In this document: positions 1 through 64,000 of the stretch, piece after piece
Position numbering within the stretch: position 1 is the stretch's first letter
How the letters are laid out: every line of letters begins with the position of its first letter
NCBI RefSeq assembly: GCF_002836515.1
Contig: NZ_PJBC01000066.1
Location: forward strand, 62,001-126,000
Direction: 5' to 3'
Source of the DNA: Pseudomonas sp. Choline-02u-1
Lineage (GTDB): Bacteria > Pseudomonadota > Gammaproteobacteria > Pseudomonadales > Pseudomonadaceae
DNA: 64,000 bases
The notes under the pieces: generated by a model
The model's input: only the letters and a program-made list of their open reading frames with translations
What the model was told of the DNA's origin: nothing
Database searches by the model: none
Translations under genes and position numbers: made by a program

Positions 1-1
1 G

Positions 2-340
2 TTAGGCAGTGGCCGGCAGTGGATGCCGTGGATTCACATCGACGATCAAATCGCCCTGATTGATTTTCTTCTGCACCGCAATCAGGCGAGCGGTCCATAT
101 AATGCCTGCGCGCCGAAACCTGTGCGCAACCGCGAATTTGCCAAGACCCTGGGCAGCGTATTGCACCGCCCAGCGTTCATGCCGATGCCGACCCTGGCGC
201 TGAAAGTCATGCTCGGCGAGCTGTCACTGTTACTGCTCGGCGGCCAGCGCGCCACGCCGGCACGCTTGCTGGAAGCGGGGTTCGCTTTCCGCTTTACGGA
301 TTTACGCGCGGCTCTGGATGATCTCTCCAGCCGCCTCTGA
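2..340 (+). CDS. C-terminal part of a TIGR01777-type SDR epimerase (5' end outside window)
   Basis: The reading frame is open from the first bases of the window and ends at 340, so only about the last 112 residues are present. The visible sequence has the WIHIDD motif, the stretch [17 protein letters not shown], and a C-terminal segment [16 protein letters not shown]. These are typical of the C-terminal DUF1731 domain of the TIGR01777/YfcH family of extended short-chain dehydrogenases. The NAD(P)-binding N-terminus is missing because of the window edge, not truncation. The substrate of this family is not known. The gene ends 13 bases before hemH and is probably cotranscribed with it. Confidence 0.85.
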
Positions 341-353
341 AATAGGACGTTGC

Positions 354-1379
354 ATGACCGATCACGCTTTGCTTCTGGTCAACCTGGGCTCTCCGGCCTC
401 CACCTCGGTGGCCGATGTGCGCAGCTACCTCAATCAATTTCTGATGGACCCGTACGTGATCGACCTGCCATGGCCGCTGCGGCGGCTGCTGGTGTCGTTG
501 ATCCTGATCAAGCGCCCCGAGCAATCGGCGCATGCCTACGCCTCGATCTGGTGGGAGGAGGGCTCGCCGCTGGTGGTGCTCAGCCGCCGGCTGCAGGAAC
601 AGATGACCCGGACGTGGAAACACGGCCCGGTGGATCTGGCGATGCGTTATGGCGAGCCGTCGATCGAAACCTGCCTGCTGCGGCTGGTGAAGGCCGGGCA
701 CAAGAAGATCACTTTGGCGCCGCTGTATCCGCAGTTTGCCGACAGCACCACCACCACTGTGATCGAAGAAGCGCGGCGCGTGTTGCGCGAGAAGAAACTC
801 GACGTGCAGTTGTCGATCCTGCAACCGTTCTACGATCAGCCGGAATACATCGAAGCACTGGCCGCCAGCGCGCGCCCTCATCTGCAGCAGGATTACGACC
901 ATTTGCTGCTGAGCTTTCACGGCTTGCCGGAGCGGCACCTGACCAAGCTCGATCCGAGCGGCAAGCACTGCCTCAAGGGCGCCGATTGCTGCCAGACCGC
1001 CTCGCCGGCGGTGTTGGCGACTTGCTATCGCGCGCAGTGTTTCCGTACCGCCGCCGCCTTCGCCCAAACAATGGGCTTGCCGGACGGCCAATGGTCGGTG
1101 TCGTTTCAGTCACGCCTGGGCCGGGCGAAGTGGATCGAACCGTACACCGAAGCGCGGCTGGATGAGCTGGCAAAAAGCGGGGTGAAAAAGATTCTGGTGA
1201 TGTGCCCGGCGTTCGTCGCCGATTGCATCGAGACGCTGGAAGAGATCGGCGATCGCGGCAAGGAACAGTTCCGCGAAGCGGGGGGCGAGGAGTTGGTGCT
1301 GGTGCCGTGTCTGAACGACGACGCGCAATGGGCCAAGGCCTTGGCGACCCTCTGCGAACGAGCGCCGCTGGCCCTCTGA
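354..1379 (+). CDS. hemH: Ferrochelatase (protoheme ferro-lyase)
   Basis: 341 residues, usual length. It inserts Fe2+ into protoporphyrin IX, the last step of heme synthesis. The N-terminal [10 protein letters not shown] and the active-site SFHGLPERH (His near residue 189) are clear family marks. Residues about 206-229 hold five cysteines (positions 206, 212, 213, 224, 229); some bacterial ferrochelatases carry a [2Fe-2S] cluster, so this could be one, but that is inference. An in-frame ATG lies at 318, but ATG 354 follows the ribosome-binding site AGGACG at 344-349 and gives the family N-terminus. The stop codon sits inside the left arm of the REP inverted repeat that follows. Confidence 0.97.
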
Positions 1380-1467
1380 CAGTCAAAAGCTTCGCGAGCA
1401 AGCCCGCTCCCACATTCAAATGCGATTAAATGTGGGAGCGGGCTTGCTCGCGAAGGCTGACTGTCAG
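1376..1467. repeat. REP-type inverted repeat pair (family A)
   Basis: Two head-to-head copies of GTGGGAGCGGGCTTGCTCGC (cores about 1391-1413 and 1432-1454) with a short AT-rich loop. The pairing extends outwards through CTGACAGTCA at 1376-1385 and TGACTGTCAG near 1458-1467. It lies between the convergent genes hemH and uraA and could act as a transcription barrier for both. The same core recurs at four other places in the window. Confidence 0.9.
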
Positions 1468-1487
1468 GCGCTGAAGATCTGCAAGGG

Positions 1488-2762
1488 TTAGATCAGCGGC
1501 TCATCCGCCTTCTTCTGCTTCCAGCCATCATTGCCCGGCAGGATCAGGTTCAGCGCAATCGCCACCACCGCGCACAGCGCGATGCCTTTGAGGCCGAAGT
1601 CGTCCGGGCCGGTGCCGGTGCCGACCAGCACGCCGCCGATACCGAACACCAGCGTCACCGAAACAATCACCAGATTGCGCGCTTCGCCCAGGTCGATCTT
1701 GTGGCGGATCAGGGTGTTCATGCCCACCGCCGCAATCGAACCGAACAACAGGCACAGAATCCCGCCCATCACCGGCACCGGAATGCTCTGCAGCAGGGCG
1801 CCGAACTTGCCGATGAACGCCAGACTGATGGCAAAGATCGCCGCCCAGGTCATGATTTTCGGGTTGTAGTTCTTGGTCAGCATCACCGCGCCGGTCACTT
1901 CGGCGTAGGTGGTATTGGGCGGACCTCCGAACAGGCCAGCGGCGGTGGTGGCGATGCCGTCACCGAGCAGGGTGCGATGCAGGCCCGGCTTCTTCAGATA
2001 ATCGCGACCGGTCACGCTACCCACAGCAATCACACCACCGATATGCTCGATGGCCGGAGCCAGCGCCACCGGAACGATGAACAGAATCGCCTGCCAGTTG
2101 AACTCCGGCGCAGTGAAATGCGGGATCGCAAACCATGGCGCTGCAGCAATCTTCGCGGTATCAACAACGCCGAAATAGAACGCCATACCAAAACCGACCA
2201 GCACGCCGGAGATGATCGGCACCAGACGGAAGATGCCTTTGCCGAACACCGCCACGATCAGCGTGGTCAGCAGCGCCGGCATCGAAATCATCATCGCCGT
2301 CTGATAATGAATCAGCTCGGTGCCGTCCCCGGCTTTGCCCATTGCCATGTTGGCGGCAATCGGCGCCATGGCCAGGCCGATGGAAATGATCACCGGACCG
2401 ATCACCACCGGAGGCAGTAATCGGTCAATGAAACCGGTGCCTTTGATCTTCACGGCAAGGCCGAGGAAGGTGTAGACGAAACCGGCCGCCATCACCCCGC
2501 CCATGGTCGCGGCGAGGCCGAATTGGCCTTTGGCGAGAATGATCGGTGTGATGAAGGCGAAGCTCGACGCCAGGAAGACCGGCACCTGCCGCCCGGTGAC
2601 GATCTGGAACAGGATCGTCCCCAGACCCGCGGTGAACAGTGCCACGTTCGGGTCCAGGCCCGTGATCAGTGGCATCAGCACCAACGCGCCGAAAGCCACG
2701 AACAGCATCTGCGCGCCGGACAGCACCGTGCGCCAGAGCGGATCGTTGAACTCTTGCTGCAT
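1488..2762 (-). CDS. uraA: Uracil permease, NCS2 family
   Basis: 424 residues, about 14 membrane segments, inner membrane. It is a proton-linked uracil importer of the nucleobase-ascorbate (NCS2) family. Family marks visible are the N-terminal QMLFVAFGALVLMPLITGLD, the segment ALAPAIEHIGGV carrying the substrate-site Glu, and GGPPNTTYAEVTGAV in the following helix. It starts 2 bases after the stop of upp and is clearly translated from the same message, so import and phosphoribosylation of uracil are coupled in one operon. The closest alternative is a xanthine permease of the same family, but the pairing with upp favours uracil. Confidence 0.95.
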   Translation of the reverse strand: MQQEFNDPLWRTVLSGAQMLFVAFGALVLMPLITGLDPNVALFTAGLGTILFQIVTGRQVPVFLASSFAFITPIILAKGQFGLAATMGGVMAAGFVYTFLGLAVKIKGTGFIDRLLPPVVIGPVIISIGLAMAPIAANMAMGKAGDGTELIHYQTAMMISMPALLTTLIVAVFGKGIFRLVPIISGVLVGFGMAFYFGVVDTAKIAAAPWFAIPHFTAPEFNWQAILFIVPVALAPAIEHIGGVIAVGSVTGRDYLKKPGLHRTLLGDGIATTAAGLFGGPPNTTYAEVTGAVMLTKNYNPKIMTWAAIFAISLAFIGKFGALLQSIPVPVMGGILCLLFGSIAAVGMNTLIRHKIDLGEARNLVIVSVTLVFGIGGVLVGTGTGPDDFGLKGIALCAVVAIALNLILPGNDGWKQKKADEPLI

Positions 2763-2764
2763 GG

Positions 2765-3403
2765 TTACGCGTCCTTCTGCTTGGTGCCGAAGATCTTGTC
2801 ACCGGCGTCGCCAAGCCCAGGGATGATGTAGCCGTGCTCGTTCAGACGTTCATCGATGGACGCGGTATAGATGGTCACATCCGGGTGCGCCTGTTCTACG
2901 GCAGCAATGCCTTCCGGCGCGGCCACCAGGACCATGGCGCGGATGTCGCGGCAACCGGCCTTTTTCAGCAGGTCGATGGTCGCAACCATGGAACTGCCGG
3001 TGGCGAGCATCGGGTCGATGATCATCGCCAGGCGTTCGTCGATTTCCGGTACCAGTTTTTCAAGGTAGGTGTGCGCTTGCAGGGTTTCTTCGTTGCGGGC
3101 AACGCCCACAGCAGAAACCTTGGCACCCGGAATCAGGCTGAGCACGCCTTCGAGCATGCCGATGCCGGCACGCAGGATCGGTACAACGGTGATTTTCTTG
3201 CCGGCGATCTTCTCCACCGACACAGTGCCGCACCAGCCGGCAATGTCGTAGGATTCGAGCGGCAAATCTTTTGTAGCTTCATAGGTCAACAGGGCGCCGA
3301 CTTCCTGAGCGAGCTCGCGGAAATTCTTGGTGCTGATGTCAGCGCGGCGCATCAGGCCGAGTTTATGGCGGATCAGCGGATGGCGGATCTCGAGAATGGG
3401 CAT
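2765..3403 (-). CDS. upp: Uracil phosphoribosyltransferase
   Basis: 212 residues, standard length. It converts uracil and PRPP to UMP (pyrimidine salvage, cytosolic). The sequence shows the family N-terminus [14 protein letters not shown], the PRPP-binding region around [10 protein letters not shown], and the C-terminal uracil-binding region [16 protein letters not shown]. It is the first gene of the upp-uraA operon and is divergent from hpt across a gap that contains a perfect 16-base palindrome. Confidence 0.97.
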
Positions 3404-3459
3404 GGAAAAACTCCGGCGGCGGGCAAAAAAACCGGCCTAGATTAATCTATCCGAGGGTG

Positions 3460-3475
3460 ATGTCCTATAGGACAT
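3460..3475. promoter_or_regulatory. Perfect 16-bp palindrome between upp and hpt (candidate operator)
   Basis: ATGTCCTATAGGACAT is an exact palindrome in the 164-base gap between the divergent genes upp and hpt. Its position, 57 bases before the upp start and 93 before the hpt start, suits an operator or overlapping promoter element for nucleobase salvage. No known regulator site was recognised, so function is inferred from symmetry and place only. Confidence 0.45.
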
Positions 3476-3567
3476 ACAGTACGTTAGTCCATAAAGGCTT
3501 GATTCAGCCGTTGCGGATGCGTACCTTTGCCCGCTTTTCCGAATCCGAAGCCCCCCTGGAGAGCGCC

Positions 3568-4125
3568 ATGTCCGCTGATCTCGAGCATATCCGTCAAATC
3601 ATGCGAGAGGCTGACTGCCTGTACACCGAATCTGAAGTCGAGGCGGCCATCGCCCGCGTCGGTGCACAAATCAACGAACAACTGGCTGATAGCAATCCGG
3701 TGGTGTTCTGCGTGATGAACGGCGGCCTGATCTTCTCCGGCAAACTGCTGACGCATCTGCAATTCCCGCTGGAAGCGTCCTACCTGCACGCGACCCGTTA
3801 TCGCAACGAAACCAGCGGCGGCGACTTGTTCTGGAAAGCCAAGCCGGAAGTCTCGTTCATCGACCGCGACGTGCTGATCATCGACGACATCCTCGATGAA
3901 GGTCATACCTTGGGCGCGATCATCGACTTCTGCAAACACGCCGGCGCACGCAAAGTGCACACCGCCGTGCTGATCGACAAGGACCACGACCGCAAGGCGC
4001 GCCCTGACCTGAAAGCCGATTTCGTCGGCCTGCCGTGCATCGACCGCTACATCTTCGGTTATGGCATGGACTACAAAGGCTACTGGCGCAATGCCAACGG
4101 GATTTACGCCGTTAAAGGCATGTAA
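3568..4125 (+). CDS. hpt: Hypoxanthine-guanine phosphoribosyltransferase
   Basis: 185 residues. It salvages hypoxanthine (and guanine) with PRPP to give IMP or GMP. The PRPP loop is seen as DVLIIDDILDEGHTLGAI, and the C-terminal purine-binding region as FVGLPCIDRYIFGYGMDYKGYWRN. In-frame starts exist upstream as far as 3457, but ATG 3568 follows GGAGAG at 3558-3563 and gives the conserved N-terminus MSADLEHIRQIM. It is divergent from upp-uraA, so this locus groups purine and pyrimidine base salvage. Confidence 0.95.
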   Translation: MSADLEHIRQIMREADCLYTESEVEAAIARVGAQINEQLADSNPVVFCVMNGGLIFSGKLLTHLQFPLEASYLHATRYRNETSGGDLFWKAKPEVSFIDRDVLIIDDILDEGHTLGAIIDFCKHAGARKVHTAVLIDKDHDRKARPDLKADFVGLPCIDRYIFGYGMDYKGYWRNANGIYAVKGM

Positions 4126-4143
4126 TCCAAGCCCCGATCCAAT

Positions 4144-4231
4144 GTGGGAGCGGGCTTGCTCGCGAAAGCGGGGTATCAGTCGACATCCATTTTGAATGTC
4201 AGGCCGCCTTCGCGAGCAAGCCCGCTCCCAC
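4144..4231. repeat. REP-type inverted repeat pair (family A)
   Basis: GTGGGAGCGGGCTTGCTCGC at 4144-4163 and its reverse complement at 4212-4231, about 45 bases apart, between hpt and the next plus-strand gene. Confidence 0.9.
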
Positions 4232-4303
4232 AGTTGTTTTTGTGTGTGCTGATCCTTCCGCGACACCCATGCTAGAGTGCTCGGCCCCGCCCCGGAGTCC
4301 GTC

Positions 4304-4783
4304 ATGCGCCTCTTGTCCCGTAGCCTCGCCGCCCTGTTGCTGTCCCTCAGCCTGCCGCTGTCCGCCGCGCCGATGCACAGTCAATTCCTGCCGCCCGATG
4401 ATCTGACCGTGCGCGATGCCGAGCCCGAGCAGCAACAACTGATGCAAGTCAGCGAGTACTCGGTGGTGGTGGGTGCGCAACGCCAATCCAATCAGCAGCC
4501 GATTCCGGTCACGTCATCCTTGTTGATCCGCCTCAAGGGCAAGTCGCTGAACAAAGGCGCAACCATCAATCAGGTATTGGTGAGTTTCGACGGCGAAAGC
4601 AAAAGCCTGAAAAAGCCGGCCTACGACGACAAGAGCAAAACCCTGACGCTGTTCTACCCACTGGCGCAATACCGCGTGGTGATGGATCTGCTGCGCAACG
4701 ACACGGTGTATGTGCAGTTCCTCAGTTACGCCAACGGCCACATCTGGGCCGATTTGCACACCGGGGCGATTCGTCCGCGTTGA
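4304..4783 (+). CDS. Conserved exported protein of unknown function
   Basis: 159 residues. Residues 1-23 (RLLSRSLAALLLSLSLPLSA then APM) form a clear Sec signal peptide, so the mature protein is periplasmic. The rest is a small, mostly beta domain with no motif I recognise. There is no lipobox and no cysteine pattern. ATG 4304 is chosen because it follows CCGGAG at 4292-4297; an upstream in-frame ATG at 4277 has no good site and would spoil the signal peptide. It lies upstream of the small PA4642-like gene, as in other Pseudomonas. Confidence 0.75.
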   Translation: MRLLSRSLAALLLSLSLPLSAAPMHSQFLPPDDLTVRDAEPEQQQLMQVSEYSVVVGAQRQSNQQPIPVTSSLLIRLKGKSLNKGATINQVLVSFDGESKSLKKPAYDDKSKTLTLFYPLAQYRVVMDLLRNDTVYVQFLSYANGHIWADLHTGAIRPR

Positions 4784-4846
4784 GCCGGGCGACCGGGCAG
4801 GGGTAAACTGCCCGCCCCGTGTCATGTCTGCAAGCTGGAGTCGGCA

Positions 4847-5134
4847 ATGCGTAAAGATAAGAAACAAGTGATTGGTGACGAGATCGGCGATGAGCAGATC
4901 AAGCTGTTCCTCGATTTTGAGCCGGTCGACGCCACTTCGCCGTCGCTGCACAAACTGATCAAGGCCTATCGCGGTTTGCGCATCGACGACTTCGAACGTT
5001 TTCTGGGGTTCTTCGTCGCGGCCGGTTTTGACGTCGATGGCAAGGACGAGCAGGGCAAGACCTTCGTCGAGCTGATCAAGGATCAGCGTAATGCCGCCGA
5101 CTACATCGAGCTGATCGACAAGGCTCGCGGCTAG
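4847..5134 (+). CDS. Small conserved cytosolic protein (PA4642-like)
   Basis: 95 residues, very acidic and basic, no signal or membrane segment. The sequence MRKDKKQVIGDEIGDEQIKL at the start and the pattern of alternating charged helices suggest a small all-helical protein. The part VAAGFDVDGKDEQGKTFVELI loosely resembles an ankyrin-like helix pair, but this is only an impression. It is preceded by CTGGAG at 4833-4838. I recognise it as the conserved Pseudomonas protein next to mqo; the function is unknown. Confidence 0.75.
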   Translation: MRKDKKQVIGDEIGDEQIKLFLDFEPVDATSPSLHKLIKAYRGLRIDDFERFLGFFVAAGFDVDGKDEQGKTFVELIKDQRNAADYIELIDKARG

Positions 5135-5149
5135 GATCAAAAGCAAGAT

Positions 5150-5229
5150 CAAAAGATCGCAGCGTTCCGCAGCTCCTACACGGGATCGATGTACACCCTG
5201 TAGGAGCTGCGGAACGCTGCGATCTTTTG
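5150..5229. repeat. REP-type inverted repeat (family B, GTTCCGC variant)
   Basis: AAAAGATCGCAGCGTTCCGC continuing into AGCTCCTACA at 5150-5180, and the exact reverse complement at 5199-5229. This copy has the core GTTCCGC where most family B copies have CCTTCGGC; both arms carry the change, so pairing is kept. Confidence 0.9.
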
Positions 5230-5241
5230 CTTCTCACAGGC

Positions 5242-5272
5242 AAAAAAAACGCCCCGAACGGGGCGTTTTTTA
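5242..5272. terminator. Bidirectional rho-independent terminator
   Basis: Stem ACGCCCC-GAAC-GGGGCGT with an A-run before and a T-run after (5242-5272). It sits between the convergent PA4642-like gene and mqo and can serve both. Confidence 0.9.
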
Positions 5273-5282
5273 TGCAGCGAGA

Positions 5283-6791
5283 TCAAGCGAAGCTTGGCGT
5301 CTCGCTGCTTTCCTCAACCAGCTCCAGGGCGATGTTGTTCTGCGTGTTGATCTTGCGATACAGCGCAGCATCGGTTTCCAGAACCTTTTCCCGGGCCGGG
5401 AAGATTTCCGCCAGTTTGGCCGCCCATTCGCCGGACGCCTTGCCCGGGAAGCACTTCTCGATCAGCTCGAGCATGATCGAAACGGTCACCGACGCGCCAG
5501 GCGATGCGCCGAGCAGGGCGGCGAGAGAGCCGTCTTTGGCGGCGACCAGTTCGGTACCGAACTGCAGAATTCCGCCCTTTTTCGGGTCCTTCTTGATGAT
5601 CTGCACCCGTTGGCCGGCCACTTCCAGGCGCCAGTCTTCGGCTTTTGCCTGCGGGTAGAAACGGCGCAGGGAATCCAGGCGCTGCTCCATCGATTGCATC
5701 ACTTCGCTGACCAGGTACTTGGTCAGGTCCATGTTGTTTTTCGCCACCGCCAGCATCGGCCCGATGTTGCCGGCACGCACCGACATTGGCAGGTCCATGA
5801 AGGAGCCGTGCTTGAGGAACTTGGTGGTGAAACCGGCGTATGGCCCGAACAGCAGGGATTTCTTGCCATCGACCACGCGGGTGTCAAGGTGCGGCACCGA
5901 CATGGGTGGCGAACCTACGGCGGCCTGGCTGTAGACCTTGGCCTGGTGCTGTTTGACCACTTCCGGGTTATCGCAACGCAGCCACTGGCCACTGATCGGG
6001 AAGCCGCCGAAGCCTTTGCTTTCTTCGATGCCTGAAGCCTGCAGCAACGGCAGCGCCGCGCCACCGGCGCCGAGGAAGACGAATTTGGCGTCGACTTCGC
6101 GTGTGTTGCCGTTGTTGACGTCCTTGATGCTGACGGTCCAGCCGGCGCCGTTACGCTTGAGGCCCGTCACGCGCTTGCAGTATTTGACTTGGGTATCCGG
6201 AGCGCTGGTCAGGTGCTTGAGCAACTGATTGGTCAGGGCGCCGAAGTTGACGTCGGTGCCGTTCATCACGCGGGTGGCGGCGAGGACTTCGTCGGGCGAA
6301 CGGCCCGGCATCATCAGCGGCATCCACTCGGCCATCTTGCCTTTGTCTTCGGTGTATTCCATGTCGGCAAACGCGTGGTGTCTGCTCAGGACATTGAAGC
6401 GTTCCTTGAGGAATGACACACCGCTGTCGCCCTGAACGAAACTCAGGTGCGGCACCGGGCTGATGAATGATTTGCACGAGCCGAACGTGCCTTTCTTGGT
6501 CAGGTACGACCAGAACTGCTTCGACACCTCGAACTGAGTGTTGATGTGCACGGCTTTCTTGATGTCGACGCTGCCGTCGGCGGCCTGCGGCGTGTAGTTC
6601 AGCTCGCACAGACCGGCATGGCCGGTACCGGCGTTGTTCCATGGGTTGGAACTCTCGGCAGCACCGGAATCCATCAGCTCGACGACTTCCAGCTTGATCG
6701 CGGGGTCGAGCTCTTTGAGCAGTACGGCCAGGGTGGCACTCATGATGCCGGCCCCTACCAGAACTACGTCGACTGCTTCGTTATGCGCCAT
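5283..6791 (-). CDS. mqo: Malate:quinone oxidoreductase
   Basis: 502 residues, normal for the family. It is a peripheral, FAD-dependent membrane enzyme that oxidises malate to oxaloacetate and passes electrons to the quinone pool. The N-terminal [19 protein letters not shown] is the FAD-binding Rossmann motif; [20 protein letters not shown] is the strongly conserved Mqo signature. The C-terminal part has [19 protein letters not shown], also typical. The start ATG at 6791 follows GGGAGACG. Upstream lies a 700-base gap with no gene. Confidence 0.97.
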
Positions 6792-7494
6792 TTAACGCGT
6801 CTCCCAAATCTGCAGCACCAAATTGTCGGCATGGCTGCCAGGCGTTCCAGGGCAGGTCAGTGGGCCCGGGCTATCCGTGGTCAGGTTGGCCATGTCCGAA
6901 TCTTCGCAATTTTTCGCAACTTCGACGGATGCGTGCGGCCTGGTTTCAAGCGTTCAATGAACGCATTTTCACACAGGGCTGGCAATTCGACTTATGGCCG
7001 AGACATCCGTTTTCGTGCAACCAAATCCGTAGCGGACAGGCTTCAGGCTCCGGTATTCGAGGTATACCCGGTCCTGTGTCGTTGGGCTGTTTCAGACGCC
7101 AATGGTGCATGTTCAGACGCAAAACTATTCATTTGCTCGCCACACTCTTGTGAAGTTGTGAAAACCCGTTTTTTTCACGCTCTTTTGAAGACGTGAACCT
7201 CAAAAAGGGCTGCCTTGGCCTGGCACCTGCCCGCTAGGGCAAAACAACGCGGTGGCCGAGCGAATGACAGCTCTGCAGATTCGCGAAAAGCGGGTTTTTG
7301 CCGGAAGAACAGGCAAGCGCGCCAACTTCACTCGATCTGTGTGGGCGGCTCTCTGTGGGCGATTTTGATGTCAATGCGTGCGCATTGACGCTGTTGCGGG
7401 GCCCGATCAGGAGACGTCCTTATAATCGGGGGGAGATTGTAGCGAAGAAATGCGCGCAGTTGCTCGTGTTTAATGACTTTTATTAGGCATCCGG
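6792..7494. other. 700-base intergenic region without a supported gene
   Basis: This gap lies upstream of mqo (minus) and downstream of the convergent-facing small gene at 7495. Short open frames exist on the plus strand, but none has a ribosome-binding site with plausible protein sequence. A consensus TATAAT stands at 7421-7426 without a clear -35. The left part presumably holds the mqo promoter and leader. A small RNA cannot be excluded. Confidence 0.5.
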
Positions 7495-7728
7495 TCAGAT
7501 GCTCAACTGCACCTGGCCCCGTGCGCGCATTTGTCGCGGTACGACGCGGGCGCTGGCGGGCAGCGGCTGGTTCAACCAGGTCAGGCGAATTTCCTCGATT
7601 TCCACCCAGCCGTCACCCATCGGTTGCAGGCTGCACTGCTTGAAGGCCTGGCAATGACCGTTGCGGTCGAGCAGGGCAAAGCTGCGGTGCAGCGGGCGTG
7701 GGGCGAACAGCGAGATCAGATAACGCAT
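7495..7728 (-). CDS. Small conserved protein of unknown function
   Basis: 77 residues. MRYLISLFAPRPLHRSFALL is followed by a compact beta-rich body with PMGDGWVEIEEIRLTWLNQP. There is no signal peptide or motif I recognise. The start at 7728 is chosen for the site AAGGAACT just upstream; longer in-frame starts exist back to 7857 but give a sequence with poor protein character. It is divergent from the lipoprotein gene at 7934. Conserved in Pseudomonas next to mqo, as far as I recall. Confidence 0.65.
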   Translation of the reverse strand: MRYLISLFAPRPLHRSFALLDRNGHCQAFKQCSLQPMGDGWVEIEEIRLTWLNQPLPASARVVPRQMRARGQVQLSI

Positions 7729-7933
7729 GGCAGAGTTCCTTGAAGGAGGACTGCTGTGAAGAATGCCGGCGAGGCGTGACGCGGCGGTGTATGGACGATG
7801 AAGAATGTGTGACAGGAACCGCTTTGGGCGGGGTTTGTCTGACATTTCAGTATTCACTGTGCGGCGCTGGTTACGCGCCGTGGCCCACCGCTATACTGCC
7901 GGCCTGTTTGTGCCTGATTCTGGAGAGAAGAGC

Positions 7934-8518
7934 ATGTTGCAACGCCTGTTGTTCGGTTTGATCACTGTCGCCGGTTTGACCCTGGCCGGCTGCGCCCACA
8001 GCCCGCAACAACTGAATCCGGAGCCGAAGCTGACCACGCAACTGCCAGCGGTAGGTCGTGGCCAACCTGTGGTGGTGCGTGTGGTCGACGGTCGTCCGTC
8101 GCCAACCCTGGGCACCCGTGGCGGTCTGTATCCGGAAACCAGCGCCATCACTGTGCAGCGCGAGCAGATCCTGCCCAAGCTGCAGGCCCAGGCCGAAGCC
8201 GCCGTGCGTCTGCTCGGCTTCACCCCGACCACCAGCGCACCCAACGCGCCGCAGCTGACCGTGACCCTGGCCGAGCTGAAGTACCAGTCGCCGAAAGAGG
8301 GCATGTACGTGACCGAAGCCACCATCGGCGCAACCTTCCGCTCCGACGTGCAGAACGCCAACCGCCGCTACAGCGGGCGCTACGGTGCTTCGCTGGACCA
8401 GCGCTTCGGCATGGCGCCTAATCAGGAGACCAATACCAAACTGGTCAGCGACGTGTTGAGCGATGCGTTGACGCGTCTGTTCAAGGACCCGACGGTGGGT
8501 CAGGTTCTTGCTGAGTAA
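7934..8518 (+). CDS. YajG-family lipoprotein
   Basis: 194 residues. The N-terminus LFGLITVAGLTLAGCAH is a lipoprotein signal with lipobox LAGC, so the mature protein starts at Cys19 and is probably in the outer membrane. The body (VVVRVVDGRPSPTLGTRGG, then LTVTLAELKYQ) matches the YajG family, whose role is not settled. ATG 7934 follows GGAGAGAAG at 7922-7930. A strong terminator follows 16 bases after the stop. Confidence 0.85.
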   Translation: MLQRLLFGLITVAGLTLAGCAHSPQQLNPEPKLTTQLPAVGRGQPVVVRVVDGRPSPTLGTRGGLYPETSAITVQREQILPKLQAQAEAAVRLLGFTPTTSAPNAPQLTVTLAELKYQSPKEGMYVTEATIGATFRSDVQNANRRYSGRYGASLDQRFGMAPNQETNTKLVSDVLSDALTRLFKDPTVGQVLAE

Positions 8519-8534
8519 GCTTTTCGGCAGAGGC

Positions 8535-8572
8535 AAAAAAGCCCGGGGCCAGTAATGGCCCCGGGCTTTTTC
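8535..8572 (+). terminator. Rho-independent terminator after the YajG-like gene
   Basis: Stem AGCCCGGGGCC-AGTAAT-GGCCCCGGGCT followed by a T-run, with an A-run on the other side. Confidence 0.92.
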
Positions 8573-8587
8573 ATGCAGATCGATTCC

Positions 8588-8666
8588 CTGTAGGAGCTGC
8601 CGAAGGCTGCGATCTTTTGATCTTAAAACCAACATCAAAAGATCGCAGCCTTCGGCAGCTCCTACA
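8588..8666. repeat. REP-type inverted repeat (family B)
   Basis: CTGTAGGAGCTGCCGAAGGC continuing to GATCTTTTGA (8588-8620), and its reverse complement at about 8635-8666, between convergent genes. Confidence 0.9.
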
Positions 8667-8679
8667 CGGGGAGTTTCAT

Positions 8680-8961
8680 TCAGGCAGCCTGCGAATAAAA
8701 ATCGAGCACGCTCACTCCGGTCAGCAAATCGGTCTCGGGCAGGTCCGCATGCTGATGCCCGCCCAGTGCGCAGTACACCAGCCAGTGCCGATCCTGCACG
8801 TTGAAGGCAAGGCCGCCGACCAGGCTTTGCTGGTCGTCGTAAGGAGTAATGAGATAAAGGCGATCCTGGTTTTCCGCGTGCAGCATGTCGCATTCCATTC
8901 GGGTTTCGAGGCGCGCAGGGTGAAGCATCCACGTGACGATGCCATGACACAGGGCAGCCAT
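8680..8961 (-). CDS. Small hypothetical protein
   Basis: 93 residues, no signal peptide or membrane segment. It contains MECDMLHAENQDRLYLITPY and a C-terminal part DLLTGVSVLDFYSQAA. I recognise no domain. Support comes from the open frame with reasonable residue use, its place between a REP element and the divergent gene at 9080, and a size common for accessory cytosolic proteins in Pseudomonas. Confidence 0.55.
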   Translation of the reverse strand: MAALCHGIVTWMLHPARLETRMECDMLHAENQDRLYLITPYDDQQSLVGGLAFNVQDRHWLVYCALGGHQHADLPETDLLTGVSVLDFYSQAA

Positions 8962-9079
8962 CGGTCGATTGTCGGGTTATTTGTCGCAAAGGCTGGGGCA
9001 GGGCGCTAGGGTTTGGGTAGAATCCGCGCCGCGGTCGTCGATCTGGCGTCTGCCATACCGGTTTAGTTCGAGGTCTGTG

Positions 9080-9358
9080 ATGTCGCTGCACTTGATGACG
9101 CTGTTTACCGCCCATCCCGCCAAGTTGATCAACCTGCTGGCCTTGCTTCTGGCCTTTCCAGGCAGTTGGCTGCTGCACGCAACCCGCCGCCGCGAGCAAC
9201 GCGCGCAGGCCAGTCTCGCTGCCCAGCGCCAGGCGCAGCCGAATGCCGAGCCGATCCTTGATTGGGCGACGTTGCGCATGAACCGGTTTTTCTATCGTTT
9301 TGGTTTTGCCTGTTTAGGCCTGGCTCTGCTGGTCTCCTGGATCAGCACACGCTTCTGA
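9080..9358 (+). CDS. Small two-helix membrane protein of unknown function
   Basis: 92 residues. There is one hydrophobic segment near residues 14-33 (AKLINLLALLLAFPGSWLL), a basic coiled region (TRRREQRAQASLAAQRQAQ), and a second segment near 71-88 (FGFACLGLALLVSW). This suggests an inner-membrane hairpin with the charged loop in the cytosol. No family recognised. ATG 9080 gives a clean N-terminus; the upstream in-frame extension looks non-coding. Confidence 0.65.
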   Translation: MSLHLMTLFTAHPAKLINLLALLLAFPGSWLLHATRRREQRAQASLAAQRQAQPNAEPILDWATLRMNRFFYRFGFACLGLALLVSWISTRF

Positions 9359-9371
9359 CCCGCTTACGCAT

Positions 9372-9402
9372 AAAAAACGGCGCCCGTTGGCGCCGTTTTT
9401 GC
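9372..9402. terminator. Bidirectional rho-independent terminator
   Basis: AAAAAACGGCGCC-CGTT-GGCGCCGTTTTT, between convergent genes ending at 9358 and 9419. Confidence 0.92.
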
Positions 9403-9418
9403 GTTTGCCGGAAACCGC

Positions 9419-10582
9419 TTACAACGGCAACCCAGCCTTGACCCGATACTGATTGCGCACCGGCGTCGCATATTGCAGCACCAGATACGGACGATGCTCG
9501 GCGGGGCAGGCATCCAGTCGGCTCTGCCACTCATCCTGCGCCTTGGCCAGTTCGTCAGCCGGGAACACCTCAGCTGCCTTCGGCACATTCAATTGCGGAT
9601 CGGCATCGGCCCACTGCGCGTACGCCAGGTAATGCACCGGGAACAACCGGTAGCCGCCGAGAATCTGCTTGTCCATCTCGATCGCCAGTTGCTTGGTGTC
9701 TTCGAACACCTCGGTAATCGGCGCGGCAAAGTTTACGTGCACCCGGCCCTTGTAGCCGGTGATGCCCTTGGCAATGCTCACGTCATCCTCGCCCGGCGCC
9801 TTGGCGTAGGTGCCGGTGGTAGCGCGGATGTACAGTTCGCGGGCCTTGGCCTGGTCGCACGGGTCGTACTCATAACTGATCGACACCGGGGTGACGTTGA
9901 GCGAGCGGATCACTTCGCCGAACGGCTCGTCCTTGCGGCTCATGTGGAACATCTTGAGGATCGCCGACTCGGTGCGGTCGTCGCCATCCTTCGCCCGACC
10001 TTCAGCCTGCGCGATCCAGATCGAGGCGCAATCGTTGCGGATCGAGTGGTTGATGTACGCCGACAACAGTTGATACGCCGCCATTTTCTCGCGACGGCCG
10101 GTGATCGAGCGATGCACGATGAAACTCTTGTTCAAGCGCATCAGGTCGCTGACAAACGGCTTTTGCAGCAGGTTGTCGCCAATCGCGATGCGCGGCGTCG
10201 GCAGGCCGGCGTGGTACACGGCGTAGTTGACGAAGGCCGGGTCCATCACGATATCGCGGTGGTTGGCGATGAACAGGTAGGCGCTGCCGGACTTGAATTG
10301 CTCGACACCGGTATACGTCACACCGTCGGTGGCGCGTTCGATGGTGTGGTCGACGTAGAACTCGACTTTGTCCTGTAAGGTAGCCACGGAATTCACGTCG
10401 GCAAACTCACGACGCAGCCGATGGGCTATAAGAGGTTTGAGCATCCAGCCGAAGGCACCGGCAAAACGCGGGAAGCGGAAGTGGGTGAGGATATCTAGAA
10501 ACGCCTTGTCGCCGAGCAGCCTTGCCAGTACCGCAGGTACTTCGCTGTCGTCGTAAGGTCGGATGGCATCGAATTCGCCCAT
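9419..10582 (-). CDS. Glycerol-phosphate acyltransferase family protein (PlsC/PlsB-like)
   Basis: 387 residues with this start. The motif NHRDIVMDPAF near the middle of the N-terminal half matches acyltransferase block I. Its His and Asp are five residues apart, where the classic motif has four; I recall the same HRDIV(L/M)D form in a subgroup of glycerol acyltransferases. A block III-like segment is seen in IWIAQAEGRAKDGDDRT (the EGxR element). The likely role is acyl transfer to a glycerol-phosphate-type lipid at the inner membrane; the acceptor is unknown. ATG 10582 is preferred over 10585 because it sits 4 bases from AGAGAG. Confidence 0.8.
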   Translation of the reverse strand: MGEFDAIRPYDDSEVPAVLARLLGDKAFLDILTHFRFPRFAGAFGWMLKPLIAHRLRREFADVNSVATLQDKVEFYVDHTIERATDGVTYTGVEQFKSGSAYLFIANHRDIVMDPAFVNYAVYHAGLPTPRIAIGDNLLQKPFVSDLMRLNKSFIVHRSITGRREKMAAYQLLSAYINHSIRNDCASIWIAQAEGRAKDGDDRTESAILKMFHMSRKDEPFGEVIRSLNVTPVSISYEYDPCDQAKARELYIRATTGTYAKAPGEDDVSIAKGITGYKGRVHVNFAAPITEVFEDTKQLAIEMDKQILGGYRLFPVHYLAYAQWADADPQLNVPKAAEVFPADELAKAQDEWQSRLDACPAEHRPYLVLQYATPVRNQYRVKAGLPL

Positions 10583-10722
10583 CATGCTCTCTTGTTGGAA
10601 ACGGCTAGGGTAAGTAAAGGGTTTGATCGAAAACCCGCGGGGCGCGGTCTGAAAGTAGCCAGACAAAAATAGCCCTGCAAATAGACCGGCGATTATACGC
10701 ACAAGTCACTGGGGAGACCGCG

Positions 10723-10905
10723 ATGCTGGAAAATGCAGTGTATGAATGTCCTTATTGCGGTGAAGAAGTCGAGACCACGCTGGATCTGTCCGGCGGCGAC
10801 CAAACGTACATCGAAGACTGCCAGGTGTGCTGTCGTCCGATCACCTTTGTCCTGCAGGTACATGAAGACGAGTGGCATCTGGAAGTCTTCAGCGAAAACG
10901 AATGA
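10723..10905 (+). CDS. CPXCG-motif cysteine-rich small protein
   Basis: 60 residues. It has CPYCG near residues 9-13 and CQVC near 35-38, two CxxC pairs that together make a likely zinc-ribbon site. The acidic character and the C-terminal VHEDEWHLEVFSENE are typical of this small gamma-proteobacterial family. The function is unknown; a nucleic-acid or protein adaptor role is plausible. It lies 10 bases before a DUF2007 gene and is surely cotranscribed with it. Confidence 0.88.
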   Translation: MLENAVYECPYCGEEVETTLDLSGGDQTYIEDCQVCCRPITFVLQVHEDEWHLEVFSENE

Positions 10906-10915
10906 GGGGCCGCGT

Positions 10916-11176
10916 ATGCAGCGCATCTACGAACCGGCGAACCTGATGGAAGGCGAAATGCTCAAGGGCATGCTTGCCAATGAAGGTATCGAGGCGCACC
11001 TGATCGGCCGTGATCTGGTGGGCGGTGCCGGTGAATTGCCGATCTTCGGACTGCTCTGGCTGTCGGTTGAGAACGATCAGGCCGAATACGCCCGCGAGCT
11101 GATCACCGCGTACAATGCCGCGCTGCCGCTGCCCGGCGACGAACCGGAAAGCTTCCCCGGGACGCTGGTCTGTTAG
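10916..11176 (+). CDS. DUF2007-type putative signal-transducing protein
   Basis: 86 residues. It begins MQRIYEPANLMEGEMLKGML and continues with EGIEAHLIGRDLVGGAGELP. This is the small ferredoxin-like alpha/beta fold of DUF2007, which resembles ACT/PII-type regulatory modules. The family has no established partner. It is tightly linked to the upstream CPXCG gene. The GGGGC sequence at 10906-10910 may serve as a weak ribosome-binding site. Confidence 0.85.
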   Translation: MQRIYEPANLMEGEMLKGMLANEGIEAHLIGRDLVGGAGELPIFGLLWLSVENDQAEYARELITAYNAALPLPGDEPESFPGTLVC

Positions 11177-11211
11177 GCTGACGTTGGTTTTATCAAGAGT
11201 CGTGTTGCCCC

Positions 11212-11835
11212 ATGTGTGGACGTTATGCCCTGTTTCGCTGGAACCGCGACTTCGCGGCCCTGCCAGGTTTTCCCGCCGATCAGCAGGCGCAGTGGAACAT
11301 TTCCCCCAATGATTCGGTGTTGATGCTGCGTGCCGACGAAGCCGGCGGGCGCACGTTGGCGCGTGCGCGCTGGGGGCTGACGCCGCCGTGGCTGACCGAT
11401 CTGTCGAAGACCCCGGCTCATGCCCGCGCCGAAACCGTGGCTGAACAGCCAATGTTTCGTGAGGCCTTGCGTCTGCGCCGCTGCCTGCTGCCGGCCAACG
11501 GTTTTTACGAATGGCGTGGCACCCAGCGCAAACGCCCCTATTGGCTGACGCCGGGGGAGGGCTCGTCGCTGTTTTTCGCGGCGATCTGGGAAGCGTATCC
11601 GGTGCAGGAGCAGGTCTGGCTGAGCGCGGCGGTGATCACTCAGTCGGCGGCGAGTCAGCGGCGGCCGTTGATTCTCGATGAAGCGGGGCAGGCTGCCTGG
11701 CTTGATCCCGAAACGCCGCTGCATGTGTTGCAGGGATTGCTCGCCAGTGAACCGGCGGCGCTGCGCGAGCGGGTGCTGGCGAATCTGGTGAATGATCCGA
11801 AGTTGAATGGGCCGGAGTGTCTCACCCCGGCGTGA
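11212..11835 (+). CDS. SRAP/YedK-family protein with altered active-site residues
   Basis: 207 residues. The family (HMCES/YedK) binds abasic sites in single-stranded DNA through the N-terminal Cys2. Here MCGRYALF at the start keeps Cys2, and PANGFYEW keeps the catalytic Glu (YedK Glu105). Two other key positions differ: the family INAR motif reads AHAR (Asn to His, YedK Asn75), and the HDRRP motif reads SQRRP (His to Ser, YedK His160). The positions are aligned by eye from remembered YedK sequence. The protein may still crosslink but probably releases or processes the adduct differently. Confidence 0.85.
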   Translation: MCGRYALFRWNRDFAALPGFPADQQAQWNISPNDSVLMLRADEAGGRTLARARWGLTPPWLTDLSKTPAHARAETVAEQPMFREALRLRRCLLPANGFYEWRGTQRKRPYWLTPGEGSSLFFAAIWEAYPVQEQVWLSAAVITQSAASQRRPLILDEAGQAAWLDPETPLHVLQGLLASEPAALRERVLANLVNDPKLNGPECLTPA

Positions 11836-11846
11836 TGTAAAAAGCG

Positions 11847-11925
11847 AAAAGATCGCAGCCTTCGGCAGCTCCTACAGGAAAATGCACATCCCGATGCAGG
11901 AGCTGCCGAAGGCTGCGATCTTTTG
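11847..11925. repeat. REP-type inverted repeat (family B)
   Basis: AAAAGATCGCAGCCTTCGGC through CTCCTACAGG (11847-11878) and the reverse complement at about 11895-11925 (with one change, TGCAGG). It lies between the convergent SRAP and chemoreceptor genes. Confidence 0.9.
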
Positions 11926-11934
11926 ATCTTGCCC

Positions 11935-14076
11935 CTAGACCTTGAACTGATTGATCAACCGCCGCTGCTGCTCGGCCAGTTTGGTCAAACCGGCGCTCGC
12001 CGAACTCGACTCATCCGCACCGCCTGCCACTTCATTGGCCACCTGACCTATATTGATCACGTTGCGGTTGATGTCATCGGCCACTGCGCTCTGCTCTTCC
12101 GCCGCACTGGCAATCTGCGTGTTCATGTCGTTGATCACTGATACCGCCTGCGTGATCGTCTCCAGCGCCTCGGCCGCTTTCGCCGCGTGTTGCACGCTTT
12201 CGTCGGTGCGGTTCTGGCTATCTTCCATTACCCGAACCACGTCGCGGGTGCCCTGTTGCAACTGTTGGATCATCGTCTGGATTTCTTCAGTGGCTTTCTG
12301 GGTTTTCTGCGCCAGATTGCGCACTTCGTCAGCGACCACGGCAAACCCGCGACCCTGCTCGCCGGCCCGTGCTGCTTCGATCGCCGCGTTGAGCGCGAGC
12401 AGGTTGGTCTGTTCGGCGATGCCGCGAATGGCAGTGAGGATGGCGTTGATGTTTTCGCTGTCCTTGGCCAGCGTCTGCACCACGTCGACAGCCTTGCCGA
12501 TTTCCACTGCCAGCACGCCAATCGAATTCGACGTGTCGCGCACGATCTGCATGCCCTGGCTGGCGGCCTGATCGGCGTGGCTGGCGGCTTGTGCGGCCTG
12601 GGTGGCGTTGCGCGCAACGTCCTGGGCGGTGGCGGTCATCTCCTGCACGGCGGTCGCGACTTGATCGATTTCGGCCATTTGTTTCTGCACGCCGATGTTG
12701 GTGCGGATGGCAATGTCTGCAGTGTGTTCCGAGGAATCGCTGACGCTCTGCACCGAGGTCACCACCTGGGTGATCATGGCCTGCAACTTGGCGAGGAAGG
12801 TGTTGAAGCCTTTGGCAATCGAGCCCAGTTCATCGCTGCGGTCACTGCTCAAGCGACGGGTCAGGTCACCTTCGCCCTGAGCGATGTCATCGAGCATGGC
12901 GACCATTTGCTTGAGTGGCCGCGCGATGCCATGTCCGACCAGCCAGATCACCAGCAGGCCGAGACCGGCGATGATCAGGCCGACCATCGCCATGCCGAAG
13001 GTGTCGGATTTACGCTGCGCATCGAGGTCGGCCTGCAGGTTTTGCAGATCGGCCATGACGGCGTTGAGCGGCAATTGCAGCATCAGCGTCCAGCGCGCGT
13101 CGGTCTGGCCGATGCCGAACGGCAGGTACAACTCGATACGGCCCTTGGCCTGATTGACCGAGTAGGTGACCTCATCGCGCTTGAGATTGGCGAGGTTGCT
13201 GGCCTGTTCGGCATCGAGGATGTCGCTGACTTTTTCACCGAATTTGCTCGAGTCCCTGGTGTAGGCAACGATTCGCCCGTTGCCGCCGACCAGAGCCATT
13301 TCACCGGCGCCGCTGTAAAGCTTCTGATTGGCGGCGAGGAGCATGTCCTGAATGAAGTTCACCGAAAGGTCGGCACCGACAATGCCCTGGAACGCGCCGT
13401 TGACCATGATCGGTTCAATGAACGAGGCGAGCATGACGATCTTGTCGCCGACTTTGTACGGTGCCGGGTCGATCACGCAGGGTTTCTTGGTTTCTTTCGA
13501 GCACAGGTAGTACTCGCTGGCGCGCACCCCGGTAGAGAGGGTTTTCTGGTCGTCGACATCGGCCAGTTTGTCCACGCCCAGGCTGCCGTCGGTATTGCGA
13601 AACCACCACGGTAGAAAGCGGCCGTTGGCGGGATCGATGCCGACCACAGAGCTGCCAACGTAGGCCGCGTCGTTGTGGTCCAGTGCGTTTTTTTCCCAGC
13701 CGATGTAGGTGCCGAGAATTTTCGGGTTCTTCTCGACGTTTTCCTTGATCAGGCTGATCAGCTGCTCGCGGCTGACGCTCAGGCGCGGCTGGCCATCGGC
13801 GCCGGTTGTACCGAGCAGAGCGTTGACGCGCACCAGGCCGCCGGCGATCAGCAGCGGCGCTTCGAGCTCGCGCTGGATCTGGCTGACCTGGGTCTGCGCC
13901 AGCGAAGTCAGGCGCTGTTCAATGACTTGCTCGAACTGCGCCTGGGTGCGCTGTTGCACCATTTCTTGAGTGCGGCTGCCGGAGAACAACGCGTACAGCA
14001 CCAGCGCCGCAACCACGCTGAGAACGATGGCGCCGGCCAGGGCGGCGACGGAAAACTGGATCGACTTGAACTTCAT
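11935..14076 (-). CDS. Methyl-accepting chemotaxis protein with dCache sensor
   Basis: 713 residues. The layout is TM1 at about 10-32, a long periplasmic double-Cache sensor at about 35-345, TM2 near 355-378, a HAMP domain, then the signalling domain with the hairpin tip [19 protein letters not shown]. The Cache domain contains [12 protein letters not shown], an aromatic-rich ligand pocket of the type seen in amine and amino-acid sensors, but the ligand cannot be read from this. There is no C-terminal CheR-binding pentapeptide. It is a single gene with no che genes nearby. By place it corresponds to PA4633 of PAO1. Confidence 0.93.
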
Positions 14077-14327
14077 GGGAGCTCCGCACGCAAGAGGACA
14101 ATCTGCGAGGGATTTATCGGCGGGGTGAGCGTGGCCATGAGAGACGTTGGTCGGAATCGCCGCGCGATGTCGCTGATGGATCGGTGCGCGGCGGATTCAA
14201 TGCGCGTTGAGGAATTTCCAGCGAGTCTTGCGGCCATAGCTGAATGTACGCGCAATGCGTCCGTTGTATCTGGCGCCAATACAATTAGCCGCCTAGGATA
14301 CGCCTCAGGTTTTCAGGGAGCGTTTGA

Positions 14328-15146
14328 ATGAACAAGACATTGGTTACAAGTGCACTGAGCGCAGCGCTGTTGCTGGCCGGTTGTCAGTCGGTCAACACCA
14401 CCAGCGGCGGCGCCGTGGGCGTGGAGCGCAAACAGTACATGTTCAGCATGCTGTCCTCGCAAGAGGTCGACCAGATGTACGCGCAGTCGTATCAGAAGAC
14501 CGTCGGCGAAGCATCGAGCAAAGGTGTGCTGGACAAGACCAGCCCGGAAGCCAAACGCGTGCAGACCATCGCCAATCGCTTGATCGCCCAGGCGCCGACC
14601 TTCCGCCCGGACGCGGCGCAGTGGCAATGGGAAGTCAATCTGATCAAGAGCGATGAACTCAACGCCAACTGCGGCCCTGGCGGCAAGATCATTTTCTACA
14701 CCGGGCTGATCGACAGTCTGAAACTCACCGACGATGAAATTGCTGCAGTCATGGGTCATGAAATCGCCCACGCCCTGCGCGAGCACGGTCGTGAGGCGAT
14801 GTCGAAGGCCTATGGCATGGAAATGGCCAAGCAGGGCGCCGGCGCCTTGTTCGGTCTGGGGCAGGACAGTCTCGCGCTGGCCGACACCGTGGCCAACTAC
14901 GGTATGACCTTGCCCAACAGCCGCGCCAACGAAAACGAAGCCGACCTGATCGGCCTGGAACTGGCCGCCCGCGCTGGCTACAACCCGAACGCGGCGATCA
15001 CCCTGTGGGACGAGATGAGCAAGGCTTCCGAGGGCGCGCCACCGGAATTCATGAGCACTCACCCGGCGTCGAGCAGCCGCATTGCTGCGTTGCAGGCAGC
15101 GATTCCGAAGGTGATGCCGTTGTACGAAAAAGCCCCGAAATCCTGA
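14328..15146 (+). CDS. M48-family metalloprotease lipoprotein (LoiP/YggG-like)
   Basis: 272 residues. The N-terminus LLLAGCQSV has a lipobox with Cys19. The zinc motif HEIAH is at residues 144-148 (VMGHEIAHALREHGREAM), and the third ligand is probably the Glu in NENEADLIGLELAARAGY. This is the layout of outer-membrane-anchored periplasmic M48 peptidases such as LoiP, thought to act in envelope protein quality control. The C-terminal MSTHPASSSRIAAL is also typical. It is a single plus-strand gene, divergent from the chemoreceptor. Confidence 0.93.
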   Translation: MNKTLVTSALSAALLLAGCQSVNTTSGGAVGVERKQYMFSMLSSQEVDQMYAQSYQKTVGEASSKGVLDKTSPEAKRVQTIANRLIAQAPTFRPDAAQWQWEVNLIKSDELNANCGPGGKIIFYTGLIDSLKLTDDEIAAVMGHEIAHALREHGREAMSKAYGMEMAKQGAGALFGLGQDSLALADTVANYGMTLPNSRANENEADLIGLELAARAGYNPNAAITLWDEMSKASEGAPPEFMSTHPASSSRIAALQAAIPKVMPLYEKAPKS

Positions 15147-15173
15147 TTATCTTTCAGCAAGGCTGATGGCCTC

Positions 15174-15266
15174 TTCGCGAGCAAGCCCGCTCCCACACTG
15201 GATCTGCTTGAACACATAATCTGTGTTCACTGCCATCTAATGGGGGAGGGGGGGTGCTCCCGAAGA
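15174..15266. repeat. Decayed REP pair (family A)
   Basis: The left arm TTCGCGAGCAAGCCCGCTCC at 15174-15193 is intact. The expected partner at about 15241-15264 reads TGGGGGAGGGGGGGTGCTCC, recognisable but mutated at several places, so pairing is poor. Confidence 0.7.
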
Positions 15267-15295
15267 ACGGCCACACGGTTTATCGACGTGCGTTG

Positions 15296-15880
15296 TCAAA
15301 CCCAGCCGCTGCTCTGCATCGCTTTATAAACCGCGACAATCGCCAGAATCATGAACGCCGAAGCCGCGAGGCGGCGGATCAGGGTCAGCGGCAGTTTGTC
15401 TGCGGCAAAGTTACCCGCCAGCACAACCGGCACGTTGGCAATCAGCATGCCCACGGTGGTGCCGATAATCACCAGCCACAGTTCCGGATATTGCGCGGCG
15501 AGCATCACCGTGGCGATCTGCGTCTTGTCGCCGATTTCCGCGAGAAAGAACGCGATCAGCGTGGTCAGGAACGGCCCGAATTTGCGCGCGGTGCTGGCTT
15601 CGTCGTCATCCATTTTGTCTGGAACCAGGGTCCACAGCGCCGTGGCGGCGAAGCTGGCGGCGAGAATCCAGTGCAGAACGGCGTCGGAGAAGAAACTGCC
15701 GAACCAGGCACCTACCGCACCGGCTGCTGCGTGGTTGGCCAGCGTCGCGGCGACAATCCCGGCAATGATCGGCCAGGGTTTGCGAAAGCGAGCGGCGAGA
15801 ATCAGCGCGAGCAGTTGCGTCTTGTCGCCGATTTCGGCCAAGGCAACGATAGCGGTGGGAACGAGTAACGAGTCCAGCAT
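15296..15880 (-). CDS. GDT1/TMEM165 (UPF0016) family manganese exporter
   Basis: 194 residues, six or seven membrane segments. The two family signatures are both present: ALAEIGDKTQLLAL near the N-terminus and FLAEIGDKTQIATV in the second half, one per internal repeat. Proteins of this family move Mn2+ (and in eukaryotes Ca2+) across membranes, and bacterial members export excess Mn. ATG 15880 follows TAGGAA; longer in-frame starts would run into the leader RNA. The long leader is a yybP-ykoY Mn riboswitch, which strongly supports a Mn-export role. Confidence 0.93.
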   Translation of the reverse strand: MLDSLLVPTAIVALAEIGDKTQLLALILAARFRKPWPIIAGIVAATLANHAAAGAVGAWFGSFFSDAVLHWILAASFAATALWTLVPDKMDDDEASTARKFGPFLTTLIAFFLAEIGDKTQIATVMLAAQYPELWLVIIGTTVGMLIANVPVVLAGNFAADKLPLTLIRRLAASAFMILAIVAVYKAMQSSGWV

Positions 15881-15888
15881 CAGGGATT

Positions 15889-15960
15889 TCCTAAGGGGCG
15901 GGTCGACACGGCTATGACACGTACAGCCTTCCCGCCCCGGGTAAGGTGTGCGTGTCATAG
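15889..15960 (-). promoter_or_regulatory. Expression platform of the Mn riboswitch
   Basis: Minus-strand CTATGACACG (15951-15960) can pair with CGTGTCATAG (15912-15921). Inside that loop GGGGCGGG (15931-15938) can instead pair with CCCGCCCC (15895-15902), which touches the ribosome-binding site. The first arm overlaps the last bases of aptamer helix P1, so the structures exclude each other. This is read from complementarity; no folding was computed. Confidence 0.7.
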
Positions 15961-16085
15961 GTCTTGTCAAACCCTGCGATCCGTCTGGTGCGGACGCTTG
16001 GGTCGCATACGCCATGATCTGAGGATCAAGTATGTTGACGTATGCCGGACGAGCTTGGCGCTCGTGGGAGACTACTCCCCTAGGA
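15951..16085 (-). ncRNA. yybP-ykoY manganese riboswitch aptamer
   Basis: Read on the minus strand, the segment starts CCTAGGGGAGTAGTCTCCC at about 16084, has the conserved TACGTCAACATAC in the middle, and closes with TTGACAAGACCTA at about 15959. The GGGGAGUAG and CAAGACC elements are the two conserved loops that clasp Mn2+ in this class, and CCTAGG/CCTA make helix P1. It ends about 70 bases upstream of the GDT1-type exporter start, the usual target of this riboswitch. Confidence 0.9.
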
Positions 16086-16132
16086 CGGAGCGGATTCTGC
16101 CTAGGCAAATCCGATTGGGCAAGAACAAATTT

Positions 16133-17131
16133 TCAACCGCGCTTGGCCCGGTAGATCCGGAAACCATTGCCTTCAGCCTTGATCGCACACACGCCCAGGT
16201 GCTCCTCGATCAGCGGCTGATACTTGAGGAAGCTGTTGGCCACAAGACGAAGTTCGCCGCCGTTTTTCAGATGTTTCGCCGCTTTTCGCAACAGATTCTC
16301 GGTGGCGAAATAATCGGTGTGCACGCCGACGTGGAACGGCGGATTGCTCAGAATTGCGCTCAAACCCATCGGCGCGGCATCGATGCCATCACCGGTCAGC
16401 ACTTCCGCTTCCAGGCCGTTGGCGGCCAGCGTCAGACGGCTGCTGGCGGCAGCGAATGCGTCGACATCGAGCAAGGTCACCTGATTGTGCGGATAGCGGC
16501 GCTTCACAGCCGCCCCGAGCACACCGGCGCCGCAACCGAAGTCGAGCAGATGGCCGCTCGGCAGTTTGTCCAGATGCTCCAACAGCAGGGCGCTGCCGCG
16601 ATCCAGTCGACCGTGGCTGAACACGCCCGGCAGGCTGATGACTTTCAACGGGCCTTCGGCCAGCGGCAATTGGTAAGTCTGTGCGAGGCTTTCCAGTGAT
16701 TTTGCTTCAGGCGCGTTGGCCACGGTGACTTGCCAGAGCTGGCAGTGGCGAGCGCTGTCGAGTTTGCGCGGCTTGCCGAATGGGTTGAGTTGCTTGGACG
16801 CGCCCTCGATGCCGCTGCGTTTTTCCCCGACCAGAAACACTTCACGCCCGGCCAGACGCGATGCCACTGCGTTGAGGATGTAATCGGTCAGGTCCTTGGA
16901 TTTGGGCAGGAACACCACAGCGCTGTCGAATTCGCGCTCCGGAACATTCACACCGAACTGGCTGCGGCCCTCGAAACGCGCGTCCAGCGCGGCTTGATCG
17001 CCAGCGTGCCAGCACCAGCCGAACGCGTTGGGCAAGCGCCCGAGCAAGTCATCGGCGGGCAGGCCGGCCAACAGCAGCGAACCCTGGAATAACTCGGCCT
17101 GACGAAGCAGTACTTCACTGCGCGGATCCAT
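16133..17131 (-). CDS. rsmC: 16S rRNA (guanine1207-N2)-methyltransferase RsmC
   Basis: 332 residues, close to the usual size. Two methyltransferase-like halves are visible: a degenerate N-terminal domain and a C-terminal catalytic one with [15 protein letters not shown] (AdoMet loop) and LSNPPFHVG (the NPPF motif of N2-guanine methyltransferases). The N-terminal [20 protein letters not shown] is typical of RsmC. RlmG is the closest alternative, but the N-terminal half fits RsmC better. ATG 17131 follows GGAGCAG. It is followed by the riboswitch leader on the same strand. Confidence 0.9.
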
Positions 17132-17163
17132 AACTGCTCCTTGAAAAAAAGTGCCGCAGTTTA

Positions 17164-18129
17164 TCAACTGACGACCCGCAGCGCCTCACCGCTGAAGAAC
17201 GCCCGGGCGTTTTCGCTCAGTTGGCCGACGATGCGCTGGCGGGCTTCGCGGCTGCCCCAGGCGTTATGCGGGGTGACGATCAGGCGCGCAATGTCGCCGG
17301 CCAGAAGAGGATTGCCCATTGTGGGCGGCTCGACGCTCAGCACATCCGTCGCCGCGCCGCCGAGGTGCCCGTTGCGCAGCGCGTCGGCCAGCGCCTGCTC
17401 ATCGATCAGCCCGCCCCGAGCAGTGTTGACCACGAACGCGCCAGGTTTCAGCGAGGCCAGCTCGCGCGCACCGATGAAATGGCGGGTGTGCTCGTTGAGC
17501 GGGCAGTGCAGGGTGAGCGCGTCGATCTGTGGCAGCAGTTCATTCAGTGGCAAGCGATCCGGGCGGGCAGGGCGCCCGGGAATCTGCCCGAGCAGCACGC
17601 GCATGCCGAACGCTTCGGCCAGCCGCGCCACGGCGCCACCGAGTTCGCCATGGCCGAGCAGGCCGAGGGTTTTGCCTTGCAGCTCAACGATCGGGTAGTC
17701 GAGCAGGCAGAACTGTTTCGCCTGTTGCCAGCGGCCCGCGCCCACAGCTTTCTGATAGTCGGCGAGGCGGGTGGCGAGGTTGAGCAACAACATGATTGTG
17801 TGTTGCGCCACCGACGGCGTGCCGTAAGCCTGGCAATTGCACACGGTGATGCCGTGGGCGCGGGCGGCAGTGAGGTCGACGTTGTTGGTGCCGGTGGCGC
17901 TGATCAGGATCAGTTTCAGCTGCGGGTTGGCGGCCATGGCGGCCGCGTCGATCACCACCTTGTTGGTGATCGCCACACTGGCGCCTTGCACGCGTTCACG
18001 GACCTGCTCCGGCAAGGTCTGGGCGAACAGTTGCAAGTCGCTGAAGCATTCACGCAACGGACCGAGATCCAGATCGCCGAGATCCAGTGAAGGGTGATCA
18101 AGGAATACCGCGCGGCGCGTGTTCGTCAT
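17164..18129 (-). CDS. hprA: D-2-hydroxyacid dehydrogenase, probable hydroxypyruvate/glycerate dehydrogenase
   Basis: 321 residues. The NAD-binding motif is [20 protein letters not shown]. The catalytic triad of the family is present: Arg in [10 protein letters not shown], Glu in DVLSVEPPT, and His in VTPHNAWGS. The expected reaction is NAD(P)H-dependent reduction of hydroxypyruvate or glyoxylate. The name follows the similar gene next to rsmC in PAO1, recalled from memory; substrate specificity cannot be read from the sequence. ATG 18129 is preferred over an in-frame TTG at 18132. It lies 32 bases upstream of rsmC and is likely cotranscribed. Confidence 0.88.
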
Positions 18130-18218
18130 CAACTGTACCTTTTGTGCTGTGAGCGGAGGGCGTACTCTGCCGAGCCTAACAGATGAAACAATTGGTTACT
18201 TGATGCCGAAGTTTTCAA

Positions 18219-18307
18219 GTGAGAGCGGGCTTGCTCGCGAAAGCGGTGGGTCAGTCAGCGCAAGGGTTGAAGGTGACATCGCATTCGCGAGCAAGCCCGC
18301 TCCCACA
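18219..18307. repeat. REP-type inverted repeat pair (family A)
   Basis: AGTGAGAGCGGGCTTGCTCG at about 18219-18238 (one mismatch to the family) and TTCGCGAGCAAGCCCGCTCC from 18285, in the divergent gap between hprA and the LysE-type gene. Confidence 0.88.
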
Positions 18308-18364
18308 GAAATTGCATTTACCGGCTGGCAACAATGTGACCGTTTAATTTAAGAGGAGCCCCCA

Positions 18365-18994
18365 ATGTACTGGACCGAATTCTTGACCGTGGCATTGATC
18401 CATTTGCTGGCCGTCGCCAGCCCCGGCCCGGACTTTGCGGTGGTCGTGCGCGAAAGCGTGACCCATGGGCGCCGCGCCGGCACCTGGACGGCCATGGGCG
18501 TGGGCACGGCGATTTTCCTGCATGTCGGTTATTCGCTGCTCGGCATCGGTCTGATCGTGTCGCAATCGATTGTGCTGTTCAATGCGCTGAAGTGGGCAGC
18601 AGCGGCTTATTTGCTGTACATCGGCTTCAAGGCGTTGCGCGCGCAGCCGGCGAAAACCGTCACCGATGATCTGCACAAGGAAGCCGGCGTGCGCACCGCG
18701 CGCGGTGCGTTCACCTCGGGCTTCGTCACCAACGGCCTGAACCCGAAAGCCACGCTGTTTTTTCTCTCGCTGTTCACCGTGGTGATCAATCCGCACACGC
18801 CGCTGGCTGTGCAGGCCGGTTACGGGGTGTACCTGGCGGTGGCGACGGCGTTCTGGTTTTGCCTGGTGGCGATGCTGTTCAGCCAACAGCGCGTGCGCGC
18901 CGGTTTTGCCCGCATGGGCCACTGGTTCGACCGCACCATGGGCGCGGTGTTGATTGCTCTCGGCGTGAAAATCGCGTTCACCGAAATGCACTGA
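18365..18994 (+). CDS. LysE/RhtB-family amino-acid exporter
   Basis: 209 residues with six predicted membrane segments. The N-terminal LLAVASPGPDFAVVVRESV is the signature of the RhtB branch of the LysE superfamily (homoserine/threonine and related amino acids). Other family marks are SGFVTNGLNPKATLFFLSLF. It sits in the inner membrane and exports amino acids; the actual substrate is not predictable. It is preceded by AAGAGGAG at 18350-18357. No LysR-type regulator is next to it. Confidence 0.92.
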   Translation: MYWTEFLTVALIHLLAVASPGPDFAVVVRESVTHGRRAGTWTAMGVGTAIFLHVGYSLLGIGLIVSQSIVLFNALKWAAAAYLLYIGFKALRAQPAKTVTDDLHKEAGVRTARGAFTSGFVTNGLNPKATLFFLSLFTVVINPHTPLAVQAGYGVYLAVATAFWFCLVAMLFSQQRVRAGFARMGHWFDRTMGAVLIALGVKIAFTEMH

Positions 18995-19012
18995 CCGCTA
19001 GGCATTTCTTTC

Positions 19013-19108
19013 TTGTAGGAGCTGACGAGTGCAACGAGGCTGCGATCTTTTGATCTTCTCTTTTCATCAATGAATCAAAAGATCGCAGCCTTCGGCAGCT
19101 CCTACAGG
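19013..19108. repeat. Mosaic REP-type inverted repeat (family B)
   Basis: The left arm reads GTAGGAGCTGACGAGTGCAA then CGAGGCTGCGATC, while the right arm is the standard GATCGCAGCCTTCGGCAGCT. The outer and inner ends pair but the middle does not. It looks like one arm was replaced by a different REP subtype. Confidence 0.85.
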
Positions 19109-19192
19109 TGCCATATTCCATTTTCTTGATACCTGGGATGCTGGCGCAAAGCTAGCATTTGTACGGCTCTGCAAATCATTCCTTTGGCTGAT

Positions 19193-19219
19193 TTGACTGT
19201 CATGCAGGCGCACTAGAGT
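19193..19219 (+). promoter_or_regulatory. Possible sigma70-type promoter of the acyl-CoA ligase
   Basis: TTGACT at 19193-19198 and TAGAGT at 19214-19219, 15 bases apart, shorter than ideal. It is the best candidate in the gap before the ligase. Confidence 0.35.
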
Positions 19220-19263
19220 ACGAATCTTTCCGCCAACACCGTGCAGTCAGAAAAGGGATTCTT

Positions 19264-20946
19264 ATGTTGCAGACTCGGGTCATTCCGCCGGCCGATGGGG
19301 CCTACCAGTATCCATTGCTGATCAAACGGCTGCTGATGTCTGGCGCCCGTTACGAGAAAACCCGCGAAATCATCTACCGCGACCAGCTGCGCTACAGCTA
19401 TCCGACCTTGATCGAACGCGTTGCGCGGTTGGCCAACGTGCTGACGGCGGCCGGGGTCAAGGCAGGTGACACCGTGGCGGTGATGGACTGGGACAGCCAC
19501 CGTTACCTGGAATGCATGTTTGCCATTCCGATGATCGGCGCGGTGATTCACACCATCAACGTACGCCTGTCGCCAGAGCAGATTCTTTACACCATGAACC
19601 ACGCCGAGGACCGCTTCGTGCTGGTCAACAGCGAGTTCGTCGGGCTGTATCAGAGCATCGCGCCGCAGCTGACCACGGTCGAGAAAACGTTACTGCTGAC
19701 CGATCTTGCGGAGAAAACCGCCGAGCTGCCGAACCTCGTCGGCGAATACGAGCAACTGCTGGCCGCTGCGAGCGCGCAATACGATTTCCAGGATTTCGAC
19801 GAAAACTCGGTCGCCACCACGTTCTACACCACCGGTACCACCGGCAACCCGAAAGGCGTGTATTTCACCCATCGGCAACTGGTGCTGCACACCATTGGCG
19901 TGGCGACGATCATGGGTTCGATCGACAGCGTGCGCTTGCTCGGCACCAGCGACGTCTACATGCCGATCACGCCGATGTTCCACGTTCACGCCTGGGGTTT
20001 GCCGTACGTCGCGACCATGCTCGGGCTCAAACAGGTCTATCCGGGGCGTTACGATCCGGAGTATCTGGTGGAGTTGTGGCGCAAGGAGAAGGTCACCTTC
20101 TCTCACTGCGTGCCGACCATCCTGCAGATGCTGCTCAACGCCAAAGCCGCCCAGGAAACCGATTTTGCCGGGTGGAAAATCGTCATTGGCGGCAGCGCGC
20201 TCAACCGCAGCCTCTACGAAAACGCCAAGTCGCGCGGCATTCAACTGACGGCCGCGTACGGCATGTCGGAAACCGGTCCGCTGGTGTCCTGCGCGCACCT
20301 TAATGACGAGCTGATGGCTGGCAGCGAGGACGAGCGCACCACTTACCGGATCAAGGCCGGCGTGCCGGGGCCGTTGGTCGAAGCGGCGATTGTCGACGGC
20401 GAGGGCAACTTCCTGCCGGCCGACGGCGAAACCCAGGGCGAGCTGGTGCTGCGCGCGCCGTGGCTGACCGAAGGTTATTTCAATGAACCGCAGAAGGGGG
20501 CCGAGCTCTGGGCCGGTGGCTGGCTGCACACCGGCGACGTCGCCACGCTCGACAGCATGGGCGTGATCGATATTCGTGATCGCATCAAGGACGTGATCAA
20601 GACCGGCGGCGAGTGGATCTCCTCCCTAGACCTCGAAGACCTCATCAGCCGCCACGCGGCGGTACGCGAAGTAGCAGTGGTGGGCATCGCCGATCCGCAG
20701 TGGGGCGAGCGCCCGTTTGCCTTGCTGGTGGTCCGCGAAGGGCATGTAATTGGCGCACGGGAACTGAAGGAACACCTCAAGCCATTCGTCGAGCTGGGGC
20801 ACCTGAGCAAGTGGGCGATTCCCAGCCAGATCGCCCTTGTTACCGAAATTCCCAAGACCAGTGTCGGCAAGCTCGACAAGAAGCGCATCCGCCTCGACAT
20901 CACCGAATGGCAAGCCAACAACAGCACCTTCCTTTCGACACTTTGA
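19264..20946 (+). CDS. Medium/long-chain fatty acid-CoA ligase
   Basis: 560 residues, ANL (AMP-forming) superfamily. The phosphate loop is YTTGTTGNPKG, followed by the adenylate-site motif AAYGMSETGPLVS, the hinge region HTGDVATLDSMGVIDIRDR, and the catalytic Lys near the end in PKTSVGKLDKKRIR. The overall sequence resembles AlkK-type medium-chain acyl-CoA synthetases. It activates free fatty acids for beta-oxidation or PHA synthesis. It heads a cluster with DUF1302, DUF1329 and a LuxR-type regulator, the same set I recall in P. putida (PP_0763-PP_0767). Confidence 0.9.
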   Translation: MLQTRVIPPADGAYQYPLLIKRLLMSGARYEKTREIIYRDQLRYSYPTLIERVARLANVLTAAGVKAGDTVAVMDWDSHRYLECMFAIPMIGAVIHTINVRLSPEQILYTMNHAEDRFVLVNSEFVGLYQSIAPQLTTVEKTLLLTDLAEKTAELPNLVGEYEQLLAAASAQYDFQDFDENSVATTFYTTGTTGNPKGVYFTHRQLVLHTIGVATIMGSIDSVRLLGTSDVYMPITPMFHVHAWGLPYVATMLGLKQVYPGRYDPEYLVELWRKEKVTFSHCVPTILQMLLNAKAAQETDFAGWKIVIGGSALNRSLYENAKSRGIQLTAAYGMSETGPLVSCAHLNDELMAGSEDERTTYRIKAGVPGPLVEAAIVDGEGNFLPADGETQGELVLRAPWLTEGYFNEPQKGAELWAGGWLHTGDVATLDSMGVIDIRDRIKDVIKTGGEWISSLDLEDLISRHAAVREVAVVGIADPQWGERPFALLVVREGHVIGARELKEHLKPFVELGHLSKWAIPSQIALVTEIPKTSVGKLDKKRIRLDITEWQANNSTFLSTL

Positions 20947-20952
20947 GTGTCT

Positions 20953-21000
20953 GCTGGCGCGCCGAAACCGGCGTGCCAGACCCACCAAGCAAGCGCTTGG
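20953..21000. promoter_or_regulatory. Two inverted repeats after the ligase stop
   Basis: TGGCGCGCCG-AAAC-CGGCGTGCCA (one mismatch) starts a few bases after the stop, followed by the perfect palindrome CAAGCGCTTG at 20990-20999. The first could be a weak terminator, but there is no T-run; the second looks like an operator. The rest of the 337-base gap to 21283 holds no gene. Confidence 0.4.
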
Positions 21001-21283
21001 CTTGTGAAATCGAAAAAATCAGCCATCCTTGCCGTGCCGACTTGTGTCGGACTGGCGAAAGGACTGTTCCAGAGTGGTTGGCGGCTGCAAATCACACTTT
21101 AGAGGGATCAAGCACTACCACCCGCTGGCTATAGTCCGCTCAAGGACTTTTTGAAAACGGAGCACACGCACTGAACGGGGCGAGCAACTCTGGAGCGATT
21201 TCGGGCAGCCCTGGCGCCCGGTCCTCCACAGCGTTTTTAAAAGTACTCACTGCCATAACAATAATGCACATGGAGTAGCGTCG

Positions 21284-23173
21284 ATGACCTCAGTAAACCA
21301 GTTCTGGCGCCGGGCGAAACTGCCTCTGGCGGTCAGCCTTGCCTCCTCGCTCGCCGGACCTGCATTCGGCGTCAGTTTCAACGTCGGTGAAATCGAAGGC
21401 CAGTTCGACTCGTCCCTGTCGATCGGTGCCAGTTGGTCTACTCAGAGCCCGAACAAGAACCTCATCGGCGTCAACAACGGCGGCCATGGCCTGTCGCAGA
21501 CCTCCGATGACGGTCACGCCAACTTCAAGAGTGGCGAAACCTTTTCGAAAATCTTCAAGGGCATCCATGACCTTGAATTGAAATACGGCGACACCGGCGT
21601 GTTCGTCCGTGGCAAGTACTGGTACGACTTCGAACTGAAGGACGAGAGCCGCCAGTTCAAGGACATCAGCGACAGCAACCGCAAAGAGGGCGCCAAGTCC
21701 TCCGGCGGGCAGATCCTCGACGCCTTCGTCTACCACAACTATGCGATTGCCGATCAGCCGGGCTCCGTGCGTCTGGGCAAACAGGTCGTGAGCTGGGGTG
21801 AAAGTACCTTCATCGGCGGCGGCATCAACTCGATCAACCCGATCGACGTCTCCGCGTTCCGTCGCCCAGGCGCCGAGATCAAGGAAGGCCTGATTCCGGT
21901 CAACATGTTCTACGTGTCGCAGAGCCTCACCGATAACCTCTCGGCCGAAGCGTTCTATCAACTGGAATGGGATCAGACCGTCGTCGACAACTGCGGCACC
22001 TTCTTCTCCCAGCCGGACATCGTTGCCGACGGTTGCGACAACAATCTGCGCGTGCTGAACAAACGTTCGCAGATTCCGGCCATTGCTCTGGGGCCATTGG
22101 CCAATGCCGGCGTCGATGTGAACCAGGAAGGTGTCCTGGTGCGCCGAGGGCCGGACCGCGACGCACGTGACAGCGGTCAGTGGGGCGCCTCCCTCAAATA
22201 CATGTTCGAGCCACTCGACACCGAGTTCGGCGCCTACTTCATGAACTACCACAGCCGTGCGCCGATCTTCAGCGCCACCGGCGCACCGCAGTCGGTCTAC
22301 AACAGTGCCGCCGCGTTGCCGGGGCCGTTCGCCGCGCTCGCGCCGCTGCTGGTGGCGGGCAACTCCAATTACTTCATCGAATATCCTGAAGACATTCGTC
22401 TCTACGGTCTGAGCTTCTCCACCACCCTGCCTACCGGTACGGCGTGGAGCGGTGAGATCAGCTACCGTCCGAACGCGCCGGTGCAATTGAACTCCACCGA
22501 CATCCTGTTTGCCGGCGTACGTCCACTGGGCGGTGCACTGACCAACGCTTCGCTGCTGACCGGCGTGCCGGGTCAGGATCTGCATGGCTACGAGCGCAAG
22601 GAAATCACCCAACTGCAAACGACCTTCACGCACTTCTTCGATCAGGTCATGGGCGCCAGCCGTCTGACCCTCGTCGGTGAAGTCGGCGCGACCTACGTCG
22701 GTGGCCTGGAAAGCCGTTCCGACAAGCGTTATGGCCGCGATCCGGTCTACGGTCCGGGTGAGTTGCCGGCCACTGGCACAGTCGATACCTGCGCCAACAT
22801 CCTTAACGCCAGCACCATCAACGGCGCAGGCCCTGGTTCGCCGCAAAACAATCGCAGCCGCAATTGCGACAACGACGGTTTCACCACCTCGATGTCGTGG
22901 GGCTACCGTGGTCGTGCCATCTGGGAATACAACGACGTGTTTGCCGGTGTGAACCTCAAGCCGAACGTGGCCTGGTCCCACGACGTCAGCGGTTACTCGC
23001 CAGGCCCTGGCGGCAACTTCGAAGAAGGTCGCAAGGCGGTCAGCCTGGGCGTCGATGCCGAATACCAGAACACCTACACCGCGAGCCTGGCTTACACCAA
23101 TTTCTTCGATGGCAAGTACACCACCGTGGATGACCGCGACTTCGTGGCGCTCAGCTTCGGCGTGAACTTCTAA
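21284..23173 (+). CDS. DUF1302 family outer-membrane-like protein
   Basis: 629 residues. A signal peptide ends near residue 29 (LASSLAGPAFG, then VSFNVGEIEGQ). The mature protein is rich in alternating, aromatic-bordered beta strands and ends in VALSFGVNF, with a terminal Phe as in outer-membrane beta-barrels. DUF1302 proteins are found next to DUF1329 proteins in Pseudomonas lipid and hydrocarbon gene clusters; the mechanism is unknown. A porin-like or lipid-uptake role at the outer membrane is inference. It is followed 27 bases later by the DUF1329 gene. Confidence 0.88.
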   Translation: MTSVNQFWRRAKLPLAVSLASSLAGPAFGVSFNVGEIEGQFDSSLSIGASWSTQSPNKNLIGVNNGGHGLSQTSDDGHANFKSGETFSKIFKGIHDLELKYGDTGVFVRGKYWYDFELKDESRQFKDISDSNRKEGAKSSGGQILDAFVYHNYAIADQPGSVRLGKQVVSWGESTFIGGGINSINPIDVSAFRRPGAEIKEGLIPVNMFYVSQSLTDNLSAEAFYQLEWDQTVVDNCGTFFSQPDIVADGCDNNLRVLNKRSQIPAIALGPLANAGVDVNQEGVLVRRGPDRDARDSGQWGASLKYMFEPLDTEFGAYFMNYHSRAPIFSATGAPQSVYNSAAALPGPFAALAPLLVAGNSNYFIEYPEDIRLYGLSFSTTLPTGTAWSGEISYRPNAPVQLNSTDILFAGVRPLGGALTNASLLTGVPGQDLHGYERKEITQLQTTFTHFFDQVMGASRLTLVGEVGATYVGGLESRSDKRYGRDPVYGPGELPATGTVDTCANILNASTINGAGPGSPQNNRSRNCDNDGFTTSMSWGYRGRAIWEYNDVFAGVNLKPNVAWSHDVSGYSPGPGGNFEEGRKAVSLGVDAEYQNTYTASLAYTNFFDGKYTTVDDRDFVALSFGVNF

Positions 23174-23200
23174 GCACTGCATTTCAGGACGAACGAATTT

Positions 23201-24565
23201 ATGAAAATAACAAAGAGTCTGTTCCACGCCGGTGTTCTGGGTCTGTCGCTGCTTGCGACCAGCGTCATGGCGGCGGTGCCTGCTGCCGAAGCGGATAAAC
23301 TGGGCAAGAGCCTGACGCCGATGGGCGCGGAAATGGCGGGTAATGCCGATGGTTCGATCCCGGCCTGGAAACCGCTGCCGAAAAATGCCGGCAGCGTCGA
23401 CAGCAAGGGCTTCCTGTCCAACCCTTACGCCAGTGAGCAGCCGCTGTTCACCATCACAGCCAAGGATGTCGACAAGTACAAGGACAAGCTTGCCCCGGGC
23501 CAGTACGCGATGTTCAAGCGCTACCCGGAAACCTTCAAGATGCCGGTCTATCCGTCCCATCGCGGCGCCACCGTGCCGGATAACGTGTTCGCGGCCATCA
23601 AGAAGAACGCCACCAGCACCAACCTGGTGTCGGGCGGCAACGGTCTGGAAAACTTCGATACCGCCGTGCCGTTCCCGATTCCGAAAACCGGTGTGGAAGT
23701 GATCTGGAACCACATCACCCGCTATCGTGGCGGCAGCGTGACCCGTCTGGTGACCCAGGCCACGCCGCAACCGAACGGCTCGTACAGCCTGGTCTACTTC
23801 CAGGATCAGTTCGTGTTCCGCGACAAGATGAAGGACTACGATCCGGCGAACCCGGGCAACATCCTGTTCTACTTCAAGCAGAAAGTGACCGCGCCGGCGC
23901 GTCTGGCCGGTGGCGTTCTGTTGGTGCACGAAACTCTCGATCAGGTGAAAGAGCCGCGTTCGGCATGGGTCTACAACGCCGGTCAGCGCCGCGTGCGTCG
24001 TGCACCGCAAGTGTCATATGACGGCCCGGGTACTGCCGCCGACGGCCTGCGTACCTCTGACAACCTCGACATGTACAACGGTGCTCCGGATCGTTACGAC
24101 TGGAAGCTCGAAGGCAAGAAAGAGATGTACATCGCTTCCGACAGCTACAAGCTCGACGATCCGAAGCTCAAGTACTCGGACATCATCAAGGCCGGTCACA
24201 TCAACCAGGACCTGGCACGTTACGAGCTGCGCCGCGTCTGGCATGTCGTCGCGACCCTGAAGGAAGGTCAGCGCCATATCTACGCCAAGCGTGACTTCTA
24301 CATCGACGAGGACACCTGGCAAGCAGCGGTGATCGACCACTACGACGGTCGTGGCCAACTGTGGCGCGTAGCCGAGGCGCATGCCGAGAACTACTACGAC
24401 AAGCAAGTGCCGTGGTACGCCCTCGAAACCCTCTACGACCTGCAGTCCGGCCGTTACCTGGCACTGGGCATGAAGAACGAAGAGAAGCAGGCGTATGACT
24501 TCGGCTTCACCGCCACCACCAGCGACTTCACCCCGGCGGCTCTGCGTCAGGACGGTGTTCGCTAA
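23201..24565 (+). CDS. DUF1329 family exported protein
   Basis: 454 residues with a Sec signal peptide (about 1-24, LLATSVMAAVPA). The body holds GAEMAGNADGSIPAWKP, typical of DUF1329. The fold is thought to be LolA/LolB-like, with a large cavity for lipid, so a periplasmic lipid carrier is plausible but unproven. It shares an operon with the DUF1302 barrel upstream, which suggests the pair moves a hydrophobic ligand. A strong terminator follows 32 bases after the stop. Confidence 0.88.
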   Translation: MKITKSLFHAGVLGLSLLATSVMAAVPAAEADKLGKSLTPMGAEMAGNADGSIPAWKPLPKNAGSVDSKGFLSNPYASEQPLFTITAKDVDKYKDKLAPGQYAMFKRYPETFKMPVYPSHRGATVPDNVFAAIKKNATSTNLVSGGNGLENFDTAVPFPIPKTGVEVIWNHITRYRGGSVTRLVTQATPQPNGSYSLVYFQDQFVFRDKMKDYDPANPGNILFYFKQKVTAPARLAGGVLLVHETLDQVKEPRSAWVYNAGQRRVRRAPQVSYDGPGTAADGLRTSDNLDMYNGAPDRYDWKLEGKKEMYIASDSYKLDDPKLKYSDIIKAGHINQDLARYELRRVWHVVATLKEGQRHIYAKRDFYIDEDTWQAAVIDHYDGRGQLWRVAEAHAENYYDKQVPWYALETLYDLQSGRYLALGMKNEEKQAYDFGFTATTSDFTPAALRQDGVR

Positions 24566-24596
24566 ACCTGCGTAAACCCGAGGCAGCATCCTCGTG

Positions 24597-24628
24597 AAAA
24601 CGCCCCGACCGGTTCGGGGCGTTTTTTT
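24597..24628 (+). terminator. Rho-independent terminator after the DUF1329 gene
   Basis: AAAACGCCCCGA-CCGG-TTCGGGGCGTTTTTTT: GC-rich stem with an A-run before and a seven-T run after. Confidence 0.93.
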
Positions 24629-24654
24629 GCGTGCGGCTTGCGCCGCACCGCTCA

Positions 24655-24747
24655 TGTAGGAGCTGCCGAAGGCTGCGATCTTTTGACTTTGCCTTTGCAA
24701 CAGCAAAAGCGAGATCAAAAGATCGCAGCCTTCGGCAGCTCCTACAG
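24655..24747. repeat. REP-type inverted repeat (family B)
   Basis: TGTAGGAGCTGCCGAAGGCT through CTTTTGA at 24655-24686, and the reverse complement at about 24714-24747, just after the terminator. Confidence 0.9.
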
Positions 24748-24870
24748 GGAAGGCGGGTGGATGTAGCCTTTTTGTAGCCATTTGTAGCAGCAACCTTCAT
24801 AACCGGTTCGATTAAGGCTAGGCTGCGGACATCTGCAACGCCGCCAATCGCCTTCGAACAAGAGCCGGCC

Positions 24871-27606
24871 ATGACTGATCTGTCCCCACTTCCGGGTCCC
24901 GCAAGCATTACCGTCGCCGCACTGGACGGGCGTTTTTTCCGCCCGCCGCTGCCTGACGGCTATGTTCTGCGACCGCGCCTTTGCCAGCGCCTGCAGGCCG
25001 GGCTCGGTGGGCGGTTGCTGTTGGTCAGCGCCCCGGCCGGGTTCGGCAAGAGTTCGCTGGCAGTGGAGTTCTGTCAGAGTCTGCCGGCGCATTGGCAAAG
25101 TCTCTGGCTGGGTCTGAGTCCGCGAGACAGCGATCCGGGGCGGTTTCTTGAACGCTTGCTTGAAGGTCTGCAAGACTATTTTCCCGCGTTGGGCGCGGGC
25201 GCTCTCGGGCTGTTAAAAATGCGTCAGCGCCATCAGCCGTTTGCCTTCGAAGAGTGGCTCGACGGACTGCTCGATGAGCTGGCGCTGCATCTCGATCCTG
25301 CTGCGCCGTTGCTGCTGGTGCTCGACGACTACCACCTTGCCCAGGGGCCAGTGCTGGATCGTTGCCTGCAATTTTTTCTCAATCATCTTCCCGATGGCCT
25401 GCTGGTGATGGTCACCAGCCGCCAGCGCCCGGACTGGCATCTGGCGCGTTTGCGCCTGTCGCGGCAGTTGCTTGAGTTGCACGAACAGGATTTGCGCCTG
25501 ACCCACGACGAAGCACTGACCTTGCTTGATCGCCACAGCAGCTCACTGCGCGGCGAAGCGCTGGAAAACCTGATCCAGCGCAGCGAAGGCTGGGTCGCCG
25601 GCCTGCGCTTCTGGCTGCTGGCGGCGTCCGAAGCGGGCAACGATGCCGCGCTGCCGCAAGCGCTGAATGGCGGCGAAGGCCTGATTCGCGACTATCTGCT
25701 CGAAGAGGTCATCGATTGCCTGCCCGCCGAAGTGCAATCGTTTCTCTACGAAACCGCCCCGCAGGAACGCTTTTGCAGCGAACTGTGCGACGCCGTCCGC
25801 GAAGCCCACGACAGCGCCGAGATCCTGCGCTTTCTGCTTGCCCATCAGGTTTTCCTGGTGCCGCTGGACGAGCACGGCCACTGGTATCGTTATCACCATC
25901 TGTTTTCTGACTTGTTGCGCAGTCGGCCGATCGCGCAGGCGATGGTGCCGACCGCCTCCCTGCATTTGCGCGCCTGCCGCTGGTTCAATGCCCAGGGCTT
26001 GCTCGACGAAGCGGTGGAGCAGGCCTTGCGCGCCGGGCATCTGGATGTCGCGGCGAACCTGGTACAGAACCTGTCCGAGGAACAACTGCTTGCCGAGCAG
26101 AACGTCGGCATGCTGTTGCGCTGGAAAATGGACTTGCCCGACAGCCTGCTGATCAGTACGCCACGGCTGATCGTGCTCTACAGCTGGGCACTGGGCCTGG
26201 CCTGTCAGCTCGATGCTGCCGAAGAGCTGGCCAGCCATTTGAGCCGCTTCCTGCCGGCGCCTTCTGCTACCGCGCAGAAATCGATGCTGGCGCAATGGCT
26301 GGCGCTGAGCGGGATCATTGCCCGCGGGCGCGGCCATCGCGAATTGACGCTGCGCTATTGCAGCGAAGCGTTGGAGAGCCTGCCGGCCAAGCGCTATGGC
26401 CAGCGCCTGATGTGCTTGTCGACGCTGTCCAATCTGGCGATCGCCGACGGTGATTTATGGCGCGCCCGTGGCTTGAACCGTGAATCCCTTGAGCTGGCGC
26501 AACGGGTTGGCAATCCCTTGTTCGAAGCGCTGGCGCATTACGACCGTGCCCGGGTTTTACAGTCGCGTGGCGAAATATTGCGAGCGCTTGATGAGGTGCA
26601 TCAGGGCCTGGAGCGCTTGCGTGGATTGTCGCCGCAACGACTCTACGCCGTGCGCGCGCGGTTGACGCTGTACGAGGGTTTTCTGCTGGCAATGCGTCTG
26701 CAGCCTCAGGCTGCACGCGTGCGTCTGCTGGCGGGGATTGGCGAAGCGCGGGCCTGTCGTGACATCAGCGTGCTGATCGGTCACTGCGTGATCGCCCGCC
26801 TGGATGGCGCCAGTGGCGAGTTCGCCAAGGCCTTTGCCGAGCTTGCCGAAGCCGAACGCCTGATGCACATCTGGGACGTGCCGCCGATCTACTATCTGGC
26901 GATGATCACCCTGGTCAAATGCGAGCTATGGCTGGCCCAGGGCCGCATCGATCTCGCCGAAGCGTGGCTCGCGCGACTGGGTCAGACCTATACCGGCGAA
27001 CACGCTGCCGCACCGCCAGAGTTTCATCCACAGCTGCCACTGCACGTGGAGCTGCAACAGGCGCTGCTCGATGTGATTCAGGGGCAGCCGATGCTCGCCG
27101 AAGGGCGCTTGAACGTGTTGCATGAAAACGGCCAGCTGACCGGGCGCCAGTTGCTCAGTGTGATGGCGTTGACGCAGAAGGTGGCGCTATTGCTGTCGAG
27201 CGGACGAGAGCTCGAGGCGCGCAAAACCTTGAATTTGGCGCTGGAAGCCGCTGCAGGCGGTGTCTATCAACCTTTTGATGCACTGCTCAGAAGCCATGCC
27301 GACTGGTTGCGAGGGCAATTGCAGGCGCTCACTTGCAACGCGGTCAGCCAGCAATTGCTCACGCATTTTCCAACGGTTGCTCCGCGCCCGAGCGGGGAAA
27401 GCTCAGCGACCGAACAACTCAGCAGCCGTGAGTTGGCAGTACTGCGCCTGATTGCTCAGGGCTGTTCGAATCAGGAAATCAGCGAGCAGTTGTTCATTTC
27501 CCTGCACACCGTGAAAACCCACGCCAGCCACATCAACAGCAAGCTCGGGGTCGAGCGGCGTACGCAGGCGGTGGCGCGGGCGAAGGCGTTGGGGTTATTG
27601 CTTTAG
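24871..27606 (+). CDS. MalT-like LuxR-family transcriptional regulator (LAL type)
   Basis: 911 residues. The N-terminal nucleotide-binding site is VSAPAGFGKSSLAVEF (near 52-67) and Walker B is LLLVLDDYHL (near 150). A long helical-repeat sensor region follows, then a C-terminal LuxR-type helix-turn-helix with LSSRELAVLRLIAQGCSN and EISEQLFISLHTVKTHAS. This is the layout of MalT-type regulators that bind an inducer and ATP before activating sigma70 promoters. Its place after the ligase/DUF1302/DUF1329 genes suggests it controls them, possibly in response to a fatty acid or alcohol. Confidence 0.93.
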   Translation: MTDLSPLPGPASITVAALDGRFFRPPLPDGYVLRPRLCQRLQAGLGGRLLLVSAPAGFGKSSLAVEFCQSLPAHWQSLWLGLSPRDSDPGRFLERLLEGLQDYFPALGAGALGLLKMRQRHQPFAFEEWLDGLLDELALHLDPAAPLLLVLDDYHLAQGPVLDRCLQFFLNHLPDGLLVMVTSRQRPDWHLARLRLSRQLLELHEQDLRLTHDEALTLLDRHSSSLRGEALENLIQRSEGWVAGLRFWLLAASEAGNDAALPQALNGGEGLIRDYLLEEVIDCLPAEVQSFLYETAPQERFCSELCDAVREAHDSAEILRFLLAHQVFLVPLDEHGHWYRYHHLFSDLLRSRPIAQAMVPTASLHLRACRWFNAQGLLDEAVEQALRAGHLDVAANLVQNLSEEQLLAEQNVGMLLRWKMDLPDSLLISTPRLIVLYSWALGLACQLDAAEELASHLSRFLPAPSATAQKSMLAQWLALSGIIARGRGHRELTLRYCSEALESLPAKRYGQRLMCLSTLSNLAIADGDLWRARGLNRESLELAQRVGNPLFEALAHYDRARVLQSRGEILRALDEVHQGLERLRGLSPQRLYAVRARLTLYEGFLLAMRLQPQAARVRLLAGIGEARACRDISVLIGHCVIARLDGASGEFAKAFAELAEAERLMHIWDVPPIYYLAMITLVKCELWLAQGRIDLAEAWLARLGQTYTGEHAAAPPEFHPQLPLHVELQQALLDVIQGQPMLAEGRLNVLHENGQLTGRQLLSVMALTQKVALLLSSGRELEARKTLNLALEAAAGGVYQPFDALLRSHADWLRGQLQALTCNAVSQQLLTHFPTVAPRPSGESSATEQLSSRELAVLRLIAQGCSNQEISEQLFISLHTVKTHASHINSKLGVERRTQAVARAKALGLLL

Positions 27607-27666
27607 CAACGGTAAAATTTGCCATCGGCCGTTGCCAACGGTGTTTAACCTGCCCAGGATTTTTCC

Positions 27667-28311
27667 ATGACCACGCCCAGCCCTGCGCTTATCCGCGAAA
27701 CCTTCCCCGTCGGCCCGCTCCAGTGCAACTGCACGATCATCGGCGACCCCATCACAAAAAAAGCCATCGTCGTCGATCCGGGCGGTAACCCTGATCTGAT
27801 CATGGCGCGCCTCGACGCCCATGGTCTGAAAGTCGTCAGCATCATCCACACCCACGCGCACCTCGACCACTTTCTGGCGTCCGGGCAGATGAAGGAGAAA
27901 ACCGGTGCGACGCTGCATTTGCACAAGCAAGACCAGTTCCTTTGGGACAACCTGGAGATGCAATGCCAGATGTTCGGCGTGCCTTACACCCCGGTACCGT
28001 CGCCGGATCGTTGGCTGAGCGATGACGAAGAACTGGCCTGCGGCTGCGGCGTGGCGCTGCACACGCCGGGACATACACCGGGTTCCATGAGCTTCTGGTT
28101 TTCCGAGGCTAAGCTGTTGATAGCCGGCGACACGCTGTTTCGTCGCGGGGTAGGGCGCACGGATTTATGGGGCGGCGATCAGGCAACCATCGTGCGTTCG
28201 ATCAAGCAGCGGCTGTACACGCTGGATGAGGAGGCAACCGTGGTGACCGGCCATGGGCCGGACACTCGCTTGGGCGACGAGATGCGCGAGAACCCGTTTG
28301 TGCGTGCCTGA
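27667..28311 (+). CDS. Metallo-beta-lactamase-fold hydrolase (YcbL/glyoxalase II-like)
   Basis: 214 residues. The metal motif HTHAHLDH lies at residues 61-68, with further ligands expected in LHTPGHTPGS, LLIAGDTLF and VTGHGPDT. The length and the missing C-terminal glyoxalase II domain fit the YcbL group, which can hydrolyse S-lactoylglutathione. It is a probable cytosolic zinc thioesterase; the real substrate is not certain. It is preceded by CAGGA at 27654-27658. Confidence 0.88.
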   Translation: MTTPSPALIRETFPVGPLQCNCTIIGDPITKKAIVVDPGGNPDLIMARLDAHGLKVVSIIHTHAHLDHFLASGQMKEKTGATLHLHKQDQFLWDNLEMQCQMFGVPYTPVPSPDRWLSDDEELACGCGVALHTPGHTPGSMSFWFSEAKLLIAGDTLFRRGVGRTDLWGGDQATIVRSIKQRLYTLDEEATVVTGHGPDTRLGDEMRENPFVRA

Positions 28312-28428
28312 ATTTTTTGTCACGGGCAGCGGGCGGAATTTTTAGGCATTGTCATGATCCAACGCCCGCACGGGTCCATTCATCGATGGCCGCTGCACCA
28401 TAGAATGCAAAAAATGTAGGAGCTCTCC

Positions 28429-29163
28429 ATGTTCACCACGCGTCGTTTGATTATTGTCGCTACTGCCGTGGCCGTGCTGTCCGGCTGCGCCTCGCCTAAC
28501 CCGTATGACAATCAGGGGCAGGCCGACGGTGGCTCGCAAGGCATGAGCAAAACCGCCAAATACGGTGGCCTCGGTGCGCTGGCCGGCGCGCTCGCCGGTG
28601 CCGCCATCGGTCACGACAACCGTGGCAAGGGCGCCTTGATCGGCGCTGCCGTGGTTGGTGCCTCCGCGGCCGGCTACGGCTATTACGCCGACCAGCAGGA
28701 AAAGAAACTGCGCGCGAGCATGGCCAACACTGGCGTTGAAGTGCAGCGTCAGGGCGATCAGATCAAGCTGATCATGCCGGGCAACATCACTTTCGCCACC
28801 GATTCGGCGAACATTGCCCCGAGCTTCTACCAGCCGTTGAACAACCTGGCCAACTCGCTGAAGGAATTCAACCAGAACCAGATTGAAATCGTCGGCTACA
28901 CCGACAGCACCGGCAGCCGCCAGCACAACATGGACCTGTCCCAGCGTCGTGCGCAGAGCGTGGCGACCTACCTGACGTCGCAAGGCGTCAGCGGCGCCAA
29001 CCTGTCGGCCCGTGGCGCCGGCCCGGATAACCCGATTGCCAGCAACGGTGACGTCAATGGCCGCGCGCAAAACCGCCGGGTTGAAGTCAACCTGAAGGCG
29101 ATTCCGGGCCAGCAATATGGTGGTCAGCAGCAACAGCCGGGTACGGTGCAGCAGTATCCGTAA
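28429..29163 (+). CDS. OmpA-family lipoprotein with glycine zipper (YiaD-like)
   Basis: 244 residues. The lipobox VLSGC gives Cys20 as the lipidated residue. Residues about 46-82 are a glycine-zipper segment (GGLGALAGALAGAAIG) that may insert in the membrane. The C-terminal OmpA domain has FATDSANIAPSFYQPL and DLSQRRAQSVATYL, with the Asp and Arg that hold peptidoglycan. The tail is rich in Gln (QYGGQQQQPGTVQQYP). The likely role is to link the outer membrane to peptidoglycan. It is preceded by TAGGAG. Confidence 0.93.
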   Translation: MFTTRRLIIVATAVAVLSGCASPNPYDNQGQADGGSQGMSKTAKYGGLGALAGALAGAAIGHDNRGKGALIGAAVVGASAAGYGYYADQQEKKLRASMANTGVEVQRQGDQIKLIMPGNITFATDSANIAPSFYQPLNNLANSLKEFNQNQIEIVGYTDSTGSRQHNMDLSQRRAQSVATYLTSQGVSGANLSARGAGPDNPIASNGDVNGRAQNRRVEVNLKAIPGQQYGGQQQQPGTVQQYP

Positions 29164-29181
29164 ACGATTGCCTGATTGAAG

Positions 29182-29214
29182 AAATGCCCGATCCTGTGAT
29201 CGGGCATTTTTTTT
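29182..29214 (+). terminator. Rho-independent terminator after the OmpA-type lipoprotein
   Basis: AAATGCCCGATC-CTGT-GATCGGGCATTTTTTTT. Confidence 0.92.
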
Positions 29215-29228
29215 GGCTGGGCAGTGCC

Positions 29229-29332
29229 GGCCTCTTCGCGGGCAAGCCCGCTCCCTCAGGTATTGGCGGTGGCCACAAAATCTGTGTCCCACACCTGACC
29301 CCTGTGGGAGCGGGCTTGCCCGCGAAGAGGCC
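29229..29332. repeat. REP-type inverted repeat pair (family A, GGGCAAGCCC variant)
   Basis: GGCCTCTTCGCGGGCAAGCC at 29229-29248, continuing CGCTCCC, and its reverse complement at 29304-29332. Both arms carry the same change (GGGCAAG for GAGCAAG), so pairing is kept. Confidence 0.9.
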
Positions 29333-29361
29333 AGTGTTGTCACCGCAAAATCAGCCGATAC

Positions 29362-29402
29362 AAAAAAGCCCCCGGACAACAGCATTGTCCGGGGGCTTTT
29401 TG
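29362..29402. terminator. Bidirectional rho-independent terminator
   Basis: AAAAAAGCCCCCGGACAA-CAGCA-TTGTCCGGGGGCTTTTT, just downstream of the minus-strand zapG-like gene. Confidence 0.93.
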
Positions 29403-29419
29403 TTGGGCGCGAACCCTGA

Positions 29420-29854
29420 TTACTTCTTCAAACCATAGTGCTCATCGAGCATGCCCGGTGAATTTGGCGATTTCGGTGCGTAATCACGCGGCGGTTCCTG
29501 ATCGCGCGGTGGCGTCAGGCGTTCGCGTGGTGCCTGCGCCGCGTCAGCGTGCAGGGCGGCGATCAGGCGCTGGCGGGTCTGCTCGTCCAGGGCCAGACGA
29601 TTGGCGCCCTCGGCGAGGTGGTCCTGCACTTCCTGATAGCTCTGGGTCAGCTTCTTGACCAGCATCGCGGTGCTGTTGAAGTGGGTGACCACTTCGTTCT
29701 GATAACTGTCGAAACGCTCCTGGATATCATCCAGTTGACGCTGCGTACGGCTCGGTGCGGCGTTCGGCGCAACGCGCGCGATCAGGAATCCAATGGCGAC
29801 ACCCACAACCAGGGCAAGAGTCGGTAACAACCAAACTAAGAGCGAGTGTTCCAC
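29420..29854 (-). CDS. YhcB/ZapG-family (DUF1043) inner-membrane protein, GTG start
   Basis: 144 residues. One N-terminal membrane segment (LLPTLALVVGVAIGFLIA) is followed by a coiled coil (QRQLDDIQERFDSYQNEVV and on) and a disordered, proline-rich tail. This is the YhcB/ZapG layout, a division and envelope-synthesis coordinator in E. coli. The start is GTG 29854, supported by AGGAAGGA six bases upstream. It is divergent from the alpha/beta hydrolase, as at PA4441/PA4440 in PAO1 (from memory). Confidence 0.88.
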   Translation of the reverse strand: MEHSLLVWLLPTLALVVGVAIGFLIARVAPNAAPSRTQRQLDDIQERFDSYQNEVVTHFNSTAMLVKKLTQSYQEVQDHLAEGANRLALDEQTRQRLIAALHADAAQAPRERLTPPRDQEPPRDYAPKSPNSPGMLDEHYGLKK

Positions 29855-29998
29855 GAGTCCTTCCTCTATAAACGGCTTTGCTTTACGTTAACGGCTCGAA
29901 CCTGCGCTGTATACCGCGATTCACTCGCAATAGATCGGCACAGACAATTTGCTAGACGAGTCGACCCGATTCGAGGTCACGGAGTTCCTCCCTTGCTG

Positions 29999-30628
29999 AT
30001 GCGCGAAACCCCTGTAGTGATTGACGGCCCGGTGGGTCAACTGGAGTCCCTGTACCTGGATAGCGAGCAGCCGCGCGGCATCGCGCTGATCTGCCATCCG
30101 AACCCGGTGCAGGGTGGCACCATGCTCAACAAGGTGGTCTCGACCCTGCAGCGCACCGCGCGTGACGCAGGCCTGATCACCTTGCGCTTCAACTATCGCG
30201 GCGTCGGCGCCAGCCAGGGCACGCACGACATGGGCACCGGTGAGGTCGACGACGCTCAGGCGGCCGCCACATGGCTGCGCGAAAAACACCCGAACCTGCC
30301 GCTGACCCTGTTCGGTTTCTCCTTCGGCGGATTTGTTGCAGCAAGTCTCGGTGGCCGCCTCGAAGCACAGGGCGTGCAGATTCAGCACCTGTTCATGGTT
30401 GCCCCGGCGGTGATGCGTCTGGGCGAGCAGGATCAACTGCCGCAGCACGGCGCATTGACCGTGATCCAGCCGGAAACCGACGAAGTCATCGATCCGCAAC
30501 TGGTCTACCAATGGTCGGAACAACTCCAGCGCCCCCATGAGCTGCTGAAAGTGGCAGAATGCGGACACTTTTTTCACGGCAAGCTGACCGATCTCAAGGA
30601 TCTGCTGCTGCCGCGTATCTCGAATTGA
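29999..30628 (+). CDS. Alpha/beta hydrolase (YitV/CC3020-type)
   Basis: 209 residues. CHPNPVQGGTMLNKVV and NYRGVGASQG are typical of this small hydrolase family. The nucleophile elbow is GFSFGG (Ser), the acid is probably the Asp in PETDEVID, and the His is in CGHFFHG. The cytosolic substrate is unknown, probably an ester or thioester. ATG 29999 is used; an in-frame TTG at 29993 has better spacing (8 bases) from GGAG at 29981 and could be the true start. It is 24 bases before trpS, so cotranscription is likely. Confidence 0.88.
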   Translation: MRETPVVIDGPVGQLESLYLDSEQPRGIALICHPNPVQGGTMLNKVVSTLQRTARDAGLITLRFNYRGVGASQGTHDMGTGEVDDAQAAATWLREKHPNLPLTLFGFSFGGFVAASLGGRLEAQGVQIQHLFMVAPAVMRLGEQDQLPQHGALTVIQPETDEVIDPQLVYQWSEQLQRPHELLKVAECGHFFHGKLTDLKDLLLPRISN

Positions 30629-30652
30629 TTGCAGTCTGACAAGCGATTACCC

Positions 30653-32008
30653 ATGACCAACCGTACCCGCATTCTCACCGGCATCACCACCACCGGCACG
30701 CCGCACCTGGGCAACTACGCCGGCGCCATCCGCCCGGCAATCCTTGCCAGCCGCGACAGCCAGGCCGATTCGTTCTACTTCCTGGCCGATTACCACGCTT
30801 TGATCAAATGCGATGACCCGCTGCGCATCCAGCGCTCGCGTCTGGAAATCGCCGCGACCTGGCTGGCCGGTGGCCTCGATGTCGATCGCGTGACCTTCTA
30901 CCGCCAGTCCGATATCCCGGAAATCCCTGAGCTGACCTGGCTGCTGACCTGCGTCGCCGCCAAAGGTCTGCTCAACCGTGCGCACGCCTACAAGGCCTCG
31001 GTGGACAAGAACGTAGAAACCGGCGAAGACCCGGACGCCGGTATCACCATGGGCCTCTACAGCTACCCGGTGCTGATGGCCGCAGATATCCTGATGTTCA
31101 ACGCGCACAAGGTGCCGGTCGGTCGCGATCAGATTCAGCACGTGGAAATGGCCCGAGACATCGGCCAGCGTTTCAACCACCTCTTCGGCCAAGGCAAAGA
31201 ATTCTTCACCATGCCCGAAGCGCTGATCGAAGAAAGCGTGGCGACGTTGCCGGGCCTCGACGGTCGCAAGATGTCGAAGAGCTACGACAACACCATCCCG
31301 CTGTTCTCCAGCGCCAAGGAGATGAAGGACGCGATCTCGCGGATCGTCACCGACTCCAAGGCCCCGGGCGAAGCCAAGGATCCGGACAACTCGCACTTGT
31401 TCACGCTGTTCCAGGCCTTCGCTACCCCGGCGCAGGCTGACGAATTCCGCAGCGAACTGCTCGGTGGTCTGGGTTGGGGCGAGGCGAAGAATCGTCTGTT
31501 CCAGTTGCTCGACAGCGATCTGGGCGAGGCGCGCGAGAAATATCACCAGTTGATCGAGCGCCCGGCGGACCTGGAAGACATTCTGCAGATCGGCGCAAAG
31601 AAGGCCCGCGCCGTGGCCACGCCGTTCCTCAATGAATTGCGCGAAGCCGTTGGCCTGCGTTCTTTCGTCAATCAGGTTCAGGTCGCCGCGACCACCAAAA
31701 AGAAGGCCGCGAAAGCCGCGCGTTTCGTCAGCTTCCGCGAAGCTGACGGCAGCTTCCGTTTCCGTCTGTTGGCGGCTGATGGCGAGCAACTGTTGCTGTC
31801 GCGCAACTTCGCTGACGGCAAAACTGCCGGGCAGGTGACCAAGCAGCTGCAGTCCGGTGAGCCGCTGGACGTGCGTACTGAAGAACTGAGCTTCAGCGTC
31901 TGGCTGGCGGGTGAGTGCGTCGGCGACAGCCCGGCGTTCGCCGACGCGGCTGCGCGGGACGCGGCCATTGCGGCACTGCGCGTCGCGCTGACTCCAGCTC
32001 AGGACTGA
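30653..32008 (+). CDS. trpS: Tryptophanyl-tRNA synthetase with extra C-terminal domain
   Basis: 451 residues, against about 334 in E. coli. The class I motifs are PHLGN (17-21) and KMSKS (206-210). The catalytic and anticodon parts end near residue 345. A Lys/Ala-rich linker (TTKKKAAKAAR) then leads to an extra domain of about 100 residues. That domain looks like two copies of the small YegP/DUF1508 module: SFRFRLLAADGEQLLLSRNF near 367-386 and SFSVWLAGECVGDSPAFADA near 413-432. The longer form is, as I recall, usual in Pseudomonas; the role of the extension is unknown. A terminator follows. Confidence 0.95.
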   Translation: MTNRTRILTGITTTGTPHLGNYAGAIRPAILASRDSQADSFYFLADYHALIKCDDPLRIQRSRLEIAATWLAGGLDVDRVTFYRQSDIPEIPELTWLLTCVAAKGLLNRAHAYKASVDKNVETGEDPDAGITMGLYSYPVLMAADILMFNAHKVPVGRDQIQHVEMARDIGQRFNHLFGQGKEFFTMPEALIEESVATLPGLDGRKMSKSYDNTIPLFSSAKEMKDAISRIVTDSKAPGEAKDPDNSHLFTLFQAFATPAQADEFRSELLGGLGWGEAKNRLFQLLDSDLGEAREKYHQLIERPADLEDILQIGAKKARAVATPFLNELREAVGLRSFVNQVQVAATTKKKAAKAARFVSFREADGSFRFRLLAADGEQLLLSRNFADGKTAGQVTKQLQSGEPLDVRTEELSFSVWLAGECVGDSPAFADAAARDAAIAALRVALTPAQD

Positions 32009-32049
32009 TCGGCGGCACGACCCGACCAAGGGCCGATTGCCATTCCTGC

Positions 32050-32079
32050 GGGCCGTCGCTACAGTGACGGCCCGTTTTT
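32050..32079 (+). terminator. Rho-independent terminator between trpS and zapE
   Basis: GGGCCGTC-GCTACAGT-GACGGCCC followed by GTTTTT. It ends 20 bases before the zapE start, so zapE must be read from a promoter inside trpS or by read-through. Confidence 0.85.
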
Positions 32080-32098
32080 GTTGCCTTGCTAACGAATT

Positions 32099-33193
32099 AT
32101 GACGCCCCTAGAACGATATCAAGCTGATCTGAAACGCCCGGACTTCTTCCATGACGCCGCGCAGGAAACTGCTGTGCGTCACCTGCAGCGTCTGTACGAC
32201 GACTTGATCGCCGCCGACCAGAACAAGCCGGGATTTCTCGGCAAGCTGTTTGGCAAAAAGGATCAGGCACCGGTCAAGGGCCTGTATTTCTGGGGCGGCG
32301 TCGGTCGCGGCAAGACTTACCTGGTCGACACGTTCTTCGAAGCGCTGCCGTTCAAGGAAAAGACCCGCACGCACTTTCACCGCTTCATGAAGCGTGTGCA
32401 CGAAGAAATGAAAACCCTGGGCGGCGAAAAGAACCCGCTGACCATCATCGCCAAGCGCTTCGCGGCCGAGTCGCGGGTGATCTGCTTCGATGAATTCTTC
32501 GTCTCCGACATCACCGACGCGATGATCCTCGGCACCTTGATGGAAGAGCTGTTCAAGAATGGCGTGACCCTGGTTGCGACCTCGAACATCGTCCCGGACG
32601 GTCTGTACAAGGACGGTCTGCAACGCGCGCGCTTCCTGCCGGCCATTGCGCTGATCAAGCAGAACACCGAGATCGTCAACGTCGACAGCGGCGTCGATTA
32701 TCGTCTGCGTCACCTCGAGCAAGCCGAGCTGTTCCACTATCCGCTCGACGAAGCCGCTCACGAAAGTCTGCGCAAGAGCTTCAAGGCGCTGACACCGGAG
32801 TGCACGGCGGCGGTGGAAAACGATGTGCTGATCATCGAGAACCGCGAAATCCGCGCACTGCGTACTTGCGACGACGTGGCCTGGTTCGACTTCCGTGAAC
32901 TGTGCGACGGCCCGCGCAGCCAGAACGACTACATCGAACTGGGCAAGATCTTCCACGCCGTGTTGCTCAGCGGTGTCGAGCAGATGAGCGTCACCACCGA
33001 CGACATCGCCCGGCGCTTCATCAACATGGTCGACGAGTTCTACGACCGTAACGTCAAACTGATCATTTCTGCCGAAGTCGAGCTGAAGGATCTTTACACT
33101 GGCGGCCGCCTGACGTTCGAGTTCCAGCGCACGCTGAGCCGACTGCTGGAGATGCAATCCCACGAGTTTCTGTCGCGGGCGCACAAGCCTTAA
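32099..33193 (+). CDS. zapE: Cell division ATPase ZapE (AFG1 family)
   Basis: 364 residues. The Walker A is FWGGVGRGKTYLVD (near 64-77) and the Walker B is VICFDEFFVSD. The segment LVATSNIVPDGLYKDGLQ with its Arg is the sensor region typical of AFG1-like AAA ATPases. In E. coli ZapE binds FtsZ and affects Z-ring stability. The ATG at 32099 has only a poor Shine-Dalgarno (ACGAAT), so translation may be weak. Confidence 0.93.
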   Translation: MTPLERYQADLKRPDFFHDAAQETAVRHLQRLYDDLIAADQNKPGFLGKLFGKKDQAPVKGLYFWGGVGRGKTYLVDTFFEALPFKEKTRTHFHRFMKRVHEEMKTLGGEKNPLTIIAKRFAAESRVICFDEFFVSDITDAMILGTLMEELFKNGVTLVATSNIVPDGLYKDGLQRARFLPAIALIKQNTEIVNVDSGVDYRLRHLEQAELFHYPLDEAAHESLRKSFKALTPECTAAVENDVLIIENREIRALRTCDDVAWFDFRELCDGPRSQNDYIELGKIFHAVLLSGVEQMSVTTDDIARRFINMVDEFYDRNVKLIISAEVELKDLYTGGRLTFEFQRTLSRLLEMQSHEFLSRAHKP

Positions 33194-33210
33194 CGGATTC
33201 GACCCATTGG

Positions 33211-33237
33211 AAGGCCTGCGATTGCAGGCCTTTTTTT
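33211..33237. terminator. Rho-independent terminator shared by convergent genes
   Basis: AAGGCCTGC-GATT-GCAGGCCTTTTTTT. Its T-run touches the last codon region of the minus-strand asparaginase, so it serves zapE well and the asparaginase less clearly. Confidence 0.9.
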
Positions 33238-34222
33238 ATGGGGCCGGTTCAGCGAGGCAGGTTGCCAACTTTGATTGTTGTCGGCAGCCAACCAGAAGCC
33301 ACAGCAGAATTCTCGCTTTGCGCGGGCACAGGAACCCGGCCATCAGGGCGCCTTTGCGGGTGATATCGATTTCACTGCCGGCGAAGCCATAGGTCGCTTG
33401 CGCCGTCGCGCCGCAGCCGGTGCGGGTGGCGATGATCACCGGAATGTGCCGGGCAATGCCTTCGATGACATCGGCCCACTGCGCTGAAACATGGCCGGCA
33501 CCGAAGCCTGCGATCACCAGGCCGGCGTAACCCAACTCCACAACTTTATCCAACAGCCGACTGTCGGCACCGAGTGACGCTTCCAGCAAAGCAATATTCT
33601 GGTGGGTGTCTTGTGGTATCGGTAAAACATGGCGCGCAACCGGCGCCCGGAAGTAGCGCGCAGCGCCTTCGATTATCAACCCAGCAGGACCGGTCAAGGG
33701 AGAGGCGAAGGCGTGCATGGCCATCGAGTCGACCTTGCGCACGCTACTGGCGCGGTGAATCTCGCCGTTGATAACCACCTGCGCGCCGCGCCCACGACTG
33801 CACGCCGCCAACGCGACACGACCGGCATCCAGAAGGTTCGCCGGTCCGTCAGCCCCGGCTTGCGCGGCAGAACGCATGGCACCTGTCAGCACCAGTGGTT
33901 CGTCATGCGCCCACAGGTAATCGAAAAACGTCGCGGATTCCTCCAGAGTGTCCGTGCCCTGGATGACGATGACTGCGGCCGCGCCTTGGCTGATCTGCGC
34001 GTTGGCCCAGTCCAGCACGTTCAAGAGGTAGTCGAAATCCAGTGACGCGCTGGGCAGCAGTCCGAAAGTTTCGACGGTTAGATGCCCATGCTTTTTCAGT
34101 TCGGGCACGGTGTCCAGCAGCGTTTCCCCGGACACTGCAGGGACGACCCCTTGACCGCTTTGCGTCGATTGCATGCTGACAGTGCCACCCAGCGCGGCAA
34201 TGGCCAGTGTTGGCAGTTCCAT
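33236..34222 (-). CDS. Asparaginase family protein
   Basis: 328 residues. The N-terminal threonine motif appears as AALGGTVSM (TGGTI in most members), and the second motif is clear as VIQGTDTLEESATFFDYL. Both catalytic threonines are therefore present, at about residues 14 and 90. No signal peptide, so it is cytosolic. It hydrolyses asparagine or a related amide. The last 25 residues (ILLWLLVGCRQQSKLATC) look unlike the family and may be a read-on tail. It is the last gene of a minus-strand operon with a membrane protein and a nitrilase-type hydrolase. Confidence 0.87.
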   Translation of the reverse strand: MELPTLAIAALGGTVSMQSTQSGQGVVPAVSGETLLDTVPELKKHGHLTVETFGLLPSASLDFDYLLNVLDWANAQISQGAAAVIVIQGTDTLEESATFFDYLWAHDEPLVLTGAMRSAAQAGADGPANLLDAGRVALAACSRGRGAQVVINGEIHRASSVRKVDSMAMHAFASPLTGPAGLIIEGAARYFRAPVARHVLPIPQDTHQNIALLEASLGADSRLLDKVVELGYAGLVIAGFGAGHVSAQWADVIEGIARHIPVIIATRTGCGATAQATYGFAGSEIDITRKGALMAGFLCPRKARILLWLLVGCRQQSKLATCLAEPAP

Positions 34223-34292
34223 GTGATACCTCGCGAAGGAAGCCCGGCTGTACCGGAAATAATCCAGAGGCCAGCCGGGGCAGGGGGTAAGG

Positions 34293-35498
34293 TCAGTGGC
34301 TGGCCAGCCATCCGACGATTGGCACGATCAAGAGCGTACTGAGGGCCATCGACAACACGTTACCGATAAAGCCATGCATGTAGCCTGGCAGCCGCTGCGC
34401 GAGGGCGCAGGCCAATGGCGGCGCGATCAGCGCGCCGAGCAGCGCACTGGAAATGATCACTTGCCAATCTGCGCCGTAAGTGAGAATCGCGGCCGGAACA
34501 ACGGACACCAGCGGTACATACGTCGGATACCAGCCGCGCGCCATCCACTGCCTGCGCCAGATCACCACGCCCAAGGCTGACGTCAACGCCTGTCCCGCGA
34601 GCAGTTGCGGCAACAGACCTGTCCCGTAGACCGGGCTCATCGGGTTGAGTGTGAATGCGAGCAACGCACCGACAATCAGCCCCAGACTGGCCCACTCATT
34701 ACCGAAGAAAGGCGCTTCGGAGAAATCTGCCAAGACCCGGCGCATGCTCCACACCACGCCGTAATCCGGCGCCTTGGTGGGCACGGTGACACTGGCTTGC
34801 ACGTCGGCCTGCGCAGGTTCTGCGGATTTCACCAGGCTCGGCACGCAGCGACACAGCACGAAGGCGCCAATGCTGGCAATGGCCATGCCCGAAACGTTAC
34901 CGATCACCACCGGCAAGCCGAGTGGATTGCATACGTAATTGACAATCACCAGGCACAGCGGTGTCACTGACAGGGCTCCCAGGATTGCGCCGTTGATTGC
35001 GACTTTCCAGCCGCCGCCAAACATCAGCACCATCGCCGCCGGCAACGACACGAACGCCGCGAAGGTGGGCTGCCAACTGGTGGCGGTGACAGTCCAGCCC
35101 CACAGCAGATTGCTCAGTGCCAGCCCCAGCAATGAACTGGTGACCAGCCACGGCCAGAGCCCGCTGCCGTAGCAGATTGTGAAACCTTGCCAGGATTTCC
35201 CCGTTCGATTCGCCCAATAGCCCAGGTATGCACCGGCCAGCAGGCCAATCGAGGCGAACTCGTGCTTATAGAACGCCACCTCGCTGATATCCCCGAGCAC
35301 CCAGCGCAGCCAGGCAGCCGCGTCGGGAAAGCTCGAGACCATATGGCCGTAATCCGGCCAGCGCGCTGACCACAGCGAATGATAGGTTAGAGAAAGCCAG
35401 GCGATGACTGCCGCTGCACCCACCAACAGGACGATGATCGTGTTGTCCATCGATGTTCTGGCCACGATTGTTTTGCGTTGTTTTGCGTGAACGTCCAT
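34293..35498 (-). CDS. Uncharacterised polytopic membrane protein with two homologous halves
   Basis: 401 residues, about 10 membrane segments. The two halves, residues about 48-215 and 247-395, are clearly related. Matching pieces in order are GDISEVAFYKHEFASIGLL and ADFSEAPFFGNEWASLGLI; YGSGLWPWL and YGTGLLPQL; WQPTFAAFVSLPAA and WYPTYVPLVSVVPAA; then GWKVAINGAILGAL and DWQVIISSALLGAL; and VVIGNVSGMA and GFIGNVLSMA. This is the pattern of a transporter born by gene duplication. I do not recognise the family. ATG 35498 follows CCGGAGG; its place between two amide hydrolases suggests it moves an amino acid or amide. Confidence 0.8.
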   Translation of the reverse strand: MDVHAKQRKTIVARTSMDNTIIVLLVGAAAVIAWLSLTYHSLWSARWPDYGHMVSSFPDAAAWLRWVLGDISEVAFYKHEFASIGLLAGAYLGYWANRTGKSWQGFTICYGSGLWPWLVTSSLLGLALSNLLWGWTVTATSWQPTFAAFVSLPAAMVLMFGGGWKVAINGAILGALSVTPLCLVIVNYVCNPLGLPVVIGNVSGMAIASIGAFVLCRCVPSLVKSAEPAQADVQASVTVPTKAPDYGVVWSMRRVLADFSEAPFFGNEWASLGLIVGALLAFTLNPMSPVYGTGLLPQLLAGQALTSALGVVIWRRQWMARGWYPTYVPLVSVVPAAILTYGADWQVIISSALLGALIAPPLACALAQRLPGYMHGFIGNVLSMALSTLLIVPIVGWLASH

Positions 35499-35512
35499 AG
35501 GCTGGCCTCCGG

Positions 35513-36400
35513 TTAACGCGGCAGGCATGGATGCTGGGTGTAACCGAGCATCCGGTCGTAGACATCACAGCGCCGATCTCGGTGCAGATCGTTCAGCTCG
35601 TTCCAGATTGGCGCACTGCGCGAACTCGTCAGGTCGATATCGGCGTAGAGGATTTCCTGCTGATCGGCGGACGCCACGCGGCCGATCGGCCAGCCGTTAG
35701 TGCCAGCAATCAGCGAACATCCAAGGTAACGAGCGCCACGCTCTTCGCCGATTCGACTCGCCGCCGCGATGAACACGTTGTTGACGTGCGCTGCGGTCAT
35801 GGTGAGGTACGAAGCCATGCACTTGCCGGCGTCATCGAACAAGGGCGGTGGTGTCCAGACCCAGTTGTTCAGGCTGCAGATGATGTCCGCGCCCTGCTGG
35901 CTGAGGATCCTCGGGACTTCAGGAAACCAGATGTCCCAGCAGATCAGCAGACCGATGCGACCGATCGGCGTTTCGAACACCGGGAAACCGCTATCGCCGG
36001 CAGTGAACCAGAGCTTCTCCAGATTCCACAGGTGCGCCTTGCGGTATTTGCCGATGAAACCGTCAGGTCCCAACAGCACGGCGGTGTTGTACAACCGCGC
36101 CCCTTCGCGCTCGGCCAGTCCAGCCACCAGATACACCTGATGCTGGCGGGCAAAATCCTCCCAGCGGCTCACGCTTGGTCCATCCGGAACCGATTCGGCG
36201 TGATCGAACGCATCCTGTCGAGTGCGAAAGAAATAACCGGTACTCGTCAGCTCGGGCAAAACGATGAGATTGGCACCACCATTGACCGCCTGCAGTGCCA
36301 ACTCCAGGCTGTTACTTAGATTCGCTGCACGATTTTTCGTACCGACCTGCGGATCACATTGCACGACCGCAACACGAACGGGGCTTGTTGACTCACTCAT
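35513..36400 (-). CDS. Carbon-nitrogen hydrolase (nitrilase superfamily amidase)
   Basis: 295 residues. The catalytic triad is visible: Glu in VLPELTSTGY, Lys in KYRKAHLW, and Cys in LLICWDIWFPE. The family cleaves amides and N-carbamoyl compounds; enzymes of this type follow amino-acid 2-monooxygenases in the DavBA lysine route. Here the gene lies directly downstream of a broken amino-acid monooxygenase, which fits hydrolysis of its carboxamide product. The substrate itself is not readable. It ends 14 bases before the membrane protein start. Confidence 0.9.
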   Translation of the reverse strand: MSESTSPVRVAVVQCDPQVGTKNRAANLSNSLELALQAVNGGANLIVLPELTSTGYFFRTRQDAFDHAESVPDGPSVSRWEDFARQHQVYLVAGLAEREGARLYNTAVLLGPDGFIGKYRKAHLWNLEKLWFTAGDSGFPVFETPIGRIGLLICWDIWFPEVPRILSQQGADIICSLNNWVWTPPPLFDDAGKCMASYLTMTAAHVNNVFIAAASRIGEERGARYLGCSLIAGTNGWPIGRVASADQQEILYADIDLTSSRSAPIWNELNDLHRDRRCDVYDRMLGYTQHPCLPR

Positions 36401-36591
36401 TTTTCATGATCCCTTATTGTTGTTTTCACGCCATCGGGTGGCGGGGAACATAAGAGTCGAGTCAGCCGTGGAAGGTAAGTCGGCGCTTTCCGGTTAAGTT
36501 GTAGTACGCCTCCTGGGACGATTAAACACATATCGACGGTGCGCGCTCACCACGCTGTATTTTCCAGGGGCAAGAGCCTGCTCCGAAAAGT
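36401..36591. other. Intergenic gap of 191 bases inside the amide operon
   Basis: No gene is seen. It separates the end of the broken monooxygenase frame from the hydrolase start and is long for a gap within one operon, so the hydrolase may have its own promoter here. Confidence 0.4.
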
Positions 36592-38302
36592 TCATGGGCC
36601 GGCCTGGTAGTGTGGATAGTCGGCTATCTCGAAGCCGCCATTGAACTGCGCCGAGGTTTTTTCGCAAATATGAATCACAGCATCGATGGCGCCGCGAAAG
36701 CAGGGCTCTGTCCAACCGGCATCTACCGAAAACGACTCGCCCGACAGATACAACCCGGAAACGCTCGAGTAGTCTCGGTTGTATCGCATCAGGCTGACAG
36801 CGTCGTGATAGGCGCCGGGGCGGTAAAGCTTGGCGCAACCCAGTGAGTTCCTGTGGTCATCCAGCGCTGCACGACGGCCTGCTCCAGGCCGATGTAAGGC
36901 GAGATGCGCTGCCCGATATTGCTGCAGTTCACCAGGATCCGATCAAGTTCTTCGGCGCATTCGGTGATCAGTTCCTTGTCGCTGAAACAGCAAAGTTTGG
37001 TCGCGTCGTCTTCCCAGGTATAACTGAGAAGAATGCAGTCGTAACTGTAGTGATCGTTATAGCGGTAGGTATAAACATCGTGGATGAAACTGTCCGTGAC
37101 GATCGCTTGGGGGATAGCGGTGTTGCCGGACAGAAAAGATTTCTTCAGCGGAGCGAACACCTTGCAGCTGGTTTCCCAATGCGCAGTCTTATAGGCATTG
37201 ATCGTCTCGAACGGCAACATTTGTGCAGTGAAATTTTCAAGCTTGATTCGTGTTTCGATCAGCCACGAAGGCAGCGTCATGATCACTGAATCAAAATCGC
37301 TGAAGTGTTCCTCGGCCTGCTGCGGCCGACTTTGCTTCCAGTTGTAGTAGACACGGGTTTTACCGTTGGCGAGCTTTTTCAACCGCGTGACGGAGCTGTC
37401 GGTCAGCAAGCCTTCGCGGTATTGCAGGCAGTGTTGGTAGGAAGACATCGGCACTTCATCTGGCTTGATGAACATAAGGCCTTCGCTCAGCGCCGCGAGC
37501 CCAAGGTAGCGCGGGCCTTCAAACTGCAGGCCGGTTGAATCGAAAACCGCATTGCTGCGGGCATGCTCACCAGATCACGGAAGGAAATGGCGTGATACCT
37601 GGCGACAATAGCTGCCCATACGGATTCCCATTGCTCACTCGCATAACTGTCGCAAACGTGTCGGGTCATACGGTCGGCGAACGCTCTCCATTTCGCATAG
37701 ACCGCTTGCAGTTCCTCTCCGGGAGGCAGGGTGCGACCATCGGCGTTTTTCCAGATCAGCATTTGCGGCGTAGCCGGCTTTGACAGGCTGCCCTCGCGCA
37801 GATAAATGCCGGTCGATCTGACCCATTGGCTGCCGGGATTGGCAAAGTCTGACAGGGCCAGCTCGAATATCGTCGCGTAGTAGGCCATCAGCGAACGACC
37901 GTCCTTTGGCGATTCTCCTTCGCGATTGAACAACGGCATGCGCATCGCGCCCATTTCGAAAGGGGTATGACTGGCCTTGGATTGAGGACTGCCGGGAACG
38001 GTCAGATGCCTGCCGCCGATTCGCGAGGATTGTTCAATCAGGGTTATATGGGTGAAGCCGCAGCGCAGTAATTCTCGGGCGGCCGTGAGGCCTGTAATGC
38101 CGGCGCCGATAATGCATATTCGATGGCTGGAATCAGTCGCTCGGGCGATTCCGCCTGGCTGCTCCAATAACGCCCGGTAGTCAAAACACAGATCCGGCGG
38201 ATTGGGGAAACGAGCTTTCCATTTGCCGGATGGCGAACGTTTGTTACGGGTTTCGAGGCCAGGAGCCTGGGAGGGGTAGTTGTAGCTGGAGCCGATGGTC
38301 AC
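36592..38302 (-). pseudogene. Flavin amino-acid 2-monooxygenase (DavB/IaaM/PAO-like), disrupted
   Basis: The minus-strand reading passes through three frames. Part 1 (38302 to about 37545) has the FAD motif ICIIGAGITGLTAAREL and runs to HAISFRDLVSMPAA. It then continues in another frame with VFDSTGLQFEGPRYLGLAAL and IKPDEVPMSSYQHC (to about 36840). A second shift at about 36840 leads into LGCAKLYRPGAYHDAVS and GLYLSGESFSVDAGWTEPCF, ending at 36592. Part 2 also seems to lack the roughly 90 residues the family has between the two pieces at the first break. Related enzymes oxidatively decarboxylate Lys, Trp or Phe to carboxamides. As sequenced no full protein can be made. Confidence 0.85.
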
Positions 38303-38439
38303 TGTTCATCTTCCCTGATGCGATGTGCTTGGAAAGAAGTCTGATCGGCGCAGCCTCGTCTGAACAGTCGTAAAACCGAGCCAGATGCTGTTCTGTTTTC
38401 GCTCATTTGTGTCGGAAGAAGGACAAAAATGAAGCTGTG

Positions 38440-38467
38440 CCCTGTGGGAGGACTACACCCACAGGGG
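38440..38467 (-). terminator. Possible terminator hairpin after the GlxA-type gene
   Basis: CCCTGTGGG-AGGACTACA-CCCACAGGGG lies 19 bases beyond the stop of the minus-strand regulator. There is no immediate T-run; ATTTTTG follows some 20 bases later on the minus strand. A weak case. Confidence 0.45.
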
Positions 38468-38485
38468 CTTCAAACTGACGGGAGT

Positions 38486-39481
38486 TTATGCAGCCTGCTG
38501 GAACTGCTGCCGATACTGGTTCGGCGACAGTTCGGTGTGCTGGCGGAACAATCGTGCGAAGAAACTCGCATCGTCGTAACCGACCTCATAGCTGATGGTC
38601 TTGATGCTCTTGCGCGTGCCGGAGAGCAAACCCTTGGCGGTCTCGATGCGCAGGCGCTGCAAGTAATGCAGTGGCTTGTCGCCGGTGGCGGTCTGGAAGC
38701 GGCGCATGAAGTTGCGGATGCTCATTCCATGCTCGCGAGCGACGTCTTCGAAGCGAAACTTGTCGGCGAAATGCTCTTCGAGCCAGTGCTGGATCTGCAG
38801 AATGATGACGTCCTGGTGCAGCTTTTGCCCGCCGAAGCCGATACGCCCCGGCGAGTAACTGCGCTGCACCTCGTACAGGATGTCGCGGGCCACGGCCTGC
38901 GCTACGTTCGAGCCGCAGAAGCGTTCGATCAGATAGATATAGAGATCGCAGGCTGAGGTGGTGCCGCCGGCACAGTAGAGGTTGTCGGCATCGGTCAGGT
39001 GCTTGTCCTGATTCAGATAGACCTTGGGGAAGCGCTCTGCGAAGGCATTGAAGAAGCGCCAATAGGTGGTCGCTTCCTTGCCATTGAGCAGCCCGGCTTC
39101 GGCAAGCCAGAACACCCCAGTGGCTTCGCCGCACAACACCGCGCCGCGCGCATGCTGTTCGCGCAGCCACGGCAGGATTTGCGGGTAACGGCCGCACAGC
39201 GTATCGAAATCGTCCCAGAACGCCGGGAGGATGATCACATCGGCGTTTTCCAGGCCGCCGTCGACCGGCATGACCACATCGCTGAAGCTTTTCACCGGTT
39301 TGCCATCGGGGCTGACCAGGCGCGTTTCGAACGCCGGCGTCAGGCCATGGCCCAGTTGTTTGCCGTAACGCAGGCTGGCCACGTGGAAAAAATCCTTGGC
39401 CTGCATGAGGGTGTAAGCGAAAACCCGGTCGATAGCCAGGATGCTGACGCGCCGCAAGGGCGGGGAGACGTGCTTGGACAT
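38486..39481 (-). CDS. GlxA-type transcriptional regulator (DJ-1/PfpI domain plus AraC domain)
   Basis: 331 residues. The N-terminal half is a DJ-1/PfpI-like sensor with the elbow cysteine in GAVLCGEATGVFWLAEAG. The C-terminal part (about 225-325) is an AraC-type DNA-binding domain with two helix-turn-helix motifs, seen in FEDVAREHGMSIRNFMRRF and ISYEVGYDDASFFARLFRQ. Regulators of this type often respond to small nitrogen compounds, but the inducer here is unknown. It is divergent from the acyl-CoA dehydrogenase across 151 bases and probably controls it. Confidence 0.92.
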   Translation of the reverse strand: MSKHVSPPLRRVSILAIDRVFAYTLMQAKDFFHVASLRYGKQLGHGLTPAFETRLVSPDGKPVKSFSDVVMPVDGGLENADVIILPAFWDDFDTLCGRYPQILPWLREQHARGAVLCGEATGVFWLAEAGLLNGKEATTYWRFFNAFAERFPKVYLNQDKHLTDADNLYCAGGTTSACDLYIYLIERFCGSNVAQAVARDILYEVQRSYSPGRIGFGGQKLHQDVIILQIQHWLEEHFADKFRFEDVAREHGMSIRNFMRRFQTATGDKPLHYLQRLRIETAKGLLSGTRKSIKTISYEVGYDDASFFARLFRQHTELSPNQYRQQFQQAA

Positions 39482-39632
39482 AATTCAACTTTTGTTTTGT
39501 TTTTATAAGGGAAAGTGGTCACCAGACGGCTGGATCGTCTTATTTTTTGTCGGATGTGTCCAGTGTCCCGTAGCAGGAGTCGGGCTTAGTCTCTGAGAGC
39601 CTTATCCCTCCAACAACAAAGAAAGGTGCCGC

Positions 39633-40769
39633 ATGATCCCCAGAACCCTGTTCAGTTCCGAGCACGAATTGTTCCGCGACAGCGTACGAACTTTCCTCGA
39701 AAAAGAAGCTGTGCCGTATCACGCGCAATGGGAGAAGCAGGGGCACATCGATCGCGCACTCTGGAACAAAGCGGGGGAGGCCGGGATGCTCTGTTCGCAT
39801 TTGCCGGAGGAGTACGGCGGGCTGGGCGCGGACTTCCTCTACAGCGCCGTGGTGATTGAAGAGGTCGGGCGTCTCGGGCTGACTGGCATCGGGTTTTCGC
39901 TGCATTCGGACATCGTCGCGCCGTACATCCTGCATTACGGCAGCGAGGCGCTGAAGCACAAATACTTGCCTAAACTGGTCTCGGGCGAAATGGTCACAGC
40001 GATTGCCATGACCGAGCCTGGCGCTGGTTCCGACCTGCAAGGCGTGAAAACCACGGCGGTGCTGGACGGTGACGAATATGTGATCAACGGCTCGAAAACC
40101 TTCATCACCAACGGCTTCCTGGCTGACCTGGTGATCGTGGTGGCCAAGACCGACCCGAAGGCTGGGGCCAAGGGTACCAGCCTGTTTCTGGTGGAGGCGA
40201 ATACGCCGGGCTTCGAGAAGGGCAAGCGCCTGGAAAAGGTCGGCATGAAAGCGCAGGACACTTCGGAACTGTTCTTCCAGGATGTGCGCGTGCCGAAGGA
40301 AAACCTTCTCGGCCAGGCGGGTGCCGGGTTTGCGTATCTGATGCAGGAGTTGCCGCAAGAGCGACTGACCGTGGCCATCGGCGGGCTGGCCTCGGCCGAG
40401 GCGGCGCTGCAATGGACGCTGGATTACACCCGTGATCGCAAGGCGTTCGGCAAGGCGATTGCCGACTTCCAGAATACCCGCTTCAAACTGGCCGAAATGG
40501 CTACCGAGATTCAGATCGGCCGGGTCTTCGTCGACCGCTGCCTGGAGCTGCACCTGCAGGGCAAACTCGATGTGCCAACAGCGGCGATGGCCAAGTATTG
40601 GGGCACCGACCTGCAATGCAAAGTACTCGACGAGTGCGTGCAACTGCATGGCGGTTACGGCTTCATGTGGGAATACCCGGTCGCCCGGGCGTGGGCGGAT
40701 GCACGGGTACAGCGGATTTATGCCGGCACCAACGAAATCATGAAGGAGATTATTGCGCGGTCGCTCTGA
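39633..40769 (+). CDS. Acyl-CoA dehydrogenase (IVD/LCAD-like active site)
   Basis: 378 residues. The FAD and substrate signatures are AMTEPGAGSDLQGVKT and QLHGGYGFMWEYPVARAWAD. At the usual MCAD-type catalytic position the motif reads YAGTNEI, with Ala in place of Glu. A Glu in LMQELPQERLTVA instead matches the helix-G position used by isovaleryl-CoA and long-chain dehydrogenases, so the enzyme should still be active. It adds an alpha-beta double bond to an acyl-CoA, likely branched or long. It is preceded by AAAGG and divergent from the GlxA-type regulator. Confidence 0.93.
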   Translation: MIPRTLFSSEHELFRDSVRTFLEKEAVPYHAQWEKQGHIDRALWNKAGEAGMLCSHLPEEYGGLGADFLYSAVVIEEVGRLGLTGIGFSLHSDIVAPYILHYGSEALKHKYLPKLVSGEMVTAIAMTEPGAGSDLQGVKTTAVLDGDEYVINGSKTFITNGFLADLVIVVAKTDPKAGAKGTSLFLVEANTPGFEKGKRLEKVGMKAQDTSELFFQDVRVPKENLLGQAGAGFAYLMQELPQERLTVAIGGLASAEAALQWTLDYTRDRKAFGKAIADFQNTRFKLAEMATEIQIGRVFVDRCLELHLQGKLDVPTAAMAKYWGTDLQCKVLDECVQLHGGYGFMWEYPVARAWADARVQRIYAGTNEIMKEIIARSL

Positions 40770-40776
40770 GAGGCAT

Positions 40777-40887
40777 GATCGTTCCCACGCTCTGCGTGGC
40801 AATGCCGCCGGGGACGCTCCGCGTTCCGCTGTGGATGTAACGCGGAGCGCCACGGGAAAAATTCCCACGCGGAGCGTGGGAACGATC
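40777..40887. repeat. Long inverted repeat (family C, GATCGTTCCCACGCTC)
   Basis: GATCGTTCCCACGCTC at 40777-40792 and its exact reverse complement at 40872-40887. Inside are further nested GCGGAGC/GCTCCGC repeats. It lies between the convergent acyl-CoA dehydrogenase and tas genes and is the only copy of this family in the window. Confidence 0.9.
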
Positions 40888-40910
40888 AGACGGGACGGTT
40901 GGGCGGTGGG

Positions 40911-41951
<1,041 letters not shown>

Positions 41952-42119
41952 CGGGTGCTCCTTGGGCAAAACAATCATAAAAGCAGGTTGAAAAAATTTT
42001 CGCAATCTGCATAATTGCCGACCTCTTTCTGCAGTGGAAGTGATGCGCCGCCGCCGAAGAATCTTGCCGTTGAACGGACGCGCCGACCCGAGCCCCCGAA
42101 AGCGTCTGTATCCGGCTGC

Positions 42120-42155
42120 CTTTGACTTGTCAAAGTACGCACTATTCAGTAAGAT
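42120..42155 (+). promoter_or_regulatory. Promoter region of rplM-rpsI with palindrome
   Basis: TTGTCA (42127-42132), 17 bases, TAAGAT (42150-42155) is the better sigma70-type pair; TTGACT (42122-42127) with TATTCA (42143-42148) is an alternative. The -35 region is covered by the perfect palindrome CTTTGACTTGTCAAAG (42120-42135). Confidence 0.55.
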
Positions 42156-42195
42156 CCGCCGTCTTATTTACAGGCGGCCCCTGAGGCTATAAAGA

Positions 42196-42624
42196 ATGAA
42201 AACTTTTACTGCTAAACCGGAAACAGTAAAGCGCGACTGGTTTGTCGTCGACGCTGCTGGTCAGACCCTGGGTCGTCTGGCCACCGAAATCGCGAGCCGT
42301 CTGCGTGGCAAGCACAAGCCTGAGTACACTCCTCACGTTGACACCGGCGACTACATCGTCGTCATCAACGCCGAGCAGATCCGTGTTACCGGCGCTAAAA
42401 CCACTGACAAAATGTACTACTCCCACTCCGGTTTCCCGGGCGGCATCAAGTCGATCAACTTTGAAAAGCTGATCGCCAAAGCCCCTGAGCGCGTGATCGA
42501 GACCGCGGTTAAAGGCATGCTGCCTAAAAACCCACTGGGTCGCGACATGTACCGTAAGCTGAAAGTCTATGCGGGCGCTGCACACCCTCATACTGCTCAG
42601 CAGCCCCAAGAACTGAAGATTTAA
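42196..42624 (+). CDS. rplM: 50S ribosomal protein L13
   Basis: 142 residues, exactly the usual size. [20 protein letters not shown] is the conserved start, and [19 protein letters not shown] and [19 protein letters not shown] are the family signature. L13 is an early assembly protein of the large subunit. GAGG at 42184-42187 serves as ribosome-binding site. It is followed 14 bases later by rpsI in one operon. Confidence 0.99.
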
Positions 42625-42638
42625 CGGAATAGTTCATT

Positions 42639-43031
42639 ATGTCGGCGACTCAAAATTACGGCACTGGCCGTCGCAAGACCGCAACCGCACGCGTTTTCCT
42701 GCGTCCGGGTACTGGTAACATCTCCATCAACAACCGTTCGCTGGATAACTTCTTCGGCCGCGAAACTGCCCGCATGGTAGTTCGTCAGCCGCTGGAGCTG
42801 ACCGAGACTGTCGAGAAGTTCGACATCTACGTCACCGTGATCGGCGGTGGTGTAAGTGGTCAGGCTGGCGCAATCCGCCACGGCATCACTCGCGCTCTGA
42901 TGGACTACGACGAAACCCTGCGTAGCGCTCTGCGCAAAGCTGGCTTCGTTACCCGCGACGCCCGTGAAGTTGAACGTAAGAAAGTGGGTCTGCGTAAAGC
43001 GCGTAAGCGTCCGCAGTACTCGAAGCGTTAA
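42639..43031 (+). CDS. rpsI: 30S ribosomal protein S9
   Basis: 130 residues, standard. The N-terminus [20 protein letters not shown], the middle [19 protein letters not shown], and the basic tail [12 protein letters not shown] that reaches the decoding centre are all conserved. It is the second gene of the rplM-rpsI operon and is followed by a strong terminator. Confidence 0.99.
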
Positions 43032-43055
43032 TTCCGCTTCCACGTTCAAAAAAGA

Positions 43056-43089
43056 ACGCCCGCCTCCTCACGGAAGCGGGCGTTTTTTT
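43056..43089 (+). terminator. Rho-independent terminator after rpsI
   Basis: AACGCCCGC-CTCCTCACGGAA-GCGGGCGTTTTTTT. Confidence 0.93.
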
Positions 43090-43126
43090 ATGCCTGCGAT
43101 TTATCAAAGAATTGCGTTGTGACAAC

Positions 43127-43153
43127 TTGCCACAGCCGTAGACCCCCTATACT
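43127..43153 (+). promoter_or_regulatory. Candidate promoter of petABC
   Basis: TTGCCA (43127-43132) and TATACT (43148-43153), 15 bases apart. The -10 is near consensus, the spacing short. It would give a leader of about 145 bases before petA. Confidence 0.45.
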
Positions 43154-43304
43154 CCAAGGCTTAAGGGGCTTAGCCCCAGGGAATTAACCTTGTCAGAATT
43201 GGGGGTTTTCATTACCATTCGGGCAAAATTTTTATAAGTAACATTTGATTTATTTAGTAGACGCCTGATTTAACAGGCCAAAAAAGCTGATGGGAGAGGA
43301 CTGA

Positions 43305-43898
43305 ATGAGCAATGACGGCGTGAATGCAGGCCGGCGTCGCTTCTTGGTGGCAGCCACATCCGTGGTGGGTGCTGCAGGAGCGGTGGGGGCTGCGGTCCCG
43401 TTCGTGGGGTCATGGTTTCCCAGTGCCAAGGCAAAAGCTGCCGGTGCACCGGTGAAAGTGAATGTCAGCAAAATCGAGCCAGGCCAGCAGATGATTGCTG
43501 AGTGGCGCGGCCAGCCGGTATTCATTGTCCGCCGTACTGAGGAAATCCTGGGGAATCTCAAGAAGATCGAGGGCCAGCTCTCTGATCCGACTTCCAAAAA
43601 CTCCACACAACCCACTTATGTCGACCCTGAAGTACGCTCGATCAAGCCGGAAATTCTGCTGCTGATCGGGATCTGTACGCACCTGGGTTGCTCACCGACC
43701 TTCCGTCCCGAAGTGGCACCTGCTGATCTGGGCAAAGACTGGGTAGGCGGTTATTTCTGCCCTTGTCACGGTTCCCACTACGATCTGGCTGGCCGCGTCT
43801 ACAAGTCGCAACCTGCGCCCTTGAACCTGCCAGTTCCCCCGCATTCCTATGAGACTGATGACCTGATTGTCATTGGCGTCGATACGGAGAAAGCGTGA
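43305..43898 (+). CDS. petA: Ubiquinol-cytochrome c reductase, Rieske iron-sulfur subunit
   Basis: 197 residues. The N-terminus has RRRFLVAATSVVGAAG, a twin-arginine-type membrane anchor typical of Rieske proteins. The [2Fe-2S] ligands are in CTHLGCS (124-130) and CPCHGSHYD (152-160). The protein carries electrons from ubiquinol to cytochrome c1 on the periplasmic side. Stop and start overlap with petB (TGATG), so the operon is translationally coupled. Confidence 0.98.
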   Translation: MSNDGVNAGRRRFLVAATSVVGAAGAVGAAVPFVGSWFPSAKAKAAGAPVKVNVSKIEPGQQMIAEWRGQPVFIVRRTEEILGNLKKIEGQLSDPTSKNSTQPTYVDPEVRSIKPEILLLIGICTHLGCSPTFRPEVAPADLGKDWVGGYFCPCHGSHYDLAGRVYKSQPAPLNLPVPPHSYETDDLIVIGVDTEKA

Positions 43899-45109
43899 TG
43901 AGCAAGTTCATGGACTGGGTTGATGCGCGCTTTCCCGCGACCAAAATGTGGGAAGACCATCTCAGCAAGTATTACGCCCCAAAAAACTTCAACTTCTTCT
44001 ATTTCTTCGGTTCCCTGGCGCTGCTGGTGCTGGTCAATCAGATCGTCACCGGTGTCTGGCTGACCATGAGCTACACGCCGTCGGCAGAAGAGGCTTTCGC
44101 TTCCGTCGAATACATCATGCGCGACGTCGAGTACGGCTCGATCCTGCGTCTGCTGCACTCGACTGGCGCCTCGGCGTTCTTCATTGTTGTGTACCTGCAC
44201 ATGTTCCGTGGCTTGCTCTACGGTTCGTATCAAAAGCCGCGCGAGCTGGTCTGGGTGTTCGGCATGCTGATTTACCTGGCGCTGATGGCCGAAGCATTCA
44301 TGGGTTACCTGCTGCCGTGGGGCCAGATGTCCTACTGGGGTGCCCAAGTGATCATCTCGCTGTTCGGTGCGATTCCGCTGATCGGCGATGACCTGACCCA
44401 GTGGATTCGTGGTGACTACCTGATTTCCGGAATCACCCTGAACCGCTTTTTCGCCTTGCACGTTGTTGCGCTGCCGATCGTGATCCTCGGTCTGGTGGTG
44501 CTGCACATTCTGGCGCTGCACGAAGTGGGTTCGAACAACCCTGACGGCGTTGATATCAAGAAGCACAAAGACGAAAACGGCATTCCCCTGGACGGCATCG
44601 CATTCCACCCGTACTACACGGTGAAGGATATTGTCGGCGTCGTGGTGTTCCTGTTCATTTTCTGCTTCATTGTGTTCTTCTTTCCGGAAATGGGCGGCTA
44701 CTTCCTCGAAAAGCCTAACTTCGAGCCGGCTAACCCGTTCAAGACTCCCGAACATATTGCTCCGGTCTGGTACTTCACACCGTTTTACGCAATCCTGCGC
44801 GCGGTGCCGGACAAACTCATGGGCGTAATTGCCATGGGCGCGGCCATTGCGGTGCTCTTCGTGCTGCCGTGGCTGGATCGCAGTCCGGTCAAGTCGATGC
44901 GCTACAAGGGCTGGCTGAGCAAGATCTGGCTGGTGGTGTTCTGCATTTCCTTCGTGATCCTGGGTGTGCTCGGTGTGCTTGCGCCGACGCCGGGGCGCAC
45001 GTTGCTGTCGCAGGTCTGCACCTTCCTGTACTTCGCCTACTTCATTCTGATGCCGTTCTACACCCGGCTCGAGAAGACCAAACCGGTTCCGGAAAGGGTG
45101 ACTGGCTGA
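43898..45109 (+). CDS. petB: Cytochrome b of the bc1 complex
   Basis: 403 residues, full length with eight membrane segments. The b-heme histidines fall in LLHSTGASAFFIVVYLHMFR and FALHVVALPIVILGLVVLH. The quinol-site PEWY-like motif appears as PVWYFTPFYAILR. It provides both quinone sites and the two b hemes of complex III. ATG 43898 overlaps the petA stop; an in-frame GTG at 43895 is less likely. It overlaps petC by one base (TGATG). Confidence 0.98.
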   Translation: MSKFMDWVDARFPATKMWEDHLSKYYAPKNFNFFYFFGSLALLVLVNQIVTGVWLTMSYTPSAEEAFASVEYIMRDVEYGSILRLLHSTGASAFFIVVYLHMFRGLLYGSYQKPRELVWVFGMLIYLALMAEAFMGYLLPWGQMSYWGAQVIISLFGAIPLIGDDLTQWIRGDYLISGITLNRFFALHVVALPIVILGLVVLHILALHEVGSNNPDGVDIKKHKDENGIPLDGIAFHPYYTVKDIVGVVVFLFIFCFIVFFFPEMGGYFLEKPNFEPANPFKTPEHIAPVWYFTPFYAILRAVPDKLMGVIAMGAAIAVLFVLPWLDRSPVKSMRYKGWLSKIWLVVFCISFVILGVLGVLAPTPGRTLLSQVCTFLYFAYFILMPFYTRLEKTKPVPERVTG

Positions 45110-45891
45110 TGAAAAAGTTATTTTTTGCTCTGATTTTTGCTGCGCTGCCTGCCCTGTCTTTTGCCGCCGGGGGGCATGGTCCGGAACTGGAAAGTGTCGA
45201 TATCGACGTCTCCGACAAAGCTGCCCTGCAGGATGGTGCGCGGACCTTTGCCAACTATTGCATGGGTTGCCACAGCGCCAAGTTCCAGCGTTACGAGCGC
45301 GTTGCCGATGACCTCGGCATACCGCACGAATTGATGCTGGAGAAGCTTGTATTCACGGGCGCCAAGATCGGTGACCACATGAACATCGGCATGCAGCCGG
45401 CCGACGCCAAAACGTGGTTTGGCGCGGCGCCGCCGGATCTGACCCTCGTAGCACGCGTGCGCGGCACCGACTGGCTCTACGGTTACCTGAAGTCGTTCTA
45501 CGAAGATCCGGCGCGTCCTTGGGGCGTCAACAACAAGGTCTTCCCGAACGTCGGCATGCCGAACGTACTGGTTGGCCTGCAGGGTCGCCAGGTTGTCGGC
45601 TGCAAGCAGGTGCAGATCGTCGAGGACGGCAAGAAGCAATACGATCCACTGACCGGCACGCCGCTGACGCATGAAGCGTGCGATCAGTTGACCATCGTGC
45701 CCAAGTCCGGTGCTCTGAACGAAGAGCAGTTCGATGAGAAGGTCAAGAATCTGGTAACCTTCCTGGCTTACTCGGCTAACCCGGTCAAGCTGCAACATCA
45801 GCGCATCGGTACTTATGTCTTGCTGTACCTGGCGTTCTTCTTCGTGTTCGCCTACCTGCTCAAGCGTGAATACTGGAAAGACGTGCACTGA
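45109..45891 (+). CDS. petC: Cytochrome c1 of the bc1 complex
   Basis: 260 residues. A signal peptide (KKLFFALIFAALPALSFAA) is followed by the heme-binding CMGCH at residues 51-55. The axial Met is probably in the later NVGMPNVL region. The C-terminal anchor is VLLYLAFFFVFAYLLKREYW. It passes electrons to soluble cytochrome c. The start overlaps the petB stop; reading frames extending further upstream inside petB are not used. A very long terminator hairpin follows. Confidence 0.97.
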   Translation: MKKLFFALIFAALPALSFAAGGHGPELESVDIDVSDKAALQDGARTFANYCMGCHSAKFQRYERVADDLGIPHELMLEKLVFTGAKIGDHMNIGMQPADAKTWFGAAPPDLTLVARVRGTDWLYGYLKSFYEDPARPWGVNNKVFPNVGMPNVLVGLQGRQVVGCKQVQIVEDGKKQYDPLTGTPLTHEACDQLTIVPKSGALNEEQFDEKVKNLVTFLAYSANPVKLQHQRIGTYVLLYLAFFFVFAYLLKREYWKDVH

Positions 45892-45915
45892 TACGCTTCA
45901 AGCATTGCTGTTAAT

Positions 45916-46000
45916 CGCGCGCGCCCAAGGGCGCCTCCGCTAAAGCAGGGTCTGCTCGGTCAGACCCTGCAGGAGGTGCCCTCTGGGCGCGCGCGTTTTT
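45916..46000 (+). terminator. Very long terminator hairpin after petABC
   Basis: CGCGCGCGCCC (45916-45926) pairs with GGGCGCGCGCG (45985-45995); GGGCGCCTCC (45929-45938) with GGAGGTGCCC (45972-45981, one G-U); and GCAGGGTCTG (45945-45954) with CAGACCCTGC (45961-45970). A TTTTT run ends it. In total about 31 base pairs, much longer than the other terminators here. Confidence 0.9.
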
Positions 46001-46037
46001 CCGGTTCCGACAAATTCAACAAGCGAGGAGGATCGCC

Positions 46038-46655
46038 ATGGGCGTGACCAATCGGTTGGCCTGTTACTCCGACCCCGCCGACCACTATTCCCACCGAGTG
46101 CGCATCGTGCTTGCAGAGAAGGGTGTCAGCGCCGAAATCATTTACGTGGAAGCCGGCCGGCAGCCGCCTAAACTGATTGAGGTGAACCCTTACGGCAGTC
46201 TGCCGACGCTGGTCGATCGTGACCTGGCGTTGTGGGAGTCGACCGTGGTGATGGAGTATCTGGATGAGCGTTACCCGCATCCGCCGCTGATGCCGGTTTA
46301 TCCGGTGGCGCGAGCCAACAGCCGTCTGCTGATTCACAGGATTCAGCGTGACTGGTGCGGACTGGTGGATCTGATTCTGGATCCCAAGAGCAAAGAGGCC
46401 GCAAGGGTCGTGGCGCGCAAGGAATTGCGCGAAAGCCTGACCGGCGTTTCGCCGCTGTTCGCCGACAAACCGTTCTTCCTCAGTGAGGAACAAAGTCTGG
46501 TGGATTGCTGCCTATTACCCATACTCTGGCGTTTGCCGATTCTGGGTATTGAACTGCCGCGGCCGGCCAAGCCGCTGCTTGATTATATGGAGCGTCAGTT
46601 TGCGCGTGAGGCTTTCCAGGCGAGTCTGTCTGGTGTCGAACGCGATATGCGCTAA
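46038..46655 (+). CDS. sspA: Stringent starvation protein A
   Basis: 205 residues, GST-like fold. The N-terminal [20 protein letters not shown] and the [20 protein letters not shown] motif are typical. It binds RNA polymerase and acts on starvation and virulence genes; it is not thought to be an active transferase. The ribosome-binding site is GCGAGGAGGA. The sspB gene follows 16 bases later. Confidence 0.96.
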
Positions 46656-46671
46656 GGCTTAAGGAGCCGCT

Positions 46672-47085
46672 ATGAACTCCAGTCGACCTTATCTGGTCCG
46701 CGCGCTCTACGAGTGGATTGTGGATAACGATTGCACACCGCACATGCTGGTCAACTCCGAGTACCCGGCGGTGCAGGTGCCGCAGGGTTTTGCCAGCGAC
46801 GGCCAGATCGTCCTGAACATCTCGCCGAGTGCCGTGCGTCATCTGCACATGGACAACGACGTGGTGACATTCGAAGGCCGCTTCGGCGGTGTTCCGCACA
46901 GCCTCTATGTGCCGATCAGCGCGATTCTGGGTATCTACGCCCGGGAGAACGGCCAGGGGATGGTGTTTGACCTCGAGTTGCCGATGGATGACGAGGAAGA
47001 CATTGATCCGGATGACGACTCGCCGCCTCCGGGCAGCGAGCCGCCGCGCCCAAGTGGCCGGCCGAGTTTGAAAGTTGTGAAATAA
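46672..47085 (+). CDS. sspB: Stringent starvation protein B (ClpXP adaptor)
   Basis: 137 residues. The start SSRPYLVRALYEWIVDND and the body HMLVNSEYPAVQVPQGFA form the SsrA-tag-binding domain. A long acidic, proline-rich linker leads to the tail RPSLKVVK, the XB motif that docks on ClpX. It delivers SsrA-tagged and other proteins to ClpXP. It shares an operon with sspA and is closed by a terminator overlapping the stop. Confidence 0.97.
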   Translation: MNSSRPYLVRALYEWIVDNDCTPHMLVNSEYPAVQVPQGFASDGQIVLNISPSAVRHLHMDNDVVTFEGRFGGVPHSLYVPISAILGIYARENGQGMVFDLELPMDDEEDIDPDDDSPPPGSEPPRPSGRPSLKVVK

Positions 47086-47117
47086 AAAAAAGGCGATCCG
47101 GTTGGATCGCCTTTTTT
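47085..47117 (+). terminator. Rho-independent terminator after sspB
   Basis: AAAAAAAGGCGATCC-GGTT-GGATCGCCTTTTTTG; it starts at the sspB stop codon. Confidence 0.93.
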
Positions 47118-47134
47118 GTGTCTGCATTGGCCGG

Positions 47135-47212
47135 GTAGGAGCGGCCGAAGGCTGTTTTTAGAAGCACAAGATCAAGAGATCGCAGCCTCGTTGCACTCGT
47201 CAGCTCCTACAC
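47135..47212. repeat. Degenerate REP-type repeat (family B mosaic)
   Basis: GTAGGAGCGGCCGAAGGCTG at 47135-47154 and, on the other side, GATCGCAGCCTCGTTGCACT then CGTCAGCTCCTACA up to 47212. The right arm belongs to the GACGAGTGCAACGAGG subtype seen on the left arm at 19013; the left arm has decayed. Confidence 0.8.
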
Positions 47213-47230
47213 AGCTCCTGCGTAATCAGG

Positions 47231-48862
<1,632 letters not shown>

Positions 48863-48863
<1 letters not shown>

Positions 48864-50674
48864 CAGCGTGGGGTGTCCGGCAGACGCTGCACCTGACCGC
48901 TGACAAACTGCGCCCACGGCAGCTGGCGCACAACGCGCTGGGTCTGGGTCATGCCAAGGCTGCCCGACTGACCTTCGATGCGGCTGTCCGGCAGGGCTTT
49001 GAGTTGACCCAGGCGCGGTGCCAGGCGATAGGCATCGGCGCCCATGGCGTAGAGGCGACCGAGGCTGCCGTTCGCTTGCGGCCATTGCGCAGCGACTTGC
49101 TGGCGCAGCGGATCGCTGGTTTCCAGCAGCCAGGGTGTTTCGCAGAAGCGAATGCCGTTCATGTCGTTGTACTGGTTGACGTCGCCGCTGGCACTGTACA
49201 CATGGGAAGTCGCGTAGACCGGAACATCACCGGCGTACTGGAAGTTCAGGGTCGGCTTGATCTGCTGGGCCTGTTGCGGTGTGGCGGCCAGGAAAATGAA
49301 TTCGATGTCCTGGCGGCGTGAAGGCTGGGCTGCGACGTTGGTACCAGCAACGTTCTGCAGGCTCTTGGCGCGGGCTTCGCTCTGACGCAACTGGAACATG
49401 TCGGCAATCTGCTGCGCCAGTTGCACCGGCTGATCAACTCGCTCGGTGGCAACGATGCTGCCGCCATTGGCCTGCCAGTCCTGGCTGAAGGCGCGCAGCA
49501 CGCGATCACCCCATTCGCCTTTCGGCACCATGATCGCGGCGCGATGCAAGCCATCGGCACGGGCGCGGCGCGAGACTTCCCGAGCTTCGTCTTCAGCAGC
49601 AAGGCCGAACTGGAACAATTGCGCCGGGCCTTGCTCGCCTTCGCTGTAGTTCAGCGCCAGGGTGGTGATCGGCAATTGCGGACGGGTGCTCAATTGCTTG
49701 ACCAGTGGTTTTTCCAGCGGGCCGACCACCAGCTGCACGCCGTCAGCCTGAGCCTTGCGATAGAACTCGTCCATCGAGGTCAGTTTCGAGCTGTCGTAAA
49801 ACTCAATCGCTGGCGGATTCTGACCGGCCTGTTGCGCTTGATAATGCGCCGCCATGAAGCCTTCGCGCAGCGCTTTGCCAACCGACGCCAACTGGCCGTC
49901 TTGTGGCAGCAGCAGGGCGATTTTGCCCAGCGGCTGGCTGGCCAGTTCCTTGAGTTTGGTCAGCGGCAGCGGCAGGTTGATCGCTGCCGGGTGCTTTGGA
50001 TTCTGCGCGCGCCAGTTGTCGATCGCAGCTTGCTGCTGCTCCAGCGTGCCTGCGGTTTTCACTGCTTGCGCCAGTGCCATCCAGCCGCCGAGATCATCGG
50101 TGGTGTTCGGTTGCAGCTGATCGGTTGGCAGCGAGGCGATCAGGGTCCAGATCGCTTCGTGGTTCTTGCTCGCGGCTTCGCCTTCCAGCATTGGTGCGAT
50201 GAACACACGTTCGCGAGCAGCCGCCAATGTCTGACCGTCGGCTTCCAGGGCGCGGGCATGAACGGTGCCGGTGCGCACTTGCTGCTCTTGCGGCATTTCA
50301 CCGAGCTTTTGGAAGCTTGGATGGCTCAGCGCAGTTAGCGCAGCTTTCGGCTGATTGCGCGTCATGGCCAGTTCGGCGGACAGCGTATTGGCGAAAATCT
50401 GCTGGCCTGGCTTGAGTTGCTCGATCGGCACTTGTTGCAGGATTTGCGCGGACTGGCCGGCATTGCCTTGGCGGTAAGCCTGGTCTGCCGCGCTCAGGCG
50501 CAACAGGGCGGCTTGTTCCGGGGTTTTAGCCTGGGCAGCCTGTTCGAGCAGTTGCTCGATGCTGGCGTCCGGAGTCCGTGGAAGTTCGCCAAGGCTGGAG
50601 GAAGGGGAGCTGGCACACGCGGCCAACAGGGCAGCGAGGCAGAGGGCAGTGAACAGCCGCAGGCAAGCGATCAT
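48863..50674 (-). CDS. lpoA: Penicillin-binding protein activator LpoA
   Basis: 603 residues. The lipobox LLAACASS gives Cys20. The N-terminal half is TPR-like (EQAALLRLSAADQAYRQGNA). The C-terminal half is a periplasmic-binding-protein fold, from KIALLLPQDGQLASVGKAL on. LpoA reaches from the outer membrane to stimulate PBP1a. It is the first gene of a four-gene minus-strand operon lpoA-yraN-SIS-BON and is divergent from rsmI. Confidence 0.94.
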
Positions 50675-50884
50675 GTAAGTGTTCCTGATACTCGATCAAA
50701 TTAGCGTGGAATTGTACCCAAGCACTGGCCGGGGCGCGATGTTAGTGGCGTGAATCGGTCAATTTAGCTGGAGTAAATGTTGCGGCAGCGCACAACCGTG
50801 CGAAAAACCGCACTCGGCCGGAGCGCATCGCAAGCCTCGTGACGCGCTACAATGGCCGCTTTTACCGATCACGAGGTGTGCGCT

Positions 50885-51757
50885 TTGACTGCTCCAGGTC
50901 CTTTGAATTCCGCTGCTGGCTCGCTTTATGTGGTGGCGACGCCCATCGGCAACCTGGACGACATCAGCGCCCGGGCCCTGAAGATCCTGCGTGAAGTGGC
51001 GCTGATTGCCGCCGAAGACACGCGGCACTCGGCGCGCCTGATGCAGCACTTCGGTATCGGCACGCCGCTGGCCGCGTGCCACGAGCACAACGAACGGGAT
51101 GAGGGTAGTCGCTTTATTACCCGGTTGCTGGCGGGCGACAACGTGGCGCTGATTTCCGATGCCGGTACGCCGCTGATCTCTGATCCGGGTTATCACCTGG
51201 TGCGTCAGGCCCGGGCGGCCGGCATCAATGTGGTACCGGTGCCCGGTGCCTGCGCGTTGATCGCGGCGCTTTCGGCGGCGGGGTTGCCGTCCGACCGTTT
51301 TATTTTCGAAGGTTTCCTGCCGGCCAAGTCGGTCGGGCGCAAGGCACGTCTGGAAGCGGTTAAAGAAGAACCACGCACGTTGATCTTCTATGAAGCGCCG
51401 CATCGCATTCTCGAATGTTTGCAGGATATGGAAGCGGTGTTTGGTGGTGAGCGTCAGGCTTTATTGGCGCGGGAAATCACCAAAACCTTCGAAACCCTCA
51501 AAGGCCTGCCGCTCAGTGAGTTGCGCGCGTTCGTCGAGTCCGACAGCAATCAGCAGCGTGGCGAGTGTGTGGTGCTGGTGGCCGGCTGGACGGCGCCGCA
51601 ATCAGAAGACGCAGTCAGCAGCGAAGCCATGCGCATCCTCGATCTGCTCCTGGAGGAAATGCCGCTCAAGCGCGCCGCTGCACTGGCAGCGCAAATTACC
51701 GGCGAACGCAAAAACGTGCTTTATCAAGTGGCGCTGGATAAGCAGAAAGGCGTGTAA
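50885..51757 (+). CDS. rsmI: 16S rRNA (cytidine1402-2'-O)-methyltransferase RsmI, TTG start
   Basis: 290 residues. GSLYVVATPIGNLDDIS and AALIAAEDTRHSARLM-like sequence (IAAEDTRHSARLMQHFG), then LISDAGTPLISDPGYHLV, are the tetrapyrrole-methylase family marks. It methylates the ribose of C1402 in 16S rRNA. I favour TTG 50885: GAGG at 50873-50876 is 8 bases upstream, and the ATG at 50852 overlaps a -10-like TACAAT (50848-50853), so it would lie before the transcript start. A GTG at 50879 is the other option. Confidence 0.93.
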   Translation: MTAPGPLNSAAGSLYVVATPIGNLDDISARALKILREVALIAAEDTRHSARLMQHFGIGTPLAACHEHNERDEGSRFITRLLAGDNVALISDAGTPLISDPGYHLVRQARAAGINVVPVPGACALIAALSAAGLPSDRFIFEGFLPAKSVGRKARLEAVKEEPRTLIFYEAPHRILECLQDMEAVFGGERQALLAREITKTFETLKGLPLSELRAFVESDSNQQRGECVVLVAGWTAPQSEDAVSSEAMRILDLLLEEMPLKRAAALAAQITGERKNVLYQVALDKQKGV

Positions 51758-51828
51758 GCCGTCGCCCATGGCGTTCTTGAGGGTTTTAGCGCTTGTTCTT
51801 CCGGCGCTCTGCCGTTAACCTTCGCGGC

Positions 51829-52182
51829 GGAGAGTCGATCGGACAGTCGCTGCCCTCTATGAAAATTAGGGGGGGGAGGAAAGTCCGGGCTCCATAGGGC
51901 GAAGTGCCAGGTAATGCCTGGGAGGCGTGAGCCTACGGAAAGTGCCACAGAAAATAACCGCCTAAGCGCGCAAGCGCCGGTAAGGGTGAAAAGGTGCGGT
52001 AAGAGCGCACCGCACGTCTGGCAACAGTTCGTGGCTAGGTAAACCCCACTTGGAGCAAGACCAAATAGGGTCCCAAGGCGTGGCCCGCGCTGGGACCGGG
52101 TAGGTTGCTAAAGATGTCCAGTGATGGCCATCGTAGACGAATGACTGTTCAAGACAGAACCCGGCTTACAGATCGACTCTCC
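51829..52182 (+). ncRNA. rnpB: RNase P RNA
   Basis: About 354 nt, bacterial type A. The ends pair: GGAGAGTCGATC at 51829 and GATCGACTCTCC to 52182. The universal GAGGAAAGTCCGGGC follows the run of eight G (about 51876-51895), and the 3' part has AGACAGAACCCGGCTTACAG, so both halves of the P4/catalytic core are present. CACCTTTTT closes it as a terminator. A possible promoter is TTGTTC (51793-51798) with TTAACC (51815-51820). It processes pre-tRNA 5' ends. Confidence 0.97.
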
Positions 52183-52190
52183 ACCTTTTT

Positions 52191-52482
52191 CTTTCCCTGC
52201 CTGGAACATGGAAGGCGCGGCTGTGTAATATCAGTCGGCCCGCTCTGAAATTCCGGCAGCGGCAAACGCGGTAATAGCCTTTTCCCACCCTGCTTCATTC
52301 ATCAGCCGAAGCGCCTTTGTAATACCGAAAAAATCTTACTCTTAACAAACTACTTTAACTTTCGAGCGCAGCTTTCAGTGCTGCATCAGGTTATTGGTCA
52401 AAACTTCACGTCAGATTCTCGTTAAGCCTCCTTTTACCTCGCTAAATCTCCGTTCTGTAAGGGTTTTCCTTTAATCCGCGCC
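52191..52482. other. Gap between rnpB and the mra promoter
   Basis: About 290 bases with lower GC content than its surroundings. No gene or clear element was seen apart from the promoter listed next. Confidence 0.5.
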
Positions 52483-52512
52483 TTGACGGTGTGGTGGGCG
52501 CATTCCTATAGT
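52483..52512 (+). promoter_or_regulatory. Promoter of the dcw cluster (Pmra)
   Basis: TTGACG (52483-52488), 18 bases, TATAGT (52507-52512): a good sigma70-type promoter. Transcription should start near 52519, just before the MraZ-type repeats. Confidence 0.8.
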
Positions 52513-52520
52513 GTGCGCAA

Positions 52521-52545
52521 GTGGCGGAAAGTGGCATGAAGTGGG
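52521..52545 (+). promoter_or_regulatory. MraZ operator: three GTGG repeats at 10-base spacing
   Basis: GTGGC (52521), GTGGC (52531) and GTGGG (52541) stand exactly 10 bases apart, each preceded by AA. E. coli MraZ binds three TGGG-type repeats with 5-base gaps. Their place at the transcription start fits autorepression by MraZ. A further GTGG at 52491 is in the same 10-base phase inside the promoter spacer. Confidence 0.8.
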
Positions 52546-52586
52546 TTTTTTGAGCTCAAAACGATAAAAATTGGAGAAACGCTGAC

Positions 52587-53042
52587 GTGTTTCGCGGAGC
52601 TAACGCTATCAGTCTCGATGCAAAGGGCCGTCTCGCTATGCCGAGCCGGTACCGTGACGAGCTCGATTCGCGCAGTGCCGGCCAATTGATCGTGACCATT
52701 GATGCCGTAGATCCATGTTTGTGTGTCTACCCGCTCGACGAGTGGGAAATCATTGAAACCAAGTTGCGCGCACTCCCTTCGCTTCGCGAAGAGAACCGTC
52801 GTCTGCAACGTTTGCTGATTGGTAATGCCGTCGACCTTGAACTCGATGGCAGTGGTCGTTTCCTGGTTCCGCCGCGTCTGCGCGAATACGCCAAGCTGGA
52901 TAAGCGCGTAATGCTGGTGGGCCAACTGAACAAGTTCCAATTGTGGGACGAGGATGCATGGAACGCGGTGTCTGCCGCTGACCTTGCTGCTATTCAACAA
53001 CCGGGCGCGATGCCTGATGAACTGCGTGATTTGATCCTGTGA
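52587..53042 (+). CDS. mraZ: Transcriptional regulator MraZ, GTG start
   Basis: 151 residues, two AbrB-like swapped-hairpin domains. [20 protein letters not shown] and [19 protein letters not shown] carry the paired DxxGR motifs. MraZ binds repeats in its own promoter and represses the dcw cluster. Start GTG 52587 follows GGAG at 52572-52575. Its stop overlaps the rsmH start (GTGA). Confidence 0.97.
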
Positions 53043-53982
53043 CTATTGATAGCGGCTTTAACCACATCACCGTACTGCTTGACGAAGCCGTCGAGGCTCT
53101 CGCCGTACGTCCTGATGGCTGCTATCTGGACGGCACGTTCGGGCGCGGTGGGCACAGCCGATTGATCCTCAGCCAGCTCGGGCCGGACGGTCGACTTATC
53201 GGATTCGACAAGGATCCTCAAGCGATTGCCACCGGGCAAACGCTAGCGGCCGAAGACGGCCGCTTTGTCGTTGTGCAGCGCAGCTTTGCCGAGCTCGGTT
53301 CGGTGGTTGCCGAGCAGGGTCTGGCCGGCAAGGTCAGCGGCATTCTGCTCGACCTCGGCGTGTCGTCGCCGCAGCTGGACGACGCCGAGCGCGGCTTCAG
53401 TTTCCTCAATGACGGGCCGCTGGACATGCGCATGGACCCGTCCCGTGGCATCAGCGCGGCCGAGTTCGTCAACACCGCGCCGGCTGAAGAAATCGCCCGC
53501 GTGTTCAAGGAATACGGCGAAGAACGTTTCTCCGGGCGTATGGCCCGTGCCGTCGCCGAGCGTCGTGACATCAAGCCGTTCGAGCGCACCGCCGATCTGG
53601 CTGAAGTGCTGAAAGTCGCCAACCCGGCATGGGAAAAGGGCAAGAACCCGGCCACCCGCGCGTTCCAGGGCTTGCGCATTCACGTCAATAACGAATTGGG
53701 TGATCTGGAAGCGGGCCTCGAGGCCGCACTGGACGCGCTGGAAGTCGGCGGTCGTCTGGTGGTGATCAGCTTCCATTCGCTGGAAGACCGCATCGTCAAA
53801 CTGTTCATGCGCAAACTGGTGAAAGGCGAGGCAGACAACCTGCCGCGCAACCTGCCGGTTCGCCACGTCGCCTTCGAACCGAAAATCAAAATCCACGGCA
53901 AAGCGCAGACGGCCTCTGACGCCGAACTCAAAGCCAACCCACGTTCCCGTAGCGCTGTCATGCGTGTTGCGGAGAAGTTGCG

Positions 53983-53986
<4 letters not shown>
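53039..53986 (+). CDS. rsmH: 16S rRNA (cytosine1402-N4)-methyltransferase RsmH, GTG start
   Basis: 315 residues. [15 protein letters not shown] and [16 protein letters not shown] form the AdoMet site; [19 protein letters not shown] and [16 protein letters not shown] are strong signatures. It methylates N4 of C1402; RsmI, encoded about 2 kb upstream, methylates the ribose of the same base. GTG 53039 overlaps the mraZ stop by 4 bases. Confidence 0.98.
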
Positions 53987-56014
<2,028 letters not shown>

Positions 56015-56015
<1 letters not shown>

Positions 56016-57478
56016 TGTCATTGAGTCTGAACAAGATATTCCCCCACGCCGGCCACGATCTGTTGATCCGTGAACTGGCGCTGGACAGCCGCAACGTGCG
56101 CGCCGGCGATCTGTTTCTCGCCGTGCCCGGCGGCAAATTCGACGGTCGTGCGCACATCGCCGATGCCCTGCAACGCGGCGCCGCAGCCGTGGCGTATGAA
56201 GTGGAAGGCGCGACTGTGCTGCCGATCACCGATGTGCCGCTGATTCCGGTCAAAGGTCTGGCGGCGCAGCTGTCGGACATCGCCGGGCGCTTTTATGGTG
56301 AACCGAGTCATCACCTGAATCTGATCGGTGTGACTGGTACCAACGGCAAGACCAGCGTGACCCAACTGGTTGCGCAGGCACTGGATCTGCTCGGCCAGCA
56401 TTGCGGCATCGTCGGCACCTTGGGTTCCGGCTTCTATGGCGCGCTGGAAAGCGGTTTGCATACCACGCCGAATCCGATCGCCGTGCAGGCGACGCTGGGC
56501 GACCTGAAAAAGGCCGGCGCCAAAGCCGTGGCCATGGAAGTGTCGTCCCACGGACTGGATCAGGGCCGGGTTACCGCGCTGGCGTTCGACGTGGCCGTGA
56601 TGACCAACCTGTCCCGCGATCATCTGGATTACCACGGCACTATGCAGGCGTATGCCGAGGCCAAGGCCAGGCTGTTCGCCTGGAACGACCTGAAGTGCCG
56701 CGTGGTCAACCTCGACGACGATTTCGGCCGGCAACTGGCGGCGGAAAAACGCGAGTCGCGTTTGATCACCTACAGCCTGCTCGACAGCAGCGCTTACCTG
56801 TTCTGCCGCGAAGCGCAGTTCGATGACCACGGCGTGCGCGCCACGCTGGTCACGCCGCAGGGCGAGCATCATCTGCGCAGCACGTTGCTCGGGCGTTTCA
56901 ACCTGAGCAACGTTCTGGCGGCAGTCGGCGCCTTGCTCGGTCTGGATTACGCCCTCGACGAAATTCTCAAGGTGCTACCGAAACTCGAAGGCCCGGCCGG
57001 GCGCATGCAGCGTCTGGGCGGCGGCACGCAGCCGCTGGTGGTGGTCGATTACGCCCACACTCCGGACGCGCTGGAAAAAGTCCTGAGCGCACTGCGCCCC
57101 CATGTCAAAGGCCAACTGCTGTGCCTGTTCGGCTGTGGCGGCGATCGCGATCGCGGCAAGCGTCCTTTGATGGCTGAAGTGGTCGAGCGTCTGGCCGATC
57201 AGGTGCTGGTCACCGACGACAACCCGCGCACTGAAGATCCTGCTGTGATTTTCGACGACATCCGCGCCGGTTTCACCGCTGTGGATAAAGTCAGTTTCGT
57301 CGCCGGTCGCGGCCGGGCGATTGCGCAGTTGATTGCTGGCGCGACCGCTGACGACGTGATTGTGCTCGCCGGCAAAGGTCACGAGGACTATCAGGAAATC
57401 AACGGCGTGCGCCAGCCGTTTTCCGATCTGGTCGAGGCCGATCATGCCCTGACCGCGTGGGAGGTGGCCCATGCTTAA
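56015..57478 (+). CDS. murE: UDP-MurNAc-L-Ala-D-Glu:meso-diaminopimelate ligase
   Basis: 487 residues. The ATP loop is GVTGTNGKTSVTQL. The motif DDNPRTEDP carries DNPR, which marks specificity for meso-diaminopimelate rather than lysine. It adds the third residue of the stem peptide. It overlaps ftsI by one base and murF by eight. Confidence 0.98.
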
Positions 57479-58838
57479 GGCCCTGACACTCAGCGAACTG
57501 ACCAACGCCCTCCAAGCCCGCCTGATCGGCAGCGATGCCAGCTTCAATGGCGTCAGCATCGATAGCCGCGCCATTCAGCCGGGACAGCTTTTCGTCGCGC
57601 TGACTGGGCCGCGTTTCGACGGTCATGATTATCTGAACGACGTCGCCGGCAAAGGCGCCGTTGCAGCACTGGTCGAGCGCGAAGTCGCCGACAGCACGCT
57701 GCCGCAGTTGCTGGTCAAGGACACCCGTCAGGCGCTGGGCCAACTCGGCGCGTTGAACCGTGCTGCGTTCACCCAGCCAGTGGCGGCGGTGACCGGTTCC
57801 AGTGGCAAGACCACGGTCAAGGAAATGCTCGCGAGCATCCTGCGTACCCGCGGTCCGGTGCTGGCGACCCGTGGCAACCTGAACAACGACCTCGGCGTCC
57901 CGCTGACCCTGATCGAACTGGCGCCGGAGCACACCTCGGCCGTGATCGAACTGGGCGCCTCGCGTCTCGGTGAAATCGCCTACACCGTCGGGCTGACCAA
58001 GCCGCACGTAGCGATCCTGAACAACGCCGGCACCGCTCACGTCGGTGAGTTCGGCGGTCCGGAAAAAATCGTCGAAGCCAAAGGCGAAATCATCGAGGGT
58101 CTGGCCGCCGATGGCATCGCCGTGCTCAACCTCGATGACAAGGCTTTCGGTATCTGGAAGACCCGCGCTGCCGGTCGTCAGGTGCTGACCTTCGCCCTGA
58201 GCAACAGCGAGGCGAATTTCCATGCCAGCGATCTGGCCACTGATGCCCGTGGTTGCCCGGCGTTCAACCTGCACACCCCTGAAGGCAGTGAGCGCGTGCA
58301 ACTGAATCTGCTCGGTACCCATAACGTCGCCAATGCCCTGGCTGCCGCCGCTGCTGCCCACGCCTTGGGCGTGTCGTTGTTCGGCATCGCCACCGGCCTC
58401 GGCGCGGTGCAACCGGTCAAGGGGCGCACCGTCGCGCAACTGGCGAAAAACGGCATGCGCGTCATCGATGATACGTACAACGCAAACCCCACCTCGATGT
58501 GTGCGGCCGTTGATATACTCGCCGGCTTTTCCGGCCGCACCGTCCTTGTGCTCGGAGATATCGGCGAGTTGGGCGACTGGGCGGAGCAGGGGCACCGCGA
58601 CGTGGGCGAGTACGCCCGAGGCAAGGTTTCCGCGCTTTACGCGGTCGGGCCGAACATGGTCCACGCGGTAAACGCTTTCGGTGAGCAGGCGCAGCACTTC
58701 GGCACCCAGGCCGAGCTGATCCAGGCCCTCGCCGCCGAGCAGGACACAAACACCACCATTTTGATCAAGGGTTCGCGTAGCGCAGCGATGGAAAACATCG
58801 TTGCGGCTCTGTGCGGGTCCAGTCTGGAGAAACATTAA
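57471..58838 (+). CDS. murF: UDP-MurNAc-tripeptide:D-Ala-D-Ala ligase
   Basis: 455 residues. The ATP loop is [15 protein letters not shown], and the later motif [16 protein letters not shown] is the MurF signature. It adds D-Ala-D-Ala to complete the pentapeptide. The start ATG at 57471 overlaps the end of murE by eight bases; the stop overlaps mraY by one. Confidence 0.98.
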
Positions 58839-59920
58839 TGCTGCTGCTGCTAGCGGAGTATCTGCAACAGTTCTACAAAGGCTTCGCGGTCTTCCAGTAC
58901 CTGACCCTGCGCGGGATTCTCGGTGTGCTGACCGCGCTGGTCTTGTCGCTGTGCTATGGCCCGTGGATGATCCGTACTCTGCAGAACCGTCAGATCGGCC
59001 AATCGGTACGTAACGACGGCCCGCAATCGCACCTGTCCAAATCCGGCACGCCGACCATGGGTGGCGCGCTGATTCTGTCTTCGATCGGCGTCAGCACCTT
59101 GCTCTGGGCTGACCTGAGCAACCGCTACGTCTGGGTGGTGCTGCTGGTGACACTGCTGTTCGGCGCCATCGGCTGGGTCGACGATTACCGCAAAGTCATC
59201 GAGAAAAACTCCCGTGGCCTGCCGAGCCGCTGGAAGTATTTCTGGCAGTCGGTGTTCGGCCTCGGCGCAGCGATCTTTCTTTATATGACTGCTGCGACGC
59301 CGGTGGAAACCACGCTGATCCTGCCGATGCTCAAGGACTACAGCATTCCGCTGGGCGCCGGGTTCATCGTGCTGACCTACTTCGTGATTGTCGGTTCGAG
59401 CAACGCGGTCAACCTGACTGACGGCCTCGACGGTCTGGCGATCATGCCAACCGTGATGGTCGGCGGCGGTCTGGGGATTTTCTGCTACCTGTCGGGTAAC
59501 GTGAAATTCGCCGAATACCTGCTGATTCCATATGTGCCTGGCGCGGGCGAGCTGATTGTGTTCTGCGGCGCGCTGATCGGTGCCGGCCTCGGTTTCCTCT
59601 GGTTCAACACCTATCCGGCGCAAGTGTTCATGGGCGACGTCGGTGCCCTGGCACTCGGCGCGGCACTGGGCACCATTGCGGTTATCGTCCGTCAGGAAAT
59701 CGTCCTGTTCATCATGGGCGGCGTGTTCGTGATGGAAACCCTGTCAGTGGTCATTCAGGTTGCCTCCTTTAAGCTGACCGGTCGCCGCGTGTTCCGCATG
59801 GCGCCGATCCACCACCACTTTGAACTCAAGGGCTGGCCCGAGCCGCGCGTGATCGTCCGTTTCTGGATCATCACCGTGATTCTCGTCCTGGTCGGCCTTG
59901 CCACCCTGAAGCTGAGGTAG
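58838..59920 (+). CDS. mraY: Phospho-MurNAc-pentapeptide translocase MraY
   Basis: 360 residues, ten membrane segments. The catalytic and Mg-site motifs are [22 protein letters not shown] and [11 protein letters not shown], and the histidine cluster is [12 protein letters not shown]. It makes lipid I on the inner face of the membrane. The start ATG 58838 shares one base with the murF stop (TAATG); in-frame starts further upstream lie inside murF. Confidence 0.98.
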
Positions 59921-59925
59921 AACGA

Positions 59926-61272
59926 GTGTCTCTGATCGCTTCTGACCACTTCCGCATCGTTGTCGGCCTCGGCAAGAGCGGCATGTCCCTGGTTCGCTTC
60001 CTGGCGAACCGGGGCACGTCGTTTGCCGTCGCCGACACGCGGGAAAATCCACCGGAACTGGCCACGCTCAAGCGTGACTATCCGCACGTGGAAGTGCGTT
60101 GTGGCGAGCTGGACGTCGAATTCCTCTGCCGTGCCGACGAGCTCTACGTGAGCCCCGGCCTGGCGCTGGCGACTCCGGCCCTGCAAGCCGCCGCCGCGCG
60201 TGGTGTGAAAATGTCCGGCGACATCGAGTTGTTCGCGCGTAACGCGCGGGCGCCGATCGTCGCGATCACCGGTTCCAACGCGAAAAGCACCGTCACCACG
60301 CTGGTCGGCGAGATGGCGGCTGCAGCCGGCAAGCGCGTCGCCGTTGGCGGCAACCTCGGCACCCCGGCGCTGGATCTGCTCAGCGATGACGTCGAGCTGT
60401 ACGTCATGGAGCTGTCGAGTTTCCAGCTGGAAACCACCGACCAGCTCAACGCCGAAGTTGCCACCGTGCTGAACATCAGCGAAGACCACATGGATCGCTA
60501 CAGCGGTCTGCCGGCGTATCACCTGGCCAAGCACCGGATCTTCCGCGGCGCCAGGCAGTTCGTGGTCAACCGTCAGGATGCCCTGAGCCGTCCACTGATC
60601 GGCGAAGGCCAGCCATGCTGGACTTTTGGTTTGAGCAAACCGGACTTCAAGGCCTTCGGCATTCGCGAAGAAGATGGCGAGAAGTATCTGGCCTTCGAAT
60701 TCCAGAACCTGATGCCGGTGCGTGAACTGAAGGTTCGCGGCGCACACAACCAGTCCAACGCTCTTGCAGCATTGGCGCTGGGTCACGCTGTGGGTTTGCC
60801 GTTCGACGCCATGCTCTCGGCACTGCGCACGTTTGCCGGCCTCGAGCACCGCTGCCAGTGGGTACGCGATCTCGACGGCGTGGCCTATTACAACGATTCC
60901 AAAGCCACCAACGTTGGCGCTGCGCTGGCCGCCATCGAAGGCCTCGGTGCGGACATCGACGGCAAGGTCATTCTGATCGCCGGCGGTGACGGCAAAGGCG
61001 CCGAATTCAACGATCTGCGCGATCCGGTGGCGGCCAACTGCCGCGCCGTAGTGCTGATGGGCCGCGACTCGGACAAGATCGGCGAAGCGCTCGGCGATGC
61101 CGTGCCCTTGATCCGCGCGACCTCGCTGGTCGACGCCGTCGCGCAATGCCGCGCCGCTGCCCAATCGGGTGACGTGGTGCTGCTGTCACCGGCCTGCGCC
61201 AGTTTCGACATGTTCAAGAATTATGAAGACCGTGGTCACCAGTTCGTCCGCGCCGTGGAGGAACTGGCATGA
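59926..61272 (+). CDS. murD: UDP-MurNAc-L-Ala:D-Glu ligase, GTG start
   Basis: 448 residues. It adds D-Glu, the second residue of the stem peptide. The ATP loop reads AITGSNAKSTVTTLVGEM: most family members have GSNGKS or GTNGKS, so the usual Gly before Lys is Ala here. I recall the same in other pseudomonads, so it is probably harmless. YNDSKATNVGAAL and LSPACASFDMF are further family marks. GTG 59926 follows mraY by 5 bases; it overlaps ftsW by 4. Confidence 0.97.
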   Translation: MSLIASDHFRIVVGLGKSGMSLVRFLANRGTSFAVADTRENPPELATLKRDYPHVEVRCGELDVEFLCRADELYVSPGLALATPALQAAAARGVKMSGDIELFARNARAPIVAITGSNAKSTVTTLVGEMAAAAGKRVAVGGNLGTPALDLLSDDVELYVMELSSFQLETTDQLNAEVATVLNISEDHMDRYSGLPAYHLAKHRIFRGARQFVVNRQDALSRPLIGEGQPCWTFGLSKPDFKAFGIREEDGEKYLAFEFQNLMPVRELKVRGAHNQSNALAALALGHAVGLPFDAMLSALRTFAGLEHRCQWVRDLDGVAYYNDSKATNVGAALAAIEGLGADIDGKVILIAGGDGKGAEFNDLRDPVAANCRAVVLMGRDSDKIGEALGDAVPLIRATSLVDAVAQCRAAAQSGDVVLLSPACASFDMFKNYEDRGHQFVRAVEELA

Positions 61273-62486
61273 ACCTGAGAAACATCATCAAGCCGTACCC
61301 GTCGCCGCTGATCACCGGGCGTGGCATTGATCTCGACTTCCCGATGCTCGCCGGTTGTCTGGCGCTGCTCGGTCTGGGTCTGATCATGATTGCCTCGGCG
61401 TCGACTGAAGTGGCAGCCGCGCAGTCGGGCAGCCCGCTGTATTACATGATTCGCCACCTTATTTATGTGGTGCTGGGTTTGGGTGCTTGCATCGTCACCA
61501 TGATGATTCCGATCGCCACTTGGCAACGCCTCGGCTGGATGATGCTGATCGGCGCGTTCGGTTTGCTGGTGATGGTGATCATCCCCGGCATCGGCCGCGA
61601 AGTGAACGGTTCGATGCGCTGGATCGGTTTCAGTTTCTTCAACGTGCAGCCTTCGGAAATCGCCAAGGTGTTTGTGGTGATCTACCTCGCCGGTTATCTG
61701 GTGCGCCGCCAGAAAGAAGTGCGTGAGAGCTGGATGGGCTTCTTCAAGCCGTTCATTGTCCTGCTGCCGATGGCCGGTCTGTTGCTGATGGAACCGGACT
61801 TCGGCGCCACCGTAGTCATGATGGGCGCGGCGGCGGCGATGCTGTTCCTTGGCGGGGTCGGGTTGTTCCGCTTCTCGCTGATGGTGGTGCTGGCGGTTGG
61901 CGCGGTGGTGTTGCTGATCCAGATGCAGCCTTATCGAATGGCGCGTCTGACCAACTTTGCCGACCCGTGGGCTGACCAGTTCGGCGCCGGCTATCAACTG
62001 TCGCAAGCCTTGATCGCTTTCGGTCGCGGCGAGTGGCTTGGCGTCGGCCTGGGCAACAGCGTGCAGAAACAGTTCTACCTGCCGGAAGCGCATACCGACT
62101 TCGTGTTCTCGGTACTTGCTGAAGAACTTGGCGCGGTCGGTTCGCTGTGCACCGTCGCGCTGTTCGTGTTCGTGTGTATTCGCGGCATGTACATCGGCCT
62201 GTGGGCGGAGAAGGCCAAGCAGTTCTTCGCCGCTTACGTGGCTTATGGCTTGTCGTTCCTGTGGATTGGACAGTTCCTGATCAACATCGGTGTGAACGTC
62301 GGCCTGCTGCCAACCAAGGGTCTGACCCTGCCGTTCCTCAGTTACGGCGGCAGCTCGCTGGTGATCTGCTGCGCCTGTCTGGGTCTGTTGCTGCGCATCG
62401 AGTGGGAGAGTCGAACCCACCTGGGCAGCGAAGAGATGGAATTCCAGGAGAGCGACTTCGCTGAGGAGCCGACTCATGGGCGCTAA
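61269..62486 (+). CDS. ftsW: Septal peptidoglycan polymerase FtsW
   Basis: 405 residues, ten membrane segments, SEDS family. GFSFFNVQPSEIAKVFVVIY and PEAHTDFVFSVLAEELG contain the conserved loop Asp and the SEDS signature; GLTLPFLSYGGSSLVICCAC closes the family region. It polymerises glycan strands together with FtsI. It overlaps murD by 4 bases and murG by 11. Confidence 0.98.
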   Translation: MNLRNIIKPYPSPLITGRGIDLDFPMLAGCLALLGLGLIMIASASTEVAAAQSGSPLYYMIRHLIYVVLGLGACIVTMMIPIATWQRLGWMMLIGAFGLLVMVIIPGIGREVNGSMRWIGFSFFNVQPSEIAKVFVVIYLAGYLVRRQKEVRESWMGFFKPFIVLLPMAGLLLMEPDFGATVVMMGAAAAMLFLGGVGLFRFSLMVVLAVGAVVLLIQMQPYRMARLTNFADPWADQFGAGYQLSQALIAFGRGEWLGVGLGNSVQKQFYLPEAHTDFVFSVLAEELGAVGSLCTVALFVFVCIRGMYIGLWAEKAKQFFAAYVAYGLSFLWIGQFLINIGVNVGLLPTKGLTLPFLSYGGSSLVICCACLGLLLRIEWESRTHLGSEEMEFQESDFAEEPTHGR

Positions 62487-63546
62487 CGTATTGATCATGG
62501 CCGGCGGTACCGGTGGTCATGTGTTCCCGGCGCTGGCCTGTGCCCGCGAATTCCAGGCACGCGGCTACACCGTGCACTGGCTTGGCACGCCGCGCGGCAT
62601 CGAAAACGAACTGGTCCCGGCGGCAGGTCTTGAATTGCACCGGATCAACGCCAGCGGCCTGCGTGGCAAGGGCAAGCTGTCGCTGCTCAAGGCGCCGCTG
62701 ATGTTGCTGAAATCGGTTTGGCAGGCGCGGGCGATCATGCGCCGCCTGAAGCCGGTGTGTGTAGTCGGCTTTGGCGGTTATGTGACTGGCCCGGGCGGCC
62801 TTGCCGCGAAACTGGCCGGCGTGCCGGTGATCGTTCACGAGCAGAACGCTGTCGCCGGGACCGCCAATCGGTTGCTGGTGCCGTTCGCCGCCCGAGTGTG
62901 TGAAGCGTTCCCCGACACCTTTACTCTGTCGGACAGCCGCCGTACCACCGGTAATCCGGTGCGCAGCGAGCTGTTCCTCGAAACATCGCGACCGGCGCTG
63001 GCCGGCCGCAAAGCGCGTTTGCTGATCCTTGGCGGTAGCCTGGGCGCAGAACCGTTGAATAAATTACTGCCTGAAGCCCTGGCCCAAGTCGCTGCCGATT
63101 TGCGCCCGGATGTGTTTCATCAGGCCGGCAAGAATCACGATGAAGTGACTGCCGAGCGTTACCGCGCCGCAGGCGTGGAAGCGCAGGTGCAGCCGTTCAT
63201 CAAAGACATGGCCCAAGCCTATGGCTGGGCTGACCTGGTGGTGTGCCGCGCCGGCGCGCTGACCATCAGTGAGCTGGCGGCCGCCGGTCTGCCCTCGATG
63301 CTGGTGCCTTTGCCCCACGCGATCGACGATCACCAGACCCGCAACGCCGATTATTTGGCCCGCGAAGGCGCTGCCTTCCTGATGCCGCAAAGAACGACTG
63401 GTGCCGCGGACCTTGCCGCGCGCCTGACAGAGGTCTTGATGCAACCGCAACGACTCGAAGCAATGGCCCAAGCGGCCCGCCGACTGGCCAAACCCGATGC
63501 CACCCGTAGCGTGGTCGATACCTGTCTGGAGGTGGCCCATGGTTGA
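62476..63546 (+). CDS. murG: Lipid II synthase MurG
   Basis: 356 residues, GT-B fold. The N-terminal loop is [17 protein letters not shown], and [18 protein letters not shown] and [19 protein letters not shown] bind lipid I and UDP-GlcNAc. It transfers GlcNAc to lipid I at the inner face of the membrane. It overlaps ftsW by 11 bases and murC by 8. Confidence 0.98.
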
Positions 63547-64000
63547 GAATCAGAAAGCCATGCCACAACCGGAAATGCGCCGTATCCGTCGCATCCACTT
63601 CGTCGGTATCGGCGGCGTGGGCATGTGCGGTATCGCTGAAGTGTTGTTGAACCTGGGCTATCAAGTCTCCGGTTCCGACCTGAAAGCGTCGCCGGTCACC
63701 GAGCGCCTGGAATCGTTTGGCGCGCAGATCTTCATCGGTCACCGTGCCGAGAACGCCGCTACCGCCGACGTACTGGTGGTGTCGAGCGCTGTGAATACCT
63801 CCAACCCGGAAGTCGCGACTGCGCTTGAGCGCCGCATTCCGGTGGTACCGCGTGCGGAAATGCTCGCCGAACTGATGCGCTATCGCCACGGCATCGCCGT
63901 CGCCGGTACGCACGGCAAAACCACGACGACCAGCCTGATCGCTTCGGTGTTCGCTGCCGGTGGCCTCGATCCGACCTTCGTGATCGGTGGCCGGTTGAAT
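63539..64000 (+). CDS. murC: UDP-MurNAc:L-Ala ligase MurC (3' end outside window)
   Basis: The first 154 residues are present. [19 protein letters not shown] is the N-terminal UDP-binding loop, and [16 protein letters not shown] is the ATP loop. It adds L-Ala, the first stem residue. The start ATG 63539 overlaps the murG stop. The frame is open to the window edge. Confidence 0.98.

Follow-up and report, generated by a model that had tools for sequence, protein, structure and literature searches.

A Pseudomonas membrane protein with a predicted urea transporter fold, encoded beside amide hydrolases, as a candidate amide channel

The window analyzed in this study, a stretch of 64,000 nucleotides from Pseudomonas sp. 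Choline-02u-1, contains on its minus strand a gene (34293..35498) for a membrane protein of 401 aa that is built from two repeats, is predicted to have the fold of a urea transporter (UT) and has no Pfam or NCBIfam family. A probable ribosome binding site, GGAGG (35506..35510, minus strand, recognized by reading of the sequence), precedes the start codon (ATG, at 35498) by 7 nt, and 14 nt separate the membrane protein gene from the stop of the gene upstream of it. That upstream gene (35513..36400, minus strand) encodes a nitrilase-superfamily amidase of 295 aa (CN_hydrolase; PF00795, E 6.8e-56), the closest solved relative of which is 3ivz (E 2.5e-57). Directly downstream (33236..34222, minus strand) is the gene for an asparaginase-family amidohydrolase of 328 aa (PF00710, E 1.2e-46, and PF17763), in which no signal peptide was evident by eye. 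The position between a nitrilase-type amidase and an asparaginase that had been read from the DNA alone was therefore borne out by the domain matches on both sides. As a base rate for such neighbors, the 5.97 Mb genome has nine CN_hydrolase places, three asparaginase places and three amidase-signature matches, one of the latter being below the cut-off and the other two being pieces of one frame.

Upstream of the amidase gene, comparison with relatives revealed a broken gene for a flavin L-amino-acid monooxygenase (36494..38302, minus strand), which is in three pieces in the window while the amidase, membrane protein and asparaginase frames stay open. Two near relatives (L058 and L062) have an intact monooxygenase frame of 649 aa, and the closest solved relative of the intact counterpart is tryptophan 2-monooxygenase (4iv9, E 2.3e-28). 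Further upstream is a gene for an AraC-type regulator with a DJ-1/PfpI domain (38486-39481, minus strand), which was near the membrane protein gene in 58 of 99 Pseudomonas loci, always accompanied by at least one of the same two chromosomal flanking genes, and which could be a regulator of the cluster or unrelated to it.

The membrane protein frame is a real gene, as judged by matches in 131 of the 398 genomes of the genus, by dN/dS values of 0.06-0.18 in four comparisons, which indicate purifying selection, and by a frame that stays open over 350 codons or more in 95 of the 99 loci. The gene is broken or truncated in four loci (L049, L050, L055 and L056) and so seems sometimes to be dispensable. 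The 99 loci consist of the best 80 of 196 confirmed matches plus 19 of 20 that were chosen for divergence or breakage; L057, taken for the G310 match, was left out as it contained no match. One of the 131 genomes, G413, has a weak match of 61 residues only (the matches at G310:C47 and G413:C78 are 31% identical over ~60 residues). The nearest named relative, among the best 80 of 196, is that of P. siliginis at 93% identity. Another carrier is the soil strain P. fluorescens FW300-N2E3 (L088), for which barcoded-transposon data exist (mutant pool named in PMC9007349). A class-level sample gave two matches in 369 genomes, one being the window's own genome and the other a match of 16.6 bits with two stops that was taken as chance, and a phylum-level sample gave two in 398, both in the genus and one of them the own genome. 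None of 24 pattern matches in viral contigs was confirmed. Other phyla were sampled through a plasmid collection only.

In 92 of the 99 Pseudomonas loci an amidase gene is directly upstream of the membrane protein gene, with a median gap of 18 nt (estimated range -31 to 33 nt), and in 95 a same-strand amidase gene is no more than 4 kb away. In 71 loci the next gene downstream is that of the asparaginase. The N-terminal part of a tryptophan-2-monooxygenase-like protein was detected in 69 loci, in 63 of which the gene is intact, and 27 loci have the amidase and the membrane protein without a detected monooxygenase, although among these the contig of L127 ends before the monooxygenase place and L054 keeps a short remnant. 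Since the 99 loci are related, these counts are not independent trials and show persistence. Five Pseudomonas copies had no amide hydrolase among the neighbors scanned: those of L042, L046 and L055 (a truncated gene), as well as the second of two copies in each of L038 and L039, that of L038 having a TPP-enzyme neighbor and an upstream side cut by a contig end. The constant linkage to amidases that the sequence-only reading had looked for was thus found in part: the linkage recurs, also in other genera, but it is not constant, given these five copies and one relative from Arthrobacter.

Six relatives with identities of 40-48% were identified among the 72,556 records of the plasmid collection, and those in annotated records are carried as 'hypothetical protein'. 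An amide hydrolase gene adjoins five of the six on the same strand, and it is of the nitrilase type or the amidase-signature type, which are two unrelated families. On the Phyllobacterium plasmid a nitrilase-type gene precedes the membrane protein gene and an amidase-signature gene follows it, the order on the Paenarthrobacter plasmid is asparaginase, nitrilase type and then membrane protein, and on two Rhodococcus plasmids and one Prescottella plasmid an amidase-signature gene comes before the membrane protein gene. The hydrolase families were confirmed with Pfam for Phyllobacterium, Paenarthrobacter and one Rhodococcus, and were taken from the record annotation for the others. The Arthrobacter relative, from an unannotated record, had no amide hydrolase in four nearby frames. 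In two of the three Rhodococcus and Prescottella plasmids an AmiS/UreI gene and a second amidase gene follow the membrane protein gene; these AmiS/UreI genes (L143, 13853-14509; L144, 12374-13027) are a few kb from it, so that two kinds of putative amide channel lie side by side. That the partners belong to one class but to unrelated enzyme families indicates that the link is to a chemistry, either an amide coming in or ammonia going out, and not to one enzyme. Adjacency to an amidase has been used in a similar manner to infer an amide transporter (PMC3098086).

Searches by sequence assigned the membrane protein to no family, in agreement with the sequence-only reading, in which it was not recognized. 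There was no match to any Pfam or NCBIfam family at E values up to 1, including the profiles of the UT family (PF03253) and of the AmiS/UreI family, and two distant members of the family had no match in Pfam at E up to 0.01. A phmmer search of the PDB produced only three chance rows (E 0.13-0.21) and a profile search of the PDB produced none.

The claim that the protein is composed of two homologous halves proved to be well founded. Profile comparison, which had been proposed as a check for an internal repeat, was performed with hhalign on alignments of the two halves (10 sequences) and revealed a significant two-fold repeat (probability 99.5, E 2.3e-23, 37% identity over 141 columns). The BLOSUM62 local score of the halves was 225, compared to a mean of 39, an SD of 7.3 and a maximum of 78 for 2000 shuffles. 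All five motif pairs quoted in support of the repeat are present: EFASIGLLAG (residues 80-89) with EWASLGLIVG (268-277), YGSGL (110-114) with YGTGL (291-295), WQPTF (142-146) with WYPTY (323-327), AILGALSVTP (171-180) with ALLGALIAPP (352-361) and IGNVSGMA (199-206) with IGNVLSMA (378-385). Based on DSSP of the predicted model and the repeat alignment, repeat 1 (residues 60-218; 34845..35321, minus strand) has a half-helix, P1, followed by five helices, and repeat 2 (residues 248-400; 34299..34757, minus strand) has a half-helix, P2, and then also five helices.

An AlphaFold2 model of the window protein, based on 61 sequences, had a pLDDT of 76.1 and a pTM of 0.77, and each of its halves has one short helix and five longer ones. 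When this model was searched with Foldseek, a probability of 1.00 was obtained for six entries, all of them urea transporters (best E 3.7e-4), and no entry other than a UT exceeded 0.33 among the 50 matches listed. With VIA-align 2, 16 UT entries scored Z 22.2-23.4 among the matches listed, with 280-304 residues aligned at 3.1-4.5 A and 12-17% identity, and the next classes were Rh/Amt (Z 11.3-12.1) and then Rnf/Nqr (~8). We also modeled a 67%-identical relative from P. fragi, using 20 sequences that did not include the window protein (pLDDT 70.0, pTM 0.68). For this second model the UT entries scored Z 21.2-22.1 in VIA-align 2, followed by Amt/Rh at 9.8-11.8, and in Foldseek UTs took six of the first seven ranks with probabilities of 0.91-1.00, at E-values none of which was below 0.001 (best 2.7e-3). 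Among the 50 matches listed for each model, only UTs reached a Foldseek probability of 0.9 or more. Since the two models, both of which are predictions with shared sequences, gave the same match, the assignment is independent of any single model. Structure prediction, which the sequence-only reading had recommended, thus makes it very likely that the window protein has the fold of the urea transporters (UT/SLC14).

This predicted fold was not accompanied by a significant full-length similarity of sequence profiles. In hhalign comparisons the full UT alignment and the membrane protein family showed no significant similarity (probability no higher than 3.9), stacking of the repeats did not rescue the comparison (probability 4.6), and a single half against a single UT half reached 19 at best with a shifted helix register; in the positive control, UT half against UT half, the probability was 99.5. 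A rearranged helix order was considered based on the weak matches in shifted register, and was dropped because the structural matches are collinear along their whole length.

The two halves of UTs are opposed, and each is described by a scheme of a pore half-helix (Pa or Pb) and helices T1-T5 (PMC4357013). For a comparison of these half-helices with P1 and P2, ungapped profile windows were scored all against all (~100,000) with no register favored. The best pairs of 24 and 30 columns, both raw and centered, aligned residues 252-281 with the UT Pb half-helix (z 4.9-5.8), and P1 against Pa was sixth or eighth in the centered lists with P1 against Pb likewise high. With raw windows of 16 columns another, unrelated pair was first, and competing windows score only slightly lower, so we regard the sequence support for the UT pore half-helix register as modest. 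In that register E261 (34716..34718, minus strand) would occupy the position of dvUT E187, a Gln in mammalian UTs, in the second half-helix. For the first half-helix, the VIA structural alignments to dvUT start at the pairs 59-10 for the window protein and 29-8 for the P. fragi relative, and gap-free counting from either pair brings E73 (35280..35282, minus strand), which is residue 45 in the shortened P. fragi protein, opposite dvUT Q24, a placement that also draws on the profile-window alignment and on conservation. Among the 87 rows of the family alignment (86 distinct), E73 is Glu in 86 and F76 is Phe in 84, and E261 is Glu in all 87 and F264 is Phe in 86. The Gln/Glu and Phe of the UT half-helices (dvUT Q24, F27, E187 and F190) would therefore be matched in the window family, with the register taken from the profile-window and start-pair alignments. 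The comparison set of 40 bacterial UT rows has Gln in 19 at the first position and Gln or Glu in 22 at the second, and the feature is accordingly typical of UTs and not universal. The residues reported for the dvUT filter are Q24, V25, F27, F80, L84, L129, T130, E187, V188, F190, F243, L247, L293 and T294 (PMC5311045).

The threonine motif of the UT filter, on the other hand, is absent. As the register of the last helix is not fixed, the LPxxTxPF motif was scanned for without any register, and it was present in none of the 87 family rows versus 17 of the 40 UT rows; the relaxed form [LIVM]Pxx[TS]xPF was present in none versus 33. At about the place of the first LPxxTxPF of UTs, as located by the model and the motif scan in an approximate register, the last helix of repeat 1 starts with LPVVIGNV (34893..34916, minus strand); from the repeat alignment and the model, the corresponding segment that opens the last helix of repeat 2 is MHGFIGNV (34356..34379, minus strand). 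A placement by eye of I199 on the UT filter threonine was dropped, as the profile-window alignment puts G194 there.

Compared with UT/SLC14 (PF03253; dvUT 3k3f, bovine UT-B 4ezc), the window protein is alike in its predicted fold over the whole repeat region, in its two homologous halves that each have a half-helix and five helices, and in the Glu and Phe that it has in the half-helices where dvUT has Gln/Glu and Phe. It differs in having no profile match and no LPxxTxPF, in its length of ~400 aa with an extra N-terminal helix, and in genes that lie beside those of amide hydrolases. Given the lack of both the profile match and the motif, we kept it out of PF03253, and it is probably a separate family which, judged from the models, looks like a UT and probably works like one. 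The AmiS/UreI proteins are comparable as channels for urea or amides, as well as by the gene that occurs with a second amidase gene near two Rhodococcus-group relatives, but they are a separate family, the fold of which differs from the UT-type fold.

The sequence-only reading had suggested a transporter or channel for an amino acid or its amide, and the part of that suggestion that concerns an amide gained computational support from the predicted urea channel fold together with the linkage to amide hydrolases. Urea is itself an amide, and a predicted urea channel fold hence fits the proposal of an amide channel. Mammalian UT-B passes small amides as a side activity. We favor, by a modest measure, a role as a passive channel of the UT fold that admits a small amide, which cytoplasmic amidases then trap by hydrolysis. 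An amide is the likely substrate, and we infer a channel rather than a pump, an inward direction and a trimer. The contribution of each half would be five membrane helices plus a short half-helix of the pore, which is P1, carrying E73, in the first half and P2, carrying E261, in the second. By analogy with UTs, the halves would be oppositely oriented and a single narrow pore would form where they meet, in what is probably a trimeric assembly. In UT channels, dehydrated urea passes in single file (PMC4357013) and transport is from high to low concentration (PMC10392092). In the window protein, a small uncharged carboxamide would diffuse inward down its gradient, amidases from the same gene cluster would split it in the cytoplasm into carboxylic acid and ammonium, and this hydrolysis would maintain the gradient and trap both nitrogen and carbon. 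Where the cluster includes a flavin monooxygenase of the type that converts an amino acid to an amide, as it does in many relatives, this enzyme would feed the same amidase. From the Glu in both half-helices and the missing threonine motif, the substrate is expected to be a small neutral carboxamide other than urea.

The main rival, which is serious even if we consider it unlikely, is an outlet for ammonia or ammonium, by which the channel would relieve the cell of, or recover, the ammonia made by the linked hydrolases, in the manner of Amt/Rh. Every linked hydrolase makes ammonia, which is a product that they share in place of any known common substrate, and the rival explains the linkage equally well. 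Amt/Rh proteins are also channels with a two-fold repeat and were the second-best fold class for both models, but UTs scored ~10 Z units above them (Z 22-23 against ~12 for the window protein). Amt proteins have twin pore histidines at equivalent places of their two halves. No such arrangement is apparent in the window protein, the conserved histidines of which (H79 in 81 of 87 rows, H375 in 85) are not at equivalent places in the sequence-level repeat alignment.

That the protein is a plain, overlooked urea channel would agree with the UT fold and with the acidic residue in each half-helix, at a position often taken by Gln or Glu in UTs, yet this appears improbable in view of the missing profile match and threonine motif, the presence of a true UT elsewhere in the genome (G000:C12), and five annotated plasmid loci with no urease gene among their listed features. 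Slightly less probable still is export of an amide or acid made inside by the monooxygenase and amidase (indoleacetamide/auxin-like or phenylacetate-like), for although the tryptophan-2-monooxygenase-like gene is common in the Pseudomonas loci and mostly intact, it is broken in the window, it went undetected in the 27 loci noted above (one of them cut by a contig end), and no gene so named is listed around the five annotated plasmid relatives, the gene tables of which are incomplete. Because the amidase and the channel occur without the monooxygenase, the pair seems to be independent of amide made inside, and uptake from outside is favored.

A tentative extension of the amide uptake proposal, in which we have less confidence than in the proposal itself, is a larger channel superfamily in which UTs form one branch and the window family another, dedicated to organic amides. 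Under this tentative scheme the hydrolase in each cluster would be whichever type the host employs for amides (nitrilase, amidase-signature or asparaginase), and the pore would have retained acidic residues in both half-helices but lost the urea filter's threonine motif, perhaps for the passage of larger or less polar amides. No description of an amide channel of the UT type or of the gene cluster was found among the matches listed from the open-licence PMC literature. Our analyses predict a fold for a protein found in roughly one third of the sampled Pseudomonas species, and they give it a likely pore and a role that can be tested. If amide uptake is indeed its role, the handling of organic amides would be a dedicated function of the UT fold as well, comparison would allow the basis of UT-fold selectivity to be tested, and a channel would be available for amidase and nitrile biocatalysis.

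Some loci have other arrangements of the gene. In L042 (10325-11476) and L046 (7217-8359) a lone channel gene is beside a subtilase (Peptidase_S8) gene, and L039 (6089-7096) and L038 (13444-14499) have second, diverged channel copies less than 10 kb from the first, at 54% and 49% identity, respectively.
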